From an uncultured bacterium (GTDB lineage: Bacteria; Bacillota; Clostridia; Oscillospirales; Acutalibacteraceae), in the NCBI GenBank assembly GCA_949283655.1, contig CASDTH010000003.1, forward strand, positions 1 through 64,000: a DNA stretch of 64,000 bases, given 5' to 3'. Shown in pieces: positions 1 through 64,000 of the stretch (the first letter of the stretch is position 1; every line of letters begins with the position of its first letter). The translations under genes were made by a program, and so were the position numbers. The notes beneath the pieces were generated by a model. That model saw only the letters and a list, made by a program, of their open reading frames with translations, did not search any database and was not told the DNA's origin.

Positions 1-132
1 CCTATAAGGTTCCTTTTTTCTCCATCCCTTCTGGCTTTGTTTACTGATAAGCTAAATCGTCGCCCGCGAAAATGCCTGGGTTGGAAATCTCCTCTTGAAC
101 TCTTTTTCCACAAACCGTTGCACTTCACTTGA
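1..132 (+). mobile_element. IS30-family transposase, C-terminal fragment (cut by window edge)
   Basis: Frame 1 is open from the left edge to TGA at 130-132. Its last ~28 residues (around DKLNRRPRKCLGWKSP, ending LHFT) match the C-terminal end typical of IS30 transposases, where the segment N-x-R-P-R-K-C-L-G precedes a short tail. The 15 residues before it do not look like IS30, and a frame change may lie near base 45, so the copy may be damaged. The bases after the stop resemble the terminal inverted repeat region of such elements. The rest of the element lies outside the window, so whether it is intact cannot be judged. Confidence 0.6.
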
Positions 133-225
133 CAATCCGCCTCTAAAAAAAGTAGGCGGGTCTATCAACGGGAGCGCATAAAGTGTGCCTGCTCGTTGAT
201 GCCTCGCCTGGTCTTTTCCGCCGGA
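133..225. repeat. Inverted repeats between the IS30 tail and the anti-sigma gene
   Basis: Two hairpins are visible. CCGCCT and AGGCGG at about 138-159 flank a 7-A run. ATCAACGGGAGC and GCTCGTTGAT at about 172-200 form the second. Read on the minus strand, the second hairpin is followed by a T7 tract 16 bases later, so the pair could end the sigma/anti-sigma transcript. They could equally be remnants of the IS30 end. Confidence 0.35.
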
Positions 226-1002
226 TTAGCTATCCGTTGTGCCGTTTGTGCTGTATCTATGCCCTTTCTCATTGCCCCATCTACTTGCAGTTTCATGGAC
301 GTTTTTTCTATTCCCGGCGCCTTGTTCAGTGCCAGAGCTGCCGGCCAAGGCGTCGATGAAATCTAGTATTTCCTTCATAGTCATATTCTGCACTTCTTCG
401 GCTGTTATCGTGGGATCTAGTGATTGCAGCTCCAAATAGGCTCTGTATTTGCCATAGGAGAGGCCCAGCTTATGAGCCTCTTCCAATGCACTTGAGCTTG
501 CAGAATAGCAGTATGCATTTGCTTCCCCAGCGGTGCAAAGCTTTACCGCTGACAGCACTTCATTGGACTGCGTGTTATCCGCTCCAATGACGCCAATTGT
601 CATGATTTCACCATTGGATAAAAGAGAACCCACCTTTTCGTTTGTCAGGATTTGATGGATTGCATCGGTGTAGCTAAGATACTTTACATTTAGCAAATGG
701 GCGAGCTCCTGGCCATCGCTGTTAAAGCCGCGAATGGAAACAACCCTGTCGAACCGGTTTACACCCAATTCGATAGAGGGGTTTACATCGATACTGATTG
801 CAACAGTTGGCGTGAAATAGAGCCAGCATCCGCTGAATAGGAGCAGCAGAAAACATGCGGCGGCAGGGATCAGACGGTGGGAGTGTGTGTGCACCGCTCG
901 CTGATATCCTTTTGTCTTTTGAGAGAGGAATGCTTTTGTGCTGTCCTTTAACTGCTCTTCTGCATGTATTTTGTTAAATGCGTTTTTCAGCCGGTCATTC
1001 AT
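226..1002 (-). CDS. RsgI-like transmembrane anti-sigma factor
   Basis: About 258 residues. A ~43-residue cytoplasmic head is followed by one membrane segment (~44-63). The extracytoplasmic domain begins V-A-I-S-I-D-V-N-P-S-I-E-L and continues N-R-F-x-x-V-V-S, the signature of the RsgI middle domain. In characterised RsgI proteins the Asn-Pro bond (here ~N74-P75) is an autoproteolysis site. RsgI proteins normally hold SigI, yet here the upstream neighbour is an ECF sigma gene. The start at 1002 gives the usual ATGA-type overlap with the sigma stop; a GTG at 1026 would lie deeper inside sigma. The C-terminus is polar and carries no carbohydrate-binding module. The family call is confident, the partner assignment is by context. 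Confidence 0.75.
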   Translation of the reverse strand: MNDRLKNAFNKIHAEEQLKDSTKAFLSQKTKGYQRAVHTHSHRLIPAAACFLLLLFSGCWLYFTPTVAISIDVNPSIELGVNRFDRVVSIRGFNSDGQELAHLLNVKYLSYTDAIHQILTNEKVGSLLSNGEIMTIGVIGADNTQSNEVLSAVKLCTAGEANAYCYSASSSALEEAHKLGLSYGKYRAYLELQSLDPTITAEEVQNMTMKEILDFIDALAGSSGTEQGAGNRKNVHETASRWGNEKGHRYSTNGTTDS

Positions 1003-1479
1003 CCCCGTCACCCCCCAACTTTTCACGAAGTAGTTGCTTGGAGCGAGTTAGAAGTGTGTAAATGGTGTTCGCATTTTTTCCTAAAATTTTACTGATCTCT
1101 GGGGCAGTGTAATCTTCGTAATAATGAAGATACACCACATCCCTATATTTGGGCGGGAGGGAAAGCACTGCTTCCAGCACTTCCCTGTCGTCCACCGGTA
1201 TTTCTGGCAATGATTCGACAAGAATTTCATCTAAAGAAATGTACGGTTACGAAAAAAACTTTTGAGCAAATCTTTACAAGCATTGATTGTCACACGGATA
1301 AACCATGCTTTCTCATGCTCTGCGCTTTCAAATACAACGGAGCTAAGAAGATATTTCAAAAATACAGTTTGAAATATATCCTCGGTATCAGCATTATTCT
1401 TTAGATGTATCATGCAAAGCCGCCGAACCATATCGGAGTAGTGTTCAATGGCCTTGTCTACCTCTTGTTCGCTCCGCAT
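995..1479 (-). pseudogene. ECF-type RNA polymerase sigma factor, frameshifted
   Basis: The 5' part (1479 to 1231) encodes an ECF sigma region 2, with D-T-E-D-I-F-Q-x-V-F and H-E-K-A-W-F-I-R-V-x-x-N as landmarks. It stops at TAG just after R-N-R-T. The 3' part in another frame resumes as S-L-D-E-I-L-V-E-S-L-P-E-I-P and continues through region 4 (L-P-P-K-Y-R-D-V-V-Y-L-H-Y-Y-E, helix-turn-helix) to 995. One missing base at about 1237-1242 accounts for the break, since restoring it gives a ~162-residue protein of normal ECF length. The upstream alternative frame is closed by TAA, so any ribosomal frameshift would have to happen within ~16 bases. RBS AGGTG lies 8 bases before the ATG. It is either an inactivated gene or a base-calling error. 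Confidence 0.8.
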
Positions 1480-1492
1480 ATCTGATCACCTG

Positions 1493-1804
1493 CTATCTCT
1501 GTCCATCTCGAAAGCCATGGCCCAGGCCAATCCCCCGGTTATGGCAGTTGCCGCGGGCATCGCCGCCTTCATCCGTAAAAGAACGCCTACACTCCCTTTG
1601 CTTCGTGCCACGATAATCGCACACGCCGTCCTGATCCGCATCGGTATAGTGGCAAAATGTGCCGCTCAAATCACAAACGCCATTTTCATCCGAATCCACA
1701 AAGCGCTTGCCCTGTTCCGCTTCTGATCCGGCGGCGATCGAACCGGTTAACCCCATGGATAACAGCAGCATCACCGCAATCGTCCCAACAAATACTCTTT
1801 TCAC
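1493..1804 (-). CDS. Small secreted protein with Asp-rich calcium-type repeats
   Basis: 103 residues from a GTG start (GGAG about 10 bases upstream). The N-terminus is a signal peptide: basic MKR, a hydrophobic core to about residue 22, then a small-residue AAG-type cleavage region. The mature part carries two D-x-D-x-D/N-G-x-C-D motifs (DSDENGVCD, DADQDGVCD), resembling calcium-binding loops of thrombospondin type-3 or dockerin type, each with a cysteine. The tail is Gly/Arg/His-rich. It is the first gene of the sigma/anti-sigma group on the same strand, 13 bases before the sigma ATG, so it may be a target or ligand of that pathway. No function is known to me. Confidence 0.65.
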   Translation of the reverse strand: MKRVFVGTIAVMLLLSMGLTGSIAAGSEAEQGKRFVDSDENGVCDLSGTFCHYTDADQDGVCDYRGTKQRECRRSFTDEGGDARGNCHNRGIGLGHGFRDGQR

Positions 1805-2050
1805 TCAAATTTCTCCGTATGATCAGGATAGTCATTTTTGACCTCACCCTTAATACGAATGGCTTTGCACAATCCATTCAGCATTCTAACGATTTTTTTG
1901 ATTCACGTGAAGCATATCCTTTGCCGTTTGTGCCGCTTAGAGTATGGCCGCCGGACAAGGACTGCAAGCGCTTGGCCAGAGGATGGGCCCGGCATAGCAT
2001 AGAGGCGTTTTGAGCGCGCGATAGGAAAGCTGCTAGGAAAGCCATGATGA

Positions 2051-3097
2051 TTAGTGCGCCACCCTTAACCATCGAAAAGCGGGAAGCTTTTCGAGCTTCA
2101 AAATCACAAATGTGGCTAGCAAGCAAATGGTAATAATCATGAGGAACCGGATCAGAAAATAGTCTTGAAATCCTAAAGCTGTGGACAGGAAGCCGACCGC
2201 AGGGATACACATCCCATGCAGGCAATAAATGATGGTGCTGGCCTTGCGTAAGGTCGCACAGCGCGGAATCTGTACATGCGACGTGCAGAGAAAAAGAAAC
2301 AGGAAAATCGACAACGGAATTAAAGAGACAAAGCAATCGGTTTCCCCTAGGACATTCGCAGATTTTAATAGATAAATTTCAACATAAGCGATAATGGAAA
2401 ACAAAAAGATCAATCCCAAATCCCATTTGCGGGGGATGCGAAAAAGCGCGTCTTGATGCTCTGCAATCCATTTCCCAAGGGTGAAGTAAAAAACGCCTGC
2501 TAAAATAGAATTGGGAGGGAAAACGAAAATCGTTTTCACTGCTTGGAAAAATTGCGTATTCAGAAGCCCACTATAAGCGCTGGTGGCGATGCAAAAGGCA
2601 TAGATCAGGAAGGAAACGATCAGCAATTTTGTAGTGGTAAGCCTTTTTCCGAGCCAATAGACAAAGCAGGCGGAAAAAATGGTGCTCATCAGATACCAGG
2701 AACCCTTAAAGGTAGAAGAAAATAACGCCTGCTTGACGAAGGACCCCAGTGTATGTAACGTCAACCCCTTTTCGAAAATACGCACATAAAAAATCCACGG
2801 AAGGTTTACGCAAAACCAAAATCCATATAGAGAGGCGATGCGTCTTACGAAATGGCAAAACGCTTTTTTTTCGAGACGGCTATTGGGCTCCGGATGTTTT
2901 GAAAACAGAAGAAAAGCAGAAGTGATAAAAAAGAAAGGGACGCCGATTCGCGCTGGAATCTGGCACAGCCAAAATTGCACGGCCGCTCCGGCTCCGGATA
3001 AGGCCTTGCTGTGCATCGCTACGATCATGATGCTGACAATAAATTTCATCAGATCGAGAGCATCATACTGCCGCCTGACTGCGATGGTTTGTGCCAT
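2051..3097 (-). CDS. Acyltransferase family 3 membrane protein
   Basis: 348 residues with about ten hydrophobic segments. It begins with the family-typical Y-D-A-L-D-L-M-K-F-I and continues to M-H-S near residue 28, where the catalytic-type His of acyltransferase_3 proteins sits. These enzymes transfer acetyl or other acyl groups to sugars of cell-wall or surface polysaccharides at the membrane. There is no SGNH domain, so it is the membrane part only, as in many O-antigen/exopolysaccharide acetyltransferases. RBS AAGGAG lies about 10 bases before the ATG. It is 82 bases downstream of the MATE gene on the same strand. Substrate unknown. Confidence 0.75.
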   Translation of the reverse strand: MAQTIAVRRQYDALDLMKFIVSIMIVAMHSKALSGAGAAVQFWLCQIPARIGVPFFFITSAFLLFSKHPEPNSRLEKKAFCHFVRRIASLYGFWFCVNLPWIFYVRIFEKGLTLHTLGSFVKQALFSSTFKGSWYLMSTIFSACFVYWLGKRLTTTKLLIVSFLIYAFCIATSAYSGLLNTQFFQAVKTIFVFPPNSILAGVFYFTLGKWIAEHQDALFRIPRKWDLGLIFLFSIIAYVEIYLLKSANVLGETDCFVSLIPLSIFLFLFLCTSHVQIPRCATLRKASTIIYCLHGMCIPAVGFLSTALGFQDYFLIRFLMIITICLLATFVILKLEKLPAFRWLRVAH

Positions 3098-3179
3098 ACA
3101 CGATCATCTCCTTGACACTTGTTTGAAGCTATTGTATCATACTTCGCCCTCAAAGGAATGAATATGTTGCAGTATTTTT

Positions 3180-4517
3180 TCACGTTTTTGTGCGCTGCTT
3201 TTTCTGTGTAAAGTAATAAAAAATTCCCGTCAAATCCGCCAGAATCCATCCGGTCGGAACGGCGGCCCAGATTCCGGTGACACCGATTGCCGGGATAGGG
3301 GAGATCGCATAGGCGAGCGCCACTCGGGTGCCGAGAGAGATAACGGTTAAAACGACGGACATTCCAGGCCTTTTGACCGCGCGGTAAAACCCATAAAGGA
3401 GGAATAACAGGCCAATACCCACATAAAATGTGCCTTCCACTCGCAGGTAATGAACACCCGCTGCAATGATTTCTGTTTCCTCGGGTTGTATAAACAGCCC
3501 CATGAGTGGCTCTGCAAAGAAACAGACGATTGCGCTGATGATGCAGCAAAATAAAATGGTGCAAAGCGTTGCGCTGTGTATGCCTTTTTGGATGCGTTCC
3601 TGCTTCCCGGCGCCATAATTTTGTGCGATAAAAGTGGAAAAAGCGTTCCCAAAATCCTGAACAGGCATATAGGCGAAGGAATCAATTTTGACAGCTGCCG
3701 CGAACGCCGCCATAATTACCGCGCCGAAGCTGTTGACCAATCCCTGAACCATCAGAATGCCAAGATTCATAATGGATTGCTGCACGCAGGTCAGCAGGGA
3801 GAGGCTGCAAATTTCCTTTGCAACGCTGCAGTCCCATCGCATATGCCGTTTTTTGATACGCAGCTGCGGCAGGGCACACAGCACGTAACAGGCAAGCCCT
3901 AACCCGGAAACAAACTGGGAAAGCACAGTGGCAATGGCGGCGCCTTGGACACCCCAATGGAATACCAACACAAAAACGAGATCTAATAGAATGTTCAGCA
4001 CGGCTGAAATCCCTAAAAACAAAAGCGGTGTGGCCGAATTCCCAATGGAGCGAAGCAGGGCGGCAAAATAGTTATAAAGGAAGGTCGCGCTGATCCCCCA
4101 GAAGATGACCCAAAGATATTCACGCATGAGCGGAGCTACCTGCTCGGGCGCTTGAAGCGCACGAATGATCCAATCCAGCCCGCAGAAAGAGAGCAGATTC
4201 AGCAGCAGGGTGAGACCAGCGGTCAGAAGAAAGGAGAGAAACATGCTGCGCTTGAGGCGTTCCTCATCCTTTCGGCCGAACTGGATAGAGAATACTGCCC
4301 CGCTGCCCATGCAGAGGCCGAGCAGGATCGAGGTCAAAAAGGTCATCAATGTATAGGAGGAGCCGACCGCAGCAAGTGCGTCTGCCCCGAGGAACTGCCC
4401 GACCACCCAGGTGTCAGCCACGTTATAAAGCTGCTGGAGCAGGTTACCGGCAATCAGCGGCAGGGCAAACCGCAAAAGCTTACCAGTAATATTGCCCGTG
4501 GTTAAATCGTGTTTCAC
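3180..4517 (-). CDS. MATE family multidrug/cation exporter
   Basis: 445 residues, twelve predicted membrane helices in two related halves. The N-terminus (T-T-G-N-I-T-G-K-L-L-R-F-A-L-P-L) and the following G-N-L-L-Q-Q-L-Y-N-V-A-D are typical of the NorM/DinF-like MATE subgroup abundant in Clostridia. Such proteins export drugs or metabolites in exchange for Na+ or H+. I chose the GTG at 4517 because GGAGG sits 7 bases upstream; the ATG 33 bases earlier lacks such a site. A TTGACA-17-TAATAT promoter lies at 4565-4593. The divergent Lrp-type gene is a plausible regulator. Confidence 0.88.
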   Translation of the reverse strand: MKHDLTTGNITGKLLRFALPLIAGNLLQQLYNVADTWVVGQFLGADALAAVGSSYTLMTFLTSILLGLCMGSGAVFSIQFGRKDEERLKRSMFLSFLLTAGLTLLLNLLSFCGLDWIIRALQAPEQVAPLMREYLWVIFWGISATFLYNYFAALLRSIGNSATPLLFLGISAVLNILLDLVFVLVFHWGVQGAAIATVLSQFVSGLGLACYVLCALPQLRIKKRHMRWDCSVAKEICSLSLLTCVQQSIMNLGILMVQGLVNSFGAVIMAAFAAAVKIDSFAYMPVQDFGNAFSTFIAQNYGAGKQERIQKGIHSATLCTILFCCIISAIVCFFAEPLMGLFIQPEETEIIAAGVHYLRVEGTFYVGIGLLFLLYGFYRAVKRPGMSVVLTVISLGTRVALAYAISPIPAIGVTGIWAAVPTGWILADLTGIFYYFTQKKQRTKT

Positions 4518-4564
4518 TGTGTACCTCCACAATAATGAAACGTTAATCATTCATTTCGTATAAA

Positions 4565-4593
4565 ATATTAGCATTACAATTAATATATGTCAA
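4565..4593 (-). promoter_or_regulatory. SigA-type promoter of the MATE gene
   Basis: On the minus strand, TTGACA (4588-4593) and TAATAT (4565-4570) are separated by 17 bases. It lies 48 bases upstream of the GTG start and faces away from the Lrp promoter 16 bases further on. Confidence 0.7.
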
Positions 4594-4608
4594 ATAATAT
4601 CTTTCTAA

Positions 4609-4637
4609 TTGATTTTAAAAAGCAAGTATGGTATTAT
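4609..4637 (+). promoter_or_regulatory. SigA-type promoter of the Lrp-family gene
   Basis: TTGATT (4609-4614), 17-base spacer, TATTAT (4632-4637). It lies 73 bases before the chosen ATG and excludes starts upstream of ~4645. Promoter and MATE promoter are back to back, so one bound regulator could govern both. Confidence 0.65.
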
Positions 4638-4709
4638 TCATTCATAAACCGCGAGGCCGCAGCAGGCCTTGGCAGAGCACGATGTAAAAAAACGAATGAG
4701 AGGATGAGG

Positions 4710-5171
4710 ATGGTGTATCTGGATCAGCTGGATGCGCAGGATCAAAAAATTTTATCGTTGCTGATCGAAAACGCCCGGTATACCTATTCAGAGATTGGGG
4801 AGAAGATCGGGATATCTCGCGTGGCAGTGAAAGCGCGGATTGACGCGCTGGAAAAAAGAGGGGTTATCGAGGAATATACCACGATTATCAACCCACAGAA
4901 GTTGAGCGGGGCGGTTTCCTGTTATTTTGAGCTGGAGGCAGAGCCGGCGTATCTGCAAGAAATCATAGAGCGGCTATACCACAATGAGACGGTAACGCAA
5001 ATTTATCGTATGACCGGCCCCTGCTGCCTGCATGTGCATGCTGTCGCCTCATCACAGGAGGATCTGGAGCGCCTGCTGCATCAGGAGATTGACCATCTGC
5101 CTGGCGTGCGGCGGGTCAACAGCCGGGTGATTCTATCCCGCATCAAGGATGTAAAAGGTCTTCGACTTTAA
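4710..5171 (+). CDS. Lrp/AsnC family transcriptional regulator
   Basis: 153 residues. Residues ~5-60 form a winged helix-turn-helix (L-D-A-Q-D-Q-K-I-L-S-L-L, then S-E-I-G-E-K-I-G-I-S-R-V-A-V-K-A-R). The remainder is the RAM/AsnC ligand and oligomerisation domain ending in V-N-S-R-V-I-L-S-R-I-K-D. Such proteins bind amino acids and regulate transport or metabolism genes, often as octamers. The start at 4710 is set by GAGAGG six bases upstream; an ATG at 4704 abuts that site. It is divergent from the MATE exporter, which makes amino acid export control an attractive but unproven role. Confidence 0.85.
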   Translation: MVYLDQLDAQDQKILSLLIENARYTYSEIGEKIGISRVAVKARIDALEKRGVIEEYTTIINPQKLSGAVSCYFELEAEPAYLQEIIERLYHNETVTQIYRMTGPCCLHVHAVASSQEDLERLLHQEIDHLPGVRRVNSRVILSRIKDVKGLRL

Positions 5172-5207
5172 AAAGCAGAGTAATTTCTGCACTTTGGAAA
5201 ATTTTTG

Positions 5208-5236
5208 TTGTTTTCATGCTGTGCTTGTGCTATCAT
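5208..5236 (+). promoter_or_regulatory. SigA-type promoter of the GAPDH-II/PGK operon
   Basis: TTGTTT (5208-5213), 17-base spacer, TATCAT (5231-5236). It is 43 bases before the GAPDH ATG, and the operator-like palindrome at 5243-5254 overlaps the expected transcription start. Confidence 0.6.
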
Positions 5237-5242
5237 AATAAC

Positions 5243-5254
5243 GCAAACGTTTAC
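5243..5254. promoter_or_regulatory. LacI-family operator-like palindrome
   Basis: GCAAACGTTTAC has the central CG and AAACGTTT core of LacI/PurR/RbsR-family operators (compare the PurR core GCAAACGTTTGC). It sits 7 bases after the -10 element, where a repressor would block initiation. No LacI-family gene is in the window, so the regulator would be elsewhere. The core is short enough that chance cannot be excluded. Confidence 0.5.
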
Positions 5255-5278
5255 ATCTTTGAAGGAGGCGTTTCTCTC

Positions 5279-6307
5279 ATGGATAAAGTAAAAGTAGGCG
5301 TCGTCGGGTATGGCACCATCGGTCAGCGCTTGGCGGATGGCGTAGCTTTGCAGGGCGATATGGAGCTTGTTGGCGTGGCGGATGTGGCCCCGACCCTGGC
5401 CATCCGTGCGTTGAAGGAGAAGGGCATGCCCTATGCGCTCTATCTCTCTGTGGAGGAGCATCGCGCGGAGTTTGAGGCGCTTGGTATCCCAGTCTCCGGC
5501 ACGATTGCCGATCTGATCGAGCAATGCGATGTGCTGCTCGATGCGACCAATGCGGGTGTCGGCGCGAAAAACCGTGTACTCTACGAGCAGGCCGGTAAAA
5601 AGGCAATCTTTCAGGGCGGCGAGAAAAACGACGTGGCGGATGTATTCTTCCACGGCTATGCAAACTTTGAAAAAGGCGTAAACAAACAGTTTTTAAAGCT
5701 GACAAGCTGCAACACCACGGGCCTGATCCGTGCAGTGGATTGCCTCGACCGTGCCTATGGCATGGAGCGTGTAGCGATCACGATTGTTCGCCGTGTGGCG
5801 GATCCTGGCGATTATCACAGGGGCTTGACGAACGCATTGCGCATTGACAAGGCGCCGAGCCACCAGGCGGTGGATCTGATGACGATTATGCCGCATGTGG
5901 CGGCGACGGGCATCCTCATCCACACGCCGGTCACGCACGGTCATATTATCACAGTGGTAGCGCACGGCAAGCAGAAGATCACAAGAGAGATGGCGCTGGA
6001 GGCTTTCAACGCACATCCCCGTATTCGTGTCGTATCAACGGACGAGGGATTTCTGGGCAACGCTTCGCTCTTTAAATATGCGCGCGATCTGGGCAATCCG
6101 CGTGGCGATATGTATGAGATCGCCCTGTGGGAGGACAGCATCGTTGAAAGCGGTGATGATATCATGTTCGCCATCAACATCCCGCAGGAGAGCGTGACGA
6201 TCCCGGAGACGATGGACGGTGTGCGCGCCTGCATGGGCATGCAGACAGATCGGGAATCTGGGACCACACAAACAAACCACTATTTGGGGATTGGAAAATG
6301 GAAGTAA
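5279..6307 (+). CDS. Archaeal-type (type II) glyceraldehyde-3-phosphate dehydrogenase
   Basis: 342 residues. It starts with a Rossmann nucleotide-binding motif (V-G-V-V-G-Y-G-T-I-G-Q-R) and has the catalytic cysteine in L-T-S-C-N-T-T-G-L (C144). This is the form of archaeal phosphorylating GAPDH, not the bacterial S-C-T-T-N motif. The family oxidises glyceraldehyde 3-phosphate to 1,3-bisphosphoglycerate with NAD(P)+. The length agrees with the archaeal enzymes (~340). RBS GGAGG is 12 bases upstream of the ATG. It overlaps the next gene by 10 bases, and that gene is an archaeal-like phosphoglycerate kinase, so the pair forms a consecutive two-step ATP-yielding module. The true substrate could be another aldehyde phosphate. 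Confidence 0.88.
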   Translation: MDKVKVGVVGYGTIGQRLADGVALQGDMELVGVADVAPTLAIRALKEKGMPYALYLSVEEHRAEFEALGIPVSGTIADLIEQCDVLLDATNAGVGAKNRVLYEQAGKKAIFQGGEKNDVADVFFHGYANFEKGVNKQFLKLTSCNTTGLIRAVDCLDRAYGMERVAITIVRRVADPGDYHRGLTNALRIDKAPSHQAVDLMTIMPHVAATGILIHTPVTHGHIITVVAHGKQKITREMALEAFNAHPRIRVVSTDEGFLGNASLFKYARDLGNPRGDMYEIALWEDSIVESGDDIMFAINIPQESVTIPETMDGVRACMGMQTDRESGTTQTNHYLGIGKWK

Positions 6308-7554
6308 AGATGACGCCGCTTGACGGCATAGATGTGAAAGGCAAGCGGGTGCTCCTGCGGCTGGATATCAATTCGCCCATTGACCCGCAGACCAAAAGAA
6401 TTGTCAACGAAAACCGGCTGAAAAAAAGCCTGCCGACGTTGCGCTATTTGGTTGAGGGTGGTGCAAAGGTAGCGGTGATCGCCCACCAGGGCGACACGCT
6501 GGATTACCAAAACCTGATCCCGCTCGCGGAGCATGCGGAGAAGCTCACCGCACTGCTGGGGCATGAGGTGCGCTATATTGATGACGTGTGCGGCCCTGCT
6601 GCCTGTGAAGCAGTGAAGGCGCTGGGGATAGGCGAGTGCATTTTGCTTGGAAACCTGCGCTATCTCTGCGAGGAGGTCAGCGGCTTTGAAAAGGAGGTTA
6701 AACTCAAGCCCTCCGAGATGCTGGATACCTGGCTCGTGCGCACACTGACGCCGTTGTTTGACCTTTATGTCAATGATGCGTTTTCCGCTGCGCACCGTAA
6801 TTGCCCGAGCATGACTGCCTTTCAGGAGGTATTGCCCACGGCGGCCGGTTTTCTGCTTTTCGATGAATACAAGGCGCTCTATCAGGTGCTGCACGGGGCA
6901 AAAAAGCCCGCAGTTTTTGTGCTGGGCGGTGCCAAGATCTCCGATGCGTTCGGCATGATGGAGGCTGTGTGTGCCAATGGCACGGCGGATCAAATCCTCA
7001 CCTGCGGTGTGACCGGCCAGGTGATGCTGCTCGCACAGGGCGTTCAGCTCGGCAAAACGACGGAGGAGTTCCTTAAGGCGCGCGATCTTTGGTGCTTCGT
7101 CGATCAGGCGAAGGAGTTGCTTCGCCGCTTCCCTGAGGTGTTTCAGCTGCCGCAGGATCTCGCTTTTGAGCGGGAGGGAAGGCGTGTGGAGATTGACGTG
7201 GCGCAGCTTCCGGCAGAAGAATCTTTTTGCGATTTGGGCGCGAAGACGGTCGCAGCCTACAGTGATGTGATTGCACATGCGGGTACGATCTTTGCCAACG
7301 GCCCGGCGGGTGTGTATGAAAACCCGCTGTTTGAGGCGGGCACGCGCGCGATCTGGAATGCCGTTTCCAATGCGCCTGGCTATTCTGTGATCGGCGGGGG
7401 CGATACGGTCAGCTCCGCTTCCAGGTTGGCCGATATTGCAAAGATCAATTATGTCTGCACGGCGGGTGGCGCAATGGTGCGCTTTATGTCCGGCAAAAAG
7501 CTTGCGTTAGTCGCCGCAATGGAAGGCGCCTATGAGCGTACTAATTGTTTTTAA
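6298..7554 (+). CDS. Archaeal-type phosphoglycerate kinase
   Basis: 418 residues. The N-domain has V-L-L-R-L-D-I-N-S-P-I-D-P, the archaeal form of the substrate motif (bacterial enzymes read R-x-D-x-N-V-P). It is followed by V-A-V-I-A-H-Q-G-D. The C-domain has the ADP-binding segment F-V-L-G-G-A-K-I-S-D and the hinge/glycine-rich region F-A-N-G-P-A-G-V-Y and G-G-G-D-T. It transfers the acyl phosphate of 1,3-bisphosphoglycerate to ADP. The ATG lies inside the end of the GAPDH gene (10-base overlap), implying translational coupling. A terminator follows at 7585. An ordinary bacterial pgk would be expected elsewhere in the genome. Confidence 0.87.
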   Translation: MEVKMTPLDGIDVKGKRVLLRLDINSPIDPQTKRIVNENRLKKSLPTLRYLVEGGAKVAVIAHQGDTLDYQNLIPLAEHAEKLTALLGHEVRYIDDVCGPAACEAVKALGIGECILLGNLRYLCEEVSGFEKEVKLKPSEMLDTWLVRTLTPLFDLYVNDAFSAAHRNCPSMTAFQEVLPTAAGFLLFDEYKALYQVLHGAKKPAVFVLGGAKISDAFGMMEAVCANGTADQILTCGVTGQVMLLAQGVQLGKTTEEFLKARDLWCFVDQAKELLRRFPEVFQLPQDLAFEREGRRVEIDVAQLPAEESFCDLGAKTVAAYSDVIAHAGTIFANGPAGVYENPLFEAGTRAIWNAVSNAPGYSVIGGGDTVSSASRLADIAKINYVCTAGGAMVRFMSGKKLALVAAMEGAYERTNCF

Positions 7555-7584
7555 AGGTGTTTTTAAAGGCTATAAAATTTTATT

Positions 7585-7620
7585 GGGCAGGGGTCTTGTA
7601 TCCCTGCCTGTTTTGTTTTA
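7585..7620 (+). terminator. Rho-independent terminator after PGK
   Basis: GGCAGGG (7586-7592) pairs with CCCTGCC (7602-7608) and is followed by a T-rich tract to 7619. It suggests that the LarA-like gene is at least partly a separate transcript from GAPDH-PGK. Confidence 0.75.
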
Positions 7621-7689
7621 GAATGAAGATCGGACGATATTCTGGCGAAAAATTGAACAATTATTTCGATGATCTATGGAGGGCTTGCC

Positions 7690-8943
7690 ATGCATCTTTC
7701 TTTTGGCTATGATAAAACAACGCTGCACTATAATATTCCAGATGAAAACCTCATTGGAATCCTCACCCCAAACGAAATACCCGCTGGCCAGGGGGGCGAG
7801 GCGGAGGTGGAGCGTGCACTGCAAAACCCGATCGGCTCCCCAAGGCTTCGGGATATTGTGTGCCCAGGCGAAAAAATCGCCATTGTCACAAGCGATATCA
7901 CCCGGCCGATGCCGACCTATGCCGTTTTGCCGCATGTGGCGCGGGAGCTGGCGCTTGCTGGTGTGCAGGATGCGGATGTGACCATTGTTTTTGCACTGGG
8001 CATCCACCGGGAAATGACGCCGGCGGAAATGCAGAAGGCGGTGGGGGAGGAGATGTACCGCCGCTTTACCTGCCTGAATGCCAGCAGGGAGTACACTCAT
8101 CTTGGTGTTTCACAAAATGGCACGCCAATCGATATTTTCACCCCTGTCGCCGAGGCGGATCGCATCATTTGCCTGGGCAATATTGAATATCACTATTTTG
8201 CAGGCTACAGTGGCGGCGCAAAGGCGATTATGCCGGGCGTTTCCACGCACGATGCGATTCAGGCGAACCATAAGCGCATGGTGGATGAGCGTGCGCATGC
8301 GGGCAATCTGGCAACGAACCCTGTGCGCTTGGATATCGATGCGGTGGGCGCTTTTGTCCACATTGATTTCATTGTCAATGTTGTGCTCGACGAGCATAAA
8401 AAAATCCGACACTGCGTAGCAGGCCACTATATCGAGGCACACCGTGCGGGATGCCGGCTGCTTGATCAGATGTATCAAGTGGGAATTCCCCAAAAGGCTG
8501 ATATTGTGATCACTTCACCGGGCGGATTTCCCAAGGATATCAACCTTTATCAGGCCCAGAAGGCGCTTGATAACGCCAAGCATGCCGTGCGTGACGGCGG
8601 CGTGATCGTCTGGCTCGCCGCAGCAGGCGAAGGGTTGGGGGAGGCCACATTCGAAAAGTGGATGCTGGGCCATGAGAAAAGCCAAGATATGATCGACCAC
8701 ATCAACCGCGAGTTTGAGCTCGGTGGGCACAAGGCGGCTGCGATTGCAATGGTGCTGGAAAAATGCCGCGTTTTGTTTGTCAGTTCCCTGCCGGCGGATT
8801 TTGTGCGGCGCATCCATCTGGAGCCATTTGCAACGCTGGAAGACGCGATGGCAGAGGCATTCCGTGCGATGGGGAAAAACGCCCAGGTAATCGCCATGCC
8901 ATACGGCGGTTCCACGCTGCCAGTATTATCAAACGACAAATAA
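7690..8943 (+). CDS. LarA-family (DUF2088) nickel-dependent racemase/epimerase homologue
   Basis: 417 residues. All hallmark residues of lactate racemase LarA can be aligned: S-D-I-T-R-P, H106 (A-L-G-I-H-R), H168 (E-Y-H-Y), K178 (S-G-G-A-K, cofactor-bearing lysine), H194 (A-N-H-K) and K291 (A-Q-K-A). The H168-K178-H194 spacing equals that of the Lactiplantibacillus enzyme (174/184/200). LarA proteins interconvert epimers of 2-hydroxy acids using the nickel pincer cofactor NPN; family members act on lactate, malate, gluconate and others. Start chosen at 7690 because GGAGG lies ~8 bases before; 7669 has none. No larB, larC or larE is in the window. The neighbours (TIM-barrel isomerase, Gfo/Idh dehydrogenase) suggest a sugar-acid substrate. 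Confidence 0.85.
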   Translation: MHLSFGYDKTTLHYNIPDENLIGILTPNEIPAGQGGEAEVERALQNPIGSPRLRDIVCPGEKIAIVTSDITRPMPTYAVLPHVARELALAGVQDADVTIVFALGIHREMTPAEMQKAVGEEMYRRFTCLNASREYTHLGVSQNGTPIDIFTPVAEADRIICLGNIEYHYFAGYSGGAKAIMPGVSTHDAIQANHKRMVDERAHAGNLATNPVRLDIDAVGAFVHIDFIVNVVLDEHKKIRHCVAGHYIEAHRAGCRLLDQMYQVGIPQKADIVITSPGGFPKDINLYQAQKALDNAKHAVRDGGVIVWLAAAGEGLGEATFEKWMLGHEKSQDMIDHINREFELGGHKAAAIAMVLEKCRVLFVSSLPADFVRRIHLEPFATLEDAMAEAFRAMGKNAQVIAMPYGGSTLPVLSNDK

Positions 8944-8987
8944 CAGACCTCAAGAGTCTGAATTTTTATAAATTTAGGAGGGTTCCT

Positions 8988-9839
8988 ATGGCACAGTTTT
9001 CAATTGGTGTGATTGTCGATTCCTTCCGGGCAGGCGTCCGGGAAGGAATCAAAAAAGCGGCGCAGCTGGGCGCACAGGGCATCCAGATCTATTCTGTTTC
9101 CGGGGAAATGGCGCCGGAAAATCTGAGCGGCCCGGCCCGGCGGGAGCTGTTGGATTTTATCAAATCCAATGGCCTTGTTGTTTCCGCCCTGTGCGGTGAT
9201 CTCGGCAGCGGCGGCTTTATCGACGCCAAGCGTAATGTGGAAAAAATCGAGCGCTCCAAGCGGATTTTGGAGCTCGCAAAGGACTTGGAGACGGATATCG
9301 TTACTACGCACATCGGCGTTGTGCCGGAGGATCCAGGCCACGACCGTTATCAGGTAATGCAGGAGGCTTGCTTTACCCTGAGCCAGTATGCGGATAACCT
9401 GGAGGCACATTTTGCCATTGAAACCGGGCCAGAGAAAGCGGCAACGCTCAAAGTGTTCCTGGATAGCCTCGGCTCTACCGGCGTGGCGGTCAACCTGGAT
9501 CCTGCAAATCTCGTTATGGTCACGGGCGATGACCCGGTGCAGGCAGTCTATACGCTGAAGGATTATATCGTCCACACGCATGCAAAGGATGGCCGTCAGC
9601 TCTTTTATAAAGCGCCGGAGATTGTCTATGGCATCGAGCAGGATGTTACCGGCCTCGGCGAATCATTTTTAGAGGTGCCGTTGGGCGAGGGGAGCGTTGA
9701 TTTCCCAGCCTATCTCAGAGCGCTGGATGAAATCGGATATCACGGCTTCCTTACCATTGAGCGCGAGGTTGGCGAGGATCCGGCGGCGGATATCTCCAAA
9801 GCAGTTGGCTTTTTGAAAGAGCAGATTTCGGCTTTGTAA
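8988..9839 (+). CDS. TIM-barrel sugar phosphate isomerase/epimerase-like protein
   Basis: 283 residues of the xylose isomerase-like/AP endonuclease 2 family. Landmarks are L-G-A-Q-G-I-Q-I-Y near residue 30, T-T-H-I-G-V-V-P near 105, A-I-E-T-G-P-E near 140, V-N-L-D-P-A-N-L near 168, V-H-T-H-A-K-D near 195 and L-T-I-E-R-E-V near 258. The Glu, Asp, His and Glu residues are those that bind the divalent metal in such barrels. Members isomerise or epimerise sugars, inosose or keto-acids, and are often encoded next to Gfo/Idh dehydrogenases, as here (13 bases before the next start). RBS AGGAGGG is 5 bases before the ATG. Substrate unknown. Confidence 0.8.
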   Translation: MAQFSIGVIVDSFRAGVREGIKKAAQLGAQGIQIYSVSGEMAPENLSGPARRELLDFIKSNGLVVSALCGDLGSGGFIDAKRNVEKIERSKRILELAKDLETDIVTTHIGVVPEDPGHDRYQVMQEACFTLSQYADNLEAHFAIETGPEKAATLKVFLDSLGSTGVAVNLDPANLVMVTGDDPVQAVYTLKDYIVHTHAKDGRQLFYKAPEIVYGIEQDVTGLGESFLEVPLGEGSVDFPAYLRALDEIGYHGFLTIEREVGEDPAADISKAVGFLKEQISAL

Positions 9840-9852
9840 GGAGGAGTTTGCA

Positions 9853-10926
9853 GTGGAAAAGAAGTGGAAGGTTGGCGTTATTGGTACAGGCAGCATTAGC
9901 CACGAGCACATTCAGGCATATCTCAAAAACGAAAACGTAGAGCTCTATGCGCTGTGCGATATCAACCCTGCGCGTGTGCAAAACATGGCGCAGCAATATG
10001 GCGTACCGCAGGAGCGCGCGTTTACGGATATGAAAGATTTGCTCGCCCTGTCGGAGATTGACGCTGTGAGTATCTGCACTTGGAACAGTGCGCATGCGCC
10101 CTGCACGATCGCCGCGTTGCAGGCAGGTAAGCATGTGCTCTGCGAAAAGCCCATGGCATTAAACGCACAGGAGGCGCTTAGCATGCAGCAGGCGGCTGAA
10201 AAAGCAGGCAAAATCCTGCAAATCGGTTTTGTGCGTCGCTTTGGGAATGATTGCGCCACGATTCGGGATTTTGTAAATGCCGGTTATTTTGGCGATTTTT
10301 ATTATGCAAAGGCCACCTATCTTCGCCGCAACGGCTGCCCGGGAGGCTGGTTTGGGGAGAAGGCTCGCTCCGGCGGCGGCCCGCTGATCGATCTAGGCGT
10401 GCATGTGATCGATCTGGTGCGCTACCTGATGGGAAATCCGCTTCCAGTTTCAGTCTATGGGGCTACCTTTCAGGAGTTGCGCAACCGCCCGCAGATCAAG
10501 AGGCAGGGTGGATACAGCGCTTCGGATAGATCCGGTGACGATGTTTTTGATGTGGAGGATCTCGCCAGCGCAATGATCCGCTTTGATAATGGCGCCGTGC
10601 TGCACGTGGAGGCGGCTTTTAGCCTGAATATCAAGGAGGATTCCGGGGAGATTGAGCTGTTCGGCTCCAGAGCCGGAGCCAAGCTTGATCCGCAGGTGCA
10701 TCTTTATTCCGATTTAAACGGATATCTCGTCAATGTCGATTTCGACCACGATACGGCCCTGAGTTTCGACGGCCTGTTCGCGAATGAGATAAACCACTTT
10801 ATTGACTGCGTGCGCGGGGAAGCGGCATGCATCGCCCCGGCGGCCGACGGCGTAACGCTCATGCGTATTCTGGATGCGATTTATGAATCTGGCAGGACGG
10901 GGCACGAGGTCCTGCTAAATGCCTGA
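9853..10926 (+). CDS. Gfo/Idh/MocA family NAD(P)-dependent oxidoreductase
   Basis: 357 residues starting at GTG (GGAGG 8 bases upstream). The N-terminal Rossmann fold has V-G-V-I-G-T-G-S-I-S-H-E-H. The family C-E-K-P motif (H-V-L-C-E-K-P-M-A, ~98) carries the catalytic-type lysine, and the substrate domain has G-G-P-L-I-D-L-G-V-H-V-I-D (~178) with the conserved Asp and His. Members oxidise or epimerise a sugar or cyclitol hydroxyl by reversible hydride transfer. It is the last gene before a strong terminator. In partnership with the preceding TIM-barrel protein it probably handles one carbohydrate; identity cannot be read from sequence. Confidence 0.87.
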   Translation: MEKKWKVGVIGTGSISHEHIQAYLKNENVELYALCDINPARVQNMAQQYGVPQERAFTDMKDLLALSEIDAVSICTWNSAHAPCTIAALQAGKHVLCEKPMALNAQEALSMQQAAEKAGKILQIGFVRRFGNDCATIRDFVNAGYFGDFYYAKATYLRRNGCPGGWFGEKARSGGGPLIDLGVHVIDLVRYLMGNPLPVSVYGATFQELRNRPQIKRQGGYSASDRSGDDVFDVEDLASAMIRFDNGAVLHVEAAFSLNIKEDSGEIELFGSRAGAKLDPQVHLYSDLNGYLVNVDFDHDTALSFDGLFANEINHFIDCVRGEAACIAPAADGVTLMRILDAIYESGRTGHEVLLNA

Positions 10927-10930
10927 TTTC

Positions 10931-10979
10931 TTCTGCGCTGACTGCCGGCTATAAGAGAAGCGCGGAAATTTATTTTTTT
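10931..10979 (+). terminator. Rho-independent terminator of the LarA-like operon
   Basis: TTCTGCGC (10931-10938) pairs with GCGCGGAA (10960-10967), and an almost pure T tract (10969-10979) follows. Confidence 0.75.
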
Positions 10980-11017
10980 AGGTTGTTTTTGGTTTTACCC
11001 CGCAAAAAGCTTGCTTT

Positions 11018-11050
11018 TTTACCGGCACTATGTTAAACTAGTCCGGTAAA
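11018..11050. repeat. Long imperfect palindrome upstream of secG
   Basis: TTTACCGG-c-ACTA (11018-11030) pairs with TAGTCCGGTAAA (11039-11050) around an 8-base loop, with one bulged C. There is no T tract after it on either strand, so it is not an ordinary terminator. It lies 26 bases before the secG ATG and could be an operator or a leader hairpin. Confidence 0.5.
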
Positions 11051-11076
11051 TTAGTATAGAACGGGGGATTTTTCCA

Positions 11077-11328
11077 ATGTCCGCACTTCAAATTATTTTG
11101 GGTGTATTGCTTATTATTTCTTCGATTTTGATTATTATCGTCGTCTTGCTGCAGGAGGGCCGGTCAGCGGGCCTGTCCGGTGCGATTGCAGGCGGCGCGG
11201 AGACCTTCTTCGGCAAGAATAAGGGCCGCACCATCGAGGCAAAGCTTGCAAAATGGACGAAGTACATTTCCATTGGCTTCTTCGTGATCGCTCTGGCCGG
11301 CACACTGCTGCTGTATTTTATCAAGTGA
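11077..11328 (+). CDS. secG: SecG subunit of the Sec protein translocase
   Basis: 83 residues, two membrane helices (~4-22 and ~60-80). Between them is the SecG signature V-V-L-L-Q-E-G-R-S-A-G-L-S-G-A-I-A-G-G-A, followed by E-T-F-F-G. SecG assists SecYE in moving preproteins across the membrane. Length is normal for Firmicutes (~75-85). RBS is GGGGG about 8 bases before the ATG. It stands alone, followed at once by a strong terminator. A small RNA gene on the opposite strand ends nearby. Confidence 0.93.
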   Translation: MSALQIILGVLLIISSILIIIVVLLQEGRSAGLSGAIAGGAETFFGKNKGRTIEAKLAKWTKYISIGFFVIALAGTLLLYFIK

Positions 11329-11352
11329 TTGCGTGAAACTCAAACAGTAAAA

Positions 11353-11396
11353 AACGCCGGGCCAAGTGCTTCTGCATTTGGCCCGGCGTTTTTTTG
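11353..11396 (+). terminator. Strong rho-independent terminator of secG
   Basis: A 13-bp perfect stem (11353-11365 with 11378-11390, core CGCCGGGCC/GGCCCGGCG) with a 12-base loop and a T7 tract. Confidence 0.92.
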
Positions 11397-11488
11397 TTGA
11401 GAGTGAGTATACGAATCGCTTTGAGCTGGGAACAACGTGCAATGTCGAAGTCGTGAGAGGCGGAAGGCAACAACACAAAGCAAAGCAG

Positions 11489-11523
11489 AAAAAAACGCCC
11501 AAGCGGTAGATGCCGCTCGGGCA
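11489..11523 (-). terminator. Rho-independent terminator of the candidate 6S RNA
   Basis: On the minus strand GCCCGAGCGG pairs with CCGCTTGGGC around a short loop, followed by T7 (A run at 11489-11495 on the plus strand). Confidence 0.85.
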
Positions 11524-11740
11524 ATCTTGCTCTTTCCGACAATGGGATCATAACGTAACCCTGTGCCCCTAGGCTCATGGCGCTTGCTTATATCCCTGCG
11601 GAACGAAAGGGAGAGGAAGGGTCTGAAGTCCGCGTCGTGCCCAGCCCAGGGCCGCCGTGGCGCTCTTAGAAAGCGGATTCTGCTTGGCTTTCAGTAGACG
11701 GCGCGCCCTTTGCTCTGAAAAAGCAGAGAAAATCACACGG
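11489..11740 (-). ncRNA. Candidate 6S RNA (SsrS)
   Basis: A ~200-base minus-strand segment without a convincing gene ends in a perfect terminator at 11489-11523. The 5' part (11717-11728, CUCUGCUUUUUC) pairs with the 3' part (11526-11536) to give an 11-bp closing stem with one bulge, enclosing a long interrupted hairpin. This is the overall shape of 6S RNA, which binds SigA RNA polymerase. The 3' half contains CCTAGGGGC and AGGGTTACG (11554-11573), which resembles the AAGGGUUAC stretch in the 3' half of E. coli 6S RNA. TTATAC at 11740-11746 may be its -10 region. tmRNA, SRP RNA and RNase P landmarks are absent. The RNA gene is well supported, the 6S identity moderately. Confidence 0.55.
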
Positions 11741-11766
11741 TATAACGAAGGCATTTCACTCTCTGA

Positions 11767-12855
11767 TTAGGAGGGGAGCTTCTGTGGCTGCAAGCCAGGG
11801 TAAAGCAGGGTATGAATATAGCTGACGGTTTGATCCCAATCCAGCAGCAAAACCTCTGTTCCATCCACATTGACGAGCTTTGGATACGTGTGTGGGATGG
11901 TATCTTGTGTGATATTCCATTGCAGGTAACGCATCGCATTGGCGGCCTGGGATACAATAGTTGCTTTGCTCATATCTGTTTTTACCAACGGAAGGATCTC
12001 ATCCAACAGCTCCAAGCCTTGGCTAACACTCATGGATTTTACTTTTCCAGCGATAATGTTCAACACGTTGCGCTGGCGCTGCGTCCGGTTACGGTCGGAA
12101 TCAATGCTGCGCAGGCGGACGTATTTCAGCGTGGTTGCGCCATCCATATGATAGCTCCCAGCGCCATTCGGAACAGGTAACCCGGCGGCCTCAAAATCTT
12201 CTGCAAGCGCTTGGGCTTCTGCTTCTGTCAACTGAATTTCAATCCCGCCAAAAATATCGACAATTTTTTGAAACGCGGTGAAATCAACGCTGATATAATT
12301 ATCAATGTGAACTTTATAGTTCTTATGGATCGTATCGATCAAAAGCTGGGGCCCGCCATAGGAGTATGCTGCGTTAAGCCGTGCATTGCCATGGCCCGGG
12401 ATGCCGACATAAGCGGCGCGCAGGAGGGAAACCATCTTCACCTGCTTCGACTGCTTATTTACCGAAATGAGAATCATGGAGTCAGAACGGGAATAATATT
12501 GGGGATTGCGGGTATCGCTCCCGATCAAAAGAAGATTGTATACATCCTCGTGGTACCAGACAGTTCCGGTATTCAAGTTTCTGTCAATGGCCTCATCCGC
12601 GGTCTCAAAATCTTGAACATGCTTTTCTGGAATATTCTGCTTAATATTTTCTTCTTCCTTGATCTCAGGGTCAATTTGCAAGGTTGTGCGCTCACTGGGG
12701 TCAGCTTCCTCAATATCAATCCTGTTGAGATACCGGTTGCCAACAACCACCCCAATAATCACGAGCAGCAGAAGCACAAGGAGCACGGCGATTACCGCGA
12801 TCATGGCTTTGCTCGGCTTTTTTTTGCGCGCGGTTGCTATTTTTCCGTCATGCAT
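11767..12855 (-). CDS. LytR-CpsA-Psr (LCP) family cell-wall ligase
   Basis: 362 residues. A short basic cytoplasmic head is followed by one membrane helix (~17-41) and an extracellular LCP domain from ~105. Landmarks are L-L-L-I-G-S-D-T-R near 108, the Arg of Y-S-R-S-D-S-M-I-L (~121), V-S-L-L-R-A-A-Y-V and R-L-N-A-A-Y-S-Y-G-G-P. LCP enzymes transfer polyprenyl-phosphate-linked wall teichoic acids or capsule polymers to peptidoglycan. The canonical S-x-x-R-D here reads S-L-L-R-A-A, so the Asp after the Arg is missing. ATG at 12855 is preferred (GAGGTG 6 bases upstream) over the ATG at 12873. A promoter is at 12999-13027. Confidence 0.85.
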   Translation of the reverse strand: MHDGKIATARKKKPSKAMIAVIAVLLVLLLLVIIGVVVGNRYLNRIDIEEADPSERTTLQIDPEIKEEENIKQNIPEKHVQDFETADEAIDRNLNTGTVWYHEDVYNLLLIGSDTRNPQYYSRSDSMILISVNKQSKQVKMVSLLRAAYVGIPGHGNARLNAAYSYGGPQLLIDTIHKNYKVHIDNYISVDFTAFQKIVDIFGGIEIQLTEAEAQALAEDFEAAGLPVPNGAGSYHMDGATTLKYVRLRSIDSDRNRTQRQRNVLNIIAGKVKSMSVSQGLELLDEILPLVKTDMSKATIVSQAANAMRYLQWNITQDTIPHTYPKLVNVDGTEVLLLDWDQTVSYIHTLLYPGLQPQKLPS

Positions 12856-12998
12856 GTCATACACCTCATCCATTTTTGGCTCTAATACCAGCGCCAGGCC
12901 TGTCAGGCTGGCATGCGCCCCGGTTTCGGCGCGGCTTTTTCAACCGAATCGCCCCACAGGCGCGGTAAGGCATCAAGCCGTTTTGTCTGATTGGGTCT

Positions 12999-13027
12999 AT
13001 TATATCCATTTTCAACCGAAAAAGCAA
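12999..13027 (-). promoter_or_regulatory. SigA-type promoter of the LCP gene
   Basis: On the minus strand TTGCTT (13022-13027), 17-base spacer, TATAAT (12999-13004). Confidence 0.7.
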
Positions 13028-13199
13028 ATCGGCCGTTTTCGTTAAAACCGGAGGGGAAACGCCTCTCTGCTTTGCAAGCACAGGGGCATTTCCGTCAGAT
13101 TTCAGACTCCGGCTATCAGGCGCGGCAGAAGGGGAGTTGCAGCCGTTTTGATCGCCAAAGCTTTGCCGATTGCGCATTGCAAACGGCCACGCGTATTCC

Positions 13200-13228
13200 T
13201 TGCGTTTTATACAACCGTGTGATAATAT
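13200..13228 (+). promoter_or_regulatory. SigA-type promoter of the GT-C-like gene
   Basis: TTGCGT (13200-13205), 17-base spacer, TAATAT (13223-13228), 40 bases before the ATG. Confidence 0.6.
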
Positions 13229-13267
13229 TAAATAATAAATTTCCAGTAAAAAGGGGGCTGGGAAAAG

Positions 13268-14848
13268 ATGGAAGTCACAAGCAAACACGGGCGGCTTCGC
13301 CTCACTCAAAGGCATCCGCTTTCTTTTTGCTACCGCTGGGCGATCGCAGTGGTTGGTGCGCTTTTTTTTGGTTATGCAGCTTTTCGGATATTGTTCCCCA
13401 GGGCTACCGCCGGCCAGTGGTGGGATCGAACGGTACTCCAAGGTGTTTCTGCCATAGTAGCCCTGATGGCTGCTATCCTTCTAGTGTGGGTGGTCTTTCG
13501 CGCCATTGACCGGATGCCGGAAAAGCGCATCAAGCAGGCGGTGCTTTGCGCAATGCTGCTGGCCGGGCTTTTATGCATTCTAAGCATTGTCTTTTTTTCT
13601 GTAGCGGCCGGCTGGGATTATGGCGTGCTGCTGCGGTCGGCATTGGAGTTATCCCGTGACGGCGCGTTGAGCGACACACCGTATTTTTCCCGCTATCCGT
13701 TTCAGATTTATCCGCTGCTGTATCTAACCTTCTGGATGCGGCTCATCCACGCGCAGTCCATGCCGGCAGCCTATGGCGTGAGCTATGTGCTCAATGTGGC
13801 GCATATTCTGTTCGCCGTTTATGGCGCTTACCTGTTTGGGAAATATAGCCGCAGCCCACGGTTTGGGTTAAAGGTTCTGGCGCTCTGTCTGCTGAGTTTT
13901 CCGCTCTTTCTATACGCGCCGGTCTGTTATACGGACACGCTGGCGCTCCCATTCCCCGTTTGGACGCTGGCGCTCTGGCTGCGCGCGCGCAGGGAGCCGT
14001 TTGCACAGCGCAAGCAAAAGGTAAGAAAGGTGCTGCTATATATGGGCAGTGGTTTCATGGCGGGGGTTGGGTTCCGCATCAAATCTGTTGCAGCGATTGG
14101 GTTGATTGCCCTGATTTTGTTCCTTCTTTTCGACCGGACGGAGGCAGGGAATACGGAGCATGATGCCGCTGCTCGCCGCCGGGTTGCGCTTCAGAAAGGG
14201 GGCGTGATGCTTTTATTACTGGCCGGTTTTCTGATTGCCGTTGCTGGAAGCAGCCTGGCGGCAAAGGCGGCTGGGTACGGCGAGCTTCATGACGACCGGT
14301 ATACATACCCGATGACGCACTGGCTGATGATGGGTGCAAACCGTGAAACATTTGGCGGTTACTATGAGGCGGATGATTTATTTACCCGCGCTATCCCCAC
14401 CTATGAGCAGCGGCAGGAGCAGACAGCCGAACGCTTTCTGGAGCGGGTTCGTATGAATGGCGCGGGCGGGTACCTTCGATTTTTATTGGATAAGCTGGAG
14501 ATTATGTTGTGCACTGGGGATTATCAGGTGGCGGGTAAGCTGGCGCAAAGCCCATTGAGGCAATACGCTCTTTTCAAAAATGACCACAGTCCGATGGTGA
14601 TCGGATACCTGGCCGTTGAGCAGGCGATTCAGTCGCTGCTTCTCTTTTCCCTCTTGGCGGGGATCGTCTTGCTTGCACGCCATCCGGATGGGTGGCGCTT
14701 CCGGCTCACTGCGATGATGGCGATCGGCGTGCTGCTGTTTCTACTGCTTTGGGAGGGGAAGTCGCGGTATCTGCTGTTTTTATTGCCCGTGCTCAACCTT
14801 GCTGCGGCGGAAGGTTTTTGCCGCCTGCAACAGAGGAAAATGTCCTAG
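13268..14848 (+). CDS. Polytopic membrane protein, probable GT-C/PMT-like glycosyltransferase
   Basis: 526 residues with about 11-12 membrane helices. After two N-terminal helices comes an extracytoplasmic stretch W-D-Y-G-V-L-L-R-S-A near residue 115, the place where GT-C/PMT enzymes carry their acidic catalytic residue. Later come S-R-Y-P-F-Q and a large outside loop (~345-410) between helices. The C-terminal K-S-R-Y-L-L-F-L-L-P resembles the C-terminal helix of dolichyl-phosphate-mannose-type transferases. Such enzymes move sugar from a lipid carrier onto wall polymers or proteins. RBS AAGGGGG about 16 bases upstream, with GGGA closer. It ends with TAG and a terminator. The family call is tentative. 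Confidence 0.6.
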   Translation: MEVTSKHGRLRLTQRHPLSFCYRWAIAVVGALFFGYAAFRILFPRATAGQWWDRTVLQGVSAIVALMAAILLVWVVFRAIDRMPEKRIKQAVLCAMLLAGLLCILSIVFFSVAAGWDYGVLLRSALELSRDGALSDTPYFSRYPFQIYPLLYLTFWMRLIHAQSMPAAYGVSYVLNVAHILFAVYGAYLFGKYSRSPRFGLKVLALCLLSFPLFLYAPVCYTDTLALPFPVWTLALWLRARREPFAQRKQKVRKVLLYMGSGFMAGVGFRIKSVAAIGLIALILFLLFDRTEAGNTEHDAAARRRVALQKGGVMLLLLAGFLIAVAGSSLAAKAAGYGELHDDRYTYPMTHWLMMGANRETFGGYYEADDLFTRAIPTYEQRQEQTAERFLERVRMNGAGGYLRFLLDKLEIMLCTGDYQVAGKLAQSPLRQYALFKNDHSPMVIGYLAVEQAIQSLLLFSLLAGIVLLARHPDGWRFRLTAMMAIGVLLFLLLWEGKSRYLLFLLPVLNLAAAEGFCRLQQRKMS

Positions 14849-14869
14849 CATTTTTCTTACATAAACATT

Positions 14870-14905
14870 GCCGCACAGTCCGCTGATAGGGCTGTGTGGC
14901 TTTTT
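14870..14905 (+). terminator. Rho-independent terminator
   Basis: GCCGCACAGTCC (14870-14881) pairs with GGGCTGTGTGGC (14889-14900), followed by T5. It separates the GT-C-like gene from the spoIIIA operon. Confidence 0.8.
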
Positions 14906-15055
14906 GCGTATAGGCAGCCTTTCGCCGACATATGCATTGGGTGAAAGAGGCCCTGGGCTGGTTCTAAACAGGGACAAGGCTTCATAGAGATAGAAAAGAC
15001 GATGCTTTCATGCATCGTGCTTTTCAGATCGTTGAAGGAAAGGCAGGCGTTCACT

Positions 15056-16069
15056 ATGCAGGAGAAAGGGACGGCCCCCTATGAACAGGCAATTTCCGTT
15101 TTATGCCCGCGCCTGCGGGAAATTTTAGAGCGGGTTCCAGAGCAGGTCAAAACGCAGGTGCAGGAGATCCGGCTGCGAAGCTGCCAACCGGTTTTATTGA
15201 TCGGATTGAATGGGACGTGCTTCGTCACCCAGGCTGGGCGGGTGAGCTATATCCTCTCCCAGGCCTCTGTGCGGGCAAGCCGTGAAGAAATCACGGAATG
15301 CTTTCACGCGATTTGCGGGTATTCCATCCACAGCTGTCAGGATCACATTTGTAACGGTTACATCACGCTGCCGGGTGGGCACCGGGCTGGTCTGTGTGGC
15401 ACGGCAGTTTGCGAAAACGGCCGGATGAAAGCCGTGCATGATATCGCATCCATTAACCTGCGCATCGCGCGGCAAGTGCTCGGTGCGGCCGATACGCTGG
15501 TGGAAAAGCTTTTTCAAAAGGAACTACCCGGCCTCCTGCTCGCAGGGGGACCGGGCAGCGGCAAAACGACCATTCTGCGGGATCTGGCGCGCCAGCTCTC
15601 CCTTGGGAACAGCTGTGCCAGCCGCCGCGTCGCGGTGGTAGATGAACGGGAGGAGATCGCGGCTGTTTACGAGGGGATCGCGCAGAATGACTTGGGGTAC
15701 AATTGCGATGTTCTAAACGGCTACCCGAAGGGAGAGGCGATTCTCAATGCCCTGCGCAGCCTGTCGCCGGAGGTGATTATCTGCGACGAGGCCGGTGGAT
15801 TGGATGAAATTCGCGCCATGGAAGAGGGCGTGAACGCAGGCGTCAAATTTATAGCGAGTATCCACGCAGCGTCTGTGCAGGAGTTAACACGCCGCCCACA
15901 GGCAAAGCGTTTGTTGGAGACAGGCGCGTTCGATCAAGTTGCACTACTGGCCGGGAACGGAGTGCCGGGGCGGATTGCGCAACTCTACAAGGCGGAGGAG
16001 ATTATGGATGAAATATGTGGGGATGTGCTGCATCCTTGCCACCTGCATTTGGATGGGGCAATATTATAG
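15056..16069 (+). CDS. spoIIIAA: Stage III sporulation protein AA (ATPase)
   Basis: 337 residues. The Walker A motif L-L-A-G-G-P-G-S-G-K-T-T is at ~160-172; a Walker B-like V-I-I-C-D-E-A-G follows near 243, then S-I-H-A near 268. This is the secretion-ATPase (type II/IV-like) family. SpoIIIAA is thought to energise the channel built by SpoIIIA proteins and SpoIIQ between mother cell and forespore. First gene of an eight-gene operon that overlaps spoIIIAB by 62 bases. In Bacillus the operon is SigE-controlled; no clear SigE promoter could be defined in the 150 bases upstream. ATG at 15056 has GGAAAGG 12 bases before it. Confidence 0.95.
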   Translation: MQEKGTAPYEQAISVLCPRLREILERVPEQVKTQVQEIRLRSCQPVLLIGLNGTCFVTQAGRVSYILSQASVRASREEITECFHAICGYSIHSCQDHICNGYITLPGGHRAGLCGTAVCENGRMKAVHDIASINLRIARQVLGAADTLVEKLFQKELPGLLLAGGPGSGKTTILRDLARQLSLGNSCASRRVAVVDEREEIAAVYEGIAQNDLGYNCDVLNGYPKGEAILNALRSLSPEVIICDEAGGLDEIRAMEEGVNAGVKFIASIHAASVQELTRRPQAKRLLETGAFDQVALLAGNGVPGRIAQLYKAEEIMDEICGDVLHPCHLHLDGAIL

Positions 16070-16517
16070 CGCGTCGGCCTCCATGCGAATCCGCGCGCTG
16101 GAGCAGATTCTACTGCTGGCCGGCCTGATAAAGAGTGAGCTGGCCTATTGCCGCACGCCGGTGCGCGAGCTGATGCGGCATATTATAGAGCATGGCGAGC
16201 TGTCTGAACTGCCTTTTTTAAAGCAATGCAGCCAAATGTGCGAGCAGGGAATTGCCTTCCCAAGCGCATGGAGCGCGGCGCTTAACAAACGGTGTGCTGC
16301 CAAAGCGCTGCGCCGGGAGGATATCGAGCTGTTACACGCATTTGGAACACAGTTAGGCACAACGGATCTGGAGGGCCAACTCAGCCTTTGCGGGCTATAT
16401 ACCCGCCTGTTTGAAGAGCGGCTTGTGCAGGCACGGGAATGGAAACGCAAATATGCAAAGCTGTATACGAGCCTCGGCGTGTTGGGGGGGCTGCTGATAT
16501 GGGTTCTTTTTTTATAA
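16008..16517 (+). CDS. spoIIIAB: Stage III sporulation protein AB
   Basis: 169 residues, the family's usual length. A hydrophobic N-terminus (M-K-Y-V-G-M-C-C-I-L) leads to R-I-R-A-L-E-Q-I-L-L-L-A-G-L-I-K-S-E-L-A-Y, a cytosolic-type helical domain related to GspF of type II secretion, and a C-terminal membrane helix (G-V-L-G-G-L-L-I-W-V). The ATG at 16008 follows GGCGGAGGAG by 8 bases and lies inside the end of spoIIIAA, so translation of the two is coupled. It is probably the platform partner of SpoIIIAA. Confidence 0.92.
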   Translation: MKYVGMCCILATCIWMGQYYSASASMRIRALEQILLLAGLIKSELAYCRTPVRELMRHIIEHGELSELPFLKQCSQMCEQGIAFPSAWSAALNKRCAAKALRREDIELLHAFGTQLGTTDLEGQLSLCGLYTRLFEERLVQAREWKRKYAKLYTSLGVLGGLLIWVLFL

Positions 16518-16565
16518 AACGGGACGATGGCGCCCCCACTCCATGGAAAGGAAGGGCAACCACTT

Positions 16566-16760
16566 ATGGACGTCAATTTTATTTTTAAAATCGCAGCAAT
16601 CGGTATTATTGTTGCAGTGCTGAACCAGCTGCTCTCCCGCTCCGGACGAGAGGAATACGCTATGATCACCACGCTTGCCGGCCTAGTTGTCGTCCTGATG
16701 ATGATTGTTCCGCAGATCGGGAATCTTTTTAACTATATCAAATCGATTTTTGGGTTGTAA
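16566..16760 (+). CDS. spoIIIAC: Stage III sporulation protein AC
   Basis: 64 residues with two hydrophobic helices joined at S-R-S-G-R-E-E-Y, the typical SpoIIIAC layout. It is a small inner-membrane component of the mother-cell side of the feeding channel. AAGGAAGG lies about 13 bases before the ATG. It lies 5 bases upstream of spoIIIAD. Confidence 0.93.
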   Translation: MDVNFIFKIAAIGIIVAVLNQLLSRSGREEYAMITTLAGLVVVLMMIVPQIGNLFNYIKSIFGL

Positions 16761-16765
16761 AAAAG

Positions 16766-17155
16766 ATGGGAATCCTTCAAATTGTTGGCATCGCAATCGT
16801 CTGCGCACTGCTGTGTGCCGTTTTAAAGCAATATCGTCCGGAATATGCGTCTGTCGTCCAGATTGCCGCCTGCGTTTTGATTCTGCTGCTAATTGCCTCT
16901 TCCCTCAGCGAGCTTGTGGGAGCGATCAGGGAGCTGATTGAAGGCTCCGGGATCCATACGGGGTATCTGACGCTGCTGCTCAAGGCGTTGGGCATTGCAA
17001 TTCTGACGCAGCTTGCGGCGGATGCCTGCCGCGATAGCGGAGAAACCGCGCTCTCCCATAAGGTGGAGCTGGCAGGGACAGTCACCATCCTGCTGCTTTG
17101 CCTGCCTCTGGTCAAGGCGATGGTGCAGCTTTCCACCGGATTCCTTAAAGGGTAA
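16766..17155 (+). CDS. spoIIIAD: Stage III sporulation protein AD
   Basis: 129 residues, three to four membrane helices. L-K-Q-Y-R-P-E-Y-A-S near residue 20 and the long amphipathic segment with A-D-A-C-R-D-S-G-E-T-A-L near 90 are typical of SpoIIIAD. It is a membrane component of the SpoIIIA-SpoIIQ complex. The 5-base gap on each side fits one polycistronic unit. Confidence 0.93.
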   Translation: MGILQIVGIAIVCALLCAVLKQYRPEYASVVQIAACVLILLLIASSLSELVGAIRELIEGSGIHTGYLTLLLKALGIAILTQLAADACRDSGETALSHKVELAGTVTILLLCLPLVKAMVQLSTGFLKG

Positions 17156-17161
17156 GGATTT

Positions 17162-18292
17162 ATGAAAAAGATATGTCGATTGGCACTGGTGTTATTGCTG
17201 CTTTTGGCAGGGACGCTTCCAGCCTGCGCTGTGCAGGAGGATGCGGCGCAGGCTCAGATGGAGGCCTCCGGCGCAGCGGAACTGTTTGAAAAACTGCCGG
17301 AGGAGGCTCAATCGCTTTTTGAGGAACTGGGCATTGACAAAATCGATTTCAGCAACCTGTTTCAGACCTCTCCCCGCGCATTGGCGGAGATGTTTTTAGA
17401 GCTGGTGCAGGGAAAGCTGGAGAGCCCCCTGCGCGCTGCGCTCCAAATCCTCGGCGTTTTAATCCTGCTGGCTGTTTTGGAAGCCTTGTGGGGTAAAGGA
17501 GGAGGCCAGATCAGCCAGGCGGAGGCATTGGTATCCGCTTTATTTTTTTCGATCGTTTTGCTGCCGCATGTTATGGATTGCCTCTCACATACCTGCTCGG
17601 CGATTCGTCTAAACAGCGATTTCATGCTGGCGTTCATTCCGGTTTATGCGGCGGTGGTTTCTGCAAGTGGAAATCCGGCGCTGGCGCTAAGCTCCCAAAC
17701 GCTTTTATTTGGCTTGGCGCAGGGAATAGCACAATTTTCCGATCGGTTTTTAAAGCCCTCCACCGGCATTTTTCTGACGGTCAGTGCTGTGGGTTCTTTT
17801 GCTCCGGCGTTTGATTTCAGCAGCATTTCCAACGCCATCAAAAAAACGGTAACGGTCACACTGGGGTTTGCGTCTACTGTTTTTGTAGGTCTGCTCTCGA
17901 TCAAGGGCGTTTTGGCAGGAACAGCAGATAGCGCAGCATCCAGAGGCGCCAAATTCCTGATCGGCAGCTTTGTGCCAGTGGTGGGCGGGGCGGTCAGCGA
18001 TGCGTTGGGGTCGATTATCAGCTCGCTGCGGCTGGTGCGCGGTGCGGTTGGCGCATTTGGGATTCTGGCCGTTTTTTTGATTGCGCTTCCCGTTTTTGCA
18101 GAGCTGCTGTTGTGGCTGCTCGCTTTGAATCTGTGTGCTATAGGGGCGGATCTTTTCGCTCAGCCACGGGCTGCCGCGCTACTGCGGAGTGTGGCTTCAG
18201 CGCTTGTCATTCTGGGCGTCATCCTGCTTTTTAACACGGTGCTTTTCATCCTTGCAACTGCTCTGATGCTCTCCATTCGATCGGCGGCATAA
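17162..18292 (+). CDS. spoIIIAE: Stage III sporulation protein AE
   Basis: 376 residues. A signal-like N-terminus (basic M-K-K, hydrophobic core to ~20, A-C-A) is followed by an extracellular stretch and about seven membrane helices with many small residues (S-S-Q-T-L-L-F-G-L-A-Q-G). It is the largest polytopic protein of the SpoIIIA complex and a candidate for the membrane pore. AAGG lies about 6 bases before the ATG, and the spacing to spoIIIAF is 14 bases. Confidence 0.94.
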   Translation: MKKICRLALVLLLLLAGTLPACAVQEDAAQAQMEASGAAELFEKLPEEAQSLFEELGIDKIDFSNLFQTSPRALAEMFLELVQGKLESPLRAALQILGVLILLAVLEALWGKGGGQISQAEALVSALFFSIVLLPHVMDCLSHTCSAIRLNSDFMLAFIPVYAAVVSASGNPALALSSQTLLFGLAQGIAQFSDRFLKPSTGIFLTVSAVGSFAPAFDFSSISNAIKKTVTVTLGFASTVFVGLLSIKGVLAGTADSAASRGAKFLIGSFVPVVGGAVSDALGSIISSLRLVRGAVGAFGILAVFLIALPVFAELLLWLLALNLCAIGADLFAQPRAAALLRSVASALVILGVILLFNTVLFILATALMLSIRSAA

Positions 18293-18306
18293 AAAGGGGG
18301 ATCTAC

Positions 18307-18798
18307 ATGGAAACGCTGCAAAGCTGGGCGTTGTGCCTTGTGCTCAGCACGGCTGGCGCTGCGATGGTACATCTTCTATCTCCGAAAGGCGCGACAGAAA
18401 AGGCAATGCGCGTTATGATCGCTCTGTTTCTTCTCTCTGCCATACTTTCCCCTTTTTTATCCGGTGACGGGCTGAAGCTGGAGCTGGAAGGGCAAGCGAT
18501 GGCAGATCCGCAGGGGCAGGTGAACGCAGTGGTTGAGCGGATGAATCAGGCGCTGATGGAACAGGCGCGCGCTGAAGTGGAGGAGGAAACACGGCAATCG
18601 CTTGCCGCGATGGGGGTTACACAGACGGAAATTCAGGTGGACATGGATATTACGGAGGAATCGCTCATATCTATAACAGAGATCAAAATTTGGCTGCCGG
18701 AGACTGCTCAGGAGGATGCGCCTCGCATCAAGGAGGAATTGGAGCAGTCGCTCGGGTGCCCGGTCTCCCTTGTGTGGGATGAGGCGGTTACCCAATGA
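18307..18798 (+). CDS. spoIIIAF: Stage III sporulation protein AF
   Basis: 163 residues, shorter than the Bacillus protein (~205). Two N-terminal membrane helices (~5-22 and ~36-52, with the typical E-K-A-M-R-V-M between) are followed by a soluble ring-building domain rich in Glu and Gln. It belongs to the SpoIIIA complex, where AF, AG and AH share ring-forming folds resembling secretion system rings. RBS AAAGGGGG lies 7 bases before the ATG. The last codons overlap the spoIIIAG ATG (ATGA). Confidence 0.93.
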   Translation: METLQSWALCLVLSTAGAAMVHLLSPKGATEKAMRVMIALFLLSAILSPFLSGDGLKLELEGQAMADPQGQVNAVVERMNQALMEQARAEVEEETRQSLAAMGVTQTEIQVDMDITEESLISITEIKIWLPETAQEDAPRIKEELEQSLGCPVSLVWDEAVTQ

Positions 18799-19400
18799 AA
18801 CAGAAAAAGGAACGGAGCACTATGGGAGCATTTCGTGAGAAGGGCAAAAAGCTTTTAGAATCCATAAAAGCAGATAAAAAGCTCACTATCATTGTATTGG
18901 TCGGCCTTGCAGGGATTCTCCTGCTGCTGATATCCGAACTGATCCCACTTCCGGAAAAGCAAGAGGCGGAGCAAGCTCCGGAAGAAACCACACAGACGGA
19001 ATATCACTATGCGCAGGATATCGAAAAAAGGCTGTCAGAGATCGTCTCTTCCATTGAGGGAGCCGGTAAAACCAAGGTGATGGTAACGCTGGAAAACGGG
19101 GTGGAATCCGTATATGCGGCGGATGAGCGGACTGCGAGCGAGCGAACCAGTGAGGGAAAAAACGAGGGGATGGAGATCAACGAAAGGAGCAGTGAGGAAA
19201 ATGAATATATCATCCTGCAATCAAACGGCAGCCGGGATGAAGGGCTTGTCATCAAAGTGATTCAGCCCAAAATCCGCGGTGTCGCTATCGTGTGCGAGGG
19301 AGGGGACTCCGCCTATGTCCGGCAGCATGTGATGCAGGCTGTTACGGCGGTGTTGGATATCGGCGCTTCCCGCGTGAGTATTTCACGGATGGCAAGTTAG
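18795..19400 (+). CDS. spoIIIAG: Stage III sporulation protein AG
   Basis: 201 residues. A basic head of ~30 residues is followed by a membrane helix (~33-52), then a Glu-rich linker (Q-E-A-E-Q-A-P-E-E) and a ring-building domain: E-K-R-L-S-E-I-V-S-S-I-E-G-A-G-K and V-M-V-T-L-E-N-G. The C-terminus has G-V-A-I-V-C-E-G-G, as in other SpoIIIAG. In B. subtilis AG forms a large oligomeric ring in the intermembrane space. Uses TAG as stop. Confidence 0.93.
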   Translation: MKQKKERSTMGAFREKGKKLLESIKADKKLTIIVLVGLAGILLLLISELIPLPEKQEAEQAPEETTQTEYHYAQDIEKRLSEIVSSIEGAGKTKVMVTLENGVESVYAADERTASERTSEGKNEGMEINERSSEENEYIILQSNGSRDEGLVIKVIQPKIRGVAIVCEGGDSAYVRQHVMQAVTAVLDIGASRVSISRMAS

Positions 19401-19604
19401 GCTGATACTCACCTGCTGTCTGCACACACGGCCATGCCCCATCCAGAGAGGACGGTAAGGGCGCCGGATATCCGTTCGAATGCGTCGATTTTGTGAGCGC
19501 AAATATATATTTCCCGGTTTCTGCGCGGTGGGCTTCACTTTTCTGTTTCCACGCGCTTTTAGAATACAGAACGCATGAATCACCTATATGTGGAAAGGAT
19601 GACT

Positions 19605-20210
19605 ATGAAAATGAGCATGGCGATTGGCAAACGGCAGATTGTGCTGGCAACGTTGGTGGTGGCGCTGGGCGCGGCGGTTTTTGTGAACTGGTATTACACC
19701 AAACCGGATGCGGAGCGGGCCAATACCGGCGTAACAGTAAGCGAGCAGGCGACCCAAGCTGCGGGGAATTTAGGAGATGCTTTGCTCGTCAATTCCAGCA
19801 CAATCGCCTCCGAGAGCGGCACGCAAGCCTCCGGCACAAAACAGACGCAGGCGGGAGCGGGGGATGAATATTTCGCACAGGCGCGGTTAAACCGGTCTAC
19901 GGCGCACGACGAAGCAGCCGAAACGCTTCAAAAGACGATCGATGACAGCAATGCCTCCTCAGAGGCTGTGAAGGCCGCTACAGAGCAGCTGGCTGAGCTA
20001 TCCAAGGCAATTAAACTGGAGGCGGATATTGAGAATTTGGTCAGTGCAAAAACCGGCGGCTCCTGTGTGGTGGTCATTGGCAATGAAACGGCGCAGGTCA
20101 TTGTGGGCAAAGGCACGTTAACAGACACGGCCCTTGTGCAGATCAAGGAGATTGTGCTCAAGCAGACCGGTTTTTCCGTGGATAAGATCACTGTGATTGA
20201 AGCGAAATAA
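19605..20210 (+). CDS. spoIIIAH: Stage III sporulation protein AH
   Basis: 201 residues from ATG 19605 (GGAAAGG 6 bases upstream; the ATG at 19599 abuts that site). One membrane helix (~11-30, ending N-W-Y-Y-T) is followed by a low-complexity Ser/Thr/Gln linker and a C-terminal domain with D-E-Y-F-A-Q-A-R-L-N-R and A-V-V/V-V-I-G-N-E strands. SpoIIIAH meets forespore SpoIIQ in the space between membranes. It is separated from spoIIIAG by ~204 bases, unlike the rest of the operon. Confidence 0.92.
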   Translation: MKMSMAIGKRQIVLATLVVALGAAVFVNWYYTKPDAERANTGVTVSEQATQAAGNLGDALLVNSSTIASESGTQASGTKQTQAGAGDEYFAQARLNRSTAHDEAAETLQKTIDDSNASSEAVKAATEQLAELSKAIKLEADIENLVSAKTGGSCVVVIGNETAQVIVGKGTLTDTALVQIKEIVLKQTGFSVDKITVIEAK

Positions 20211-20241
20211 AGCTGTTTTATAGCACCCCTGTAAAAAATGG

Positions 20242-20269
20242 TTGTGTCTTTTCGCTTTTGTGCTATAAT
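20242..20269 (+). promoter_or_regulatory. SigA-type promoter of the asp23-nusB operon
   Basis: TTGTGT (20242-20247), 16-base spacer, TATAAT (20264-20269). It marks the switch from the sporulation operon to a housekeeping operon. Confidence 0.6.
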
Positions 20270-20386
20270 ATCCTTACGAAGCTGGCAAGCTTCAAGCGCT
20301 TTTATGGCTTGGGGCGCGCAATATGCAATGTCATGAAGGGCGCGGCCTGCCGGCTTGGAACGGTTCCGCTCATAGGCGGGGATAGG

Positions 20387-20770
20387 ATGGAAGCTATGGA
20401 CGATTTGAACAAACGAGATGTGACCGGCGGATTGGTGATTTCGCAGGAGGTCATCGCCGCGATTGCCCTCAATGCTGCAAAGGATGCGGATGGTGTCAGC
20501 GGCTTTGCCTCCCGGCCCAGGGATTTGCAATCACTCCTCCACGTGAGAGAGGATGCTTTCAAATCAGTGCGTGTGTGGATGAATGAGAATGAGATTAAGC
20601 TGCACTTGTATCTCACGCTGAGAGAGGGCAGCAAAATTCCTACTGTCTGCGCACAGGTGCAGCGGGCTGTGAAAAGCGCTGTGCAAAACATGACAGGCCG
20701 TGTGGTTACAAAGGTGAACATCAGCGTTGCCGGGGTTGATTTTGCCGAAGCGGCGCCGGCTCAGGAATAA
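20387..20770 (+). CDS. Asp23/Gls24 family envelope stress protein
   Basis: 127 residues. The family core is present: G-G-L-V-I-S-Q-E-V-I-A-A-I-A near residue 15, A-K-D-A-D-G-V-S-G-F-A near 32 and C-A-Q-V-Q-R-A-V-K-S-A-V-Q-N-M-T near 90. Asp23 proteins lie beneath the membrane of Gram-positive bacteria and influence envelope homeostasis; they have no known enzyme activity. It precedes nusB, a common order in Firmicutes. ATG 20387 is used; an ATG 9 bases downstream is also possible. Confidence 0.87.
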   Translation: MEAMDDLNKRDVTGGLVISQEVIAAIALNAAKDADGVSGFASRPRDLQSLLHVREDAFKSVRVWMNENEIKLHLYLTLREGSKIPTVCAQVQRAVKSAVQNMTGRVVTKVNISVAGVDFAEAAPAQE

Positions 20771-20927
20771 AGAGATCATTTTTGATATGCCCTCTGCGCT
20801 CAGGTGAAAAAACGGCGAAAAGCGCTTGATACGGCGGGCTTTTCCAGAAAGGAGAGCGCGCCGCAGGCAACGGCCGTTTTTCTCAAGAAAGTGGGGGGCG
20901 GATTTTATGGAACAACGGAGGACAAGC

Positions 20928-21329
20928 ATGACCAGACGCCAGGCACGAGAGCAGGCTTTTATTCTTATTTTTGAAAAATCTTTTCATCCAGAAACAACGG
21001 TAGAGGAGCTCATTGCCGCTGCGCACGAGGCACGCTACTTGGAGGTGGATGCATTTGCAGCTCTGCTCGCAACAACAGAGCAGGAAAAGCAGGCGGAAAT
21101 CGATGCCTTGATTGAGCAGACCGCAATCGGCTGGCGGAAGGACAGGCTTGCCCGTGTATCGCTTGCCTTGTTGCGATTGGCCTTGTGTGAGATGCTGTAT
21201 ATAGAGGATGTGCCCGTCAACGTTTCGATCAATGAAGCGGTAGAGCTTGCGAAGGTATATGCCTCGCAGGAGGATGCGGCGTTTATTAACGGCGTGCTTG
21301 GCACGGTATCCCGTGGGCTTGGAGCATAA
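20928..21329 (+). CDS. nusB: Transcription antitermination factor NusB
   Basis: 133 residues, all-helical. T-R-R-Q-A-R-E-Q-A-F-I-L-I-F at the start and P-V-N-V-S-I-N-E-A-V-E-L-A-K near residue 95 followed by F-I-N-G-V-L-G are the NusB signatures. NusB with NusE (S10) binds boxA of rRNA leaders to prevent premature termination. GGAGG 7 bases upstream fixes the start at 20928. The next gene starts 3 bases after the stop. Confidence 0.94.
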   Translation: MTRRQAREQAFILIFEKSFHPETTVEELIAAAHEARYLEVDAFAALLATTEQEKQAEIDALIEQTAIGWRKDRLARVSLALLRLALCEMLYIEDVPVNVSINEAVELAKVYASQEDAAFINGVLGTVSRGLGA

Positions 21330-21332
21330 CCG

Positions 21333-22277
21333 ATGGATGGATACTTAGGGATAGATACTAGCAATTACACCACCTCCACAGCGGTTTACTGCCCAGAGGA
21401 AGGGAGTGTATTACAGCGCAAACGGCTGCTGCCGGTTCCGGAGGGGTCGCTCGGCCTGCGGCAGAGCGACGCAGTGTTCCACCACACTGTTCAACTGCCT
21501 GCTCTGTTGGAAGAGCTGGCCGGGGAATTCGCCGGGAAAATCCGTGCGGTGGGCGTAGCCGCTGCACCGCGGGATGAAAAAGGCTCCTACATGCCCTGCT
21601 TTTTGGCGGGAATCGCCACTGCACGTGCAGTGGCAGCCTTTTTAAAAGCGCCTCTTTACACCTTTTCACATCAAAGCGGCCATATTGCGGCCGCGCTTTA
21701 CAGCGCGCAAAAGCTTGCATATATTGAAAGGTCGTTTTATGCTTTTCATGTTTCCGGGGGGACGACGGAGGCCTTGCTTGTTTCGCCGGATGCTACCCAT
21801 ATATTTCAAAAAACGCTGTTGGCCCATTCGTTGGATTTGAAAGCGGGGCAGGCAGTCGACCGTGTGGGCAAGCTGCTTGGCCTGCCGTTCCCTGCGGGAG
21901 CGGAGCTGGAGAAGCTCGCCCAAAAATCGCAACGCCATTTTCAGCCGAAGCCTACGATGAAGGGCGCGGATTGCTGCCTTTCCGGTATCCAGAATCAATG
22001 CGAAAAACTCCTGCGGGAAGGAGCTCCAAGGGAGGAGGTCGCTCGATTCTGCATTGATAGTGTTGGCGCAGCGCTTGACGAGATGGCACAGCGCATGCTC
22101 CAGTCGCATGGATCCTATCCCTTTGTGTTTGCAGGCGGCGTTATGTCAAATGGGATCCTACGCGAGCAACTTCTCCAGAAATATGACGCAAGCTTTGCGG
22201 AGCCCTCCTTTTCCTGTGATAACGCGGCTGGAATCGCGGTGTTAACGGCGATTCAAAACCAGCGGGAGGGCTGCTGA
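21333..22277 (+). CDS. TsaD/Kae1-like protein (M22 family paralogue)
   Basis: 314 residues, ASKHA fold. G-I-D-T-S-N-Y-T-T-S near the start and the metal-binding pair H113-x3-H117 (S-H-Q-S-G-H) match TsaD, as do H-V-S-G-G-T-T-E and C-L-S-G-I-Q-N. It is shorter than true TsaD (~335-340), whose motif is H-x-E-G-H. It belongs to a Clostridial paralogue found beside exonuclease VII genes. True TsaD makes t6A in tRNA with TsaBCE; whether this paralogue does so is unknown. It is probably co-transcribed with nusB and xseA. Confidence 0.8.
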   Translation: MDGYLGIDTSNYTTSTAVYCPEEGSVLQRKRLLPVPEGSLGLRQSDAVFHHTVQLPALLEELAGEFAGKIRAVGVAAAPRDEKGSYMPCFLAGIATARAVAAFLKAPLYTFSHQSGHIAAALYSAQKLAYIERSFYAFHVSGGTTEALLVSPDATHIFQKTLLAHSLDLKAGQAVDRVGKLLGLPFPAGAELEKLAQKSQRHFQPKPTMKGADCCLSGIQNQCEKLLREGAPREEVARFCIDSVGAALDEMAQRMLQSHGSYPFVFAGGVMSNGILREQLLQKYDASFAEPSFSCDNAAGIAVLTAIQNQREGC

Positions 22278-22301
22278 AAGCGGAGGGAGGGCGAGCTTTT
22301 T

Positions 22302-23531
22302 TTGAAAACGCCGTTGGTGCTGACGGTAAGCCAGCTAAACGCCTATGTGAAATCCATTCTGGATGGGGATCGAAACCTTGCGCAGGTTTTTCTCTGTGCA
22401 GAAATTTCTAATTTTACAAACCATTATCGTTCTGGGCATTTTTATTTTTCTCTTAAAGATGAATCAGCTGTCGTTCGCGCCGTTATGTTCCGTTCCAGTG
22501 CACAGCGGATCAAATTCCTGCCGCAGGATGGTATGCGGGTCATTGTGCGCGGTCACGTTTCCCTTTATGAACGGGATGGGCAATACCAGCTGTATGTAGA
22601 CGATATGCAGCCGGATGGCGCGGGCGCTTTGAGTCTTGCCTTTGAACAGCTGAAGGAAAAGCTGGAGAAGGAGGGGCTCTTCTCCGCTCAGCGGAAAAAG
22701 CCTTTGCCGCGGTATCCGATGCGAATCGGCGTGGTCACTTCCCCGACAGGCGCCGCTGTGCGCGATATTATCAACGTTCTTTCCCGGCGGTTCCCGCTCG
22801 CGCAGATCATTCTGCAGCCGGTTCAAGTGCAGGGGGAGGAGGCACCGGGGCAGATTGTAGAGGCCATCCAGTTGTTTAATGCGAAGAAAGCGGCGGACTT
22901 GCTGATTGTCGGGCGTGGCGGTGGCTCCCTTGAGGAGCTCTGGGCCTTTAATGAGGAAAGTGTGGCCCGCGCGGTGGCTGCCAGTGAGATTCCGGTGATA
23001 TCGGCCGTCGGGCATGAAACGGATTTTACCATCTGTGATTTTGCCGCCGATTTACGCGCGCCGACGCCCTCGGCCGCAGCGGAGCTCTGTGTGCCGGATG
23101 CGCAGGAGGAGCTCAGGCGGATTGCGTTGCTGCACCGCTCTGCCGCCCGCTTGCTGCTGCGCCGGTTGGAAGCGGAGCAGCAGCGGCTTGACTTATTGGC
23201 AGCCCGCGCGGGGCTGCACGAGCCGGCACGTATTTTTGCCGCCCGGCGGCAGGCGCTGGATGGGCTACGCCACCGCCTGCTTCGCGCAATGCCTGCCCTG
23301 CTGCTCAAACAGCGCAACCGCCTCGCGCCACTTGCAGGCAAGCTGGATGCATTAAGTCCCCTGCGGGTGCTTGCGCGTGGTTACACAGTCGCGCAGCGGG
23401 AGGGGCGCCCAGTCTGCTCCGCAAAGCAGCTTCAGGTGGGGGACCGCCTCGAGCTTAGTTGGCTGGATGGCAGAGCAGCCTGCGAGGTGTTGGAAACACA
23501 ATTGGAAAACAGCCCGGTGCACAGGGGGTGA
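22302..23531 (+). CDS. xseA: Exodeoxyribonuclease VII large subunit
   Basis: 409 residues from a TTG start with GGAGGGAGGG about 10 bases upstream. The N-terminal OB fold holds V-S-Q-L-N-A-Y-V-K and F-L-C-A-E-I-S-N-F. The catalytic core has G-V-V-T-S-P-T-G-A-A-V-R-D-I near residue 146 and G-R-G-G-G-S-L-E-E-L-W near 205, then H-E-T-D-F-T-I near 241. A coiled-coil C-terminal part follows. XseA with XseB cuts single-stranded DNA to oligonucleotides. It overlaps the candidate start region of xseB. Confidence 0.95.
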   Translation: MKTPLVLTVSQLNAYVKSILDGDRNLAQVFLCAEISNFTNHYRSGHFYFSLKDESAVVRAVMFRSSAQRIKFLPQDGMRVIVRGHVSLYERDGQYQLYVDDMQPDGAGALSLAFEQLKEKLEKEGLFSAQRKKPLPRYPMRIGVVTSPTGAAVRDIINVLSRRFPLAQIILQPVQVQGEEAPGQIVEAIQLFNAKKAADLLIVGRGGGSLEELWAFNEESVARAVAASEIPVISAVGHETDFTICDFAADLRAPTPSAAAELCVPDAQEELRRIALLHRSAARLLLRRLEAEQQRLDLLAARAGLHEPARIFAARRQALDGLRHRLLRAMPALLLKQRNRLAPLAGKLDALSPLRVLARGYTVAQREGRPVCSAKQLQVGDRLELSWLDGRAACEVLETQLENSPVHRG

Positions 23532-23536
23532 GCGTT

Positions 23537-23755
23537 TTGAAGGAAGTCAAAGAGCCAAGCTATGAAGCCTCTATTGGGAGGCTAGAAGAAATTGTGACGC
23601 GTTTGGAGGATGGCAGCCTCCCACTAGAGGATGCGTTACGCCTGTTTGAGGAGGGGACGCATCTTGTCACCTCCTGCAGCGAGCTGCTCACGCAGGCGCA
23701 GGCGCGTGTGACAGAATTGACCCAATCGGACTCTGCGGAGGAAACAATATGCTGA
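23537..23755 (+). CDS. xseB: Exodeoxyribonuclease VII small subunit
   Basis: 72 residues from TTG 23537, chosen because GGGGG lies 7-8 bases upstream. S-Y-E-A-S-I-G-R-L-E-E-I-V-T-R-L-E and L-P-L-E-D-A-L-R-L-F-E-E-G are the XseB signature forming two helices. It binds XseA in multiple copies. Its end overlaps the ispA start by 7 bases. A GTG at 23528 would overlap the xseA stop and is a possible alternative. Confidence 0.92.
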   Translation: MKEVKEPSYEASIGRLEEIVTRLEDGSLPLEDALRLFEEGTHLVTSCSELLTQAQARVTELTQSDSAEETIC

Positions 23756-24645
23756 ATTTTGAAAAAAAACAGCGGGAATATCTCTCGATGATTGAAAACA
23801 GCCTGCATTTTTACCTGCCGCAGCAGGGGCAAGGGCAGGAGCTTTTGTTTCAAGCAATGGCGTACAGCCTGGAAAACGGCGGCAAACGGATCCGCCCGAT
23901 ATTAACGCTTGCGTTTTGTGAGGCCTGCGGGGAAGATCCGCATGCCGCATTGCCATTTGCCTGCGCGGTGGAGATGATCCACACCTATTCTTTGATTCAC
24001 GATGATTTGCCTTGCATGGATGACGACGCTATGCGGCGTGGCAAGCCCTCTTGCCATATTCAGTTTGGCGAGGCGAACGCCCTGTTGGCGGGCGATGCGC
24101 TTTTGACGCTGGCATTTGAAACAATGCTGGATCTGGAGCCGGCAATGCCGGTAGCGCCGCAGCGGGTGGTACAAGCTGCCTCTGTGCTGGCCCACGCGGC
24201 AGGCGGGAGCGGCATGATCGGCGGTCAAGTGATTGATCTGGCCAGCGAGGGCAAACAAATCCCGCTTGACAGGTTAAAGGTGATGGATGCGCTCAAGACC
24301 GGGGCACTGATTGACGCTGCGGCACAAATGGGCTGTGTGGTGGCGGGCGCCAGCGAACAGGTGTGTGGGGCGGCTTCGCTCTATGCTTCCTGCATTGGCC
24401 TGGCGTTTCAGATTGTAGACGATATTTTGGATGTGACGGGCAGCAGTGAACTTTTGGGGAAACCCATCGGGAGCGATGCAGAGAAGGAGAAATCCACCTA
24501 TGTCTCCCTGCTGGGGCTTGATGCCTCCCGCCGCCTGGTTACTGAGCTGACGGCTAAGGCGCGGGAGACGCTGGTTGCATCCTTTGGGGAGCGGGCGGCA
24601 TTTTTACTGGAGTTGACTGAACGGCTCGCAACACGTGAAAAATAA
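23749..24645 (+). CDS. ispA: Polyprenyl synthetase (farnesyl/geranyl diphosphate synthase)
   Basis: 298 residues. The first Asp-rich motif is H-D-D-L-P-C-M-D-D-D (~84-93), followed by R-R-G-K-P-S-C-H; the second is Q-I-V-D-D-I-L-D-V (~223-231). G-G-K-R-I-R-P near 44 binds IPP. The residues before the first motif suggest a farnesyl-length product, as in IspA of neighbouring dxs operons. It condenses IPP with DMAPP/GPP to feed undecaprenyl and quinone synthesis. Followed by dxs after ~97 bases. Confidence 0.92.
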   Translation: MLNFEKKQREYLSMIENSLHFYLPQQGQGQELLFQAMAYSLENGGKRIRPILTLAFCEACGEDPHAALPFACAVEMIHTYSLIHDDLPCMDDDAMRRGKPSCHIQFGEANALLAGDALLTLAFETMLDLEPAMPVAPQRVVQAASVLAHAAGGSGMIGGQVIDLASEGKQIPLDRLKVMDALKTGALIDAAAQMGCVVAGASEQVCGAASLYASCIGLAFQIVDDILDVTGSSELLGKPIGSDAEKEKSTYVSLLGLDASRRLVTELTAKARETLVASFGERAAFLLELTERLATREK

Positions 24646-24742
24646 GAGCTACGCTTGGAAAACAGCGCGATGCCGTCCGGTACGGCTAATCCATTGTTTT
24701 CTGAGAGGCCGTCCATTTTGTCTGTTAGGGAGCATTGCTGAT

Positions 24743-26626
24743 ATGAACGAGAAGACGATTCTTTCACACATACAATCTCCAGACGATGTGAAAAAGCTGA
24801 AAAAAAGCGAGCTTGGGGCGCTGGCCGCCGAGATTCGGAGTACGTTGGTGGAAACTGTGTCGCAAACAGGCGGGCACTTGGCCTCCAACCTTGGTGTGGT
24901 AGAGCTTACGATCGCCTTGCACCGCGTGTTTGACTCCCCAAGGGATCAGATTGTGTTTGACGTGGGGCATCAGGCCTATACCCATAAGCTGCTAACCGGG
25001 CGCTACACCCAGTTTGCTACTCTGCGCACGGAAAATGGCCTTTCCGGCTTTGAACGGCCCAATGAGAGCGAGCATGATATTTTTTACAGCGGCCACAGCA
25101 GCACCTCGATTTCCTCTGCATACGGGTTGTCCGCAGCGAAAAAGCTGGCGAAGGACGACCACTATGTTGTGGCGGTGATCGGGGATGGCGCCCTGACGGG
25201 TGGCCTTGCATATGAGGGCCTAAATAACGCGGGCAGGACACACAGTAGGCTGATTGTCATTTTGAACGACAATGAGATGTCCATTTCGAATAATGTGGGC
25301 TCCATGGCGCGGTATCTGGCAGTGATCCGTTCCAAACCGGGTTATTTTCGCCTGAAGGCGCGCGTCGAGAGCTTTTTGAACCATATCCCGTTCGTAGGCC
25401 GGAAGCTGTCTAACGCTATCTTCCGCTCTAAATCTGCAATCAAAAATCTGATCTATCAGAGCACGATTTTTGAGGACATGGGCTTTCAATACATGGGGCC
25501 GATCGATGGGCACAATCTAGACCAGCTTCAGGAGGCGCTGGAGAGCGCAAAATTGCGGCACCGGCCGGTTTTGCTGCACATTAACACCATCAAGGGCAAG
25601 GGCTATGATTTTGCTGAGCGTGCGCCCAGCCAGTTCCACGGGATCTCCAAATTTGATGTTAACACAGGGGAGCCGCTATTTTCCGGCACGAGCTTTTCTG
25701 AAATGTTTGGCAGGGCTTTGTGCGATTTTGCCCAGAAGGATGAGCGGATTTGCGCCATCACAGCTGCTATGGCCCTAGGGACGGGATTGGATGCCTTTGG
25801 CAAGGCATTCCCAGATCGATTCTTTGACGTTGGCATCGCGGAGGAGCATGCGGTGACCTTTGCCTCTGGGCTTGCCAAGAACCATATGCTGCCTGTTTTT
25901 GCTGTTTATTCTACTTTTTTACAGCGTTGTTATGATCAGTTAATTCATGATGCTGCACTGCAGGGCAACAAAATCGTTTTAGCAATCGATCGTGCCGGCT
26001 TTGTTGGCGAGGATGGCGAAACACATCAAGGCCTATTTGATTTGGCGCTGCTAAACAGTGTGCCAGGGTTGACGGTCTACGCCCCATCAAATTTTTGGGA
26101 GCTGCGAAGTTATTTGGGCAACGCATTGTATATCGACAAAGGGATTGTCGCCGTGCGCTATCCGCGTGGGACGCAGCGGGAGTTACCAGCGGATTATGCT
26201 CCCTCCTTCGATGCTTTTTCTCATTATGGGGAGGCATGGGCGAAAACAGTGATTGTCACCTTCGGGCGGCTGTTCCCCTACGCGTGCGCTGCTTTAGAGC
26301 AGTTGCGGGAAAAGGGGATCAACGCCCGCATTCTGAAGCTCAACCGGATTAAGCCGGTTGATATTCGCGCGGTACAGTCTGCCGCGCTGGGCGAGCAGAT
26401 TTATTTCTTTGAAGAGGGTGTGCGCACGGGAGGTGTGGGCGAGCACTTTGCTGCTATGCTGTTAGAAAAGGGATTCCAGGGGCGTTTTCATCTGATCGCA
26501 GTGGAGGATTGCTTTGTCCATCAGGCCTCTATTCCCTCCTTGTTGGCGCAGTATCACATGGATACGGATGGTATCGTGCAGGTCATTTTGAGGGAGGCGG
26601 AAGGACATGGGCAAACAACGGCTTGA
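24743..26626 (+). CDS. dxs: 1-deoxy-D-xylulose-5-phosphate synthase
   Basis: 627 residues. Thiamine diphosphate-binding G-D-G-A-L-T-G-G (~152) and N-D-N-E-M-S-I-S (~178), pyrimidine domain F-D-V-G-I-A-E-E-H-A-V-T-F (~362) and E-D-G-E-T-H-Q-G (~420). The conserved G-H-Q-A-Y-x-H-K is near residue 73. It joins pyruvate and glyceraldehyde 3-phosphate, the first step of the MEP isoprenoid pathway. ATG 24743 has AGGGAG about 10 bases upstream. The tlyA start lies 20 bases inside its 3' end. Confidence 0.96.
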   Translation: MNEKTILSHIQSPDDVKKLKKSELGALAAEIRSTLVETVSQTGGHLASNLGVVELTIALHRVFDSPRDQIVFDVGHQAYTHKLLTGRYTQFATLRTENGLSGFERPNESEHDIFYSGHSSTSISSAYGLSAAKKLAKDDHYVVAVIGDGALTGGLAYEGLNNAGRTHSRLIVILNDNEMSISNNVGSMARYLAVIRSKPGYFRLKARVESFLNHIPFVGRKLSNAIFRSKSAIKNLIYQSTIFEDMGFQYMGPIDGHNLDQLQEALESAKLRHRPVLLHINTIKGKGYDFAERAPSQFHGISKFDVNTGEPLFSGTSFSEMFGRALCDFAQKDERICAITAAMALGTGLDAFGKAFPDRFFDVGIAEEHAVTFASGLAKNHMLPVFAVYSTFLQRCYDQLIHDAALQGNKIVLAIDRAGFVGEDGETHQGLFDLALLNSVPGLTVYAPSNFWELRSYLGNALYIDKGIVAVRYPRGTQRELPADYAPSFDAFSHYGEAWAKTVIVTFGRLFPYACAALEQLREKGINARILKLNRIKPVDIRAVQSAALGEQIYFFEEGVRTGGVGEHFAAMLLEKGFQGRFHLIAVEDCFVHQASIPSLLAQYHMDTDGIVQVILREAEGHGQTTA

Positions 26627-27428
26627 CGTTGCTGTGTTTGAGCGCGGCCTTGCTCCGAGCCGTGAAAAGGCGCAAGCCCTGATTATGGCCGGGCAGATTT
26701 ACGTGAACGGTCAAAAAGCTTCTAAAGCGGGGGCTGGCGTCACGCCCGAGGTGCAAATTGAGCTGCGTGGCCATCAGCTTCCCTTCGTTAGCCGGGGTGG
26801 CCTCAAGCTTGAGAAAGCTATGCACTGCTTCCCGATCGTTTTGCATGGGAAAATATGCATGGATGTGGGCGCTTCCACGGGGGGCTTTACCGATTGTATG
26901 TTGCAAAACGGAGCAGAGAAGGTCTACGCAGTAGATGTTGGCTATGGCCAGCTGGCGTGGAAGCTGCGCACAGATGCGCGTGTAGTGAACCTGGAGCGCA
27001 CCAATTTCCGCTATGTTACACACGAGCAGATTCCGGAGGAGATCGATTTTGCGAGTGTGGATGTTTCTTTTATTTCATTACGCTTGATCCTGCCGGTTTT
27101 GTTTCAGCTATTAAAAGCAGACGGAGAGGCTGTCTGCCTGATTAAGCCGCAGTTTGAAGCCGGGCGCGATCGGGTGGGCAAAAAGGGCGTTGTGCGGGAG
27201 CCATCCGTCCATGAGGATGTTATCCGGTCTGTTTGCACTTTTGCGCAGGAAACTGGGTTTAGAGCGGCCGGGCTCACATTTTCTCCGGTTAAGGGGCCGG
27301 AGGGAAATATTGAATACTTACTGTTTTTACAAAAGGACATAGAGGCTCCCACCACATCACCTATCCTAGCGGAGGAAATTGTTTGGCAGGCGCATGTGGC
27401 TCTTGACAAAGGGAAAGAGGAGTGTTAG
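26607..27428 (+). CDS. tlyA: TlyA family rRNA (cytidine-2'-O)-methyltransferase
   Basis: 273 residues. An S4 RNA-binding domain at the start (R-L-D-V-A-V-F-E-R-G-L, R-E-K-A-Q-A-L-I-M-A-G) is followed by an FtsJ-type methyltransferase domain with D-V-G-A-S-T-G-G-F-T-D at ~84-94 and V-D-V-S-F-I-S-L near 152. TlyA methylates ribose of 16S/23S rRNA and influences capreomycin sensitivity; some homologues act as hemolysins. The position between dxs and nadK is classic in Firmicutes. AGGGAGG lies about 5-10 bases upstream. Stop is TAG. Confidence 0.93.
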   Translation: MGKQRLDVAVFERGLAPSREKAQALIMAGQIYVNGQKASKAGAGVTPEVQIELRGHQLPFVSRGGLKLEKAMHCFPIVLHGKICMDVGASTGGFTDCMLQNGAEKVYAVDVGYGQLAWKLRTDARVVNLERTNFRYVTHEQIPEEIDFASVDVSFISLRLILPVLFQLLKADGEAVCLIKPQFEAGRDRVGKKGVVREPSVHEDVIRSVCTFAQETGFRAAGLTFSPVKGPEGNIEYLLFLQKDIEAPTTSPILAEEIVWQAHVALDKGKEEC

Positions 27429-27452
27429 CGGAAAGGTGGGAGGAGAAGGCAT

Positions 27453-28313
27453 ATGAAGTGGACTGTTTTGCCAAACCTGACCAGAAAGGATGCGCGTGAA
27501 ATTGCGCGCTCGGTTTGCCGGCAAGGGAAGGCGCTGGGCGCTGTGTGTATCCTGTGTGAGCAGATTCAGCCGGAATTTGCACAGGAGGAGGTTTGTTTCC
27601 TGCCGGAGCAGGAGGCGCTACAGGCTTGCGATTTTGTGATCTCCATTGGCGGAGATGGAACGATGATCCATGACGCAAAGCTTGCTGCCCCCTTTCACAA
27701 ACCGGTGCTTGGCATCAATGCCGGCCGGCTTGGGTTTATGGCAGGCCTAGAGCCCCATGAGATTGCCATGCTGCAAAGCCTGGCAGAAAATCATTTTACG
27801 ATTGACCGGAGAATGCTGCTGGATGTAAAATTAGAGAAGGGCGGCCAGGTGTGCTACCGGGCGCAATGCATCAATGATGTTGCTGTTGTGCGGGGGGAAT
27901 CGCTCCGCCTTCTTGAATGCAGCGCAGCGTGCGATGGAAAACCGGTTGCTAAATATATGGCAGATGGCATGCTGGTTTCTACGCCGACCGGCTCCACGGC
28001 CTATTCCCTGTCGGCGGGCGGGCCTGTAATCGACCCGGCGCTGGAGTGTTTGCTGCTGACGCCTGTTTGCGCGCATACGCTGTTGAGCCGTCCTATGGTG
28101 TTTCGTGCGCAGGCACATCTGGCGCTTAGCGCGTCAGCGCGGGATGGAGACGGCGTTTACCTCTCCTGTGATGGGGAAACCGTAGAAATCCCCGGTGGCT
28201 GTACCTTGCACGTAACAAAAGCTGAGACCTATGCGGACTTTATTCGCATCAAAAACGATACTTTTATAGACCGGCTTCAGGCTAAATTTTGGGGGAGGGG
28301 GCCCACAGGTTGA
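27453..28313 (+). CDS. nadK: NAD kinase
   Basis: 286 residues. G-G-D-G-T-M-I-H-D (~66-74) is the nucleotide-binding motif of NAD kinases, followed by N-A-G-R-L-G-F-M-A-G (~89), the N-D motif in C-I-N-D-V-A-V-V-R-G (~139) and T-P-T-G-S-T-A-Y (~178). It phosphorylates NAD+ to NADP+. The stop overlaps the argR TTG start. RBS GGTGGGAGGAG is ~6 bases before the ATG. Confidence 0.95.
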   Translation: MKWTVLPNLTRKDAREIARSVCRQGKALGAVCILCEQIQPEFAQEEVCFLPEQEALQACDFVISIGGDGTMIHDAKLAAPFHKPVLGINAGRLGFMAGLEPHEIAMLQSLAENHFTIDRRMLLDVKLEKGGQVCYRAQCINDVAVVRGESLRLLECSAACDGKPVAKYMADGMLVSTPTGSTAYSLSAGGPVIDPALECLLLTPVCAHTLLSRPMVFRAQAHLALSASARDGDGVYLSCDGETVEIPGGCTLHVTKAETYADFIRIKNDTFIDRLQAKFWGRGPTG

Positions 28314-28765
28314 AACGGAAACGGCACACGTTAATATTGGAGTTAATTCAGAAATATGAAATCACGACGCAGGATGAGCTGCTCACAAGACTGCGGGAAA
28401 ATGGATTTGAAGTGACACAGGCAACAATCTCCCGCGATATTAAGGAGCTTCGCCTGGTGAAGGCGATGTCCTCCAATGGCCAATACCGTTATATGATAGG
28501 CGCAGCACAGGGGGATGAATATCTCGCAAAATTTTATACCATCTTTGCAGGTTCTGTGGTGTCTGTTGATTTTGCGGGCAATGTGTGTGTGATAAAATGC
28601 TACGCCGGGATGGCGCAAGCTGCCTGTGCCGCCATTGACGCTATGCATTTTGAGGGAATCGTTGGCACGTTGGCGGGCGATGATACCATTTTTGTGCTCT
28701 GCCGCACACCTGAGTTGACAGAGCAGCTGAAAAGCTCGCTGGATCAAATGACGCAAAACGGATAA
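28310..28765 (+). CDS. argR: Arginine repressor ArgR
   Basis: 151 residues from a TTG start that overlaps the nadK TGA, with GGGGGAGGGGG about 8 bases upstream. N-terminal winged helix: T-Q-D-E-L-L-T-R-L then T-Q-A-T-I-S-R-D-I-K-E-L-R-L. The C-terminal hexamerisation and arginine-binding domain has G-T-L-A-G-D-D-T-I-F-V near residue 127 with the Asp pair that binds arginine. It regulates arginine synthesis and catabolism. Its place before recN is conserved in Firmicutes. Confidence 0.95.
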   Translation: MKRKRHTLILELIQKYEITTQDELLTRLRENGFEVTQATISRDIKELRLVKAMSSNGQYRYMIGAAQGDEYLAKFYTIFAGSVVSVDFAGNVCVIKCYAGMAQAACAAIDAMHFEGIVGTLAGDDTIFVLCRTPELTEQLKSSLDQMTQNG

Positions 28766-28790
28766 CCTGTTTCAGAAAGGCATGGTTTGT

Positions 28791-30479
28791 ATGCTTGCAA
28801 GCCTTCAAATCGAAAATATCGCTGTGATTGAAAAGGCCGAAATCACCTTTGACCAGGGGCTCAATGTGCTCACTGGTGAGACAGGTGCTGGCAAATCGAT
28901 TATTATCGACTCAATCAACGCCGTGCTTGGCGAGCGTACCTCGCGGGATTTGGTACGGACGGGCGCCTCTTCCGCCAAGGTGTCGGCACTTTTTTTCGAC
29001 CTCTCCCGCAATGCTAGGCAGGTGCTGGAAACCTTTGGCCTGGAGCCGGAGGAGGATGGGAGCCTTTTGATTCAGCGCGCTATAGGGGCAGATGGACGGA
29101 GCGCCTGCCGCATTAATGGCAGAACGGCGACGGTCTCCATGCTGCGCCAGCTTGGCGCTGAATTGATCAATATCCACGGCCAGCACGACAGCCAATCTCT
29201 ACTGTCGCCGGAGAAGCATATCGATTTTATTGATGCGCTTGCGCAGGATGGAGCGCTGTTGACAGAATACCATACGCTCTATGAGCAGTATGTAAAGATC
29301 CGGCGTATGTTAAATGAACTGCAGATGGATGAGGAGGAGAAGCTGCACAGGATTGACCTGCTCCGTTTTCAGATCGATGAGCTGGAGGCTGCGTCTCTTC
29401 AGGTTGGCGAGCAAGACCGCCTCAACCAGGAGCGGGCGCGCTGCATGAATGCGGAGAAGATCATGCAAAGCCTGCGTTTTGCCTACGATGCCATTCAGGG
29501 CACGGAAGATTCCGCCGGAGCTGCGCAGCTTTTGTCTGATGCTGCGGCGCAGCTGCAAACTGCCGCCCGGTATGACAGTGCCATCGAAAAAACCGGGCAG
29601 GTGGCGCTGGACCTCGCCTATAATTTGGAGGCCTGCGCTGATGAGATTCGCAGCGCATTTGATTCGCTCTCCTACGACCCGGGCGATTTGGAGCGGATTG
29701 AGGAGCGGCTGGATTTGCTATATCGGCTATCCCGGAAATATGGAGAGACGGAGGAGGAGATGCTCTCTTACCTGGAACGGGCAAAGAATGAGTTGGATGA
29801 TATTTCCTTTTCAGAAGAACGCATCCAGAAGCTAACGGAAGAGCGCCGGGAGACCGTGCGTAAAATCAAGGCGCTGGCGGCTACACTCTCCGATGTGCGG
29901 CGGCAGGCAGGGGAGCGCTTTGCCCGGCAGGTAGAGGGTGAGCTTGCATATCTGGATATGCCTCACGTGCGCTTCCTTGTCCATCAGGAGCAGTTAAAAC
30001 CCGGGCCGCACGGGGCAGATGAAATCACCTTCCTGATCTCTGCCAACCCTGGCGAGCCGCCACGTCCATTGGCGAAAATCGCATCCGGTGGTGAACTGTC
30101 CCGCATTATGCTGGCCATTAAGAATGTGCTTTCCGGCAGTGATGAAATTGGCACACTGATTTTTGATGAGATTGACACAGGCGTTAGTGGACGAGCGGCG
30201 CAAAAAATTGCGCTGAAGCTCAAGCAGGTATCTGAAGGGCGGCAGGTGATCTGCGTGACGCATCTGGCACAGATCGCAGCGCAGGCGGATTGCCACCTGC
30301 TGATTCAAAAGACAGTGCGCGCAGGCAAAACCTATACGCAGGTGGACGCTCTTGACTTAGAAGGGCGCAAGCAAGAAATTGCCCGGATCATGGGCGGGAT
30401 GGATGAAATTACACCGGTTCAGCTGCAGGGTGCTGCGGAACTATTGGAGGCGGCAAAGAACACACAGCGGAATAAATGA
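28791..30479 (+). CDS. recN: DNA repair protein RecN
   Basis: 562 residues, SMC-like ATPase. Walker A is G-E-T-G-A-G-K-S-I-I-I-D (~29-40), the coiled coil spans ~150-360, and the C-terminal part holds S-G-G-E-L-S-R-I-M-L (signature) and L-I-F-D-E-I-D-T-G-V-S-G (Walker B). RecN gathers DNA ends for recombinational repair. ATG 28791 (AAAGG 10 bases upstream) is preferred over ATG 28782, which abuts the site. It is last in the operon and a terminator follows. Confidence 0.95.
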   Translation: MLASLQIENIAVIEKAEITFDQGLNVLTGETGAGKSIIIDSINAVLGERTSRDLVRTGASSAKVSALFFDLSRNARQVLETFGLEPEEDGSLLIQRAIGADGRSACRINGRTATVSMLRQLGAELINIHGQHDSQSLLSPEKHIDFIDALAQDGALLTEYHTLYEQYVKIRRMLNELQMDEEEKLHRIDLLRFQIDELEAASLQVGEQDRLNQERARCMNAEKIMQSLRFAYDAIQGTEDSAGAAQLLSDAAAQLQTAARYDSAIEKTGQVALDLAYNLEACADEIRSAFDSLSYDPGDLERIEERLDLLYRLSRKYGETEEEMLSYLERAKNELDDISFSEERIQKLTEERRETVRKIKALAATLSDVRRQAGERFARQVEGELAYLDMPHVRFLVHQEQLKPGPHGADEITFLISANPGEPPRPLAKIASGGELSRIMLAIKNVLSGSDEIGTLIFDEIDTGVSGRAAQKIALKLKQVSEGRQVICVTHLAQIAAQADCHLLIQKTVRAGKTYTQVDALDLEGRKQEIARIMGGMDEITPVQLQGAAELLEAAKNTQRNK

Positions 30480-30495
30480 TAGAACATGAAGATAT

Positions 30496-30530
30496 CGCCG
30501 GCGTTCATTGTGCGCCGGCGTATTTTTTAT
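30496..30530 (+). terminator. Rho-independent terminator of the recN operon
   Basis: CGCCGGCG (30496-30503) pairs with CGCCGGCG (30513-30520), followed by TATTTTTTAT. Confidence 0.9.
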
Positions 30531-30584
30531 CAATATACAAAGTACATCCGATTGTTAAACGGGAAAAAATTTTAGAAATTTCTC

Positions 30585-30613
30585 TTGCAAGTAGTGGGAG
30601 CATATACTATAAT
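30585..30613 (+). promoter_or_regulatory. Strong SigA-type promoter with long leader
   Basis: TTGCAA (30585-30590), 17-base spacer, consensus TATAAT (30608-30613). The nearest likely gene start is ~250 bases downstream at 30866. Confidence 0.75.
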
Positions 30614-30865
30614 AACAATGGTTTTAAGCTATTAAACAGCATTTATTAATTTCCAACTCTTCCTTATTTTATGCGGACTAAGCCAGGAGCACCATGGAAA
30701 AGACAGGTATTTATTAGCTTTGGCGCTATGTTTGTAATTTCATGCAGCAGAGCTTTCCCGTAGGCTGCCTTATGGCGCGTAACCCGTTGGCGTGCATTGA
30801 AAGGCTGGGAGATAATCCTCTGCTGAATGTATTTTTTGAAAAACAAGGATAAAGGGGAATGCAAA

Positions 30866-31741
30866 ATGGATATGCAGAAAAACGCGGAGCGTTTCATGGG
30901 ATTCGCGAATGTGTATCACGCAGCGCGGCCGCGAAGCCCACGCTTTATAGCGGAATGTCTGACGAATTATCTGGGGCATTTTCCTGAAAGGGTTGTTGAT
31001 CTGGGCAGTGGAACAGGCCTTTCCACACAAATGTGGGCCAAAGCAGCGGCTGAAGTGATTGGCATAGAACCGAGCCCGGATATGCTCTCCTATGCACAGG
31101 AGCATTGCGGCCGTCAGCCGAACGTACGGTTTATACAAGCTTTTGCCCATGAGACGGGGCTGGAGCCGGAGTGTGCGGATATTGTCGCATGTTCCCAATC
31201 CTTTCACTGGATGGACCCCGAGCTGACACTACAGGAGGTCAACCGCATTTTAAAGCCTGGCGGGATATTTGCAACCTATGATTGTGACTGGCCGCCTGTA
31301 TGTGGGCGTAAGGCGGAGGAGGCCTACAACGATCTGAAGCGCAGGTTGGCAGATTTGAAGAAGGCGACGAAGGATTATTGGGATAGTTTCCATCGTTGGG
31401 AAAAGGATCAGCATCTTTCCCACATCCGAGAAAGCGGGTATTTTGGCTACACCAGAGAGATAGTTTTTTCCAACAGAGAAGAATGCGATGCGCATCGCTT
31501 TATTCAATTGGCACTTAGTCAGGGCGGTCTACAGACAATGCTACGCTTGGAGCCGGAAATTGTGAAGCTCTGTATGGTGCGGTTTGAAAAGCAGGTAAAA
31601 GAAATTTTTAAAGATGAAATCCTTCCTGTGGAGTTTTGCTACCGCATGCGCATCGGCATCAAGGATGAGGCGGCGCCAGCGGCCGAAGAAACGGCGAAAG
31701 TAGGCGTGCAATCAGAACCCGCTGAAGCAGTGCAGGAATAA
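30866..31741 (+). CDS. Class I SAM-dependent methyltransferase
   Basis: 291 residues. Motif I is V-V-D-L-G-S-G-T-G-L-S-T (~42-53), with the acidic ribose-binding residue in G-I-E-P-S-P-D-M (~68). A-C-S-Q-S-F-H-W-M-D (~112) and L-K-P-G-G-I-F-A (~134) complete the Methyltransferase_11-type core. The N-terminus (A-x-x-Y-H-A-A-R-P) resembles family members acting on small molecules such as trans-aconitate. The C-terminal ~30 residues are Ala/Glu-rich and probably disordered. ATG 30866 has AAAGGGG 9 bases upstream. Stand-alone gene with promoter and terminator; substrate unknown. Confidence 0.82.
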   Translation: MDMQKNAERFMGFANVYHAARPRSPRFIAECLTNYLGHFPERVVDLGSGTGLSTQMWAKAAAEVIGIEPSPDMLSYAQEHCGRQPNVRFIQAFAHETGLEPECADIVACSQSFHWMDPELTLQEVNRILKPGGIFATYDCDWPPVCGRKAEEAYNDLKRRLADLKKATKDYWDSFHRWEKDQHLSHIRESGYFGYTREIVFSNREECDAHRFIQLALSQGGLQTMLRLEPEIVKLCMVRFEKQVKEIFKDEILPVEFCYRMRIGIKDEAAPAAEETAKVGVQSEPAEAVQE

Positions 31742-31789
31742 AAGTGGCGTGGCTGCAAAACGAAATAAAGCTATCCCCAAAATGTGCAA

Positions 31790-31842
31790 AACCCGGTTCT
31801 TTTGGAGCAAAAAATGCTCCAAAGGGACCGGGTTCCTGTTTT
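31790..31842 (+). terminator. Terminator of the methyltransferase gene
   Basis: AACCCGGT (31790-31797) pairs with ACCGGGTT (31827-31834), with an inner TTGGAGCA/TGCTCCAA stem. A modest T tract follows (CTGTTTTTG). Confidence 0.75.
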
Positions 31843-31912
31843 TGCAAAAGTTCCATTGTGCAAATGCGCTCATATTCTTGTTTTACTGCAGGCCCTGCTT
31901 TGATTGAACCCA

Positions 31913-32788
31913 TTAAAAGGCATTGATAATGCCTTCCTCCTGCGCAATGGCCAATTCGGAAAGGTAACGCTGCAGCGCATCGCTCCAATGCGGCAGGCGG
32001 GCAAACCCGGCCTCATCCAAGCTTTTTTTGGAAAGTCGAGAATTTTCCGGGCGGACGGCGGCACTGGGATAATCCGCAGAAGCCACAGGAATCACCCGGG
32101 CGGGTAGCTTCCCCATGCGCATAATCTCATTTGCAAAATCATACCAGCTGCAAAAGCCCTCATTGGTGGCGTGATAGGTACCGAACCGCTCCGTCATAGC
32201 CATGTCACAAAGCAGGGGAGCAAGATCGACCGTGTAGGTCGGCGAGCCGATCTGGTCATTTACCACACGGATTTCCTTCTGCTCTTTTCCCAGCCGGAGC
32301 ATCGTCTTCACAAAGTTGGCGCCATTGATGCCAAACACCCACGAGGTGCGGACAATAAAACACCGGGGGCATAAAATCCGTGTGCTATTTTCTCCGCTAA
32401 GCTTCGTTTCGCCATAGACGTTTAAGGGGTTCTTTTCATCATAGATTTCCAGTGGACGCTCGCCGGAAGCCCCAAAGACGTAATCCGTGCTGATATAAAT
32501 GAACTTTGCGCCTGTTTTATTGGCGGCGGAAGCGATATTGGCGCTCCCGCGGTAATTGATATCCATGCAGAGCGATTGTTCTGATTCAGCACGGTTGACA
32601 TCCGTATATGCTGCACAGTGGATCACCGCATCTGGTCGGTAAGCTTCCAACAGCTGCATCACCTGTGGCATATTTGTAATGTCGCAATCCTCACGGTCAA
32701 CCCCCCGGCAGGGGATTTTACGCTTGTGAAGCTCCTTGAGCACATCATACCCAAGCTGACCTTTGGCGCCGGTAACCAGTATCTTCAT
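31913..32788 (-). CDS. rfbD: dTDP-4-dehydrorhamnose reductase
   Basis: 291 residues, short-chain dehydrogenase fold. M-K-I-L-V-T-G-A-K-G-Q-L-G at the start binds NADPH; the catalytic Y-x-x-x-K is N-V-Y-G-E-T-K-L-S-G near residue 128, with S-T-D-Y-V-F-G near 104. It reduces dTDP-4-keto-L-rhamnose to dTDP-L-rhamnose. ATG 32788 has AGGAAGG about 9 bases upstream. Third gene of the rfbA-rfbC-rfbD run on the minus strand, 120 bases after rfbC. Confidence 0.93.
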   Translation of the reverse strand: MKILVTGAKGQLGYDVLKELHKRKIPCRGVDREDCDITNMPQVMQLLEAYRPDAVIHCAAYTDVNRAESEQSLCMDINYRGSANIASAANKTGAKFIYISTDYVFGASGERPLEIYDEKNPLNVYGETKLSGENSTRILCPRCFIVRTSWVFGINGANFVKTMLRLGKEQKEIRVVNDQIGSPTYTVDLAPLLCDMAMTERFGTYHATNEGFCSWYDFANEIMRMGKLPARVIPVASADYPSAAVRPENSRLSKKSLDEAGFARLPHWSDALQRYLSELAIAQEEGIINAF

Positions 32789-32908
32789 TTGTACAATCCT
32801 TCCTATTATTGACATTATTGAAATAAAAACGGCAAAAGCAAAAAAGCGGAGAAAAGGAGCGGCGAAATCGCTGCTCCATCCTGATTGGCTGGATTTTTCT
32901 CCATTCTG

Positions 32909-33466
32909 TTACCTCTGATAGATAAAATGAACATCGCTATCGGCCAAAAGAGGGGCGTTCTGATCCTTTGCGGAGAGAATCGGATTTTGCAGCCCCCACA
33001 GAACGCCCAGGGCCGGGTCATCAAAGCGGATGCTACGGTCATGCTCCGGCGCATAATATTCATCCACCTTGTATTCGACCTCTACGTCGTCCGTAAGGGT
33101 TAAAAAGCCGTGCAGACAGCCCTTGGGGATAAAAATCTGTTTTTTATTATTCTCCGATAGCTCTACGCCAATCCATTTCAAATAGGTGGGGGAGCCCTGT
33201 CGAATATCAACGGCAACGTCAAAAATCGCACCGCGCGTGCAGGTTAAAAGCTTACTCTGCGCTTTGGGATTTGTCTGGCAATGGAGGCCGCGCAAGGTGC
33301 CTTTATGCTGTGTGCGAGAGCGGTTATCCTGCAAAAAACGGGGGCAGATACCGCAAGCATAATATTTTTCATAGGAATAGGATTCCATAAACCAACCGCG
33401 ATGGTCGCCGAACACATCAGGCTCTACCAAAAAAGCACCGTCTATTTTTGTTTGAATAACCTCCAT
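32909..33466 (-). CDS. rfbC: dTDP-4-dehydrorhamnose 3,5-epimerase
   Basis: 185 residues, RmlC cupin. D-H-R-G-W-F-M-E-S near residue 22, catalytic H in R-G-L-H-C-Q near 62, F-D-V-A-V-D-I-R-Q-G-S-P-T-Y near 85 and P-K-G-C-L-H-G-F near 113. It epimerises C3 and C5 of dTDP-4-keto-6-deoxyglucose. ATG 33466 has GATGAGG 6 bases upstream; an ATG 12 bases earlier has a weaker site. Confidence 0.93.
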   Translation of the reverse strand: MEVIQTKIDGAFLVEPDVFGDHRGWFMESYSYEKYYACGICPRFLQDNRSRTQHKGTLRGLHCQTNPKAQSKLLTCTRGAIFDVAVDIRQGSPTYLKWIGVELSENNKKQIFIPKGCLHGFLTLTDDVEVEYKVDEYYAPEHDRSIRFDDPALGVLWGLQNPILSAKDQNAPLLADSDVHFIYQR

Positions 33467-33522
33467 TACAAGCCTCATCTCTCTTTGATAAATGATATCC
33501 CCTGATTTTTCTCAGAAAAGCT

Positions 33523-34470
33523 TTAATCTAACGCGTGTGTGAGCGGATCATCATCGGCGCCCCAACGGCGCGCACGCTTGCCTGGCGCGTTTTCATACAA
33601 AATCTTGCCATCTGCCACGCGGCGTAAGTGTTGGCCGTAGGTGGATTTTCCATATTTCTCAGCAGAGGAAATCAGTGCCTTCTTAGTGATCCAGCGCTTA
33701 TTGTAGGCGATCTCCTCAGGTGAACAAATTTTGATACCCTGCAGTTTCTCCACAGTACGGATAAAATGAGCAGCGTCCATCAGGGCGTCTACTGTTCCGG
33801 TATCGAGCCATGCAAACCCCCGCCCCAAAAAGCGGACGTCCAGATCGCCAAGCTCCAGATATTTTCGGTTAATATCTGTAATTTCGTATTCGCCGCGGGC
33901 GCTGGGCTCCAATGCCTTCGCGAATTCTACCACGCGGTTATCATAGAAATAAAGGCCCGTTACGGCATAATTGGATTTCGGATGCTCTGGCTTCTCTTCA
34001 ATAGAGACAGGCTCGCCTTTTTTATTGAATTCTACCACGCCAAAAGCGCTGGGGTCATCCACATAATAGCCGAAAATCGTAGCACGCCCAGGATTTACGG
34101 CCGCCTGACGAAGCAGATGCCCCAGCCCGTTTCCATAAAAAATATTATCCCCCAGTATCATAGCAACGCTGTCATCCCCGATAAATTCCTCGCCGATGAC
34201 AAACGCCTGTGCCAAGCCGTTTGGTTTTTCCTGCACGGCATAAGAGAGCTTCAGGCCAAATTGCTTGCCGCTGCCCATCAGCGCTTTAAATTTGGGCGTA
34301 TCCTCCGGAGTAGAGATGATTAAAATCTCCCGAATGCCGGCAAGCATTAAAATGGACAATGGATAATAAATCATCGGCTTATCATAAACCGGGAGTAATT
34401 GCTTGCTCGTCACCATTGTTAGCGGATACAGACGGGTGCCGGAGCCACCGGCCAATATAATTCCCTTCAA
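33523..34470 (-). CDS. rfbA: Glucose-1-phosphate thymidylyltransferase
   Basis: 315 residues from TTG 34470 (AAGGAG 8 bases upstream). [18 protein letters not shown] is the nucleotidyltransferase signature; K-P-M-I-Y-Y-P-L (~24) and I-L-G-D-N-I-F-Y-G (~108) follow. It makes dTDP-glucose, the first step to dTDP-rhamnose. It is about 25 residues longer than most RmlA proteins, with a charged tail (G-K-R-A-R-R-W-G). The promoter lies at 34554-34582. The second pathway gene, rfbB, is not in the window. Confidence 0.92.
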
Positions 34471-34553
34471 GGCATACACTCCTTGCCGATTTATCAAAAT
34501 CAACCAACAAATTGCACAAAAACGGCAATCGATATCCACAATCTGACGTTCAT

Positions 34554-34582
34554 ATAATAATACGAAATCGTTTTCTCGTCAA
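34554..34582 (-). promoter_or_regulatory. SigA-type promoter of rfbA
   Basis: On the minus strand TTGACG (34577-34582), 17-base spacer, TATTAT (34554-34559), 84 bases before the TTG start. Confidence 0.65.
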
Positions 34583-34719
34583 CTGGATTTTCACAAGCAG
34601 CGCGATTGCTCCGCTGAACAGCAATGTTTGGGAGATGTTTTGCTGCGATAAAACGGTCGAATTGGCACGTTTCTATTATTCTTGTTCGCAAGGAACGTGC
34701 CCGATGGCACATGGGAAAA

Positions 34720-34749
34720 TTGACAAAGGAAGTGCCGCTATATTATAAT
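34720..34749 (+). promoter_or_regulatory. SigA-type promoter of the feo operon
   Basis: TTGACA (34720-34725), 18-base spacer, TATAAT (34744-34749), 47 bases before the feoA ATG. Both hexamers are consensus. Confidence 0.75.
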
Positions 34750-34795
34750 TTAAACGGTTATCAGATCAATCTCAAATAGGGAGAGCGAATGGATT

Positions 34796-35029
34796 ATGGT
34801 CAAAACGGTTGACCGGCTGCGCCCAGGTGAAAAGGGTGTTGTCACCGGCCTGGGCAGTACGGGTGCAGTGCGCCGTCACATCATCGATATGGGCATCACG
34901 CCCGGCGCCGTGATTATTATGCGGAAAACAGCGCCAATGGGGGATCCGATTGAAATCAACGTCAGAGGATATGAGCTGAGCATCCGCAAATCAGAGGCAC
35001 AGACGATTCACGTTGATGTAGCAGAGTAA
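34796..35029 (+). CDS. feoA: Ferrous iron transport protein A
   Basis: 77 residues, SH3-like fold. L-R-P-G-E-K-G-V-V-T-G-L near residue 8, R-R-H-I-I-D-M-G-I-T-P-G near 26, and D-P-I-E-I-N-V-R-G-Y-E-L-S-I-R near 50 are the FeoA hallmarks. FeoA assists the Fe2+ transporter FeoB in the cytoplasm. RBS AGGGAG ~12 bases before ATG 34796. First gene of the feo operon, 29 bases before feoB. Confidence 0.93.
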   Translation: MVKTVDRLRPGEKGVVTGLGSTGAVRRHIIDMGITPGAVIIMRKTAPMGDPIEINVRGYELSIRKSEAQTIHVDVAE

Positions 35030-35058
35030 AAAGGTTCTAGTTGATTTTGAGTTAAAGG

Positions 35059-37122
35059 ATGGTTGCGCAGATGAGCTACCGCTATGCGCTTGCAGGAAAC
35101 CCCAATTGTGGAAAGACAACACTGTTTAATGCCGTAACAGGCAGCAATCAATACGTCGGCAACTGGCCTGGGGTTACGGTTGAAAAAAAGGAAGGCAAGG
35201 TCATTGGAAGCGATGCTGATGCCTCGATTGTGGATTTACCCGGTATTTATTCCCTTTCCCCCTATTCGATGGAGGAGATCGTTACTCGAAACTATCTGAT
35301 CGACGAAAAGCCCGATTTGATCATCGATATTGTCGACGCAACGAATTTGGAGAGGAATCTTTATCTTTCGCTCCAAATTGCTGAGCTTGGCCGGCCGATG
35401 GTGATTGCGCTGAATATGATTGATATGCTGGAAAAGCGTGGGGATACGATTGACTATGCGCTGCTCAGCGCGCTGTTGGGCATCACGATTGTGCCCATCT
35501 CCGCCAGCCGGGGCACGGGGATACATAAGCTGATCCATGCGGCTGAGCATGAAATGATCCATGCAACCAGTGATACGCACATGGACCGCCACTGCAACAC
35601 TGGTGAGCCGCCAGATATTTATACCGGCGCCGTGCGGCAGGCCGTGCAGGTAATTGAGGAGCTGATTCGAGACCGCTGCGAGCAAAACGGTATGCCGCTG
35701 CGTTGGTCTGCCGTCAAGCTCATCGAGGGGGACGCCCCCACACTCGAAAAGTTGAACCTGAGCGATACACAGCTCAACTGCTTGGAATCCGTGGTGCGTG
35801 AGCTAGAAACGGATAAAATTGATCGCGAAATGGTCATTGCAGATCAAAAATATAAATTCATTTGTTCCATTACACAGCGAGCGGTCAAAAAAGGGCATGA
35901 GGATGGCCATATGACCTTTTCCGACCGGGTGGATAAGATTGTCACCAACCGCTATTTAGCCATTCCACTCTTTTTTGGCGCGATTGGCCTGATTTTTTAC
36001 GTTACCTTTGGGGCGCTTGGTCCGCGCCTGAGCGATTTGGTGGATGGCTTTATCAATGGCACGCTGGCAGAGGCGGTGCGGTCGCTGCTGGTGGGGGTGG
36101 GCGCGGCCGATTGGGCTGTAGGCCTTGTGTGCGACGGGGTTTTGGCAGGCCTTGGCGCTGTGCTGGCATTTTTGCCTCAGATTTTGCTGCTGTTCTTCTT
36201 CCTTTCCATTTTGGAGGATAGCGGCTATATGGCACGGGCCGCCTTTATTATGGATCGCGCGTTGCATGTGATCGGGCTTTCCGGCAAATCGTTTGTGCCA
36301 ATGCTGATGGGCTTTGGCTGCTCTGTGCCGGCCATCATGAGCGCGCGCACGCTGGAGAATGAAAAGGATCGCCGCCTGACGATGATGCTGATCCCGTTTA
36401 TGTCATGCAGCGCAAAAATGCCCGTGTATTCCCTGTTTATTGCCGCGTTTTTCAGCGCCTCCAGCGGACTCGTGATCTGCTCGATCTATTTGCTGGGGCT
36501 TGTGGTAGCTGTGCTGTGCGCGTTCCTTTTACAAAAAACGGTGCTCAAAGGTGGTCATGCGCCATTTGTGATGGAGCTGCCGCCCTACAGGCTTCCTACG
36601 GCGAAAACGCTCTTCCTGCATGTTTGGGAGCGGCTGAAGGACTTTTTGACAAAGGCTGGCACCGTGCTGCTCGGCGCCAGCATCGTCGTATGGGCGCTGC
36701 AATATTTTGACTTCACCTTCCGCCATGTGCAGGATAGTTCCCAGAGCATTCTGGGCGTGATCGGCACGGCAATCTCCCCAATCTTTCGCCCGCTCGGTTT
36801 TGGAGATTGGCGCTCCAGTGTTTCCCTTTTGAGCGGATTGATTGCCCGTGAGCAAGTGGTCAGCTCGCTTGGAATCCTGTATGGCGCGAGCGGCTCCGGC
36901 CTTGCAGCGGCTCTGCAGGCTGTGTATTCCCCGGCAGGCGCTTATGCGTTTATGACCTTTGCACTGCTGTTTATCCCCTGCATTGCCGCAGTGTCTACCC
37001 TGCGGCGGGAAATGAATTCACCAAAGTGGACAGCAATTGCCCTCGGGTTTCAGGCAGTGGTTGCCTATCTTGTGACCTTTGTAGTCTATCAGCTTGGGCG
37101 GCTGGTGATGCTGGTACTTTGA
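35059..37122 (+). CDS. feoB: Ferrous iron transport protein B
   Basis: 687 residues. N-terminal G domain: G-N-P-N-C-G-K-T-T (G1, ~14), G-V-T-V-E (G2), D-L-P-G-I-Y-S-L (G3, ~60), N-M-I-D (G4, ~119) and S-A-S (G5). From ~300 on come two Gate domains with about ten helices; F-G-C-S-V-P-A-I-M-S-A-R is the conserved first Gate cysteine motif, and S-C-S-A-K-M-P-V-Y the second. It imports Fe2+ under low oxygen. ATG 35071 is an alternative start, with the AAAGG site 12 bases before it. Followed by the Cys-rich partner and the metal regulator. Confidence 0.96.
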   Translation: MVAQMSYRYALAGNPNCGKTTLFNAVTGSNQYVGNWPGVTVEKKEGKVIGSDADASIVDLPGIYSLSPYSMEEIVTRNYLIDEKPDLIIDIVDATNLERNLYLSLQIAELGRPMVIALNMIDMLEKRGDTIDYALLSALLGITIVPISASRGTGIHKLIHAAEHEMIHATSDTHMDRHCNTGEPPDIYTGAVRQAVQVIEELIRDRCEQNGMPLRWSAVKLIEGDAPTLEKLNLSDTQLNCLESVVRELETDKIDREMVIADQKYKFICSITQRAVKKGHEDGHMTFSDRVDKIVTNRYLAIPLFFGAIGLIFYVTFGALGPRLSDLVDGFINGTLAEAVRSLLVGVGAADWAVGLVCDGVLAGLGAVLAFLPQILLLFFFLSILEDSGYMARAAFIMDRALHVIGLSGKSFVPMLMGFGCSVPAIMSARTLENEKDRRLTMMLIPFMSCSAKMPVYSLFIAAFFSASSGLVICSIYLLGLVVAVLCAFLLQKTVLKGGHAPFVMELPPYRLPTAKTLFLHVWERLKDFLTKAGTVLLGASIVVWALQYFDFTFRHVQDSSQSILGVIGTAISPIFRPLGFGDWRSSVSLLSGLIAREQVVSSLGILYGASGSGLAAALQAVYSPAGAYAFMTFALLFIPCIAAVSTLRREMNSPKWTAIALGFQAVVAYLVTFVVYQLGRLVMLVL

Positions 37123-37143
37123 TTCGGTAAAGGATGTGCTTTT

Positions 37144-37335
37144 GTGGGCTGGATCGTAGACGCTTTGATTGCGCTTCTATCCGCTGGTGCGGTGGGCGCT
37201 ATGATTTACCAAAAAGTGCGCCAGCTGCGCGGGAAATCGGGCGAAGGCTGTGCCGGCTGCACGGGGTGCTCTGGCGGCGCTTGCGCCGCGTGCGGTGCCT
37301 GCGGTCAACCGGGAAAGGAGCGCGGAGATGGCTGA
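37144..37335 (+). CDS. FeoB-associated Cys-rich membrane protein
   Basis: 63 residues from a GTG start. One membrane helix (~3-22, W-I-V-D-A-L-I-A-L-L) is followed by a basic turn and a tail with six cysteines spaced in C-x-x-C pairs. This matches the small FeoB-associated family that follows feoB in many Firmicutes and may bind iron or act in place of FeoC. Function unproven. Its last codons overlap the start of the regulator gene at 37328. Confidence 0.85.
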   Translation: MGWIVDALIALLSAGAVGAMIYQKVRQLRGKSGEGCAGCTGCSGGACAACGACGQPGKERGDG

Positions 37336-37717
37336 TATTTCAGCCTCTTTAGAGGATTATTTGGAGACAATTTTTATTTTACACCGGCAGAGAGGCGAAG
37401 TGCGTGTGACGGATATCGCCTCAGCGCTCGGTGTTTCCAAGCCAAGTGTCAACCGGGCGGTAGGTACGCTGTGCGATGCTGGATTTCTGGAGCATGAATT
37501 TTATGGGACGGTTGCGCTTACGCCATCCGGAGAGGCACGCGCGGCCCAAGTGCTGCACAGGCATCAGTTGATCCGCCGTTTTCTGCACGACACGCTTGGC
37601 GTCCCAGAGGAGATTGCCGAGGAGGATGCCTGCCGAATGGAGCATGTGGTGAGTACGCAGACCATTCAGCATTTGTACGATTATCTCTCCAGGCAGGAGG
37701 ATGGATATGAGGGCTGA
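37328..37717 (+). CDS. DtxR/MntR family metal-dependent repressor
   Basis: 129 residues. Winged helix at ~8-65 (E-D-Y-L-E-T-I-F-I-L, V-T-D-I-A-S-A-L-G-V-S-K-P-S-V-N-R-A-V), then a dimerisation/metal domain with H-R-H-Q-L-I-R-R-F-L and E-x-D-A-C-R-M-E-H-V-V-S (~100), the Glu/Cys/His ligands. No C-terminal SH3-like domain, so it is MntR-sized. It probably senses Fe2+ or Mn2+ and controls the feo operon it ends. ATG 37328 has AAAGGAG 8 bases upstream. Confidence 0.88.
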   Translation: MADISASLEDYLETIFILHRQRGEVRVTDIASALGVSKPSVNRAVGTLCDAGFLEHEFYGTVALTPSGEARAAQVLHRHQLIRRFLHDTLGVPEEIAEEDACRMEHVVSTQTIQHLYDYLSRQEDGYEG

Positions 37718-39014
37718 GAAAAAGAGGCGGCGGCCTACGCTCTGCATCGCCGGTGGAGGGGCAGCCGGCTTGGCAGCTGCAATTGAGGCGTCGCGCACGT
37801 TCCGGCAGGCTGGGGCGCCCGGCAGCGTGACCATTTTGGAGCGGCTGCCCCGTGTGGGGAAGAAGCTGCTAGCTACGGGCAATGGCCGCTGCAACCTGAC
37901 AAACCGGCGCGCTGCCCCCGGTGATTATTTCGAAGCGGCGGAGTTTGTGCGGCCCGCCCTTAGCCGTTTCTCCGTAGAGGATACTCTGGCCTTTTTTGCC
38001 TCCATGGGCCTCCTGTGTGAAGAAGAGGAGGAGGGGCGCATCTACCCGATGAGCCGTCAGGCGGCCAGCGTGCTCGATGCGCTGCGTTTGGAAGCGGAAC
38101 GGCTGGGTGTTGCTTTTCAATGCGATAAAAAGGTGGATAGCATTCAAAAAATTGAGAACGGGTGGGAAACACCCTCCTTTCTGCTCAACGGTGTGTTTCT
38201 GGCAGATGCGGTGATCCTTGCCTGTGGCGGCAAGGCGGCGCCCCAGCATGGTTCTGACGGCTCGGGCTATGCGCTGCTGCGGGAGCAGGGGATTCCGGTA
38301 ACGCGGGTAGCTCCATCGCTTGTGCAGCTCACTACAGTGCCGGGGCCTGTTAAGGCTCTCAAGGGGATGCGTGTGCGCGGGGAGATTGCGCTCTATGCTG
38401 GGGAGCGGAAAATCGCTGTGCAGCGGGGTGAAATCCAATTTACGGAATACGGCCTCTCCGGTATTGCGGCGATGCAGCTCTCCCGTCTGCTTGCCCGGGA
38501 AAAAGGAGCCCGTATGGACGCTGTAATCGATCTGCTGCCTTCTTTTTCGAAGAAACAGGCCTCTGAGTATCTGGAGGAACGCATCCAGCATGCTCCCGCA
38601 CTTGTGGCGGAGCATCTGCTCACCGGCATTCTGCCAAAGCGGGTGGGGCAGGCCCTGCTCAAGCAGGCGGGTATTGCACCGCTTACCCGCCCGATTGGCT
38701 CCCTGTTGCCGGAGGAGCGTGCGCCGCTTGCGGCGATGCTAAAGGAGTGGCGTCTCCCGCTTACAGGCACGCGGGGCTTTGCAGATGCGCAGGTGACAAC
38801 CGGCGGCGCACAGCGCAGTGCTTTTTCCCCCGATACGATGGAATCGCTTGCCGTGCCGGGGCTTTACGCAGCGGGCGAGCTGCTAGATGTAGACGCAGGC
38901 TGCGGCGGCTTTAACCTGCAGTGGGCATGGTCCTCCGGCAGGCTGGCGGGATGGAGTGCGGCGCAGAATCTGATCAACAGGATGGATCTCTTAAAACAGG
39001 GTGTAGACGTATGA
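37707..39014 (+). CDS. HI0933/BaiN-like flavoprotein (NAD(P)/FAD oxidoreductase)
   Basis: 435 residues. FAD-binding I-A-G-G-G-A-A-G-L-A-A-A-I near residue 13, family motif G-N-G-R-C-N-L-T-N (~52), A-C-G-G-K-A-A-P-Q-H-G-S-D-G-S-G (~172) and the C-terminal G-E-L-L-D-V-D-A-G-C-G-G-F-N-L-Q-W-A (~390). Members include YhiN and BaiN, which in Clostridia reduces steroid C=C bonds; the substrate here is unknown. GGAGG 6 bases before ATG 37707 decides the start. It overlaps the preceding gene by 11 bases and the next by 4. Confidence 0.9.
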   Translation: MRAEKKRRRPTLCIAGGGAAGLAAAIEASRTFRQAGAPGSVTILERLPRVGKKLLATGNGRCNLTNRRAAPGDYFEAAEFVRPALSRFSVEDTLAFFASMGLLCEEEEEGRIYPMSRQAASVLDALRLEAERLGVAFQCDKKVDSIQKIENGWETPSFLLNGVFLADAVILACGGKAAPQHGSDGSGYALLREQGIPVTRVAPSLVQLTTVPGPVKALKGMRVRGEIALYAGERKIAVQRGEIQFTEYGLSGIAAMQLSRLLAREKGARMDAVIDLLPSFSKKQASEYLEERIQHAPALVAEHLLTGILPKRVGQALLKQAGIAPLTRPIGSLLPEERAPLAAMLKEWRLPLTGTRGFADAQVTTGGAQRSAFSPDTMESLAVPGLYAAGELLDVDAGCGGFNLQWAWSSGRLAGWSAAQNLINRMDLLKQGVDV

Positions 39015-40615
39015 TACGAGTCAATGAAATCAAGCTGCCGCTGGACGCAGTAATCCCGCAGGCGCTGCCTGCCGCTGCGGCTAAATTATTAAAAATAGAA
39101 CCAAAACGAATTCAAAAGATAGAGCTCATCAAAAGATCGGTTGACTCCCGCCAGAAGGAGGAGGGCGTTTTTTTTGTATGCTCTGTGGACGTAACGCTTG
39201 ACCGCGGCGAGGAAGAGATCCTCGCGCGCCGGCAAAGCCCGCGTGTGCAGCGCTCTGCGCCCTATTGCTATGAAGCGCCTCCGGCACTGCGCAACTCGCC
39301 CTTGCGGCCCGTGGTGATCGGGTTTGGTCCGGCGGGTATTTTTGCCGCGTTGACGCTGGCACGTGCCGGATACCGCCCGCTCGTGCTGGAGCGTGGGCGG
39401 GATGTGGAAACCCGCACGCAGGACGTACAGGCGTTTTGGCGCACGCGCGTATTGGATGAGGCCTCCAATGTTCAATTCGGCGAGGGGGGCGCAGGCACAT
39501 TCTCGGACGGTAAGCTCACCACAGGCATTAAAGACCCTCGCTGTCGTAAGGTGTTTCTGGAGTTTGCAGCTCATGGCGCGCCTGAGGAAATCCTTTACGA
39601 CGCCAAGCCCCATATCGGCACAGACCGCCTCGGTGCGGTCGTGAAGGCTATGCGGGAGGAAATCCTGGCGCTTGGCGGGACGATCCTATTTTCTAGCCGG
39701 CTACTGCGCGTGATTGTGGCCAATGGCTCAGTACATGGCATCACCTATCGCGATGCTGCGGGGAGAGATGTGGATGTTGAAGCAGACGCAGTGATTCTTG
39801 CAATCGGCCATTCCGCGCGGGATACGGTAGAAGCCCTGTATGCGCAGGGCGTGCAGATGATGCAGAAACCCTTTTCTGTCGGCGCGCGGATTGAGCACCC
39901 GCAGGAGTTCATTAACCGTGTGCAGTACGGCCGTTTCGCAGGCCATCCTGCGCTTGGTGCGGCAGATTATAAGCTTGCCTGCCACCCGCCGCACGGCCGG
40001 GGAATGTATACCTTTTGCATGTGCCCAGGCGGGACGGTTGTGTGCGCTGCGAGTGAAAAGGGTGGGCTGGTGGTCAATGGCATGAGCGAATGGGCGCGCG
40101 ATGGAGAAAACGCGAACTCCGCCATTCTTGTCGGCATTGAGCCAGAGCACTTTTCTAGCAGCCATCCGCTGGCCGGTATGTATGACCAGAGAAAGATCGA
40201 GCAGGCAGCTTTTCGCTTGGGCGGCGGCGATTACACAGCTCCCGCCCAGCTGGTGGGCGATTTTCTCGCTTCCCGGCCTTCTCGCCGGCTCGGTGCTGTG
40301 CGGCCGACATGCCCCACAGGCACCGCCCTCGGTGATATTGCGCAGGTGCTGCCTACACGTGTTGTGGAGGTCATGCGCGGCGCGCTGGTGCAGATGGATC
40401 AAAAGCTCAAAGGTTTTGCCATGCCGGATGCGGTTCTTACCGCGCCGGAGACGCGCTCCTCCTCCCCGGTGCGGATTCTGCGGGATGAGTTCTTTCAATC
40501 CAATATCCGGGGGCTTTACCCCTGTGGGGAAGGCGCTGGTTATGCAGGCGGCATTGTTTCCGCAGCGGTGGATGGCATTCGCTGCGCGGAGATGCTGCTG
40601 CGGGATGAAAGATAG
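39011..40615 (+). CDS. FAD-dependent dehydrogenase-like flavoprotein
   Basis: 534 residues. An N-terminal ferredoxin-like ~90-residue domain (K-I-E-L-I-K-R-S-V-D-S-R) precedes the FAD-binding V-V-I-G-F-G-P-A-G-I-F-A-A-L (~100). It continues with F-G-E-G-G-A-G-T-F-S-D-G-K-L (~157) and ends in Y-P-C-G-E-G-A-G-Y-A-G-G-I. This is the Firmicutes family often annotated as putative FAD-dependent dehydrogenase; no reaction is established. It starts with ATGA overlapping the previous stop, so it is translationally coupled to the BaiN-like gene. Stop is TAG. Confidence 0.88.
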   Translation: MIRVNEIKLPLDAVIPQALPAAAAKLLKIEPKRIQKIELIKRSVDSRQKEEGVFFVCSVDVTLDRGEEEILARRQSPRVQRSAPYCYEAPPALRNSPLRPVVIGFGPAGIFAALTLARAGYRPLVLERGRDVETRTQDVQAFWRTRVLDEASNVQFGEGGAGTFSDGKLTTGIKDPRCRKVFLEFAAHGAPEEILYDAKPHIGTDRLGAVVKAMREEILALGGTILFSSRLLRVIVANGSVHGITYRDAAGRDVDVEADAVILAIGHSARDTVEALYAQGVQMMQKPFSVGARIEHPQEFINRVQYGRFAGHPALGAADYKLACHPPHGRGMYTFCMCPGGTVVCAASEKGGLVVNGMSEWARDGENANSAILVGIEPEHFSSSHPLAGMYDQRKIEQAAFRLGGGDYTAPAQLVGDFLASRPSRRLGAVRPTCPTGTALGDIAQVLPTRVVEVMRGALVQMDQKLKGFAMPDAVLTAPETRSSSPVRILRDEFFQSNIRGLYPCGEGAGYAGGIVSAAVDGIRCAEMLLRDER

Positions 40616-40735
40616 GGCGGAACCCATGTGTTGGTCAGCTGCTCGTATGATTGCTTTTTAAAAACGGCATGGTTGTGCTGAAGACGTTCACTTTGATTCC
40701 TGCTCAATGGGGCAGGGGAAGGGAAGAAACCGTTT

Positions 40736-41866
40736 ATGTTAAAAATCCTTTCGCAGGAAAAACACGCGCGCAGGTGCGAATTTCCTACCGTACATGGCGT
40801 TATCCAAACACCGGCGTTTATGAATGTCGCCACCTGCGGCGCAATCAAGGGCGCTGTATCCGCCTATGATTTGGGGGAGCTTCACTGCCAGGTGCAGCTG
40901 TGTAACACCTATCACCTGCATGTCCGCCCCGGAGATGCACTGGTGCGCGAGCTGGGCGGGCTGCACGCTTTTACGGGCTGGCACGGCCCCATCTTGACCG
41001 ACAGCGGTGGGTTTCAGGTTTTTTCCCTTGCCAAGCTGCGGCAGATCAAAGAGGAGGGCGTCACCTTTGCCTGCCATATTGACGGCCATCGCATTTTTAT
41101 GGGGCCAGAGGAGAGCATGCGGATCCAATCGAACCTGGGCTCGACTATCGCCATGGCTTTTGACGAGTGCGTGGAGAATCCAGCCGAATACCCGTATGCC
41201 AAGCAATCCTGCGAGCGGACGGTGCGCTGGCTTGCCCGCTGCAAGGCGGAAATGCAGCGGCTTAACGCCTTACCGGATACGCTCAACCGTCAGCAGCTGC
41301 TTTTTGGCATCAATCAGGGCTGCACCTTTGATGAGCTGCGCATCGAAAATATGAAGCAGATCGCGGCGTTGGATTTGGATGGATATGCCATCGGCGGGCT
41401 GGCTGTGGGTGAGCCTAAGGAGGAGATGTACCGTATTATTTCCGCTGTGGAGCCCTACATGCCCAAAGAAAAGCCGCGCTACCTGATGGGTGTGGGCACG
41501 CCGGGTAATATCTTGGAGGGGGTTTCCCGCGGCGTTGATCTGTTTGATTGTGTGATGCCCAGCCGCAACGCGCGGCACGGCCATCTTTTCACATGGGATG
41601 GCATCATCAATTTAAACAACGCCAAATATGAGCGCGATCTCGGGCCGGTTGATCCACAGTGCCAATGCCCGACGTGCCAGCGCCATTCGCGTGCTTATCT
41701 GCGGCATCTGTTTAAGGCAAAGGAGATGCTTGCCATGCGCCTTTGCGTGATGCACAACCTCTATTTTTATAACACACTGATGGAGCGCATTCGCAGTGAG
41801 CTGGAGCAGCATCACTTTGAGGCGTTTCGGGAAGCCTATGTGGAGCGGCTGGACCGGCGCATTTAA
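40736..41866 (+). CDS. tgt: tRNA-guanine (queuine) transglycosylase
   Basis: 376 residues. Catalytic Asp in T-D-S-G-G-F-Q-V-F-S (~89), G-G-L-A-V-G-E-P (~221), nucleophile Asp in F-D-C-V-M-P-S-R-N-A-R-H-G (~264) and the zinc site C-Q-C-P-T-C plus H (~305-332). It exchanges G34 of tRNA for preQ1. The typical T-A-A-T-V-K stretch reads T-C-G-A-I-K and the usual P-T-R-x-A-R-N-G reads P-S-R-N-A-R-H-G, a Clostridial variant. No yajC, queA or secDF lies beside it. It ends before a bidirectional terminator. Confidence 0.94.
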   Translation: MLKILSQEKHARRCEFPTVHGVIQTPAFMNVATCGAIKGAVSAYDLGELHCQVQLCNTYHLHVRPGDALVRELGGLHAFTGWHGPILTDSGGFQVFSLAKLRQIKEEGVTFACHIDGHRIFMGPEESMRIQSNLGSTIAMAFDECVENPAEYPYAKQSCERTVRWLARCKAEMQRLNALPDTLNRQQLLFGINQGCTFDELRIENMKQIAALDLDGYAIGGLAVGEPKEEMYRIISAVEPYMPKEKPRYLMGVGTPGNILEGVSRGVDLFDCVMPSRNARHGHLFTWDGIINLNNAKYERDLGPVDPQCQCPTCQRHSRAYLRHLFKAKEMLAMRLCVMHNLYFYNTLMERIRSELEQHHFEAFREAYVERLDRRI

Positions 41867-41903
41867 AGAAACACGGCGGACAAGATCATAGAATAGGATA
41901 AAA

Positions 41904-41946
41904 AATACCGGAGGATTAAATAGATGCTCCGGTATTCTTTTTCAGA
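41904..41946. terminator. Bidirectional terminator between tgt and the flippase gene
   Basis: AATACCGGAG (41904-41913) pairs with CTCCGGTATT (41927-41936). CTTTTT follows on the plus strand, and a T run (TTTTTTATCC) follows on the minus strand. The last codons of the flippase lie inside the stem. Confidence 0.8.
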
Positions 41947-43496
41947 AGGGAAGCCATGCCTTTTTGCTCTGGCCGGAAAAGGCTGGCGCACCAGCGGATA
42001 TCCTTCCTGGTAATACAGCCGGCGCAGAACAGGACAAATAGATAGACGGTAGCGGTCGCAAGTATGGAGCATATGAGCCACACCACAGAGGATGGCGGCG
42101 CGGATGGCACTGCTTTGGCGATCATTCGTACGCCGAGCACGGAGCCCCCCATGCACAAAATCGGGGTTAAAATCCACTTCCAGTGCAGTTGAAAGGCGCT
42201 GACCTGAATCAGCCGGCGCAGGCTGAGATAAAAGTTGAGAATTTCGCTGACAAACAGCGTGATGATATATCCCTTTACGGAGTAACGTGGGATCAGGAAA
42301 TACACCAGCACAACGCAGAGAGCGGAATCAATCATATTATAACGCATAGAGCTCAGTTGCTGATCCAACCCCTTGAGCATCCCATCAACTGTCATATCCA
42401 GATACATGACTGGCACAAGTACGGAGAGCAGCTGCAAAAAGGGGCGAGAATCCTCGTTGTGATACACGGCAAGTGACAGCTCCCCGGCATAGGCGTAAAA
42501 AATGCCGGCGGCCAATAGGGAAAACAGAAGCGCCGCATATAGCACGCGGCTGATGATAGCGTCAATTTGCCGGGTTTGGCGCAGGGCGTGATATTCCGCA
42601 ATTTCAGGCACCAACAGACTGGAAAGGGAATTCAGGATGCAGGAGGGAAAGAGCAGCACCGGCAGCGTCATCGCGTGAATGGTGCCATAGGTCGCAAGCG
42701 CATTTTCGCTTGAAATTCCCGATTTTTGAAAGCCGATGGGAATCAGCAGATGCTCAACCGTCAATAACACAGAGCGTATCCAAGAGCCAATTGCATCCGG
42801 CACGGCAATGTGCAGTAGCCGTTGGATCAAATGCGGCATTTTTTTGCGCTGGTTTCTTTGGCTACGCACTGTCCACCGGCTGAAGCAATAGGAGATAAGG
42901 AAGGAGCCGAAATCCGACAGGCAGCTGCCCAAAACGATCGCCATACAGGAGGCCTCCAGCCCCCTGCCGGAAAGGCGGTGCAGAAAAAACACGGTGGAAA
43001 CCACGCGGATCAGCTGCTCTGCCAGTTGCACCCCCGCGTAAGCGCCCGCACGGCGGATTGCGGTAAAATAGCCGCTCAGCGCGGCGGACATGGAGATAAA
43101 CGGCAGGCTGAAGGCAAGCAGACGCAGTGGCTGTGCTGCACGGGCGTCATATAGCCAGTTTAGGCTGATCCAGCCCGCGGCTGCGTAGAGCGCTGCCATA
43201 ACACAACAGGCAACTGCGAGAATGCTCCCAAGGCACCTGTGCAGTACCTTCCCGGCATCCGCGTGATCCTTGCTCAGCGCATCTACGGTCATCCGTGTGG
43301 AGGCTAGCCGAATACCAGAGGAGGCAAAGGTAACCGCCATGGAGAAAACCGTCATCACAAGCTGAAACAGGCCGATACCGGCTGCGCCAAGCTGATTGGT
43401 CAAATACACGTTGAACGATACGCCGGCTGCCCGCATCAAAAGCGCTGCTGCGGTCAGGACGGCGGTATCACGAAGAAAGCGCTTTGTTTTTTTCAT
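41916..43496 (-). CDS. SpoVB/MurJ-like polysaccharide flippase (MOP superfamily)
   Basis: 526 residues, about 14 membrane helices. F-L-R-D-T-A-V-L-T-A-A-A-L-L-M-R, N-V-Y-L-T-N-Q-L-G-A-A-G-I-G-L-F-Q-L and S-S-G-I-R-L-A-S-T-R match the SpoVB branch of oligosaccharide flippases. In Bacillus SpoVB works in spore cortex synthesis, and related proteins flip lipid-linked wall precursors. ATG 43496 (AGGTGG about 8 bases upstream) gives a normal SpoVB length; a more distal ATG would add 39 residues without a membrane signal. Which substrate it flips is unknown. Confidence 0.85.
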   Translation of the reverse strand: MKKTKRFLRDTAVLTAAALLMRAAGVSFNVYLTNQLGAAGIGLFQLVMTVFSMAVTFASSGIRLASTRMTVDALSKDHADAGKVLHRCLGSILAVACCVMAALYAAAGWISLNWLYDARAAQPLRLLAFSLPFISMSAALSGYFTAIRRAGAYAGVQLAEQLIRVVSTVFFLHRLSGRGLEASCMAIVLGSCLSDFGSFLISYCFSRWTVRSQRNQRKKMPHLIQRLLHIAVPDAIGSWIRSVLLTVEHLLIPIGFQKSGISSENALATYGTIHAMTLPVLLFPSCILNSLSSLLVPEIAEYHALRQTRQIDAIISRVLYAALLFSLLAAGIFYAYAGELSLAVYHNEDSRPFLQLLSVLVPVMYLDMTVDGMLKGLDQQLSSMRYNMIDSALCVVLVYFLIPRYSVKGYIITLFVSEILNFYLSLRRLIQVSAFQLHWKWILTPILCMGGSVLGVRMIAKAVPSAPPSSVVWLICSILATATVYLFVLFCAGCITRKDIRWCASLFRPEQKGMASLLKKNTGASI

Positions 43497-43600
43497 AAGG
43501 CTGCCACCTGGTTTCTGTAATACTCTATTCTTATGCGCCGGAGGATAGCAAATATTTATCTGAGATACAGCTTCGTGGGCTTTCTTAAATAAAAAGGGGA

Positions 43601-43629
43601 TTGACATGTTCATATATACGGTTTACTAT
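43601..43629 (+). promoter_or_regulatory. SigA-type promoter of the surface protein pseudogene
   Basis: TTGACA (43601-43606), 17-base spacer, TACTAT (43624-43629). It still looks functional although the gene downstream is broken. Confidence 0.65.
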
Positions 43630-43735
43630 TTAATTAATTCTGGGTGGCATAGGCAGGCGATTGGCACCTGATTGCTTCCCATATCGGGATCCTCAGGGGC
43701 GGCTCCGGATATTTGAAACAGAAAGCGGTGGTTTT

Positions 43736-44796
43736 ATGCGAAAAGGCGGCAGACGAATTTTTGTGTTTCTGTTAATAGCGCTATTTTTGGTGTCAATGGT
43801 GCCAGTCTCCTCCTGGGCAGCTGGGGAAACCGGCCTGTATGTGAGAATGGCAAGGCCTTCTCCGGCACGCTGGAGGAAGCGATCCTGGCCGCGCGCGGAG
43901 GCACGGTCACGGTCAGCGGCACGGTTTACACCAAGCCGGTGGGCCGCCCGGATGGCGGAATTGTCATTGAGGATGTCACCATCGAGGGCATAAACAATGC
44001 CAAAATCATTTTGCAGCGCGGCTACTGGGCGGATATCAGCAATAAGGTGGATGTGCTGACGCTTCGAGGCCAGAATGTTACGTTGCGGAATCTGGAAGTG
44101 GACGCTGGCTTCCGCGTAGATTTCCCGATCCGCATTTTTCCAGGCAGCGCCCATATCCTGCTGGAAAACGTTGTAGCCCGCCATGGTACACGCGGTGCTG
44201 TAAACCTGCTCTCCAGCGCTGACATTCTGTTGCGGGGAGTGCAGGCGAACGAAAGCATATAGGGTGGCTTTTATTTTGACGCCGTATATGATGCGGGCGG
44301 TATTCGGTTTGAAAACTGCTCCACACAAGGCAACCTCCGCACAGGCGTATTGATCCGGAACGGTTATGAGTCCTGTACCAATGTCAATCTGGAGGGGATC
44401 ACCTGCCATGAGGGGACGTTTGCCGTGGAGGACCGTATGACCGGTACCATTGGCGGTGGTCCCCGTGCCGAGATAGAAATTACGCATGCCCCTAAAAATG
44501 CATCAGGGGCCTCTATTTCAACGGAAAAGGCGATTTTCTACCCAGTGGAAAAGGCTTATCAGCATATCCGTTACGGCATCGCGGATGCTGATCTGATCGG
44601 CGCCAGCGCTACGATTTTGATCAATCGTTATGGCATGGAGACATGCGTTTATTACCTGAGCGTATCTGCGGCGGAAAAAGACCTGCGGGAAGGGGAAGCC
44701 CTTACGAAATGCAATGGCGCCCAAGCCTTTTTCGGAAAAATTGCCGGCGCACTCCTGCTTTTACCCCGGATTCTTTTTGCACTCGTGAAGCCGTGA
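43736..44796 (+). pseudogene. Secreted beta-helix surface protein, frameshift plus amber stop
   Basis: Starts with a signal peptide (M-R-K-G-G-R-R, hydrophobic core, S-S-W-A-A). After V-R at ~43846 the frame is lost: one deleted A in AGAAATGGC restores N-G-K-A-F-S-G-T-L-E-E-A-I-L. The restored frame has right-handed beta-helix repeats (I-E-D-V-T-I-E-G-I, L-R-G-Q-N-V-T-L-R-N-L-E-V, I-L-L-E-N-V-V-A-R-H, I-L-L-R-G-V-Q). It stops at TAG 44260-44262 and stays open in frame to 44796. The C-terminal part is new and ends in a hydrophobic stretch. Total 1061 bases, one short of a multiple of three. RBS not strong. It is either decayed or affected by sequence error. Confidence 0.8.
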
Positions 44797-45118
44797 GCCA
44801 AGCTGCCTTTATTCCCTTTCTAACGGTTGAGCTGTATGCTTTGCCTGATTTGTGCATCAGCGTCCTTCTGGCTTGCTTGTCAGCAACAGAGGGGCGCTTT
44901 TGGTGAATAGATGAAATGGCAGAGCACTTGCGCAAACCGCGAGAGAATATCTATGCATCCGCATGAGGCGACGGAAACCGGATGTTTGAATATGGATCAA
45001 ATCATAAAACAGGTAAAATAATTTTAAGAGTCTATTGTAATAAACGCCCAAATACGATATGATAACAATATGTATTTTGTTTAACTTTTGCTTTTATTGT
45101 GATGAAAGGGCGGAGAAT
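44797..45118. other. Intergenic region before the ribulokinase gene
   Basis: About 320 bases, AT-richer near its end. It contains the promoter at 45035-45063. No gene, repeat or RNA motif was recognised upstream of it. Confidence 0.6.
45035..45063 (+). promoter_or_regulatory. SigA-type promoter of the carbohydrate operon
   Basis: TTGTAA (45035-45040), 17-base spacer, TATGAT (45058-45063), 56 bases before the kinase ATG. Confidence 0.65.
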
Positions 45119-46801
45119 ATGGCTGGCTACAGCATTGGCATTGATTTTGGGACATTATCCGGCCGCGTGCTTTTGATGAATGCGGCAACGGGAGAAACAT
45201 GCGCCACTTGCGAGCATGTTTACTCACACGGAGTGATGGATGAAATACTGCCTAGCGGAAAAAAGCTTGGTGTAGATTGGGCGTTACAGCATCCACAGGA
45301 TTACCTGGAGGTGATTTGTCAGGCTGTACCTGCTGTGTTACAGCAGAGTGGTATTCCCCCGGAGGATGTGATCGGCATCGGGATCGATTTTACCTCCTGT
45401 ACGGTTTTACCTGTGAAGCGGGATGGAACGCCGTTGTGCTTTCTGCCGGAATATGAGCAGGAGCCGCATGCCTATGTTAAGCTCTGGAAGCACCATGCAG
45501 CGCAGCCGTACGCTACCCGCCTGAATGAGATTGCTGCCGCGCGTGGGGAAGCCTGGTTTGGCAACTATGGCAATGCGGTCTCCTCGGAGTGGGCGATCCC
45601 AAAGCTCTGGCAGATTCTTGATGAAGCACCGGAGATCTATCAGGCGATGGACCGTTTTATTGAAGGGGCGGATTGGATTGTATGGCAGTTGACCGGAAGG
45701 GAAATCCGCAACTCCTGCACAGCCGGTTATAAAGAGCTCTGGAATAAAGCGTGCGGATTTCCATCGGAGGATTTTTTTGCCGCGCTCGATCCGCAGCTGC
45801 GCCATGTAGTGGATGAAAAATTTTCCCGCGATATTACGCCGGTCGGCCGGAAGGCTGGGGGATTGACTAGGGAGATGGCTGCCCTGACCGGTTTGCGGGA
45901 GGGGACGCCGGTTGCCGCCGGCGTGATCGACGCGCATGTTTGCGTACCAGCAGTGGGGATCGATGGGCCAGGTAAGATGTTGGCGATCATGGGCACCTCC
46001 ACCTGCCATATGATTATGGGTCAGGAGGAAAAACAGATCGAAGGCGTTTGCGGCGTGGTGGAGGATGGCATTCTGCCCGGCTTTTACGGCTATGAGGCAG
46101 GGCAATCCTGCGTGGGCGATCATTTTGCCTGGGCGTTGGAAAACTGTATTCCTGCATCCTATGAACGGCAGGCACAGGAGCGTGGCATCAACCTGCACCA
46201 GCTCCTGCGGGAAAAGGCACAGGCGAAAGCACCGGGCGAAAGCGGCCTGATTGCACTGGATTGGTTTAACGGCAACCGAAGCGTGCTGATGGATGCCGAT
46301 TTGAGCGGGCTGTTGCTCGGCCTGACGCTGCAAACCCGGCCGGAGGATATCTATCGCGCCTTGATTGAAGCCACTGCCTTCGGCACACGGATGATTATTG
46401 AAACATTTCGTGCGGGCGGTGTGCCGGTGGAGGAATTCTATGCCTCAGGCGGCATTCCGCAAAAGGACCCGATGACGATGCAGATCTATGCGGATATCAT
46501 CCGCATGCCGATCCGAATCGCGGGTAGCGAGCAGGCAGGGGCTTACGGCGCCGCTATGTTCGGCGCGGTCGCAGCAGGAGAGGCGGCAGGCGGCTATGCG
46601 AGCATCTTTGACGCGGCCAGACAGCTTGGCCGGGTAAAGGAGATTGTGTACCGGCCCAATGAAGGCAGAGCGGCCGTGTATGACCGTCTGTACGAGGAAT
46701 ACAAGCAGCTGCACGATGTGTTTGGGCGCGGCGGAAACGATGTGATGAAGCGGTTGAAAGCAATCCGGAAAATCAAAACGGAGGAGAAGCGCGATGGCTG
46801 A
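45119..46801 (+). CDS. araB: Ribulokinase (FGGY family)
   Basis: 560 residues. Y-S-I-G-I-D-F-G-T-L-S-G-R near the start is the AraB phosphate-binding motif. G-I-G-I-D-F-T-S-C-T (~87) and G-V-I-D-A-H-V-C-V-P (~270, catalytic Asp) follow, with G-T-S-T-C-H-M (~294) and A-S-G-G-I-P-Q-K-D (~445). AraB phosphorylates L-ribulose at O5 in arabinose breakdown. No araA or araD lies in the window, and the neighbours are a glucosidase and sugar symporter, so another ketose is possible. RBS AAGGGCGGAG. It overlaps the next gene by 8 bases. Confidence 0.92.
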   Translation: MAGYSIGIDFGTLSGRVLLMNAATGETCATCEHVYSHGVMDEILPSGKKLGVDWALQHPQDYLEVICQAVPAVLQQSGIPPEDVIGIGIDFTSCTVLPVKRDGTPLCFLPEYEQEPHAYVKLWKHHAAQPYATRLNEIAAARGEAWFGNYGNAVSSEWAIPKLWQILDEAPEIYQAMDRFIEGADWIVWQLTGREIRNSCTAGYKELWNKACGFPSEDFFAALDPQLRHVVDEKFSRDITPVGRKAGGLTREMAALTGLREGTPVAAGVIDAHVCVPAVGIDGPGKMLAIMGTSTCHMIMGQEEKQIEGVCGVVEDGILPGFYGYEAGQSCVGDHFAWALENCIPASYERQAQERGINLHQLLREKAQAKAPGESGLIALDWFNGNRSVLMDADLSGLLLGLTLQTRPEDIYRALIEATAFGTRMIIETFRAGGVPVEEFYASGGIPQKDPMTMQIYADIIRMPIRIAGSEQAGAYGAAMFGAVAAGEAAGGYASIFDAARQLGRVKEIVYRPNEGRAAVYDRLYEEYKQLHDVFGRGGNDVMKRLKAIRKIKTEEKRDG

Positions 46802-48707
46802 GCAAAGGATTACCAGAGAAACGAAGCTGAGGGATGTGCTGAAAACGCCTGCCGGACACGATATTTTAGCCAAGGCCTTTTATTCCCTTGGCATCAGCAA
46901 AGGGCTGCTGACGGCCACGCCCCTTGGCGCTTTGAAAATCGGGCAGCTCCAGAAGCTCAGCCTTGGGAAGTTGGATAACAGCTTTATCGATGCACTGCTT
47001 GGTCTACTCAACAGCGAAACGGAGCAGCCGTTAGAGGACAATGCGCCGGTCATACATAAATGGTGGAAGGAAGCAGTTTTTTATCAAATCTATCCTCGCA
47101 GCTTCAAGGATTCCAATGGAGATGGGATTGGCGACCTCAACGGTATTATTGAAAAGCTGGATTATCTCAAAGCGCTCGGCGTTGACGCAATCTGGTGCTC
47201 TCCAGTCTATGATTCCCCCAATGATGATAATGGCTATGATATCCGCGATTATCGAAAAATCATGCGGGAATTCGGCACGATGGAGGATTTTGACCGCCTG
47301 CTTAGCGAGGTGCACGCCCGCGGGATGCGGCTGATTATGGATCTGGTCATCAACCATTCCTCCGATGAGCATGAGTGGTTCCGCAGCTCTGTTACGGATC
47401 CGGAGTCCCCTTACCGTGATTTTTACATCTGGCGAAAGGGGAGGGAGAATGGCCTGCCGCCAAATAACTGGGATTCTATTTTTAGCGGGCCGGCGTGGAA
47501 CTATTACCCTGAGCGCGGTGAGTGGGCCATGCATCTGTTCAGTGCCAAGCAGATGGATTTTAATTGGGATAACGAGGCGGTGCGTCAGGAGCTGTTCCGC
47601 ATTGCAAACTGGTGGCTGGAGAAGGGGATCGACGGCTTCCGGCTGGATGTGATTAGCTTTATCTCCAAAAAGGAGGGCCTGCCGGACGGCAATGCGCTCA
47701 TTGGCTCCCTGATGGGCTTTAAGGGCTGCGAGCATTATTTTTACGGACCGCATCTGCATCAATATCTACGGGAGCTGCGTGAAAATTCCTTTGGCAAGTA
47801 TGATGCCTTTACTGTGGGCGAATGCCAGGGAACGGGGCTTCAGATGAGCCGCCTGATGACGGGAGATGATCGCGGCGAATTGGATGTGGTGTTTTCCTTT
47901 GATCATATGGATAATCCGGGTAAGCAGCGCTTTCAGGATTACCGCTTTGATCTGCGCCCTATGGCGCAAAACCTGATGGAATGGCAGTTGGGGTATGGCA
48001 GCCACTGCTGGCCCACGCTCTTTTTTGAAAACCACGATCATCCACGCATGGTTTCTAAAATCGATCCGGACGGCTCCTATCGCTGTGAAATTGCCAAGCT
48101 TCTCGCTATGCTGCAGCTGACGCTGCGGGGCACGCCGTTCCTGTATCAAGGGCAGGAGCTCGGCATGACCAACGCTCCGTTCGCCTCCATTGGCGAGCTG
48201 CGCGATGTAGAGAGCATCAACCTGTATCATAAACTGACGCAGGAGGGAAAGAGTGCCGCGCAGGCGCTTCACACAGTGCTCAGCGGCAGCCGGGATCATG
48301 CGCGCACACCGATGCAGTGGAGCGGGGCGGAAAACGCGGGCTTCACAGATGGCACGCCATGGATTGGGGTCAACCCAAACTGCCGGCAGATTAACGCGGA
48401 GGATGAGGAGCTTGCCAAGGATTCTGTGCTCCATTTTTATCGGGATCTGATTGCGCTGCGCAAGGCGAACCCGGCCCTGATTTATGGTGAAGTGATTCCC
48501 GTGCGCTCCGGTTCCGGCAATCTGCTTTGCTATTACCGGCAGATATCGGGCAGCCGTTTTTATGTGGAGCTGAATTTGACGGGCAAGGCTGTGAAGGCTG
48601 TGGATACCAGCCTGCGGGGGGAACTGCTATTCTCCAACTATACCACACGTCGGCAGGAGGCGGTGATGCGCCCCTATGAAGCAAATCTTTATGCAAACGC
48701 ACTGTAA
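46794..48707 (+). CDS. GH13 alpha-glucosidase with extra N-terminal domain
   Basis: 637 residues. After a ~85-residue helical N-terminal domain not found in ordinary oligo-1,6-glucosidases, the catalytic barrel starts W-W-K-E-A-V-F-Y-Q-I-Y-P-R-S-F. Catalytic residues are D285 (F-R-L-D-V-I), E343 (V-G-E-C) and D415 (E-N-H-D-H). D-G-I-G-D-L-N-G-I and V-I-N-H-S-S-D-E-H-E-W-F match oligo-1,6-glucosidase/alpha-glucosidase. It is cytoplasmic (no signal peptide) and cleaves small alpha-glucosides. It starts inside the kinase gene. The linked GPH symporter probably supplies the substrate. Confidence 0.92.
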   Translation: MAEQRITRETKLRDVLKTPAGHDILAKAFYSLGISKGLLTATPLGALKIGQLQKLSLGKLDNSFIDALLGLLNSETEQPLEDNAPVIHKWWKEAVFYQIYPRSFKDSNGDGIGDLNGIIEKLDYLKALGVDAIWCSPVYDSPNDDNGYDIRDYRKIMREFGTMEDFDRLLSEVHARGMRLIMDLVINHSSDEHEWFRSSVTDPESPYRDFYIWRKGRENGLPPNNWDSIFSGPAWNYYPERGEWAMHLFSAKQMDFNWDNEAVRQELFRIANWWLEKGIDGFRLDVISFISKKEGLPDGNALIGSLMGFKGCEHYFYGPHLHQYLRELRENSFGKYDAFTVGECQGTGLQMSRLMTGDDRGELDVVFSFDHMDNPGKQRFQDYRFDLRPMAQNLMEWQLGYGSHCWPTLFFENHDHPRMVSKIDPDGSYRCEIAKLLAMLQLTLRGTPFLYQGQELGMTNAPFASIGELRDVESINLYHKLTQEGKSAAQALHTVLSGSRDHARTPMQWSGAENAGFTDGTPWIGVNPNCRQINAEDEELAKDSVLHFYRDLIALRKANPALIYGEVIPVRSGSGNLLCYYRQISGSRFYVELNLTGKAVKAVDTSLRGELLFSNYTTRRQEAVMRPYEANLYANAL

Positions 48708-48720
48708 AGGGACTATACTG

Positions 48721-49227
48721 TTGAAAAGCGGGTATATCGTGCTGTTAGTGGCGCTGCTGCTGTGCCCGGCAGGGTGCGGCCGGCCCAGTGTGGGGGAGGC
48801 GCTTCCCTCTTCGCCGAAGCAGGGAAGCGGTGAAAGCCACCTGAATACACAGCAGGTACAGGAATATCAGCGTGCAGTGGAATCGTTTCAAGATGCCTGT
48901 ATCGCTCAGGTTTATGCCTTTACCGGTGGCATGGAGTCAAATGATATCCCAGCTGGGCGGGAAGCAGCCGCTGCGCTGAAAGAGGAGCTGGATGGCTTTC
49001 AAACGATCCGGCCGCCGGAGCAATGCGCCGATGCGCATGCGCTGTTTACACAGGCATGGGAAAAGGCGGGCACTATATATACAATGATGCTTCAAATTTT
49101 AGGGGACAGGCAGTATGATAACGACGATATGCCCTATATCGTGGCGTGCGAGGATGCGGCAGAGATGTTTACGCAATGCGCACGGGAGGGTTTTGTGCGC
49201 CTGGATCGGCTGCTGAATGCAAGCTGA
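48721..49227 (+). CDS. Putative lipoprotein, unknown function
   Basis: 168 residues from TTG 48721 (AAAGGG 10 bases upstream). Hydrophobic signal (Y-I-V-L-L-V-A-L-L-L-C) ends at C19 in P-A-G-C, a lipobox with Pro at -3 (less common). The mature part is helical and has acidic stretches; C-x-x-A/H-A and D-D-M-P-Y-I-V-A-C recur. The residues before C19 include another cysteine. It lies between the glucosidase and symporter genes, which suggests a role at the surface in sugar sensing or uptake; it does not resemble a solute-binding protein in size. Confidence 0.7.
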   Translation: MKSGYIVLLVALLLCPAGCGRPSVGEALPSSPKQGSGESHLNTQQVQEYQRAVESFQDACIAQVYAFTGGMESNDIPAGREAAAALKEELDGFQTIRPPEQCADAHALFTQAWEKAGTIYTMMLQILGDRQYDNDDMPYIVACEDAAEMFTQCAREGFVRLDRLLNAS

Positions 49228-49247
49228 ACAATGGATAGGGGGATTTT

Positions 49248-50792
49248 GTGATGGGGGAACGTTTTAAAAGGGCTATCGGAATAGAAGGGAAATTTTGGGA
49301 TGCAGTTTATCCGATGATTACCTATAACTCCGCAAATATTTTCAGCGGGGGCTCCACTTATATCATCGGCATTTACTTTTTATCCTTTTTGACGGAAGTT
49401 GAAAAATTGAATCCGGCACAGGCCGGTCTGGTGATTTTGTTCGCCAAGCTGTGGGACGCTATCTCTGACCCTGTGATGGGGCTGATCACAGACAGAACGC
49501 GCTCCAAATACGGGCGGCATAGGCGATACCTGATCTGGGGCGTTGTTCCGGTGGCGATGACCTATTTCATGATGTGGTATTCCTTCGGGATTTCCGCGCT
49601 TGGCAACCCGCTTTACACGATGATTTATTACAGCGTTGCCTATATTTTATTTAGCACGGCGTACACGCTCGTCGCCGTGCCGCACACCGCCATGCTGCCG
49701 GAGCTGGCACCGGCTTATTCGCTGCGTACGCAGTATAACTCTGTAGGATATCTGATGAATTCCGTGGGCATGGTCAGCTCGTTTTTGCTAGTGTCGGTCA
49801 CGTTGGGCTTTTTTGATATGGAGGCGCTTTCCGCTGCCTCCCGCACAAAATTTATGGTGCTCGGCCTGGTGCTGTGCCTGTGGTTTTCCCTGCCGTTAAT
49901 TTTCACGTTTCGAAAAACGTGGGAGCCCAGCTCGCTCGATATGCAGCTGCCGCCGCTCAACGCAAGAGAGATTGTTCACGAATATGTGCAGGTGTTTCGC
50001 AACCGGTCGTTTCGCCAATATTTCCTGATCAGCTTTTTTAATATGATGTGTACGGGTTTTTACACCAATACAGATCAGTATTTTATCAAATATGTCGCGC
50101 AGCGCTTTCAACTGTTTAACGTGATGACAACGGTATCGGGTGTGGCGGAGGCCTCGGGCTTCCCCTTAAATTACTGGCTGACGATGAAGTTTGGTAAGCA
50201 GCGCTGTGGCAAGCTGCTGGCGCCCGTGCTGTTTATTGGGCTGGCTATGGGTTTGTTCATGAATGAAAACACCCCGTCTCTGTTTTTGTTCCTCGCCTGT
50301 GTGCTTTATAACTTCGGATTTTCCGGCATCGGTTTTGTGCCGACAAATATCTTCGCCGATGTGACTGACGTGGATGAAATGATTACCGGCCGGCGCAGGG
50401 AGGGCGTGATCTCCACGTTTTCTACCTTTGTGAAAAAGACGGTCAGCGGCGTGATGGCTGCGATGACCGGCTTCATCCTGCATGCGTTTGGTTTTGTAAC
50501 GGGGCAGGAGGATACGCTGGCGCAAACCGCGCAGGGGATCTTTGGCGTTCGGTTCACCTTTGCCATTCTGCCAATGATCTTTGTGGTGCTTTCCATGATC
50601 AGCATTTACCGCTATACGATGACGAAGCAGGATCATGAGATGATCCGCGCCGCCATCCAGGAGAAAAAGGAGAAAGGCTATGTTACGCTGACGCGGGAGC
50701 AGATCAAGCGGTGTGAAAAAATCAGTGGCCAAAAATTTGAGGATATGTGGCTGAGCCAACGCACCAGGGCCATAGTGGAGGAGCGACAATAA
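49248..50792 (+). CDS. GPH family sugar:cation symporter
   Basis: 514 residues, twelve membrane helices. K-L-W-D-A-I-S-D-P-V-M-G-L-I-T-D-R-T-R-S-K-Y-G-R-H-R-R-Y is the MelB/GPH signature with the cation-binding Asp residues. It imports glycosides, pentosides or hexuronides. GGGGG precedes GTG 49248 by about 7 bases; ATG 49251 is equally possible. C-terminal ~50 residues are cytosolic and charged. Together with the GH13 and FGGY kinase it forms an uptake, hydrolysis and phosphorylation route. Confidence 0.9.
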   Translation: MMGERFKRAIGIEGKFWDAVYPMITYNSANIFSGGSTYIIGIYFLSFLTEVEKLNPAQAGLVILFAKLWDAISDPVMGLITDRTRSKYGRHRRYLIWGVVPVAMTYFMMWYSFGISALGNPLYTMIYYSVAYILFSTAYTLVAVPHTAMLPELAPAYSLRTQYNSVGYLMNSVGMVSSFLLVSVTLGFFDMEALSAASRTKFMVLGLVLCLWFSLPLIFTFRKTWEPSSLDMQLPPLNAREIVHEYVQVFRNRSFRQYFLISFFNMMCTGFYTNTDQYFIKYVAQRFQLFNVMTTVSGVAEASGFPLNYWLTMKFGKQRCGKLLAPVLFIGLAMGLFMNENTPSLFLFLACVLYNFGFSGIGFVPTNIFADVTDVDEMITGRRREGVISTFSTFVKKTVSGVMAAMTGFILHAFGFVTGQEDTLAQTAQGIFGVRFTFAILPMIFVVLSMISIYRYTMTKQDHEMIRAAIQEKKEKGYVTLTREQIKRCEKISGQKFEDMWLSQRTRAIVEERQ

Positions 50793-50794
50793 CC

Positions 50795-51223
50795 ATGGAA
50801 AAAGCATTATTTTACCTGATTCAATGGACGTGGGGCTTATCCGTCAATGTAGCTGGCGGTCTTGCACACCTGATCTTAAAACGGAAGGGGAGGGTGGAGC
50901 GTTTTCAGCGCGCGATCATCACCCTACTGCCGTGGAATTTTGGCGGGCTGTCGCTGGGCCTGTTTATCTTTATGGCGGATAACAGGGAGGAGCGCTGGAG
51001 CTACAACACCCGGATTCATGAGTATGGGCACACCTTTCAATGCCTACTGCTGGGGCCGCTCTACTGGCTTGTAATCGCGCTCCCCTCCGCGATCTGGTGC
51101 AATTGCTTCCAGGGGTACCGCAAAAAGCACAATGTCTCCTATTACGCGTTGTATTGTGAGAAATGGGCGAACGCCTGGGGTGCAAAATTCAGCGGACTCT
51201 CCTTTCGCGGAGAGATGAAATAA
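50795..51223 (+). CDS. Small membrane protein with HEYGH motif, unknown function
   Basis: 142 residues with about three to four hydrophobic segments (~5-25, ~43-60, ~80-105). In the middle is R-I-H-E-Y-G-H-T-F-Q, an H-E-x-x-H metalloprotease-like motif followed by L-G-P-L-Y-W-L. Similar small membrane proteins with H-E-Y-G-H-x-x-Q are known as uncharacterised families. No third zinc ligand is obvious, so a protease function is not established. It starts just 2 bases after the symporter stop and is the last gene of the operon. Confidence 0.65.
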   Translation: MEKALFYLIQWTWGLSVNVAGGLAHLILKRKGRVERFQRAIITLLPWNFGGLSLGLFIFMADNREERWSYNTRIHEYGHTFQCLLLGPLYWLVIALPSAIWCNCFQGYRKKHNVSYYALYCEKWANAWGAKFSGLSFRGEMK

Positions 51224-51258
51224 CGCTGCACGAAAATTCGGAAAGAAAGGGATTCTCC

Positions 51259-52020
51259 ATGCAAAAGAAGCTTACGATGCTCTATTTCAGCCCAACCGGA
51301 AATACGCTGTGCGCTGCACAGCATCTCGCGGAGGGGCTCGCGGAGCAGGTGGAAAAAATAGACCTGTCGCTGCCGCAAACGGAGCCCTGCTCCTCTGAAA
51401 GTGATGCTCTCGTTTTGCTTGCCTCGCCGGTGTTCGGTGGCCGATTGCCTGCACTGTTCTTAGACAGACTCGCGCATTTTGCCGGCCAAAATGCTAGAGC
51501 GGTCACGGTTGTGGCGTATGGAAACCGCGCCTATGAGAATGCGCTGCTGGAGCTTAATGATGCGGCAGAGACGCATGGCTTTCAGGTGATTGCCTCCGCC
51601 GCGCTGCTTGCGGAGCACTCCATGGTGCGCGCCGTCGCATCCGGCAGGCCGGACGCGGAAGATCAGGCACAGTTGAGCACATTTGCGCGCCGCATTCTTC
51701 ACAAGCTGGAAAAAGGAGAGCTTTTGCCGCCCGCAGTGCCGGGTAACCGGCCCTACAAGCAGTGGCAGAAGATGCCTGCCGTTCCGCTAGCGTCTTCCAA
51801 CTGTATCCAATGCGGCCTGTGCGCAAAGCGGTGCCCTGCCGGTGCCATCCCTGCTGGGCGGCCCAATGAGACAGACCCTCAGCACTGCATTTTATGCATG
51901 CGTTGTGTATCGCTCTGCCCACAGAATGCCAGAGCACTACCGCCCCAGGCGGAGGAAGCCATCCGCGCCAAGCTCGCGCCTGTGGCGGGCATACGGCGAG
52001 AGAACGAGCTCTTCCTTTAA
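51259..52020 (+). CDS. EFR1-type flavodoxin/ferredoxin fusion
   Basis: 253 residues. N-terminal flavodoxin-like domain (L-Y-F-S-P-T-G-N-T-L, ~8-17; S-P-V-F-G-G-R-L-P, ~53). The C-terminal domain has two 4Fe-4S motifs: C-I-Q-C-G-L-C-A-K-R-C-P (~178-189) and C-I-L-C-M-R-C-V-S-L-C-P (~207-218). Such proteins (EFR1 family ferredoxins) transfer electrons in anaerobes; partners are unknown. ATG 51259 has GAAAGAAAGG about 9 bases upstream. Not clearly part of the preceding operon (35-base gap). Confidence 0.87.
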   Translation: MQKKLTMLYFSPTGNTLCAAQHLAEGLAEQVEKIDLSLPQTEPCSSESDALVLLASPVFGGRLPALFLDRLAHFAGQNARAVTVVAYGNRAYENALLELNDAAETHGFQVIASAALLAEHSMVRAVASGRPDAEDQAQLSTFARRILHKLEKGELLPPAVPGNRPYKQWQKMPAVPLASSNCIQCGLCAKRCPAGAIPAGRPNETDPQHCILCMRCVSLCPQNARALPPQAEEAIRAKLAPVAGIRRENELFL

Positions 52021-52127
52021 AATTTCTGTATTGTGGAAGGGCGGGATTCGGTATTCTCGGGAATGGACAGGCTGGCCGTGCAACACATCTCCCCCCCTGT
52101 AAAAGCCGGGATTTCAGCGTGTTTGCC

Positions 52128-52156
52128 TTGTCTTTTTCCGGAGATAGGTGTATAAT
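52128..52156 (+). promoter_or_regulatory. SigA-type promoter of upp
   Basis: TTGTCT (52128-52133), 17-base spacer, TATAAT (52151-52156), 32 bases before the upp start. Confidence 0.7.
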
Positions 52157-52188
52157 CGCAACGAGAAAAGCATTGGAGGTCGTTGAAT

Positions 52189-52818
52189 TTGGGAAACGTT
52201 ACAATCACCAACCATCCGCTCATCCAGCACAAGCTCACCCTTCTGCGCGATAAAAACACAGGCTCTAAGGAGTTTCGTGCGCTCGTCGGTGAGATTGCCA
52301 TGCTCATGTGCTATGAGGCCACCCGTGATCTGCCGCTGAAAGAGGTTGAGATCGAAACGCCCGTCAGTGTGGCGAAAACGCGTGTGATCTCCGGCAAGAA
52401 GCTTGCCTTTGTGCCGATCCTGCGCGCAGGCCTCGGCATGATGGATGGCGTGCTGGCGCTGGTTCCGTCGGCGCGCGTAGGGCATATCGGGCTGTATCGC
52501 GATCCGGAAACGCTCCAGCCGGTAGAATACTATTGCAAGCTGCCCACAGATATTCAGGAGCGCGAGGTGATCGTCCTTGATCCGATGCTCGCGACCGGCG
52601 GCTCCGCAATCGATGCCATTACCCAAATCAAGAAGCGCGGGCCCAAGACGATCAAGTTCATGGGCATCATCGCCGCTCCAGAGGGATTGGATGCTCTGTG
52701 TAAGGCGCATCCGGATGTGGATATCTTCTGTGCGGCGCTGGATGAAAAGCTCAACGACCATGGCTATATTTTGCCCGGCCTTGGTGATGCGGGTGACCGG
52801 ATTTTTGGCACGAAATAA
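52189..52818 (+). CDS. upp: Uracil phosphoribosyltransferase
   Basis: 209 residues from TTG 52189 (GGAGG 9 bases upstream; TTG 52183 is only 3 bases from it). N-H-P-L-I-Q-H-K-L near the start, P-I-L-R-A-G-L-G-M near 78, the PRPP motif [12 protein letters not shown] near 125 and G-L-G-D-A-G-D-R at the end are UPRTase hallmarks. It salvages uracil to UMP. An inverted repeat (52841-52867) follows, but without T tract. Confidence 0.95.
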
Positions 52819-52889
52819 TCGCCTATTTGTAAGAAACAGCAGCGCGGGCGCATCGTCCTGCGCTGCTTGCGTTATAAAGGAGGAGGAGA

Positions 52890-53537
52890 ATGCTCCAAAT
52901 GGAAGGCCCGGCCTTGCCGGAGCGGCTGGTCTCTCAAATGGATATGGAAAGCATCTTGCGCCAGGCGGTTGCGGAGGAATCTGATTTGGCCGGCATCCAC
53001 TTTAAGAGTGGTATGGCGCCGGCGGAACCACTCCGGATCATTTCCCTGAAGGGCTGCCAATTTACTAGCTGCCGGTTTAGCGCCTGTAAAGGAGAGCAGC
53101 TTTATTTTTTTAACGTGCTGTTTGAGAGCTGTGATTTCTCCGGAGCCTTTTTTGACCGTTGCCTGTTTCGCCGCGTCCGCTTTGCCAATTGCAAGCTCTC
53201 CGGCGCGGCGTTTTCGGATTGCTCGTTTGAGCGGTGCACGTTTGAAAACAGCCCCGGCCGAATGCTCGCCTTCTCCAAAGTAAGCTATAAGGGCGTTTTG
53301 TTTTCCGGCTGCGACCTATCGCAGGCAAGTTGGCAGGAATCGAGGCTTGCAAAGGCTTACTTTGAAAATTGCCGGATGACAGGCGTGGAGCTGCTGCACA
53401 CGCCGCTCCAGGGGATCGACTTCACCTCTGACGAGCTGGATGGGCTGCGCGTTACCCTGCCTGATCTGCGCGGCACAATTGTTACGGCCGAGCAGGCCTG
53501 CGGCTTGGCAAGGCTGCTCGGCGTTGAAATCCGATAA
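52890..53537 (+). CDS. Cys-rich pentapeptide-repeat-like protein
   Basis: 215 residues. From ~45 to ~185 there are repeats near the pentapeptide form A/C-x-F/L-x-x, many with Cys or Phe: C-Q-F-T-S, C-R-F-S-A, C-D-F-S-G, C-L-F-R-R, C-K-L-S-G, C-S-F-E-R, C-T-F-E-N, C-D-L-S-Q. This indicates a right-handed quadrilateral beta-helix. Members lack a common function; some mimic DNA and inhibit gyrase. AGGAGGAG lies 4-6 bases before the ATG. Followed by DUF1653 after 18 bases. Confidence 0.75.
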   Translation: MLQMEGPALPERLVSQMDMESILRQAVAEESDLAGIHFKSGMAPAEPLRIISLKGCQFTSCRFSACKGEQLYFFNVLFESCDFSGAFFDRCLFRRVRFANCKLSGAAFSDCSFERCTFENSPGRMLAFSKVSYKGVLFSGCDLSQASWQESRLAKAYFENCRMTGVELLHTPLQGIDFTSDELDGLRVTLPDLRGTIVTAEQACGLARLLGVEIR

Positions 53538-53555
53538 ACCAGAGAGGAGAGGCAT

Positions 53556-53780
53556 ATGGAAATCCGGCCCGGAAGATACCGTCACTTTAAGGGCGGAGAA
53601 TACCGTGTAATCGGCTTGGCGACGCATTCTGAAACCGGCGAGCAACTGGTGATCTATCAGGCGCTCTATGAGGCGAAGAGGCTCTGGGCCCGCCCGGCGG
53701 AAATGTGGGCGCAGAATGTGGCGGTCAATGGCCGCACCGTGCCTCGGTTTACCTATTTGGGAGAGGAGGAGGAAGGGTGA
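53556..53780 (+). CDS. DUF1653 protein
   Basis: 74 residues. G-R-Y-R-H-F-K-G-G-E-Y-R-V-I-G-L-A-T-H-S-E-T-G-E near the start and A-R-P-A-E-M-W near 47 match DUF1653, a small family of unknown function (Y-R-H-F-K-G-x-x-Y motif). RBS GAGAGG about 7 bases upstream. The TGA stop overlaps the GTG start of the next gene. Confidence 0.87.
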   Translation: MEIRPGRYRHFKGGEYRVIGLATHSETGEQLVIYQALYEAKRLWARPAEMWAQNVAVNGRTVPRFTYLGEEEEG

Positions 53781-54130
53781 ATCTGCAAATTTTCGGCAAG
53801 ACCAAATGCTTTGATACTAAAAAAGCGGAGCGCTTTTTCAAAGAACGCGGCATCCAATATCAGTTTGTTGATTTGGCAAAATACGGTATGAGCAAGGGGG
53901 AGCTTGAGCGCGTGAAAGCGGCCGTCGGAGGCCTTGCGCCGCTGATCGACGCACAGTCTAAAGACCCGGACGCACTCGTGCTGCGCTATCTCGCAAGCGA
54001 CGAGGCAAAGCAGGAAAAAATGCTGGAAAACCCGAAGCTTATCAAAACACCGGTTGTGCGTGATGGCAAGCGGGTCACCGTCGGTTACTGCCCGGAGATC
54101 TGGAAGCAATGGATTGACGCGGAGAAGTGA
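53777..54130 (+). CDS. ArsC/Spx-family thioredoxin-fold protein
   Basis: 117 residues from GTG 53777, overlapping the previous stop by 3 bases. T-K-C-F-D-T-K-K-A-E-R-F-F near residue 8 and K-T-P-V-V-R-D-G-K near 92 are the ArsC/Spx signatures. Only one Cys of the C-x-x-C position is present (C-F-D-T), so it is not a typical Spx redox switch; ArsC enzymes use a lone Cys with glutathione or mycothiol. Function in arsenate reduction or in transcription is undetermined. Confidence 0.8.
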   Translation: MNLQIFGKTKCFDTKKAERFFKERGIQYQFVDLAKYGMSKGELERVKAAVGGLAPLIDAQSKDPDALVLRYLASDEAKQEKMLENPKLIKTPVVRDGKRVTVGYCPEIWKQWIDAEK

Positions 54131-54205
54131 TCTTTTTAGAGAAACGCTGCAATCGTTTTTCATGAGCCTTCGGGGATAAAGCCATATCAATTCAGGAGGG
54201 GTAAG

Positions 54206-54511
54206 GTGGAAAGATTTTATAAAATGGCAGAAGCCTCAAATAAGCGATTCCCCAAAGGAGTGTAGCCCTATCAAATGGCAACAAGGTTACTGGAAGAATG
54301 CGGTGAAGTTGCAGCGGAAATTAACCTTTGGGAAGACTCTGGAATCAAGCGGAAAAAATACGGAGAGCCCCAAAAAGAGGTTATTGCGAATGAGATCAGG
54401 CAGTCAATCGTGGAACTGTTAAAAATTGCAATGTATTATGGGGTAGAAAAAGAATTGGAACAGTCCATTGAGGATTCCTTAAAGCGCTCCAGAGCAGAAG
54501 GCCTCATTTGA
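54206..54511 (+). pseudogene. MazG-like nucleotide pyrophosphohydrolase, amber stop at codon 20
   Basis: AGGAGGGG at 54194 precedes GTG 54206. The frame V-E-R-F-Y-K-M-A-E-A-S-N-K-R-F-P-K-G-V ends at TAG 54263-54265. It then continues in the same frame as P-Y-Q-M-A-T-R-L-L-E-E-C-G-E-V-A-A-E-I to 54511. The L-L-E-E-C-G-E-V-A-A-E and the later N-E-I-R-Q-S-I-V-E motifs resemble the MazG E-E-x-x-E / E-x-x-D helices, though the second pair reads E-x-x-Q. A Glu or Gln codon (GAG/CAG) at TAG would restore ~101 residues. Internal start at 54275 lacks a strong RBS. It may be a broken gene, or translated by readthrough. Confidence 0.65.
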
Positions 54512-54529
54512 TGCCGTTCCGTCACACAA

Positions 54530-54577
54530 GCACCCCCTTCCCCGCCTGGATGGCTCCGGTAGGGAAGGGGGTGTTGT
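54530..54577. repeat. GC-rich inverted repeat
   Basis: CACCCCCTTCCC (54530-54541) pairs with GGGAAGGGGGTG (54563-54574) around a 21-base loop. Neither strand shows a T tract, so it may only weakly end the convergent transcripts of the MazG-like and surface protein genes. Confidence 0.6.
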
Positions 54578-54599
54578 GGTTTACAATCTGCACATTTTT

Positions 54600-56216
54600 T
54601 TACGATGCTACCGGTTGTTTCTTCCGGCGGCATAGAAGGGCTGCACCGGCAGCGGCCACTGCCGCAAGCAAAGCGGCAGGGAACGCTTCTCCACCCGTTG
54701 CCGGATTCTCAATCGGGCTGGTTTCAGTTTCCTCCTTGGGTGGATTTGTAGGCTCCTGTGTGCCATCGCCCGGTGTGGAGCTGTCGCCCTCTTCCGGACT
54801 GGTTTCTTCCTCCTCGCCGGTGCCAGGCTCGGACGGGGTGGAAGGCTCCTCAGGTTCCGGCTCCTGCGGCGCTAGCAGTTCAATGAGCAGGATTGGCAAC
54901 GCATCCTTTTCGCTCAGCCCATTCAGTACCTGCTCAATGACGGGGAGCGCTTCTTCCGCGCCCTCCATCGAGCCAATCAGCCGCTCAATCTCCGCACGGT
55001 TTCGCGTCAAAACCTCCTGCGCATAGCGTAGCAGCGTTATAAACACGGCGGGCTGATCCGCCTTGACGGATTGCCGGTGGGTATATCCGGCCGCCATGGT
55101 CGGGATGGTCTCCAACTCGCCGAGGGAGGCAAGCAGCGCCCAATCCACTTCCGGCAGTGTCAGTGAAATGCTCTGCCCATCTATTTCAAGATGCTGCAGC
55201 GCACCCTGTGCAAGGCCGAAGAGCCCCTCCAGGCTTAAATAGGGTGCGGTCGCATCCTCCAGGCCGAAGCCGATGGAGCGGCAGACCTCCCGGATTGCCT
55301 GAAATACTGCGTCAGAATCATAGACCAGCTGTGGGAGCTTTTGCGTGAGCATATTGACCGGCGCATCCAAAAACGCATCGATCAACAGAAGCAGGGGAGC
55401 GAGCGCAAGCTTCAGGTAGGCGTCGTGGTGTCCGGTGGCGTCAATTGCCTGCTGCGCCTGCTCCGTATAGGCGGCGCTGGTGGGCGCATCCGTAATCCCA
55501 AGTGCTTCATAGATAGGGATGAAAAGCTTCTCATAGAGCCCATAGTGCACAACTCCTTCGTCATCCGTTGTGTTCGCAAAGGAAATGTCAATGCCGATCA
55601 GGCTCAGAATGGGGGAGCCTAAAAGCAAGTTCGTCACAGGGCGTAATCCCGCGATGACGGTATCCACAAAGCCCTCCAAATCTCCGTTTGAAAAGCCCCA
55701 GTTAACCGTAGAGAGTTCCGCTGTCTGCCAGGTCAGCCCCGTTGCGGCAAGCGCTTGCTTAGCATTGGTATATTGCTCCTCCGTCAGGTGGGCGGCAACG
55801 TTCGCCGGGGTTAGCTGATTTTTGATTGCCTGGCTCAGGCTGGGCTGGCTGGAGAGTGCCTGATCCAGCAGCGATTCCAGCTCGATATAGAGGGCGGCGA
55901 TGGCCTGCCCGGCCATTTCGTTGGTTGCAAATTGGCCTTTGACAGCATTTTTGAGGCTGCCGGCCTGCTCTACTTCCGGCAGTAAAAGCTTCAGGATTTC
56001 AAGCAGGGCCGGGTCGCTCTGCTGGAGCGCCTGAAGCGCCTGCTGCTGCGTAATGCCCTCCGGGTAAGAGATCGCACCCGGCGTAAAGGGCTTGGCGAGC
56101 GGTTTCACATTGGCTTCCCCGGATCCGGCGGCGGATGCCGCCAGCGCAAACGAAGCCGTAGAAAACGCCAGCATGAGTGACAGCACAATTGCAAGCAGTT
56201 TATGAATGATTCGCAA
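54600..56216 (-). CDS. Sortase-anchored surface protein ending NPATG
   Basis: 538 residues. Signal peptide at 1-26 (M-R-I-I-H-K, hydrophobic core, A-L-A-A). The body (~30-440) is helical, low in Cys, and has no domain I recognise. A Glu/Pro/Thr/Ser-rich wall-spanning linker (~440-500) leads to N-P-A-T-G near 507, then a hydrophobic helix and R-R-K-K: a cell-wall sorting signal, with Asn instead of the Leu of LPxTG. Sortase-type cleavage between Thr and Gly would anchor it. No sortase gene in the window. RBS GGAGG 8 bases before the ATG. Confidence 0.8.
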   Translation of the reverse strand: MRIIHKLLAIVLSLMLAFSTASFALAASAAGSGEANVKPLAKPFTPGAISYPEGITQQQALQALQQSDPALLEILKLLLPEVEQAGSLKNAVKGQFATNEMAGQAIAALYIELESLLDQALSSQPSLSQAIKNQLTPANVAAHLTEEQYTNAKQALAATGLTWQTAELSTVNWGFSNGDLEGFVDTVIAGLRPVTNLLLGSPILSLIGIDISFANTTDDEGVVHYGLYEKLFIPIYEALGITDAPTSAAYTEQAQQAIDATGHHDAYLKLALAPLLLLIDAFLDAPVNMLTQKLPQLVYDSDAVFQAIREVCRSIGFGLEDATAPYLSLEGLFGLAQGALQHLEIDGQSISLTLPEVDWALLASLGELETIPTMAAGYTHRQSVKADQPAVFITLLRYAQEVLTRNRAEIERLIGSMEGAEEALPVIEQVLNGLSEKDALPILLIELLAPQEPEPEEPSTPSEPGTGEEEETSPEEGDSSTPGDGTQEPTNPPKEETETSPIENPATGGEAFPAALLAAVAAAGAALLCRRKKQPVAS

Positions 56217-56607
56217 ATTGGTTCCTCCTGTATTGAAATGATAAATGCTTCTGTCAAAAATAAATCATGTCGTGGTGGAAAGCCTCCCTTCTGATGCAAC
56301 AATTATGATCCGCCGCGTAAGCGTCGGATTACGTCTTTATGCTATCATATCTGTATAATAAGGTCAAACAAATCACGAAATGTTTTCAAAATATTTATGA
56401 TATTGGAAAAATATTTATAATGAATCGAAAAGAAGCAAAAAGGAGAGCCGTTTAGAAGAATTTATCGTAATTTTACATAGCTCATGGGCTGGAATACTTG
56501 CATTGTGGTTTTTGCAAGTGTATAATTATATTGTTTGTACCCTGTATGCTTGGCGCTCAGATGGTCGCGCTGCAATCGCATTTTCAAGAATATTGGGAGG
56601 GCTTACA
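56217..56607. other. Leader region upstream of the synthetase gene
   Basis: About 390 AT-rich bases between the divergent surface protein gene and the synthetase. It holds the promoter at 56498-56526 giving a ~75-base leader. No T-box (G-G-T-G-G-N-A-C-C-G-C-G type) sequence was found, unlike many Clostridial aminoacyl-tRNA synthetase genes. Confidence 0.65.
56498..56526 (+). promoter_or_regulatory. SigA-type promoter of the synthetase gene
   Basis: TTGCAT (56498-56503), 17-base spacer, TATAAT (56521-56526). It excludes starts upstream of about 56533. Confidence 0.75.
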
Positions 56608-59600
56608 TTGGCAGAGTCAGAAAAAAACAGCTTTGTTGAGCTGGAGCACGACGTGATGCGGTTTTGGGAGGAAAACGACTGCTTTCACAAACTGCGTGAA
56701 AAAAACCGCGGGCATGAAATGTTCCGCTTTTTAGACGGCCCGATCACCGCGAATAACCCTATGGGGATCCACCATGCCTGGGGGCGCACGCTGAAGGATA
56801 CGTTTATCCGTTATAAGGGGATGCGCGGTTACGATTGCCGTTATCAAAACGGCTTTGACGCACAGGGCCTCTGGGTGGAGGTCGAGGTAGAAAAGGAGCT
56901 CGGCTTCCAGACCAAAAAGGATATCGAGGCCTACGGGATGGATCAGTTCACCCATAAATGCGTGGAGCGCGTGAAAAAATTCTCTGGCATTATCACAGAG
57001 CAATCCAAGCGGTTGGGGCAGTGGATGGATTGGGAGAACTCTTACTTCACCCACACCGATCAAAACATCGGCGGCATCTGGCACTTCTTAAAGACCTGCC
57101 ATGAAAATGGCTGGATTGAGCGGGAATATAAGCCGATGCCTTGGTGCCCGCGCTGCGGCACCTCGCTTTCCGAGCATGAGATGACCGGCTCCTATAAGCT
57201 GATGAAGCATAAATCCGTTTTCTTCAAGCTGCCGGTTGTGGGTCGCGATTTCAAGATGCTTGCCTGGACGACAACGCCCTGGACGCTCTCAGCCAACGTA
57301 GCCCTGGCCGTTAATCCAGACATTGACTATGTGGAAGTAAAGGTCAAAAGTGACGAGCAGCCGCTTGTGCTTGCGAAAAACGCGATCAAATATCTGGGCG
57401 AGGATAAGGTTGAAGTGCTGCGTGCCTTCAAGGGTGAGGAGCTGGTAGGCCTTCAGTTTGAAACCTGCTTCCCTGAGTTTGAGGCACAGCAGGGCGTGGC
57501 ACATGATGTCGTTGCGTGGGAGGATGTCGCAGCTGATGAGGGCACCGGTATCGTTCATATCGCGCCGGGCTGCGGCGTGGAGGACTTTGAGCTTGGCCTG
57601 CGGCTTGGTCTTGCGCAGATTATGCCCGTGGATGATATGGGCATCTTTCTGGAGAAATTCGGCTGGATGACGGGCAAAAACAGCCATGACGTTGCTGATG
57701 AGGTGTTTGAGCACCTCAAGCAGGCCGGCAAGCTATATCAAGTGATGGAGTATGAGCACAGCTACCCCGTCTGCTGGCGCTGCAAATCCGAGGTCATTTT
57801 CCGATTGGTGCCTGCCTGGTATATCCGCACGGAGGAGCTCAAGCCCCGCCTGATTGCAGCTGCTCAAAAGGTGAAGTGGGAGCCCGCCTCCAACGGCAAG
57901 CGGATGCAGGATTGGCTTAACAATATGGGCGATTGGAACATCTCCCGTAAGCGTTATTACGGGATGCCGCTCCCGTTTTATCCCTGTGAGCACTGCGGCC
58001 ATCTGACAGTGATCGGCTCCAAGGCCGAATTGCGGGCCATGAGTACCGACCCGTCGGCGGTAGACGCGCTGCCGGAGTTGCATAGGCCCTGGATTGACGG
58101 CATTCAAATTAAATGCCCGGAGTGCGGCCATGAGGTTGCTCGCATCAGTGAAATTGGCGATGTGTGGCTGGATGCCGGTATCGTTCCGTTCTCCACGCTG
58201 GGCTATTTTGAAGATAAAGAGGCATGGCGCAGGAATTACCCGGCAGAGTGGATCACAGAAATGCGTGAGCAGGTGCGGCTGTGGTTCTATTCTATGCTCT
58301 TTATGAGTGTTGTGCTGGAGGATCGCGCGCCCTATGAGCGCGTACTCTCCTATAACACCGTCGTTGCGGAGGATGGCTCCAAATTCTCCAAGACCGGCTT
58401 TATGATCAAATTTGACGAGGCGGCGGAAAAGATCGGCGCCGATACAATCCGTTATATGTATGCCGGCGCACCGGTGGCCAATGATGTGCGTTTCGGCTAC
58501 AACTTGGGCGATGAAGCGCGCCGTAAGCTGCTCTCCTTCTGGAATATTTTTACGTTTTTCAACACCTATGCGCAGATCGATCATCCTGTGTTGGAAGGGT
58601 ATACGCCCGATTTCAGTCAGCTGACGCCTACAGACCGCTGGCTTGTGCTGCGCACAAATGAGTTCATTCAGCGGGCAACCGAGGTGATGGATGATTATAA
58701 AACCTATCTGCTCGTCAAGGAGTTTGAAATCTTTGTAGACGATATTTCCAACTGGTATATTCGCACCAACCGCCGCCGCTTCTGGAAAACGGAGGACGAG
58801 GCGGATAAGATGGTGGCCTATTGGACGCTGTTTTACGCACTGAACACCTGTGTGCAGGTGATGTCTCCCATTATTCCGTTCATGACGGAGCATATCTGGC
58901 AGGATCTCACCCGTAAGGTGTTGCCAAATGCGCCCATCAGTGTGCATCTGAGCGACTGGCCGCAGCCGGTCGAGGGTATTGTAGATGATGGAGTTATAGA
59001 GCAAACACAGCGTGCTCGCACCGTTATCGCCACGGCGATGCGATTGCGCAACGAGCAGCAGCTCAAGGTTCGCCAGCCGCTGCAAAAGCTGTATGTCTGC
59101 TGCGGTGAGGCAGAGGCAGAGCAGATTCGTGTGTTCGAGCGCAATGTACTGGATGAGCTTAATGTCAAGGAACTTGTCTATATTCAGGATTTCAACGTGC
59201 TGGAGGATGCGTATCTGGGTGTAAACTTCAAAGCTGCCGGCGCTGTGCTCAAACAAAACGTCAACAAAATGAAGCAGACGTTGGAAACCGCCTCCGCTGA
59301 AGAGATGCAGGCTATGGTAGCTGCCTTTGATGCAGGCGAAAAGATTGCCGTACCGGGTTGGGACGGGGCGTTTGATCCTTCTCTCTTCCTGCGCCAGGCA
59401 AAGACCAAGGCGGGCATCGTCTCCGCTGAGTGTGGCGAGGGCATGGTAATCGCTTTGGATACCGTTTTGACCGATGCCCTGCGCGCAGAGGGTGCCGTGC
59501 GCGATATCATCCGCCAGTGTCAGCTGCTGCGCAAGGAAGCAGGTTATCAGGTGGAGCAGCACATCAAGGCTTCCATTGTGACGGGCAGCGCATTCCTTGC

Positions 59601-59742
59601 CAGCGCTTTGGATGCGCAAAAAGCGCATATCGCCGCCGAGTTGCTTGCGGATGAACTCACTTTTGCGTCGTTAGAAGCGCATGACCTGGCAAAGAGCATC
59701 ACCGTCGGTGAGGATACAGTGACGATTGCCGTGCAAAAATAG
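56608..59742 (+). CDS. Divergent class I aminoacyl-tRNA synthetase (IleRS-like)
   Basis: 1044 residues from TTG 56608 (GGGAGGG about 6 bases upstream). The HIGH position reads G-I-H-H-A-W-G (H55-H56-A57-W58) and the KMSKS position K-F-S-K-T (592-596). Editing-domain-like W-T-T-T-P-W-T-L near 220 and zinc-type C-P-R-C (~175), C-E-H-C and C-P-E-C pairs are present. The C-terminal anticodon-binding region has R-T-N-R-R-R-F-W (~715). Architecture and length fit IleRS. The signatures are far from the usual H-I-G-H and K-M-S-K-S. The amino acid is not proven. The gene has its own SigA-type promoter and no T-box. Confidence 0.8.
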   Translation: MAESEKNSFVELEHDVMRFWEENDCFHKLREKNRGHEMFRFLDGPITANNPMGIHHAWGRTLKDTFIRYKGMRGYDCRYQNGFDAQGLWVEVEVEKELGFQTKKDIEAYGMDQFTHKCVERVKKFSGIITEQSKRLGQWMDWENSYFTHTDQNIGGIWHFLKTCHENGWIEREYKPMPWCPRCGTSLSEHEMTGSYKLMKHKSVFFKLPVVGRDFKMLAWTTTPWTLSANVALAVNPDIDYVEVKVKSDEQPLVLAKNAIKYLGEDKVEVLRAFKGEELVGLQFETCFPEFEAQQGVAHDVVAWEDVAADEGTGIVHIAPGCGVEDFELGLRLGLAQIMPVDDMGIFLEKFGWMTGKNSHDVADEVFEHLKQAGKLYQVMEYEHSYPVCWRCKSEVIFRLVPAWYIRTEELKPRLIAAAQKVKWEPASNGKRMQDWLNNMGDWNISRKRYYGMPLPFYPCEHCGHLTVIGSKAELRAMSTDPSAVDALPELHRPWIDGIQIKCPECGHEVARISEIGDVWLDAGIVPFSTLGYFEDKEAWRRNYPAEWITEMREQVRLWFYSMLFMSVVLEDRAPYERVLSYNTVVAEDGSKFSKTGFMIKFDEAAEKIGADTIRYMYAGAPVANDVRFGYNLGDEARRKLLSFWNIFTFFNTYAQIDHPVLEGYTPDFSQLTPTDRWLVLRTNEFIQRATEVMDDYKTYLLVKEFEIFVDDISNWYIRTNRRRFWKTEDEADKMVAYWTLFYALNTCVQVMSPIIPFMTEHIWQDLTRKVLPNAPISVHLSDWPQPVEGIVDDGVIEQTQRARTVIATAMRLRNEQQLKVRQPLQKLYVCCGEAEAEQIRVFERNVLDELNVKELVYIQDFNVLEDAYLGVNFKAAGAVLKQNVNKMKQTLETASAEEMQAMVAAFDAGEKIAVPGWDGAFDPSLFLRQAKTKAGIVSAECGEGMVIALDTVLTDALRAEGAVRDIIRQCQLLRKEAGYQVEQHIKASIVTGSAFLASALDAQKAHIAAELLADELTFASLEAHDLAKSITVGEDTVTIAVQK

Positions 59743-59757
59743 TCCATCTGGATACAA

Positions 59758-59814
59758 AAGAATCAAAAGAAAGCCCGCCGCAGAGAGATTCAAAAGTCTC
59801 GCTGCGGCGGGCTT
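59758..59814 (-). terminator. Terminator of the KamA-like gene (and perhaps the synthetase)
   Basis: AAGCCCGCCGCAG (59771-59783) pairs with CTGCGGCGGGCTT (59802-59814), with an inner GAGA/TCTC stem. On the minus strand a T-rich TTTCTTTTG follows; the plus strand has no T tract. Confidence 0.75.
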
Positions 59815-59857
59815 CAATATCATCTGCCCTGGTGTCTGATGTCTAACATTTGAAATC

Positions 59858-60946
59858 TTATAACCAGGCTTGGCCCTCTTCCAGCTCTGCGGTGAAAATA
59901 CGGCTGTTATTTTGGGGATCCTTCGCCTGATGATATTTGAAGAGCATTTCTCTCTCGTTGAGCATACCAAGGATCTCGATTTTACCCGTTTCATGCGACA
60001 TAGCATAACGGATGCGTTTGCTGAAGCCATTGCACTTTGCTTTTGCCTGATCTACGATTTTCACGCCCTCTGCAAGCGGCACTTGGAACTGTGTTTTTAC
60101 ATGGGTGACGGGCCTGCATTGGAAGATATAGTAAGGAATCACCCGGTTGCGAATCAAGGCGTTGAACAGGTTTGCAAGCGTATCCGAATCATCGTTAACA
60201 CCGCGCAGCAGAACCGTTTGGTTATTGACAATGACACCCGCAGAGAGCAATGCGTTGATAGAAGCGACCGCTTCCGGCGTCAGCTCTTTTGCGTGGTTAA
60301 ACTGGGTCGTGACATAAATCGTTTTTTTTGCGCCGTATTCCCGCAAAATATCGATCAACTCCGAATCCCCTGTGATCCGAGAGGGGAGCGTAACCGGAAT
60401 CCGCGTGCCAAAACGGATGAAATCCAAATGCTCAATTCCACAAAGCTCTTGCAGATAATAGGAGATCACGCTGTTGCTATTGAGAAAAGCGTCCCCTCCC
60501 GAGATTAGCACATTATTGATCTCTTTATGTTCCTTAATATAGGTGAGGATAGGGGCAAAGGTTTTGGCAACTTCCTCATCCGAGGTGCCAACCAGCCGCT
60601 TGCGAAAGCAATGGCGGCAATACATTGCGCACTTACTGGTGGAGAGGATGAGCGTTGTCTGCGCATATTTATGCTGCAAGCCCTCCGTTTTGGTATTGCT
60701 GGCCTCACCGCTGGTATCCCACACGCCAGCGTCATCCAGCTCCTCCAACGCAGGTAAGCTCATTTTACGGATTGGATCGTTAGGATCGTTTGGGTCGATT
60801 AGAGATAGGTAGTAACGGGGGATAGACATCGGGAATTCTTTAACGATGGCGTTTAATTTTGCAATCTCAGAGCTTTCGAGGGGGATGTATTTTGCAAGCT
60901 CCTCGATGGATGTTACATTGTTTTTTAATTCTTCTTGCCAGCGCAT
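59858..60946 (-). CDS. KamA-family radical-SAM protein (lysine 2,3-aminomutase-like)
   Basis: 362 residues from ATG 60946 (AAGGAGG about 5 bases upstream). Radical-SAM cysteines C106-x3-C110-x2-C113 (C-A-M-Y-C-R-H-C). Also V-L-I-S-G-G-D-A-F and R-I-P-V-T-L-P-S-R-I. It is shorter than Clostridium lysine 2,3-aminomutase (416). The PLP-lysine P-G-G-G-G-K motif is missing; S-H-E-T-G-K-I-E (K322) occupies that region. Without the classic motif the substrate, amine migration or other, is uncertain. Divergent from scfA, with ~395 bases between. Confidence 0.82.
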   Translation of the reverse strand: MRWQEELKNNVTSIEELAKYIPLESSEIAKLNAIVKEFPMSIPRYYLSLIDPNDPNDPIRKMSLPALEELDDAGVWDTSGEASNTKTEGLQHKYAQTTLILSTSKCAMYCRHCFRKRLVGTSDEEVAKTFAPILTYIKEHKEINNVLISGGDAFLNSNSVISYYLQELCGIEHLDFIRFGTRIPVTLPSRITGDSELIDILREYGAKKTIYVTTQFNHAKELTPEAVASINALLSAGVIVNNQTVLLRGVNDDSDTLANLFNALIRNRVIPYYIFQCRPVTHVKTQFQVPLAEGVKIVDQAKAKCNGFSKRIRYAMSHETGKIEILGMLNEREMLFKYHQAKDPQNNSRIFTAELEEGQAWL

Positions 60947-61133
60947 GGTTTCCTCCTTGGTGGTTTTCACCGAAATATTAATTATAATAATAGCATATTT
61001 CTGTAAGTTTTTTATGAATAAATAAAATTATATTCCATTTAAGAATTGATTTTTTATTGAAATTTTGTTTTAGAATTTACACAATAATTCGAATTTCGAC
61101 ATAAATAATACAAAAAGAGTACAGGTTAACATG

Positions 61134-61172
61134 AAAAACGCCGTTTATGCCAGGCTTCCCCGCATAAACGGC
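61134..61172 (-). terminator. Minus-strand terminator hairpin, transcript unknown
   Basis: On the minus strand GCCGTTTATGC and GCATAAACGGC (61162-61172 and 61140-61150) form an 11-bp perfect stem, followed by GTTTTTC. No known minus-strand gene lies upstream, so it ends an unrecognised RNA or acts within a leader of the KamA-like gene. Confidence 0.6.
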
Positions 61173-61278
61173 TTGCGGAGAAGGACAGCAAACGCATTTT
61201 TCAATATCCCCTTCCGCTGAAAATAGGATAACCCGCCTGTCAATTCTATATACAGGCTAAATTTTCCCAGCGATACGA

Positions 61279-61307
61279 TTGAAAATCAGAGCGGAGTGTG
61301 CTATAAT
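61279..61307 (+). promoter_or_regulatory. SigA-type promoter of scfA
   Basis: TTGAAA (61279-61284), 17-base spacer, TATAAT (61302-61307), 34 bases before the ATG. Confidence 0.7.
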
Positions 61308-61341
61308 TTGACTATTATCAGATTAGTAGGAGGATTCTGTG

Positions 61342-61479
61342 ATGAAACATATTGTAACGCTGAATCAGGCAAACCTGAAAAAAAGTGCCGCAAAAGGTGG
61401 ATGCGGCGAATGCCAGGCATCCTGCCAGTCCGCTTGCAAAACTTCCTGCACGGTTGCTAACCAGAAGTGCGAGAAATAA
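61342..61479 (+). CDS. scfA: SCIFF precursor peptide (six Cys in forty-five residues)
   Basis: 45 residues: M-K-H-I-V-T-L-N at the start, then G-G-C-G-E-C, and cysteines at 21, 24, 28, 32, 36 and 43, with C-E-K at the end. This is the nearly universal Clostridial SCIFF ribosomal peptide. Its maturase forms thioether bonds between Cys and alpha-carbons of other residues; the biological role is unknown. RBS AGGAGG is 9 bases before the ATG. It is followed by a terminator hairpin and then the maturase gene, so precursor and maturase are probably made at different levels. Confidence 0.96.
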   Translation: MKHIVTLNQANLKKSAAKGGCGECQASCQSACKTSCTVANQKCEK

Positions 61480-61507
61480 AATAGGGCACTCCAATCAAAT
61501 CGGCTTC

Positions 61508-61541
61508 AAATGAAGGGGCAGGGGGCTGCCCCTTCATTTTC
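61508..61541 (+). terminator. Attenuator-like terminator between scfA and scfB
   Basis: AAATGAAGGGGCAG (61508-61521) and CTGCCCCTTCATTT (61526-61539) form a 14-bp perfect stem with a 4-base loop, ending in TTTT. Readthrough would be needed to express scfB from the scfA promoter. Confidence 0.85.
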
Positions 61542-61602
61542 CGTATAAATCAAAAATCTCATAAGCGCCGTGTTTTGGAAGGCGGAAAGGATTACTCGGA
61601 AC

Positions 61603-62982
61603 ATGATTCACAAATTTTATTTAAACGGGTTTTATATTGTGCTGGATGTCAATAGCGGCGCAGTGCATGTGGTGGATCAGCTCTCTTATGAGTTGCTGGA
61701 CGGATTGAAAGCGCCCTTGTCCGATCGATGCCCTGAGGAAGTGGCAGAGCGCCTGCGCGCCGCCTACAGCGAGGTGGAGATTCAAGAGGCATACGCAGAG
61801 CTTTATGAGCTCTATCAAAATGGGTTTCTCTTCTCCGCAGATGATTATGCTCCTTTTGCCGAGCAGATGGGGCCGGCGCCGGTGAAATCCATGTGCTTAA
61901 ATATTGCGCACGATTGCAACTTGCGCTGCAGCTATTGCTTTGCCGCACAGGGAGATTTTGGGCACGGCCGCAAGCTGATGCCTTTTGAGGTGGGCAAGGC
62001 GGCAATTGATTTTTTAATCGCGCATTCTGCCAACCGGCATAACTTGGAGCTGGATTTCTTTGGCGGAGAGCCATTGATGAACTTCGATGTGGTTAAGCAA
62101 GTGGTGGATTACGCCCGTTCAATCGAAAAGGCACACAACAAAAATTTCCGCTTTACCATCACGACCAATGGTCTTCTCTTGACAGAGGACAAAATCGATT
62201 ATATCAATCGGGAGATGTCAAACGTCGTTTTATCTATCGACGGCCGAAAAGAGATCAACGATTCCCTGCGCTTTCGCGTGGATGGCAGCGGCAGCTATGA
62301 TGCGATCGTTCCCCAATATCAGCATTTGGTAGAAAAACGGCGCGGCGGAAAATTCGATCAATATTATGTTCGCGGCACATTTACAAAGCGAAACCTTGAT
62401 TTTACAAAAGACGTTGTCCATATGCGAGAGCTGGGGTTTGACCAGATTTCGATCGAGCCCGTGGTGGCCGATCCGAATTTGCTGCCTGTTGCCCTGACAG
62501 AAGAGGATCTGCAGCGCATCTGTGAGGAATATGAAACACTCGCAAAAGAAATTATCCGCAGAAAAAGGGGAGGGGACAGCTTCAATTTCTTCCACTTTAT
62601 GCTAGATCTTGATCAAGGTCCCTGCGCGATCAAGCGGCTGCGCGGTTGTAGCTGTGGGAATGAATACATCGCTGTAACGCCCGAGGGCGATATCTATCCA
62701 TGCCACCAATTCGTTGGTATGGAGGAGTGGAAGATGGGCAGTGTTTTGGATGGCAGCCTGGATCAAACCAAGAAGCAGATGTTTTCAAAGACCAATGTTT
62801 ATGAAAAGCCGGAATGCCGGAACTGTTGGGCCAAATTTTATTGTAGCGGTGGTTGCAATGCAAATAACCTGCAATATGCCGGAGACATTTTAAAACCACA
62901 CCAGCTTTCCTGCGCTTTGGAAAAAAAGCGATTGGAATGTGCGATTATGATAAAGGCCGCATTGGCCAGCAACGCCGAGTAA
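61603..62982 (+). CDS. scfB: SCIFF radical-SAM maturase (thioether-forming, SPASM)
   Basis: 459 residues from ATG 61603 (GGAAAGGA about 13 bases upstream). N-terminal ~90 residues resemble the RiPP recognition element. Radical-SAM cluster C105-x3-C109-x2-C112 (C-N-L-R-C-S-Y-C), F-F-G-G-E-P near 150 and T-T-N-G-L-L-L. The SPASM region has G-C-S-C-G-N near residue 349, G-D-I-Y-P-C-H-Q, C-R-N-C-W-A-K-F-Y-C-S-G-G-C-N and a last C in L-S-C-A-L-E. It corresponds to CteB/ScfB, which forms Cys thioether crosslinks in the SCIFF peptide. Confidence 0.95.
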   Translation: MIHKFYLNGFYIVLDVNSGAVHVVDQLSYELLDGLKAPLSDRCPEEVAERLRAAYSEVEIQEAYAELYELYQNGFLFSADDYAPFAEQMGPAPVKSMCLNIAHDCNLRCSYCFAAQGDFGHGRKLMPFEVGKAAIDFLIAHSANRHNLELDFFGGEPLMNFDVVKQVVDYARSIEKAHNKNFRFTITTNGLLLTEDKIDYINREMSNVVLSIDGRKEINDSLRFRVDGSGSYDAIVPQYQHLVEKRRGGKFDQYYVRGTFTKRNLDFTKDVVHMRELGFDQISIEPVVADPNLLPVALTEEDLQRICEEYETLAKEIIRRKRGGDSFNFFHFMLDLDQGPCAIKRLRGCSCGNEYIAVTPEGDIYPCHQFVGMEEWKMGSVLDGSLDQTKKQMFSKTNVYEKPECRNCWAKFYCSGGCNANNLQYAGDILKPHQLSCALEKKRLECAIMIKAALASNAE

Positions 62983-63017
62983 CTGTTAAGTTTAAAATAA
63001 AAAATTGATTGATAAAC

Positions 63018-63078
63018 AAAAGCCACTTTCTTCCTTTTCCGCTTTTCAACGAATCGAAGAAAGTGGCTTTTCTTCTTT
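63018..63078 (+). terminator. Terminator after scfB
   Basis: AAAAGCCACTTTCTTC (63018-63033) pairs with GAAGAAAGTGGCTTTT (63056-63071), followed by CTTCTTTAT. The stem is 16 bp with flanking A and T runs, so it could work in both directions. Confidence 0.85.
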
Positions 63079-63153
63079 ATAAAAGCAGTTCTATTCTGCG
63101 GAGCAAGGCCATAGGATTGATCTAGAGGCTCTGTGCAAAAAGGAGGAAGCAAA

Positions 63154-63801
63154 ATGGGGACAAGACAGATGCGCCTGCAAAGAAGGCAGCCGCTGCCCGG
63201 TGGCGTTTTGGCGGAGCGTATCCTATCTGGCTGGAAGTTGATTTTGTTAACTGCATTTTTTACCGCTGGCATGGCCTTTGGCGCGGTATTGGTGAAGAGC
63301 AGCGCTGACCATGAATGGCTTGAACATCTGCTGGACTTGCTGCGAGAATATAGCCTACTGCGCAGCACACAGTCCCTCTTTACTACTATGTGCAATTCTA
63401 TGTTGGCAAACCTACTCTATTTGGTTATTGCATTTGCTGCGGGGCTTTGTGCAGTCGGGCTGCCGCTGCTCATGCTGTTGCCTTTTATCCGTGGCCTTGG
63501 GCTCGGTGCCGTATTCGGCTATCTTTATAGTGTGCAGGCGCTTGCAGGGGTGGGTTACTGCCTCTTAATTCTACTGCCGGGAGCCATCCTCTCCACTGCT
63601 ACGCTCCTCATTGGCTGCCGGGAGGGGATTACGATGTCCTTTGACGTGTTTGCTGTGATGAACGGCAAAAAAATGCCAGATCATTACCACAACCTTCGCC
63701 TCTATTGTGTCCGGTTTGGTATTCTACTCGTGCTGCTGCTATGCGCTTCCTTAGCAGATGCACTGTTTGCTAAAGCGTTTTCCGGATTCTTTCACTTTTG
63801 A
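63154..63801 (+). CDS. spoIIM: Stage II sporulation protein M
   Basis: 215 residues, about five membrane helices. G-M-A-F-G-A-V near residue 40, L-P-F-I-R-G-L-G-L-G-A-V-F-G near 108 and P-G-A-I-L-S-T-A-T-L near 150 match SpoIIM, which with SpoIID and SpoIIP drives septal peptidoglycan remodelling and engulfment. AAGGAGG 7 bases upstream decides ATG 63154. Its 3' end overlaps the convergent xerD-like gene by 10 bases; spoIIM beside a xerD gene is common in Firmicutes. Confidence 0.9.
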   Translation: MGTRQMRLQRRQPLPGGVLAERILSGWKLILLTAFFTAGMAFGAVLVKSSADHEWLEHLLDLLREYSLLRSTQSLFTTMCNSMLANLLYLVIAFAAGLCAVGLPLLMLLPFIRGLGLGAVFGYLYSVQALAGVGYCLLILLPGAILSTATLLIGCREGITMSFDVFAVMNGKKMPDHYHNLRLYCVRFGILLVLLLCASLADALFAKAFSGFFHF

Positions 63802-64000
63802 GACGTTTTGGACGGTTTTTGTGTATGAAGCGGATTTGCATCAATTGCAGATTTGATTTGATCATCCATGATATGGGTATATATTTCCGTCGTTCCTAAA
63901 TTTTCGTGGCCTAAAATTTCTTTTAAGACCAAAACATCAACCTTGCCATGCTGATACATCAGTGTAGCGGCCGTATGCCGCAGCTTGTGCACGGATAATC
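63792..64000 (-). CDS. XerD-type tyrosine recombinase, C-terminal part (cut by window edge)
   Basis: The 69 residues present carry H-K-L-R-H-T-A-A-T (catalytic H-x-x-R), then H-E-N-L-G-T-T-E-I-Y-T-H, where the Tyr is the nucleophile, with L-K-E-I-L-G-H between. These are the box II features of Xer/phage integrases. The gene continues beyond base 64000. The spacing and location after spoIIM argue for a housekeeping XerD that resolves chromosome dimers, though an integrase cannot be ruled out from the tail alone. Confidence 0.85.
   Translation of the reverse strand, partial: LSVHKLRHTAATLMYQHGKVDVLVLKEILGHENLGTTEIYTHIMDDQIKSAIDANPLHTQKPSKTSQK

Follow-up and report, generated by a model that had tools for sequence, protein, structure and literature searches.

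A type 2 isoleucyl-tRNA synthetase with a GIHH signature motif, predicted to be hyper-resistant to mupirocin, is the only IleRS found in an Oscillospiraceae-like genome

The window, that is, the whole 64,000-nucleotide stretch of DNA that we analyzed, lies in a 192-kb contig (C3) of an Oscillospiraceae-like draft genome (2.59 Mb in 50 contigs, 99.35% complete). On its + strand, an open reading frame at 56608-59742 begins with TTG at 56608, which is presumably the start codon, ends with a stop codon at 59742, and encodes 1,044 amino acids. The features of this gene are:

56521..56526, + strand: TATAAT, a possible -10 element with no good -35 partner; it lies outside the sites that passed the promoter scan
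56595..56601, + strand: GGGAGGG, a likely ribosome-binding site judging by the sequence, 6 nt before the TTG start
56608..59742, + strand: ileS, type 2 IleRS, 1,044 amino acids, the sole IleRS found in the genome (the only match over the cut-off of TIGR00392)
56764..56775, + strand: codons of G53-I-H-H56, the class I signature in its swapped form (GXHH for HXGH), from the gapless alignment with Priestia megaterium IleRS2 (PmIleRS2; 8c8v/8c8w)
56851..56874, + strand: codons of G82-F-D-A-Q-G-L-W89 (canonical GWDTHGLP), from the clade alignment
57145..57156, + strand: cysteine pair C180/C183, from the clade alignment
57265..57282, + strand: WTTTPW of the CP1 editing domain (W220-T-T-T-P-W225)
57772..57783, + strand: cysteine pair C389/C392, from the clade alignment
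57985..57996, + strand: cysteine pair C460/C463, from the clade alignment
58114..58125, + strand: cysteine pair C503/C506, from the clade alignment
58381..58395, + strand: codons of K592-F-S-K-T596, the KMSKS equivalent; the loop behind it is one residue shorter than the canonical loop
59143..59739, + strand: C-terminal domain, PF19302 (DUF5915), 91.7 bits

The neighbors of ileS include no obvious operon partner and offer no resistance context, and the base composition of the gene is like that of the window. On the - strand, 54600-56216 encodes an uncharacterized secreted-type protein of 538 amino acids with, by eye, a signal-like N-terminus and a sorting-signal-like C-terminus (NPATGG); it has no match in NCBIfam. 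Also on the - strand, 59858-60970 encodes a KamA-family radical SAM protein that scores over the subfamily cut-off and far under the cut-offs for lysine, glutamate, and arginine 2,3-aminomutases. A SCIFF thioether peptide maturase is encoded at 61570-62982 on the + strand (TIGR03974, 707.5 bits; cut-off, 425).

The original prediction, which was made from the DNA alone, gave ileS a consensus-like promoter without a T-box. The TATAAT at 56521-56526 is perfect, but no hexamer pair there passed our promoter scan, and the number of matches in the region (5) was near that for shuffled sequences (mean, 3.6; standard deviation, 1.9). The sole + strand match upstream of ileS is at 56233 (9 of 12). As for the T-box, there is indeed none in the window, but we also found none at any of the 46 ileS-bearing loci that we tested (20 IleRS1 or IleRS2 loci of relatives and 26 loci of the GXHH/KFSKT clade described below), so its absence carries no weight.

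Judging by its sequence, the product is a complete type 2 isoleucyl-tRNA synthetase (IleRS2). The protein scores 740.3 bits against the NCBIfam equivalog model for ileS (TIGR00392), whose curated cut-off is 621.4 bits, and its Pfam domains are tRNA-synt_1, Anticodon_1, and DUF5915. An AlphaFold2 model built with 32 clade sequences has the IleRS fold along its whole length (mean pLDDT, 88.2; pTM, 0.78), with a pLDDT of about 70 in the block containing the loop of KFSKT. The best Foldseek matches of the model are structures of PmIleRS2 (TM, 0.80), and in VIA-align it scores highest against yeast IleRS and PmIleRS2 (Z, 38.7-39.9). With the canonical HXGH IleRS2 of P. megaterium (8c8u/8c8v) and Thermus thermophilus (1ile), the protein shares the domain order, the zinc cysteines, and the editing domain; the C-terminal domain is also present in the P. 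megaterium enzyme. IleRS1 (the Escherichia coli type) catalyzes the same reaction with the same class I core and editing domain, but it is only about 30% identical and belongs to a separate clade (SH-aLRT, 99-100). In our trees, the protein groups with IleRS2 and away from IleRS1.

What sets the protein apart from canonical IleRS2 is the signature motif: HXGH is absent, and G53-I54-H55-H56 stands in its place. In phmmer alignments, these residues are gaplessly opposite HVGH of PmIleRS2 (8c8v, 8c9d) and opposite GVHH of an engineered PmIleRS2 mutant (8c8w), which is also the top-scoring PDB sequence (605.6 bits). The protein therefore has the G/A-X-H-H form of the motif that defines GXHH-type IleRS2, such as those of Streptomyces griseus and Deinococcus radiodurans: type 2 enzymes, like the 8c8w mutant, in which residues 1 and 3 of HXGH are swapped. 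The original prediction placed the replacement of HIGH two residues too late (H55-H56-A57-W58). It also described KMSKS as strongly altered, to K592-F-S-K-T596; the change is real, but this is a conservative variant in which both lysines are kept. The loop reads KFSKT-GFMI, versus KMSKS-KGNxV in canonical enzymes.

To describe the variation in the clade, we used an alignment of 85 rows without the loci that repeat one genome (L001, L037, L008, and L010-L012). Four of the 85 rows fall short of the GXHH site; among the 81 that cover it, 80 have GXHH and one has KIHH. KFSKT is present in 73 of the 85 rows, and the others have RFSKT, KFSKS, RFHKS, RFSKS, or QFHKN. Because the signature motifs recur among relatives down to 52% identity, they are not due to chance. 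Other core motifs differ as well: 81 of the 82 complete rows have GFDxQGLW, the remaining one having GFDAHGLP, and YYG or FYG (canonical YWG) and EQVRLWF or EQIRLWF (canonical DQTRGWF) are found in all 85. In contrast, all 33 sampled rows of canonical IleRS2 have HXGH, GWDTHGLP, YWG, and DQTRGWF. Four other rows with GXHH (from Nonomuraea, Rhodococcus, Acetoanaerobium, and one more) are also unlike the clade: they have GWDTHGLP or, in two cases, GWDCHGLP, together with YWG, DQTRGWF, and KMSKS or KMSKH.

The residues expected to matter for zinc binding, isoleucine recognition, and editing are kept. The four cysteine pairs show little or no variation across the clade, and both they and the W-T-T-T-P-W segment are present as originally predicted. 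We take P45, D84, W520, Q555, and W559 to be isoleucine-binding residues and T221-T223, H317, and D326 to be editing residues, with the correspondence to yeast and Thermus numbering counted by hand. W520, Q555, W559, T221-T223, H317, and D326 are identical in all 85 clade rows, and P45 and D84 are kept in every row that covers those sites. As far as this correspondence holds, the isoleucine pocket and the editing site are kept. In yeast IleRS, Trp529 stacks on the isoleucyl group, according to PMC7955072; by count, W520 would be its counterpart. We had first taken the Trp of SRxRYWG, which is Y in the clade, to be the isoleucine-contacting Trp, which would have implied an altered pocket. We rejected this idea because the contacting Trp sits in the D-x-W segment (from PMC7955072 and the count in yeast numbering), which is kept in the clade.

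In two quick trees (69 and 60 rows) from which the motif columns had been removed, the GXHH/KFSKT clade had an SH-aLRT support of 100, and it joined the other IleRS2 with a support of 98-99, apart from IleRS1 and the single archaeal IleRS; these values are SH-aLRT supports from quick searches, without bootstrap. The clade is separate from ordinary IleRS, which agrees with the suggestion of a divergent lineage, and branches as sister to the rest of the sampled IleRS2. However, a long branch (1.2-1.35 changes per site) leads to the clade, whose exact place may reflect long-branch attraction. GXHH appears on three separate branches of these trees.

In the open-access literature on the GXHH motif in IleRS, we found one article (Brkic et al. 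2023, PMC10485003); in the open-access literature that we covered, we came across neither text on KFSKT in IleRS nor kinetic or inhibitor measurements for any member of the GXHH/KFSKT clade. According to Brkic et al., the swapped motif raises the K_i of IleRS2 for mupirocin by about 175- to 820-fold: the K_i of the ALHH enzyme of D. radiodurans (DrIleRS2) is 6600 μM versus 8.1 μM once it is changed to HVGH, that of the T. thermophilus enzyme (TtIleRS2) is 35 μM for the GVHH mutant versus 0.20 μM, and that of PmIleRS2 is 460 μM for the GVHH mutant versus 1.08 μM. In other words, the swap moves the K_i by about two to three orders of magnitude at a moderate catalytic cost, while IleRS1 that is given the swapped motif loses activity. 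The tree of Brkic et al. includes 86 IleRS2 with G/AXHH and 77 with HXGH, and the authors report no IleRS1 with G/AXHH. In the model proposed there, the histidine at the third position clashes with mupirocin. The article also describes a minor clade of IleRS2 (node 747) whose ancestor had GXHH and whose early branch is linked to Planctomycetota and Chloroflexi.

The IleRS in the window has the sequence side of this hyper-resistance, and its K_i for mupirocin is predicted to be in the millimolar range. If the published model applies, then H55 would be tolerated by the shifted active site of IleRS2 and yet would clash with mupirocin. In IleRS1, N70 and F586 also touch mupirocin (same article); by count, their counterparts here would be G59 and T584. 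The shortened KFSKT loop and the other changes in the clade could shift the binding of mupirocin either way. Overall, we consider it very likely that this ileS is a housekeeping gene that encodes a mupirocin-hyper-resistant type 2 IleRS with GIHH, whose lineage carries additional linked changes in the active site. The enzyme would activate isoleucine, charge tRNA-Ile, and edit mischarged tRNA in the ordinary way, its isoleucylation of tRNA-Ile being inferred from its status as the sole copy. The suggestion of a divergent IleRS lineage that is perhaps resistant to mupirocin is thus supported, by the deep separate clade and by a motif that is the published determinant of hyper-resistance in IleRS2 (PMC10485003), with the resistance itself being a prediction. 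Most likely, the mechanism is the one already known, and the lineage is a divergent one that may or may not be the minor clade of node 747. It is less expected that ordinary gut anaerobes should have, as the sole IleRS found in them, a form tied to hyper-resistance, and that the remodeling of class I signature motifs can go, with a set of linked changes, beyond the single published swap.

The original prediction had proposed looking for a second ileS in the genome. When we searched the draft with the protein itself and with TIGR00392, we found none, and the next matches, judged by their motifs and open frames, are ValRS (contig C15), LeuRS (C35), and MetRS (C18); a second ileS could conceivably have been missed in the 50 contigs. 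The named relatives are mostly metagenome-assembled genomes of Oscillospiraceae, Ruminococcaceae, or Clostridia. Among 40 sampled genomes, including this one, 8 have the clade enzyme, 4 have ordinary IleRS2, 26 have IleRS1, and 2 have ValRS-like matches alone; no second IleRS was found in the other 7 carriers in this sample. The clade enzyme is present in 7 of 297 genomes of the order and in 2 of 299 genomes of the phylum, with two candidates scored per genome, so that second copies may escape these counts; one genome of the phylum sample (G598) has both the clade enzyme and a second IleRS. Within a single genus, four genomes have the clade enzyme and two have ordinary IleRS2, with one IleRS each. 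The ileS neighborhoods of a pair from this genus (L178 and L179) differ, which argues for replacement of the gene rather than its conversion in place.

Of 80 loci of the clade, we used 40, from named genomes, to count second copies, and 10 of these 40 carriers also have an IleRS with canonical motifs (L102, L105, L107, L110, L113, L114, L116, L117, L121, and L123). In L107, this second IleRS is a broken frame of 586 amino acids without the HIGH site; in L121, it has HMGT and AMHKS; and L102 and L110 are 4-kb contigs that may be misbinned. Both enzymes are encoded in the complete chromosome of Oceanirhabdus sp. W0125-5, an environmental isolate. The two-IleRS carriers that we placed in the trees all lie within one subclade, along with L108, in whose small genome we found no second IleRS. 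In several deep members of the clade (L112, L119, L120, L122, and L124), the clade enzyme is the only IleRS found. We infer that the enzyme was an accessory copy first and the sole IleRS later; given the sole-copy deep members, the reverse order is equally compatible. Some bacteria thus have the clade enzyme in addition to another IleRS, presumably for protection, and in this genome and its close relatives it is the sole IleRS found.

One second copy is in an unusual setting. In the Margulisbacteria genome GWF2_35_9 (MFRH01000061.1; L176, 13-19001, and L177, 134-9458), the clade enzyme is present as a second IleRS, and its gene belongs to a co-oriented run that also encodes radical SAM proteins, a creatininase, transporter-like open reading frames, and an NRPS adenylation-carrier protein. 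The run also contains an MnmE-like GTPase, just below the cut-off for MnmE, and a second LeuRS, which scores 963 bits (versus 1113 bits for the LeuRS on a different contig). It resembles a natural-product cluster in which targets have been duplicated. A survey of 55 Margulisbacteria genomes found the clade IleRS in just one, the already known carrier.

Tentatively, the clade might represent another IleRS2 that was re-tooled independently: GXHH, the shorter loop after KFSKT, and the changes at several core residues that are normally invariant would have co-evolved as a single inhibitor-proof site. The enzyme would have spread from phylum to phylum as a protective extra IleRS (in one genome with an NRPS gene, a second LeuRS, and an MnmE-like gene nearby), and it would have displaced the housekeeping enzyme in gut Oscillospiraceae. 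We see this as a real possibility with less than even chances. If the accessory copies and the gene-cluster context hold up, then undescribed natural inhibitors of IleRS or LeuRS would be indicated.

Alternatively, this may be an ordinary housekeeping IleRS2 in which neutral co-evolution within the active site led to the fixation of GXHH, unrelated to mupirocin or to any inhibitor. The motif is fixed across a clade of mostly gut anaerobes, whose exposure to mupirocin is undocumented here, and the many linked changes suggest general remodeling over a single drug-resistance swap. On the other hand, PMC10485003 reports at least two origins of GXHH in IleRS2, and the motif is on three separate branches here; also, the copies that coexist with a canonical IleRS suggest a conditional benefit. 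We consider neutral fixation to be rather unlikely. Another proposal, that the protein is an accessory paralog with another substrate or task, might account for the differences at several otherwise conserved residues and for the relatives that occur as second copies, one of them adjoining an NRPS gene and a second LeuRS. But no other IleRS was found in this genome or in the 7 other carriers among the 40 sampled relatives, and the residues for the isoleucine pocket, editing, and zinc binding are all retained, so this part of the original prediction is very improbable. Finally, an acquired resistance gene of the MupA/MupB type would also be a type 2 IleRS, and both models match nearly the full length of the protein, but we give this hardly any credence: the scores (574.9 bits for MupA, NF000257, and 593.7 bits for MupB, NF000258) are far below the 1900-bit cut-offs, the identity to plasmid mupA is about 31.5%, and the gene, present in a single copy, lies on a contig of 192 kb and does not differ from the window in base composition. 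We also rejected a plasmid origin, as the best plasmid matches are about 34% identical.

We also noticed other unusual forms of IleRS. In the same order, IleRS1 often has HXGT, with Thr for the fourth His: this was the case for 11 of 18 aligned IleRS1 (L019, L021, L023, L025, L028-L030, L032-L034, and L036). With a degenerate DNA pattern, HXGT was found in 74 and HXGH in 56 of 197 genomes of the order; a reversed control pattern gave 0 in the listed genomes. Brkic et al. (PMC10485003) state that every IleRS1 in their set has HXGH. Three of the 18 aligned IleRS1 have AMHKS for KMSKS. Two genomes of the order (L172 and L173) contain another divergent type of IleRS2, with HHGT and KLSKS for HXGH and KMSKS, and a genome that is labeled as Micrarchaeota (L160) encodes an IleRS with HPGL at the HIGH position.
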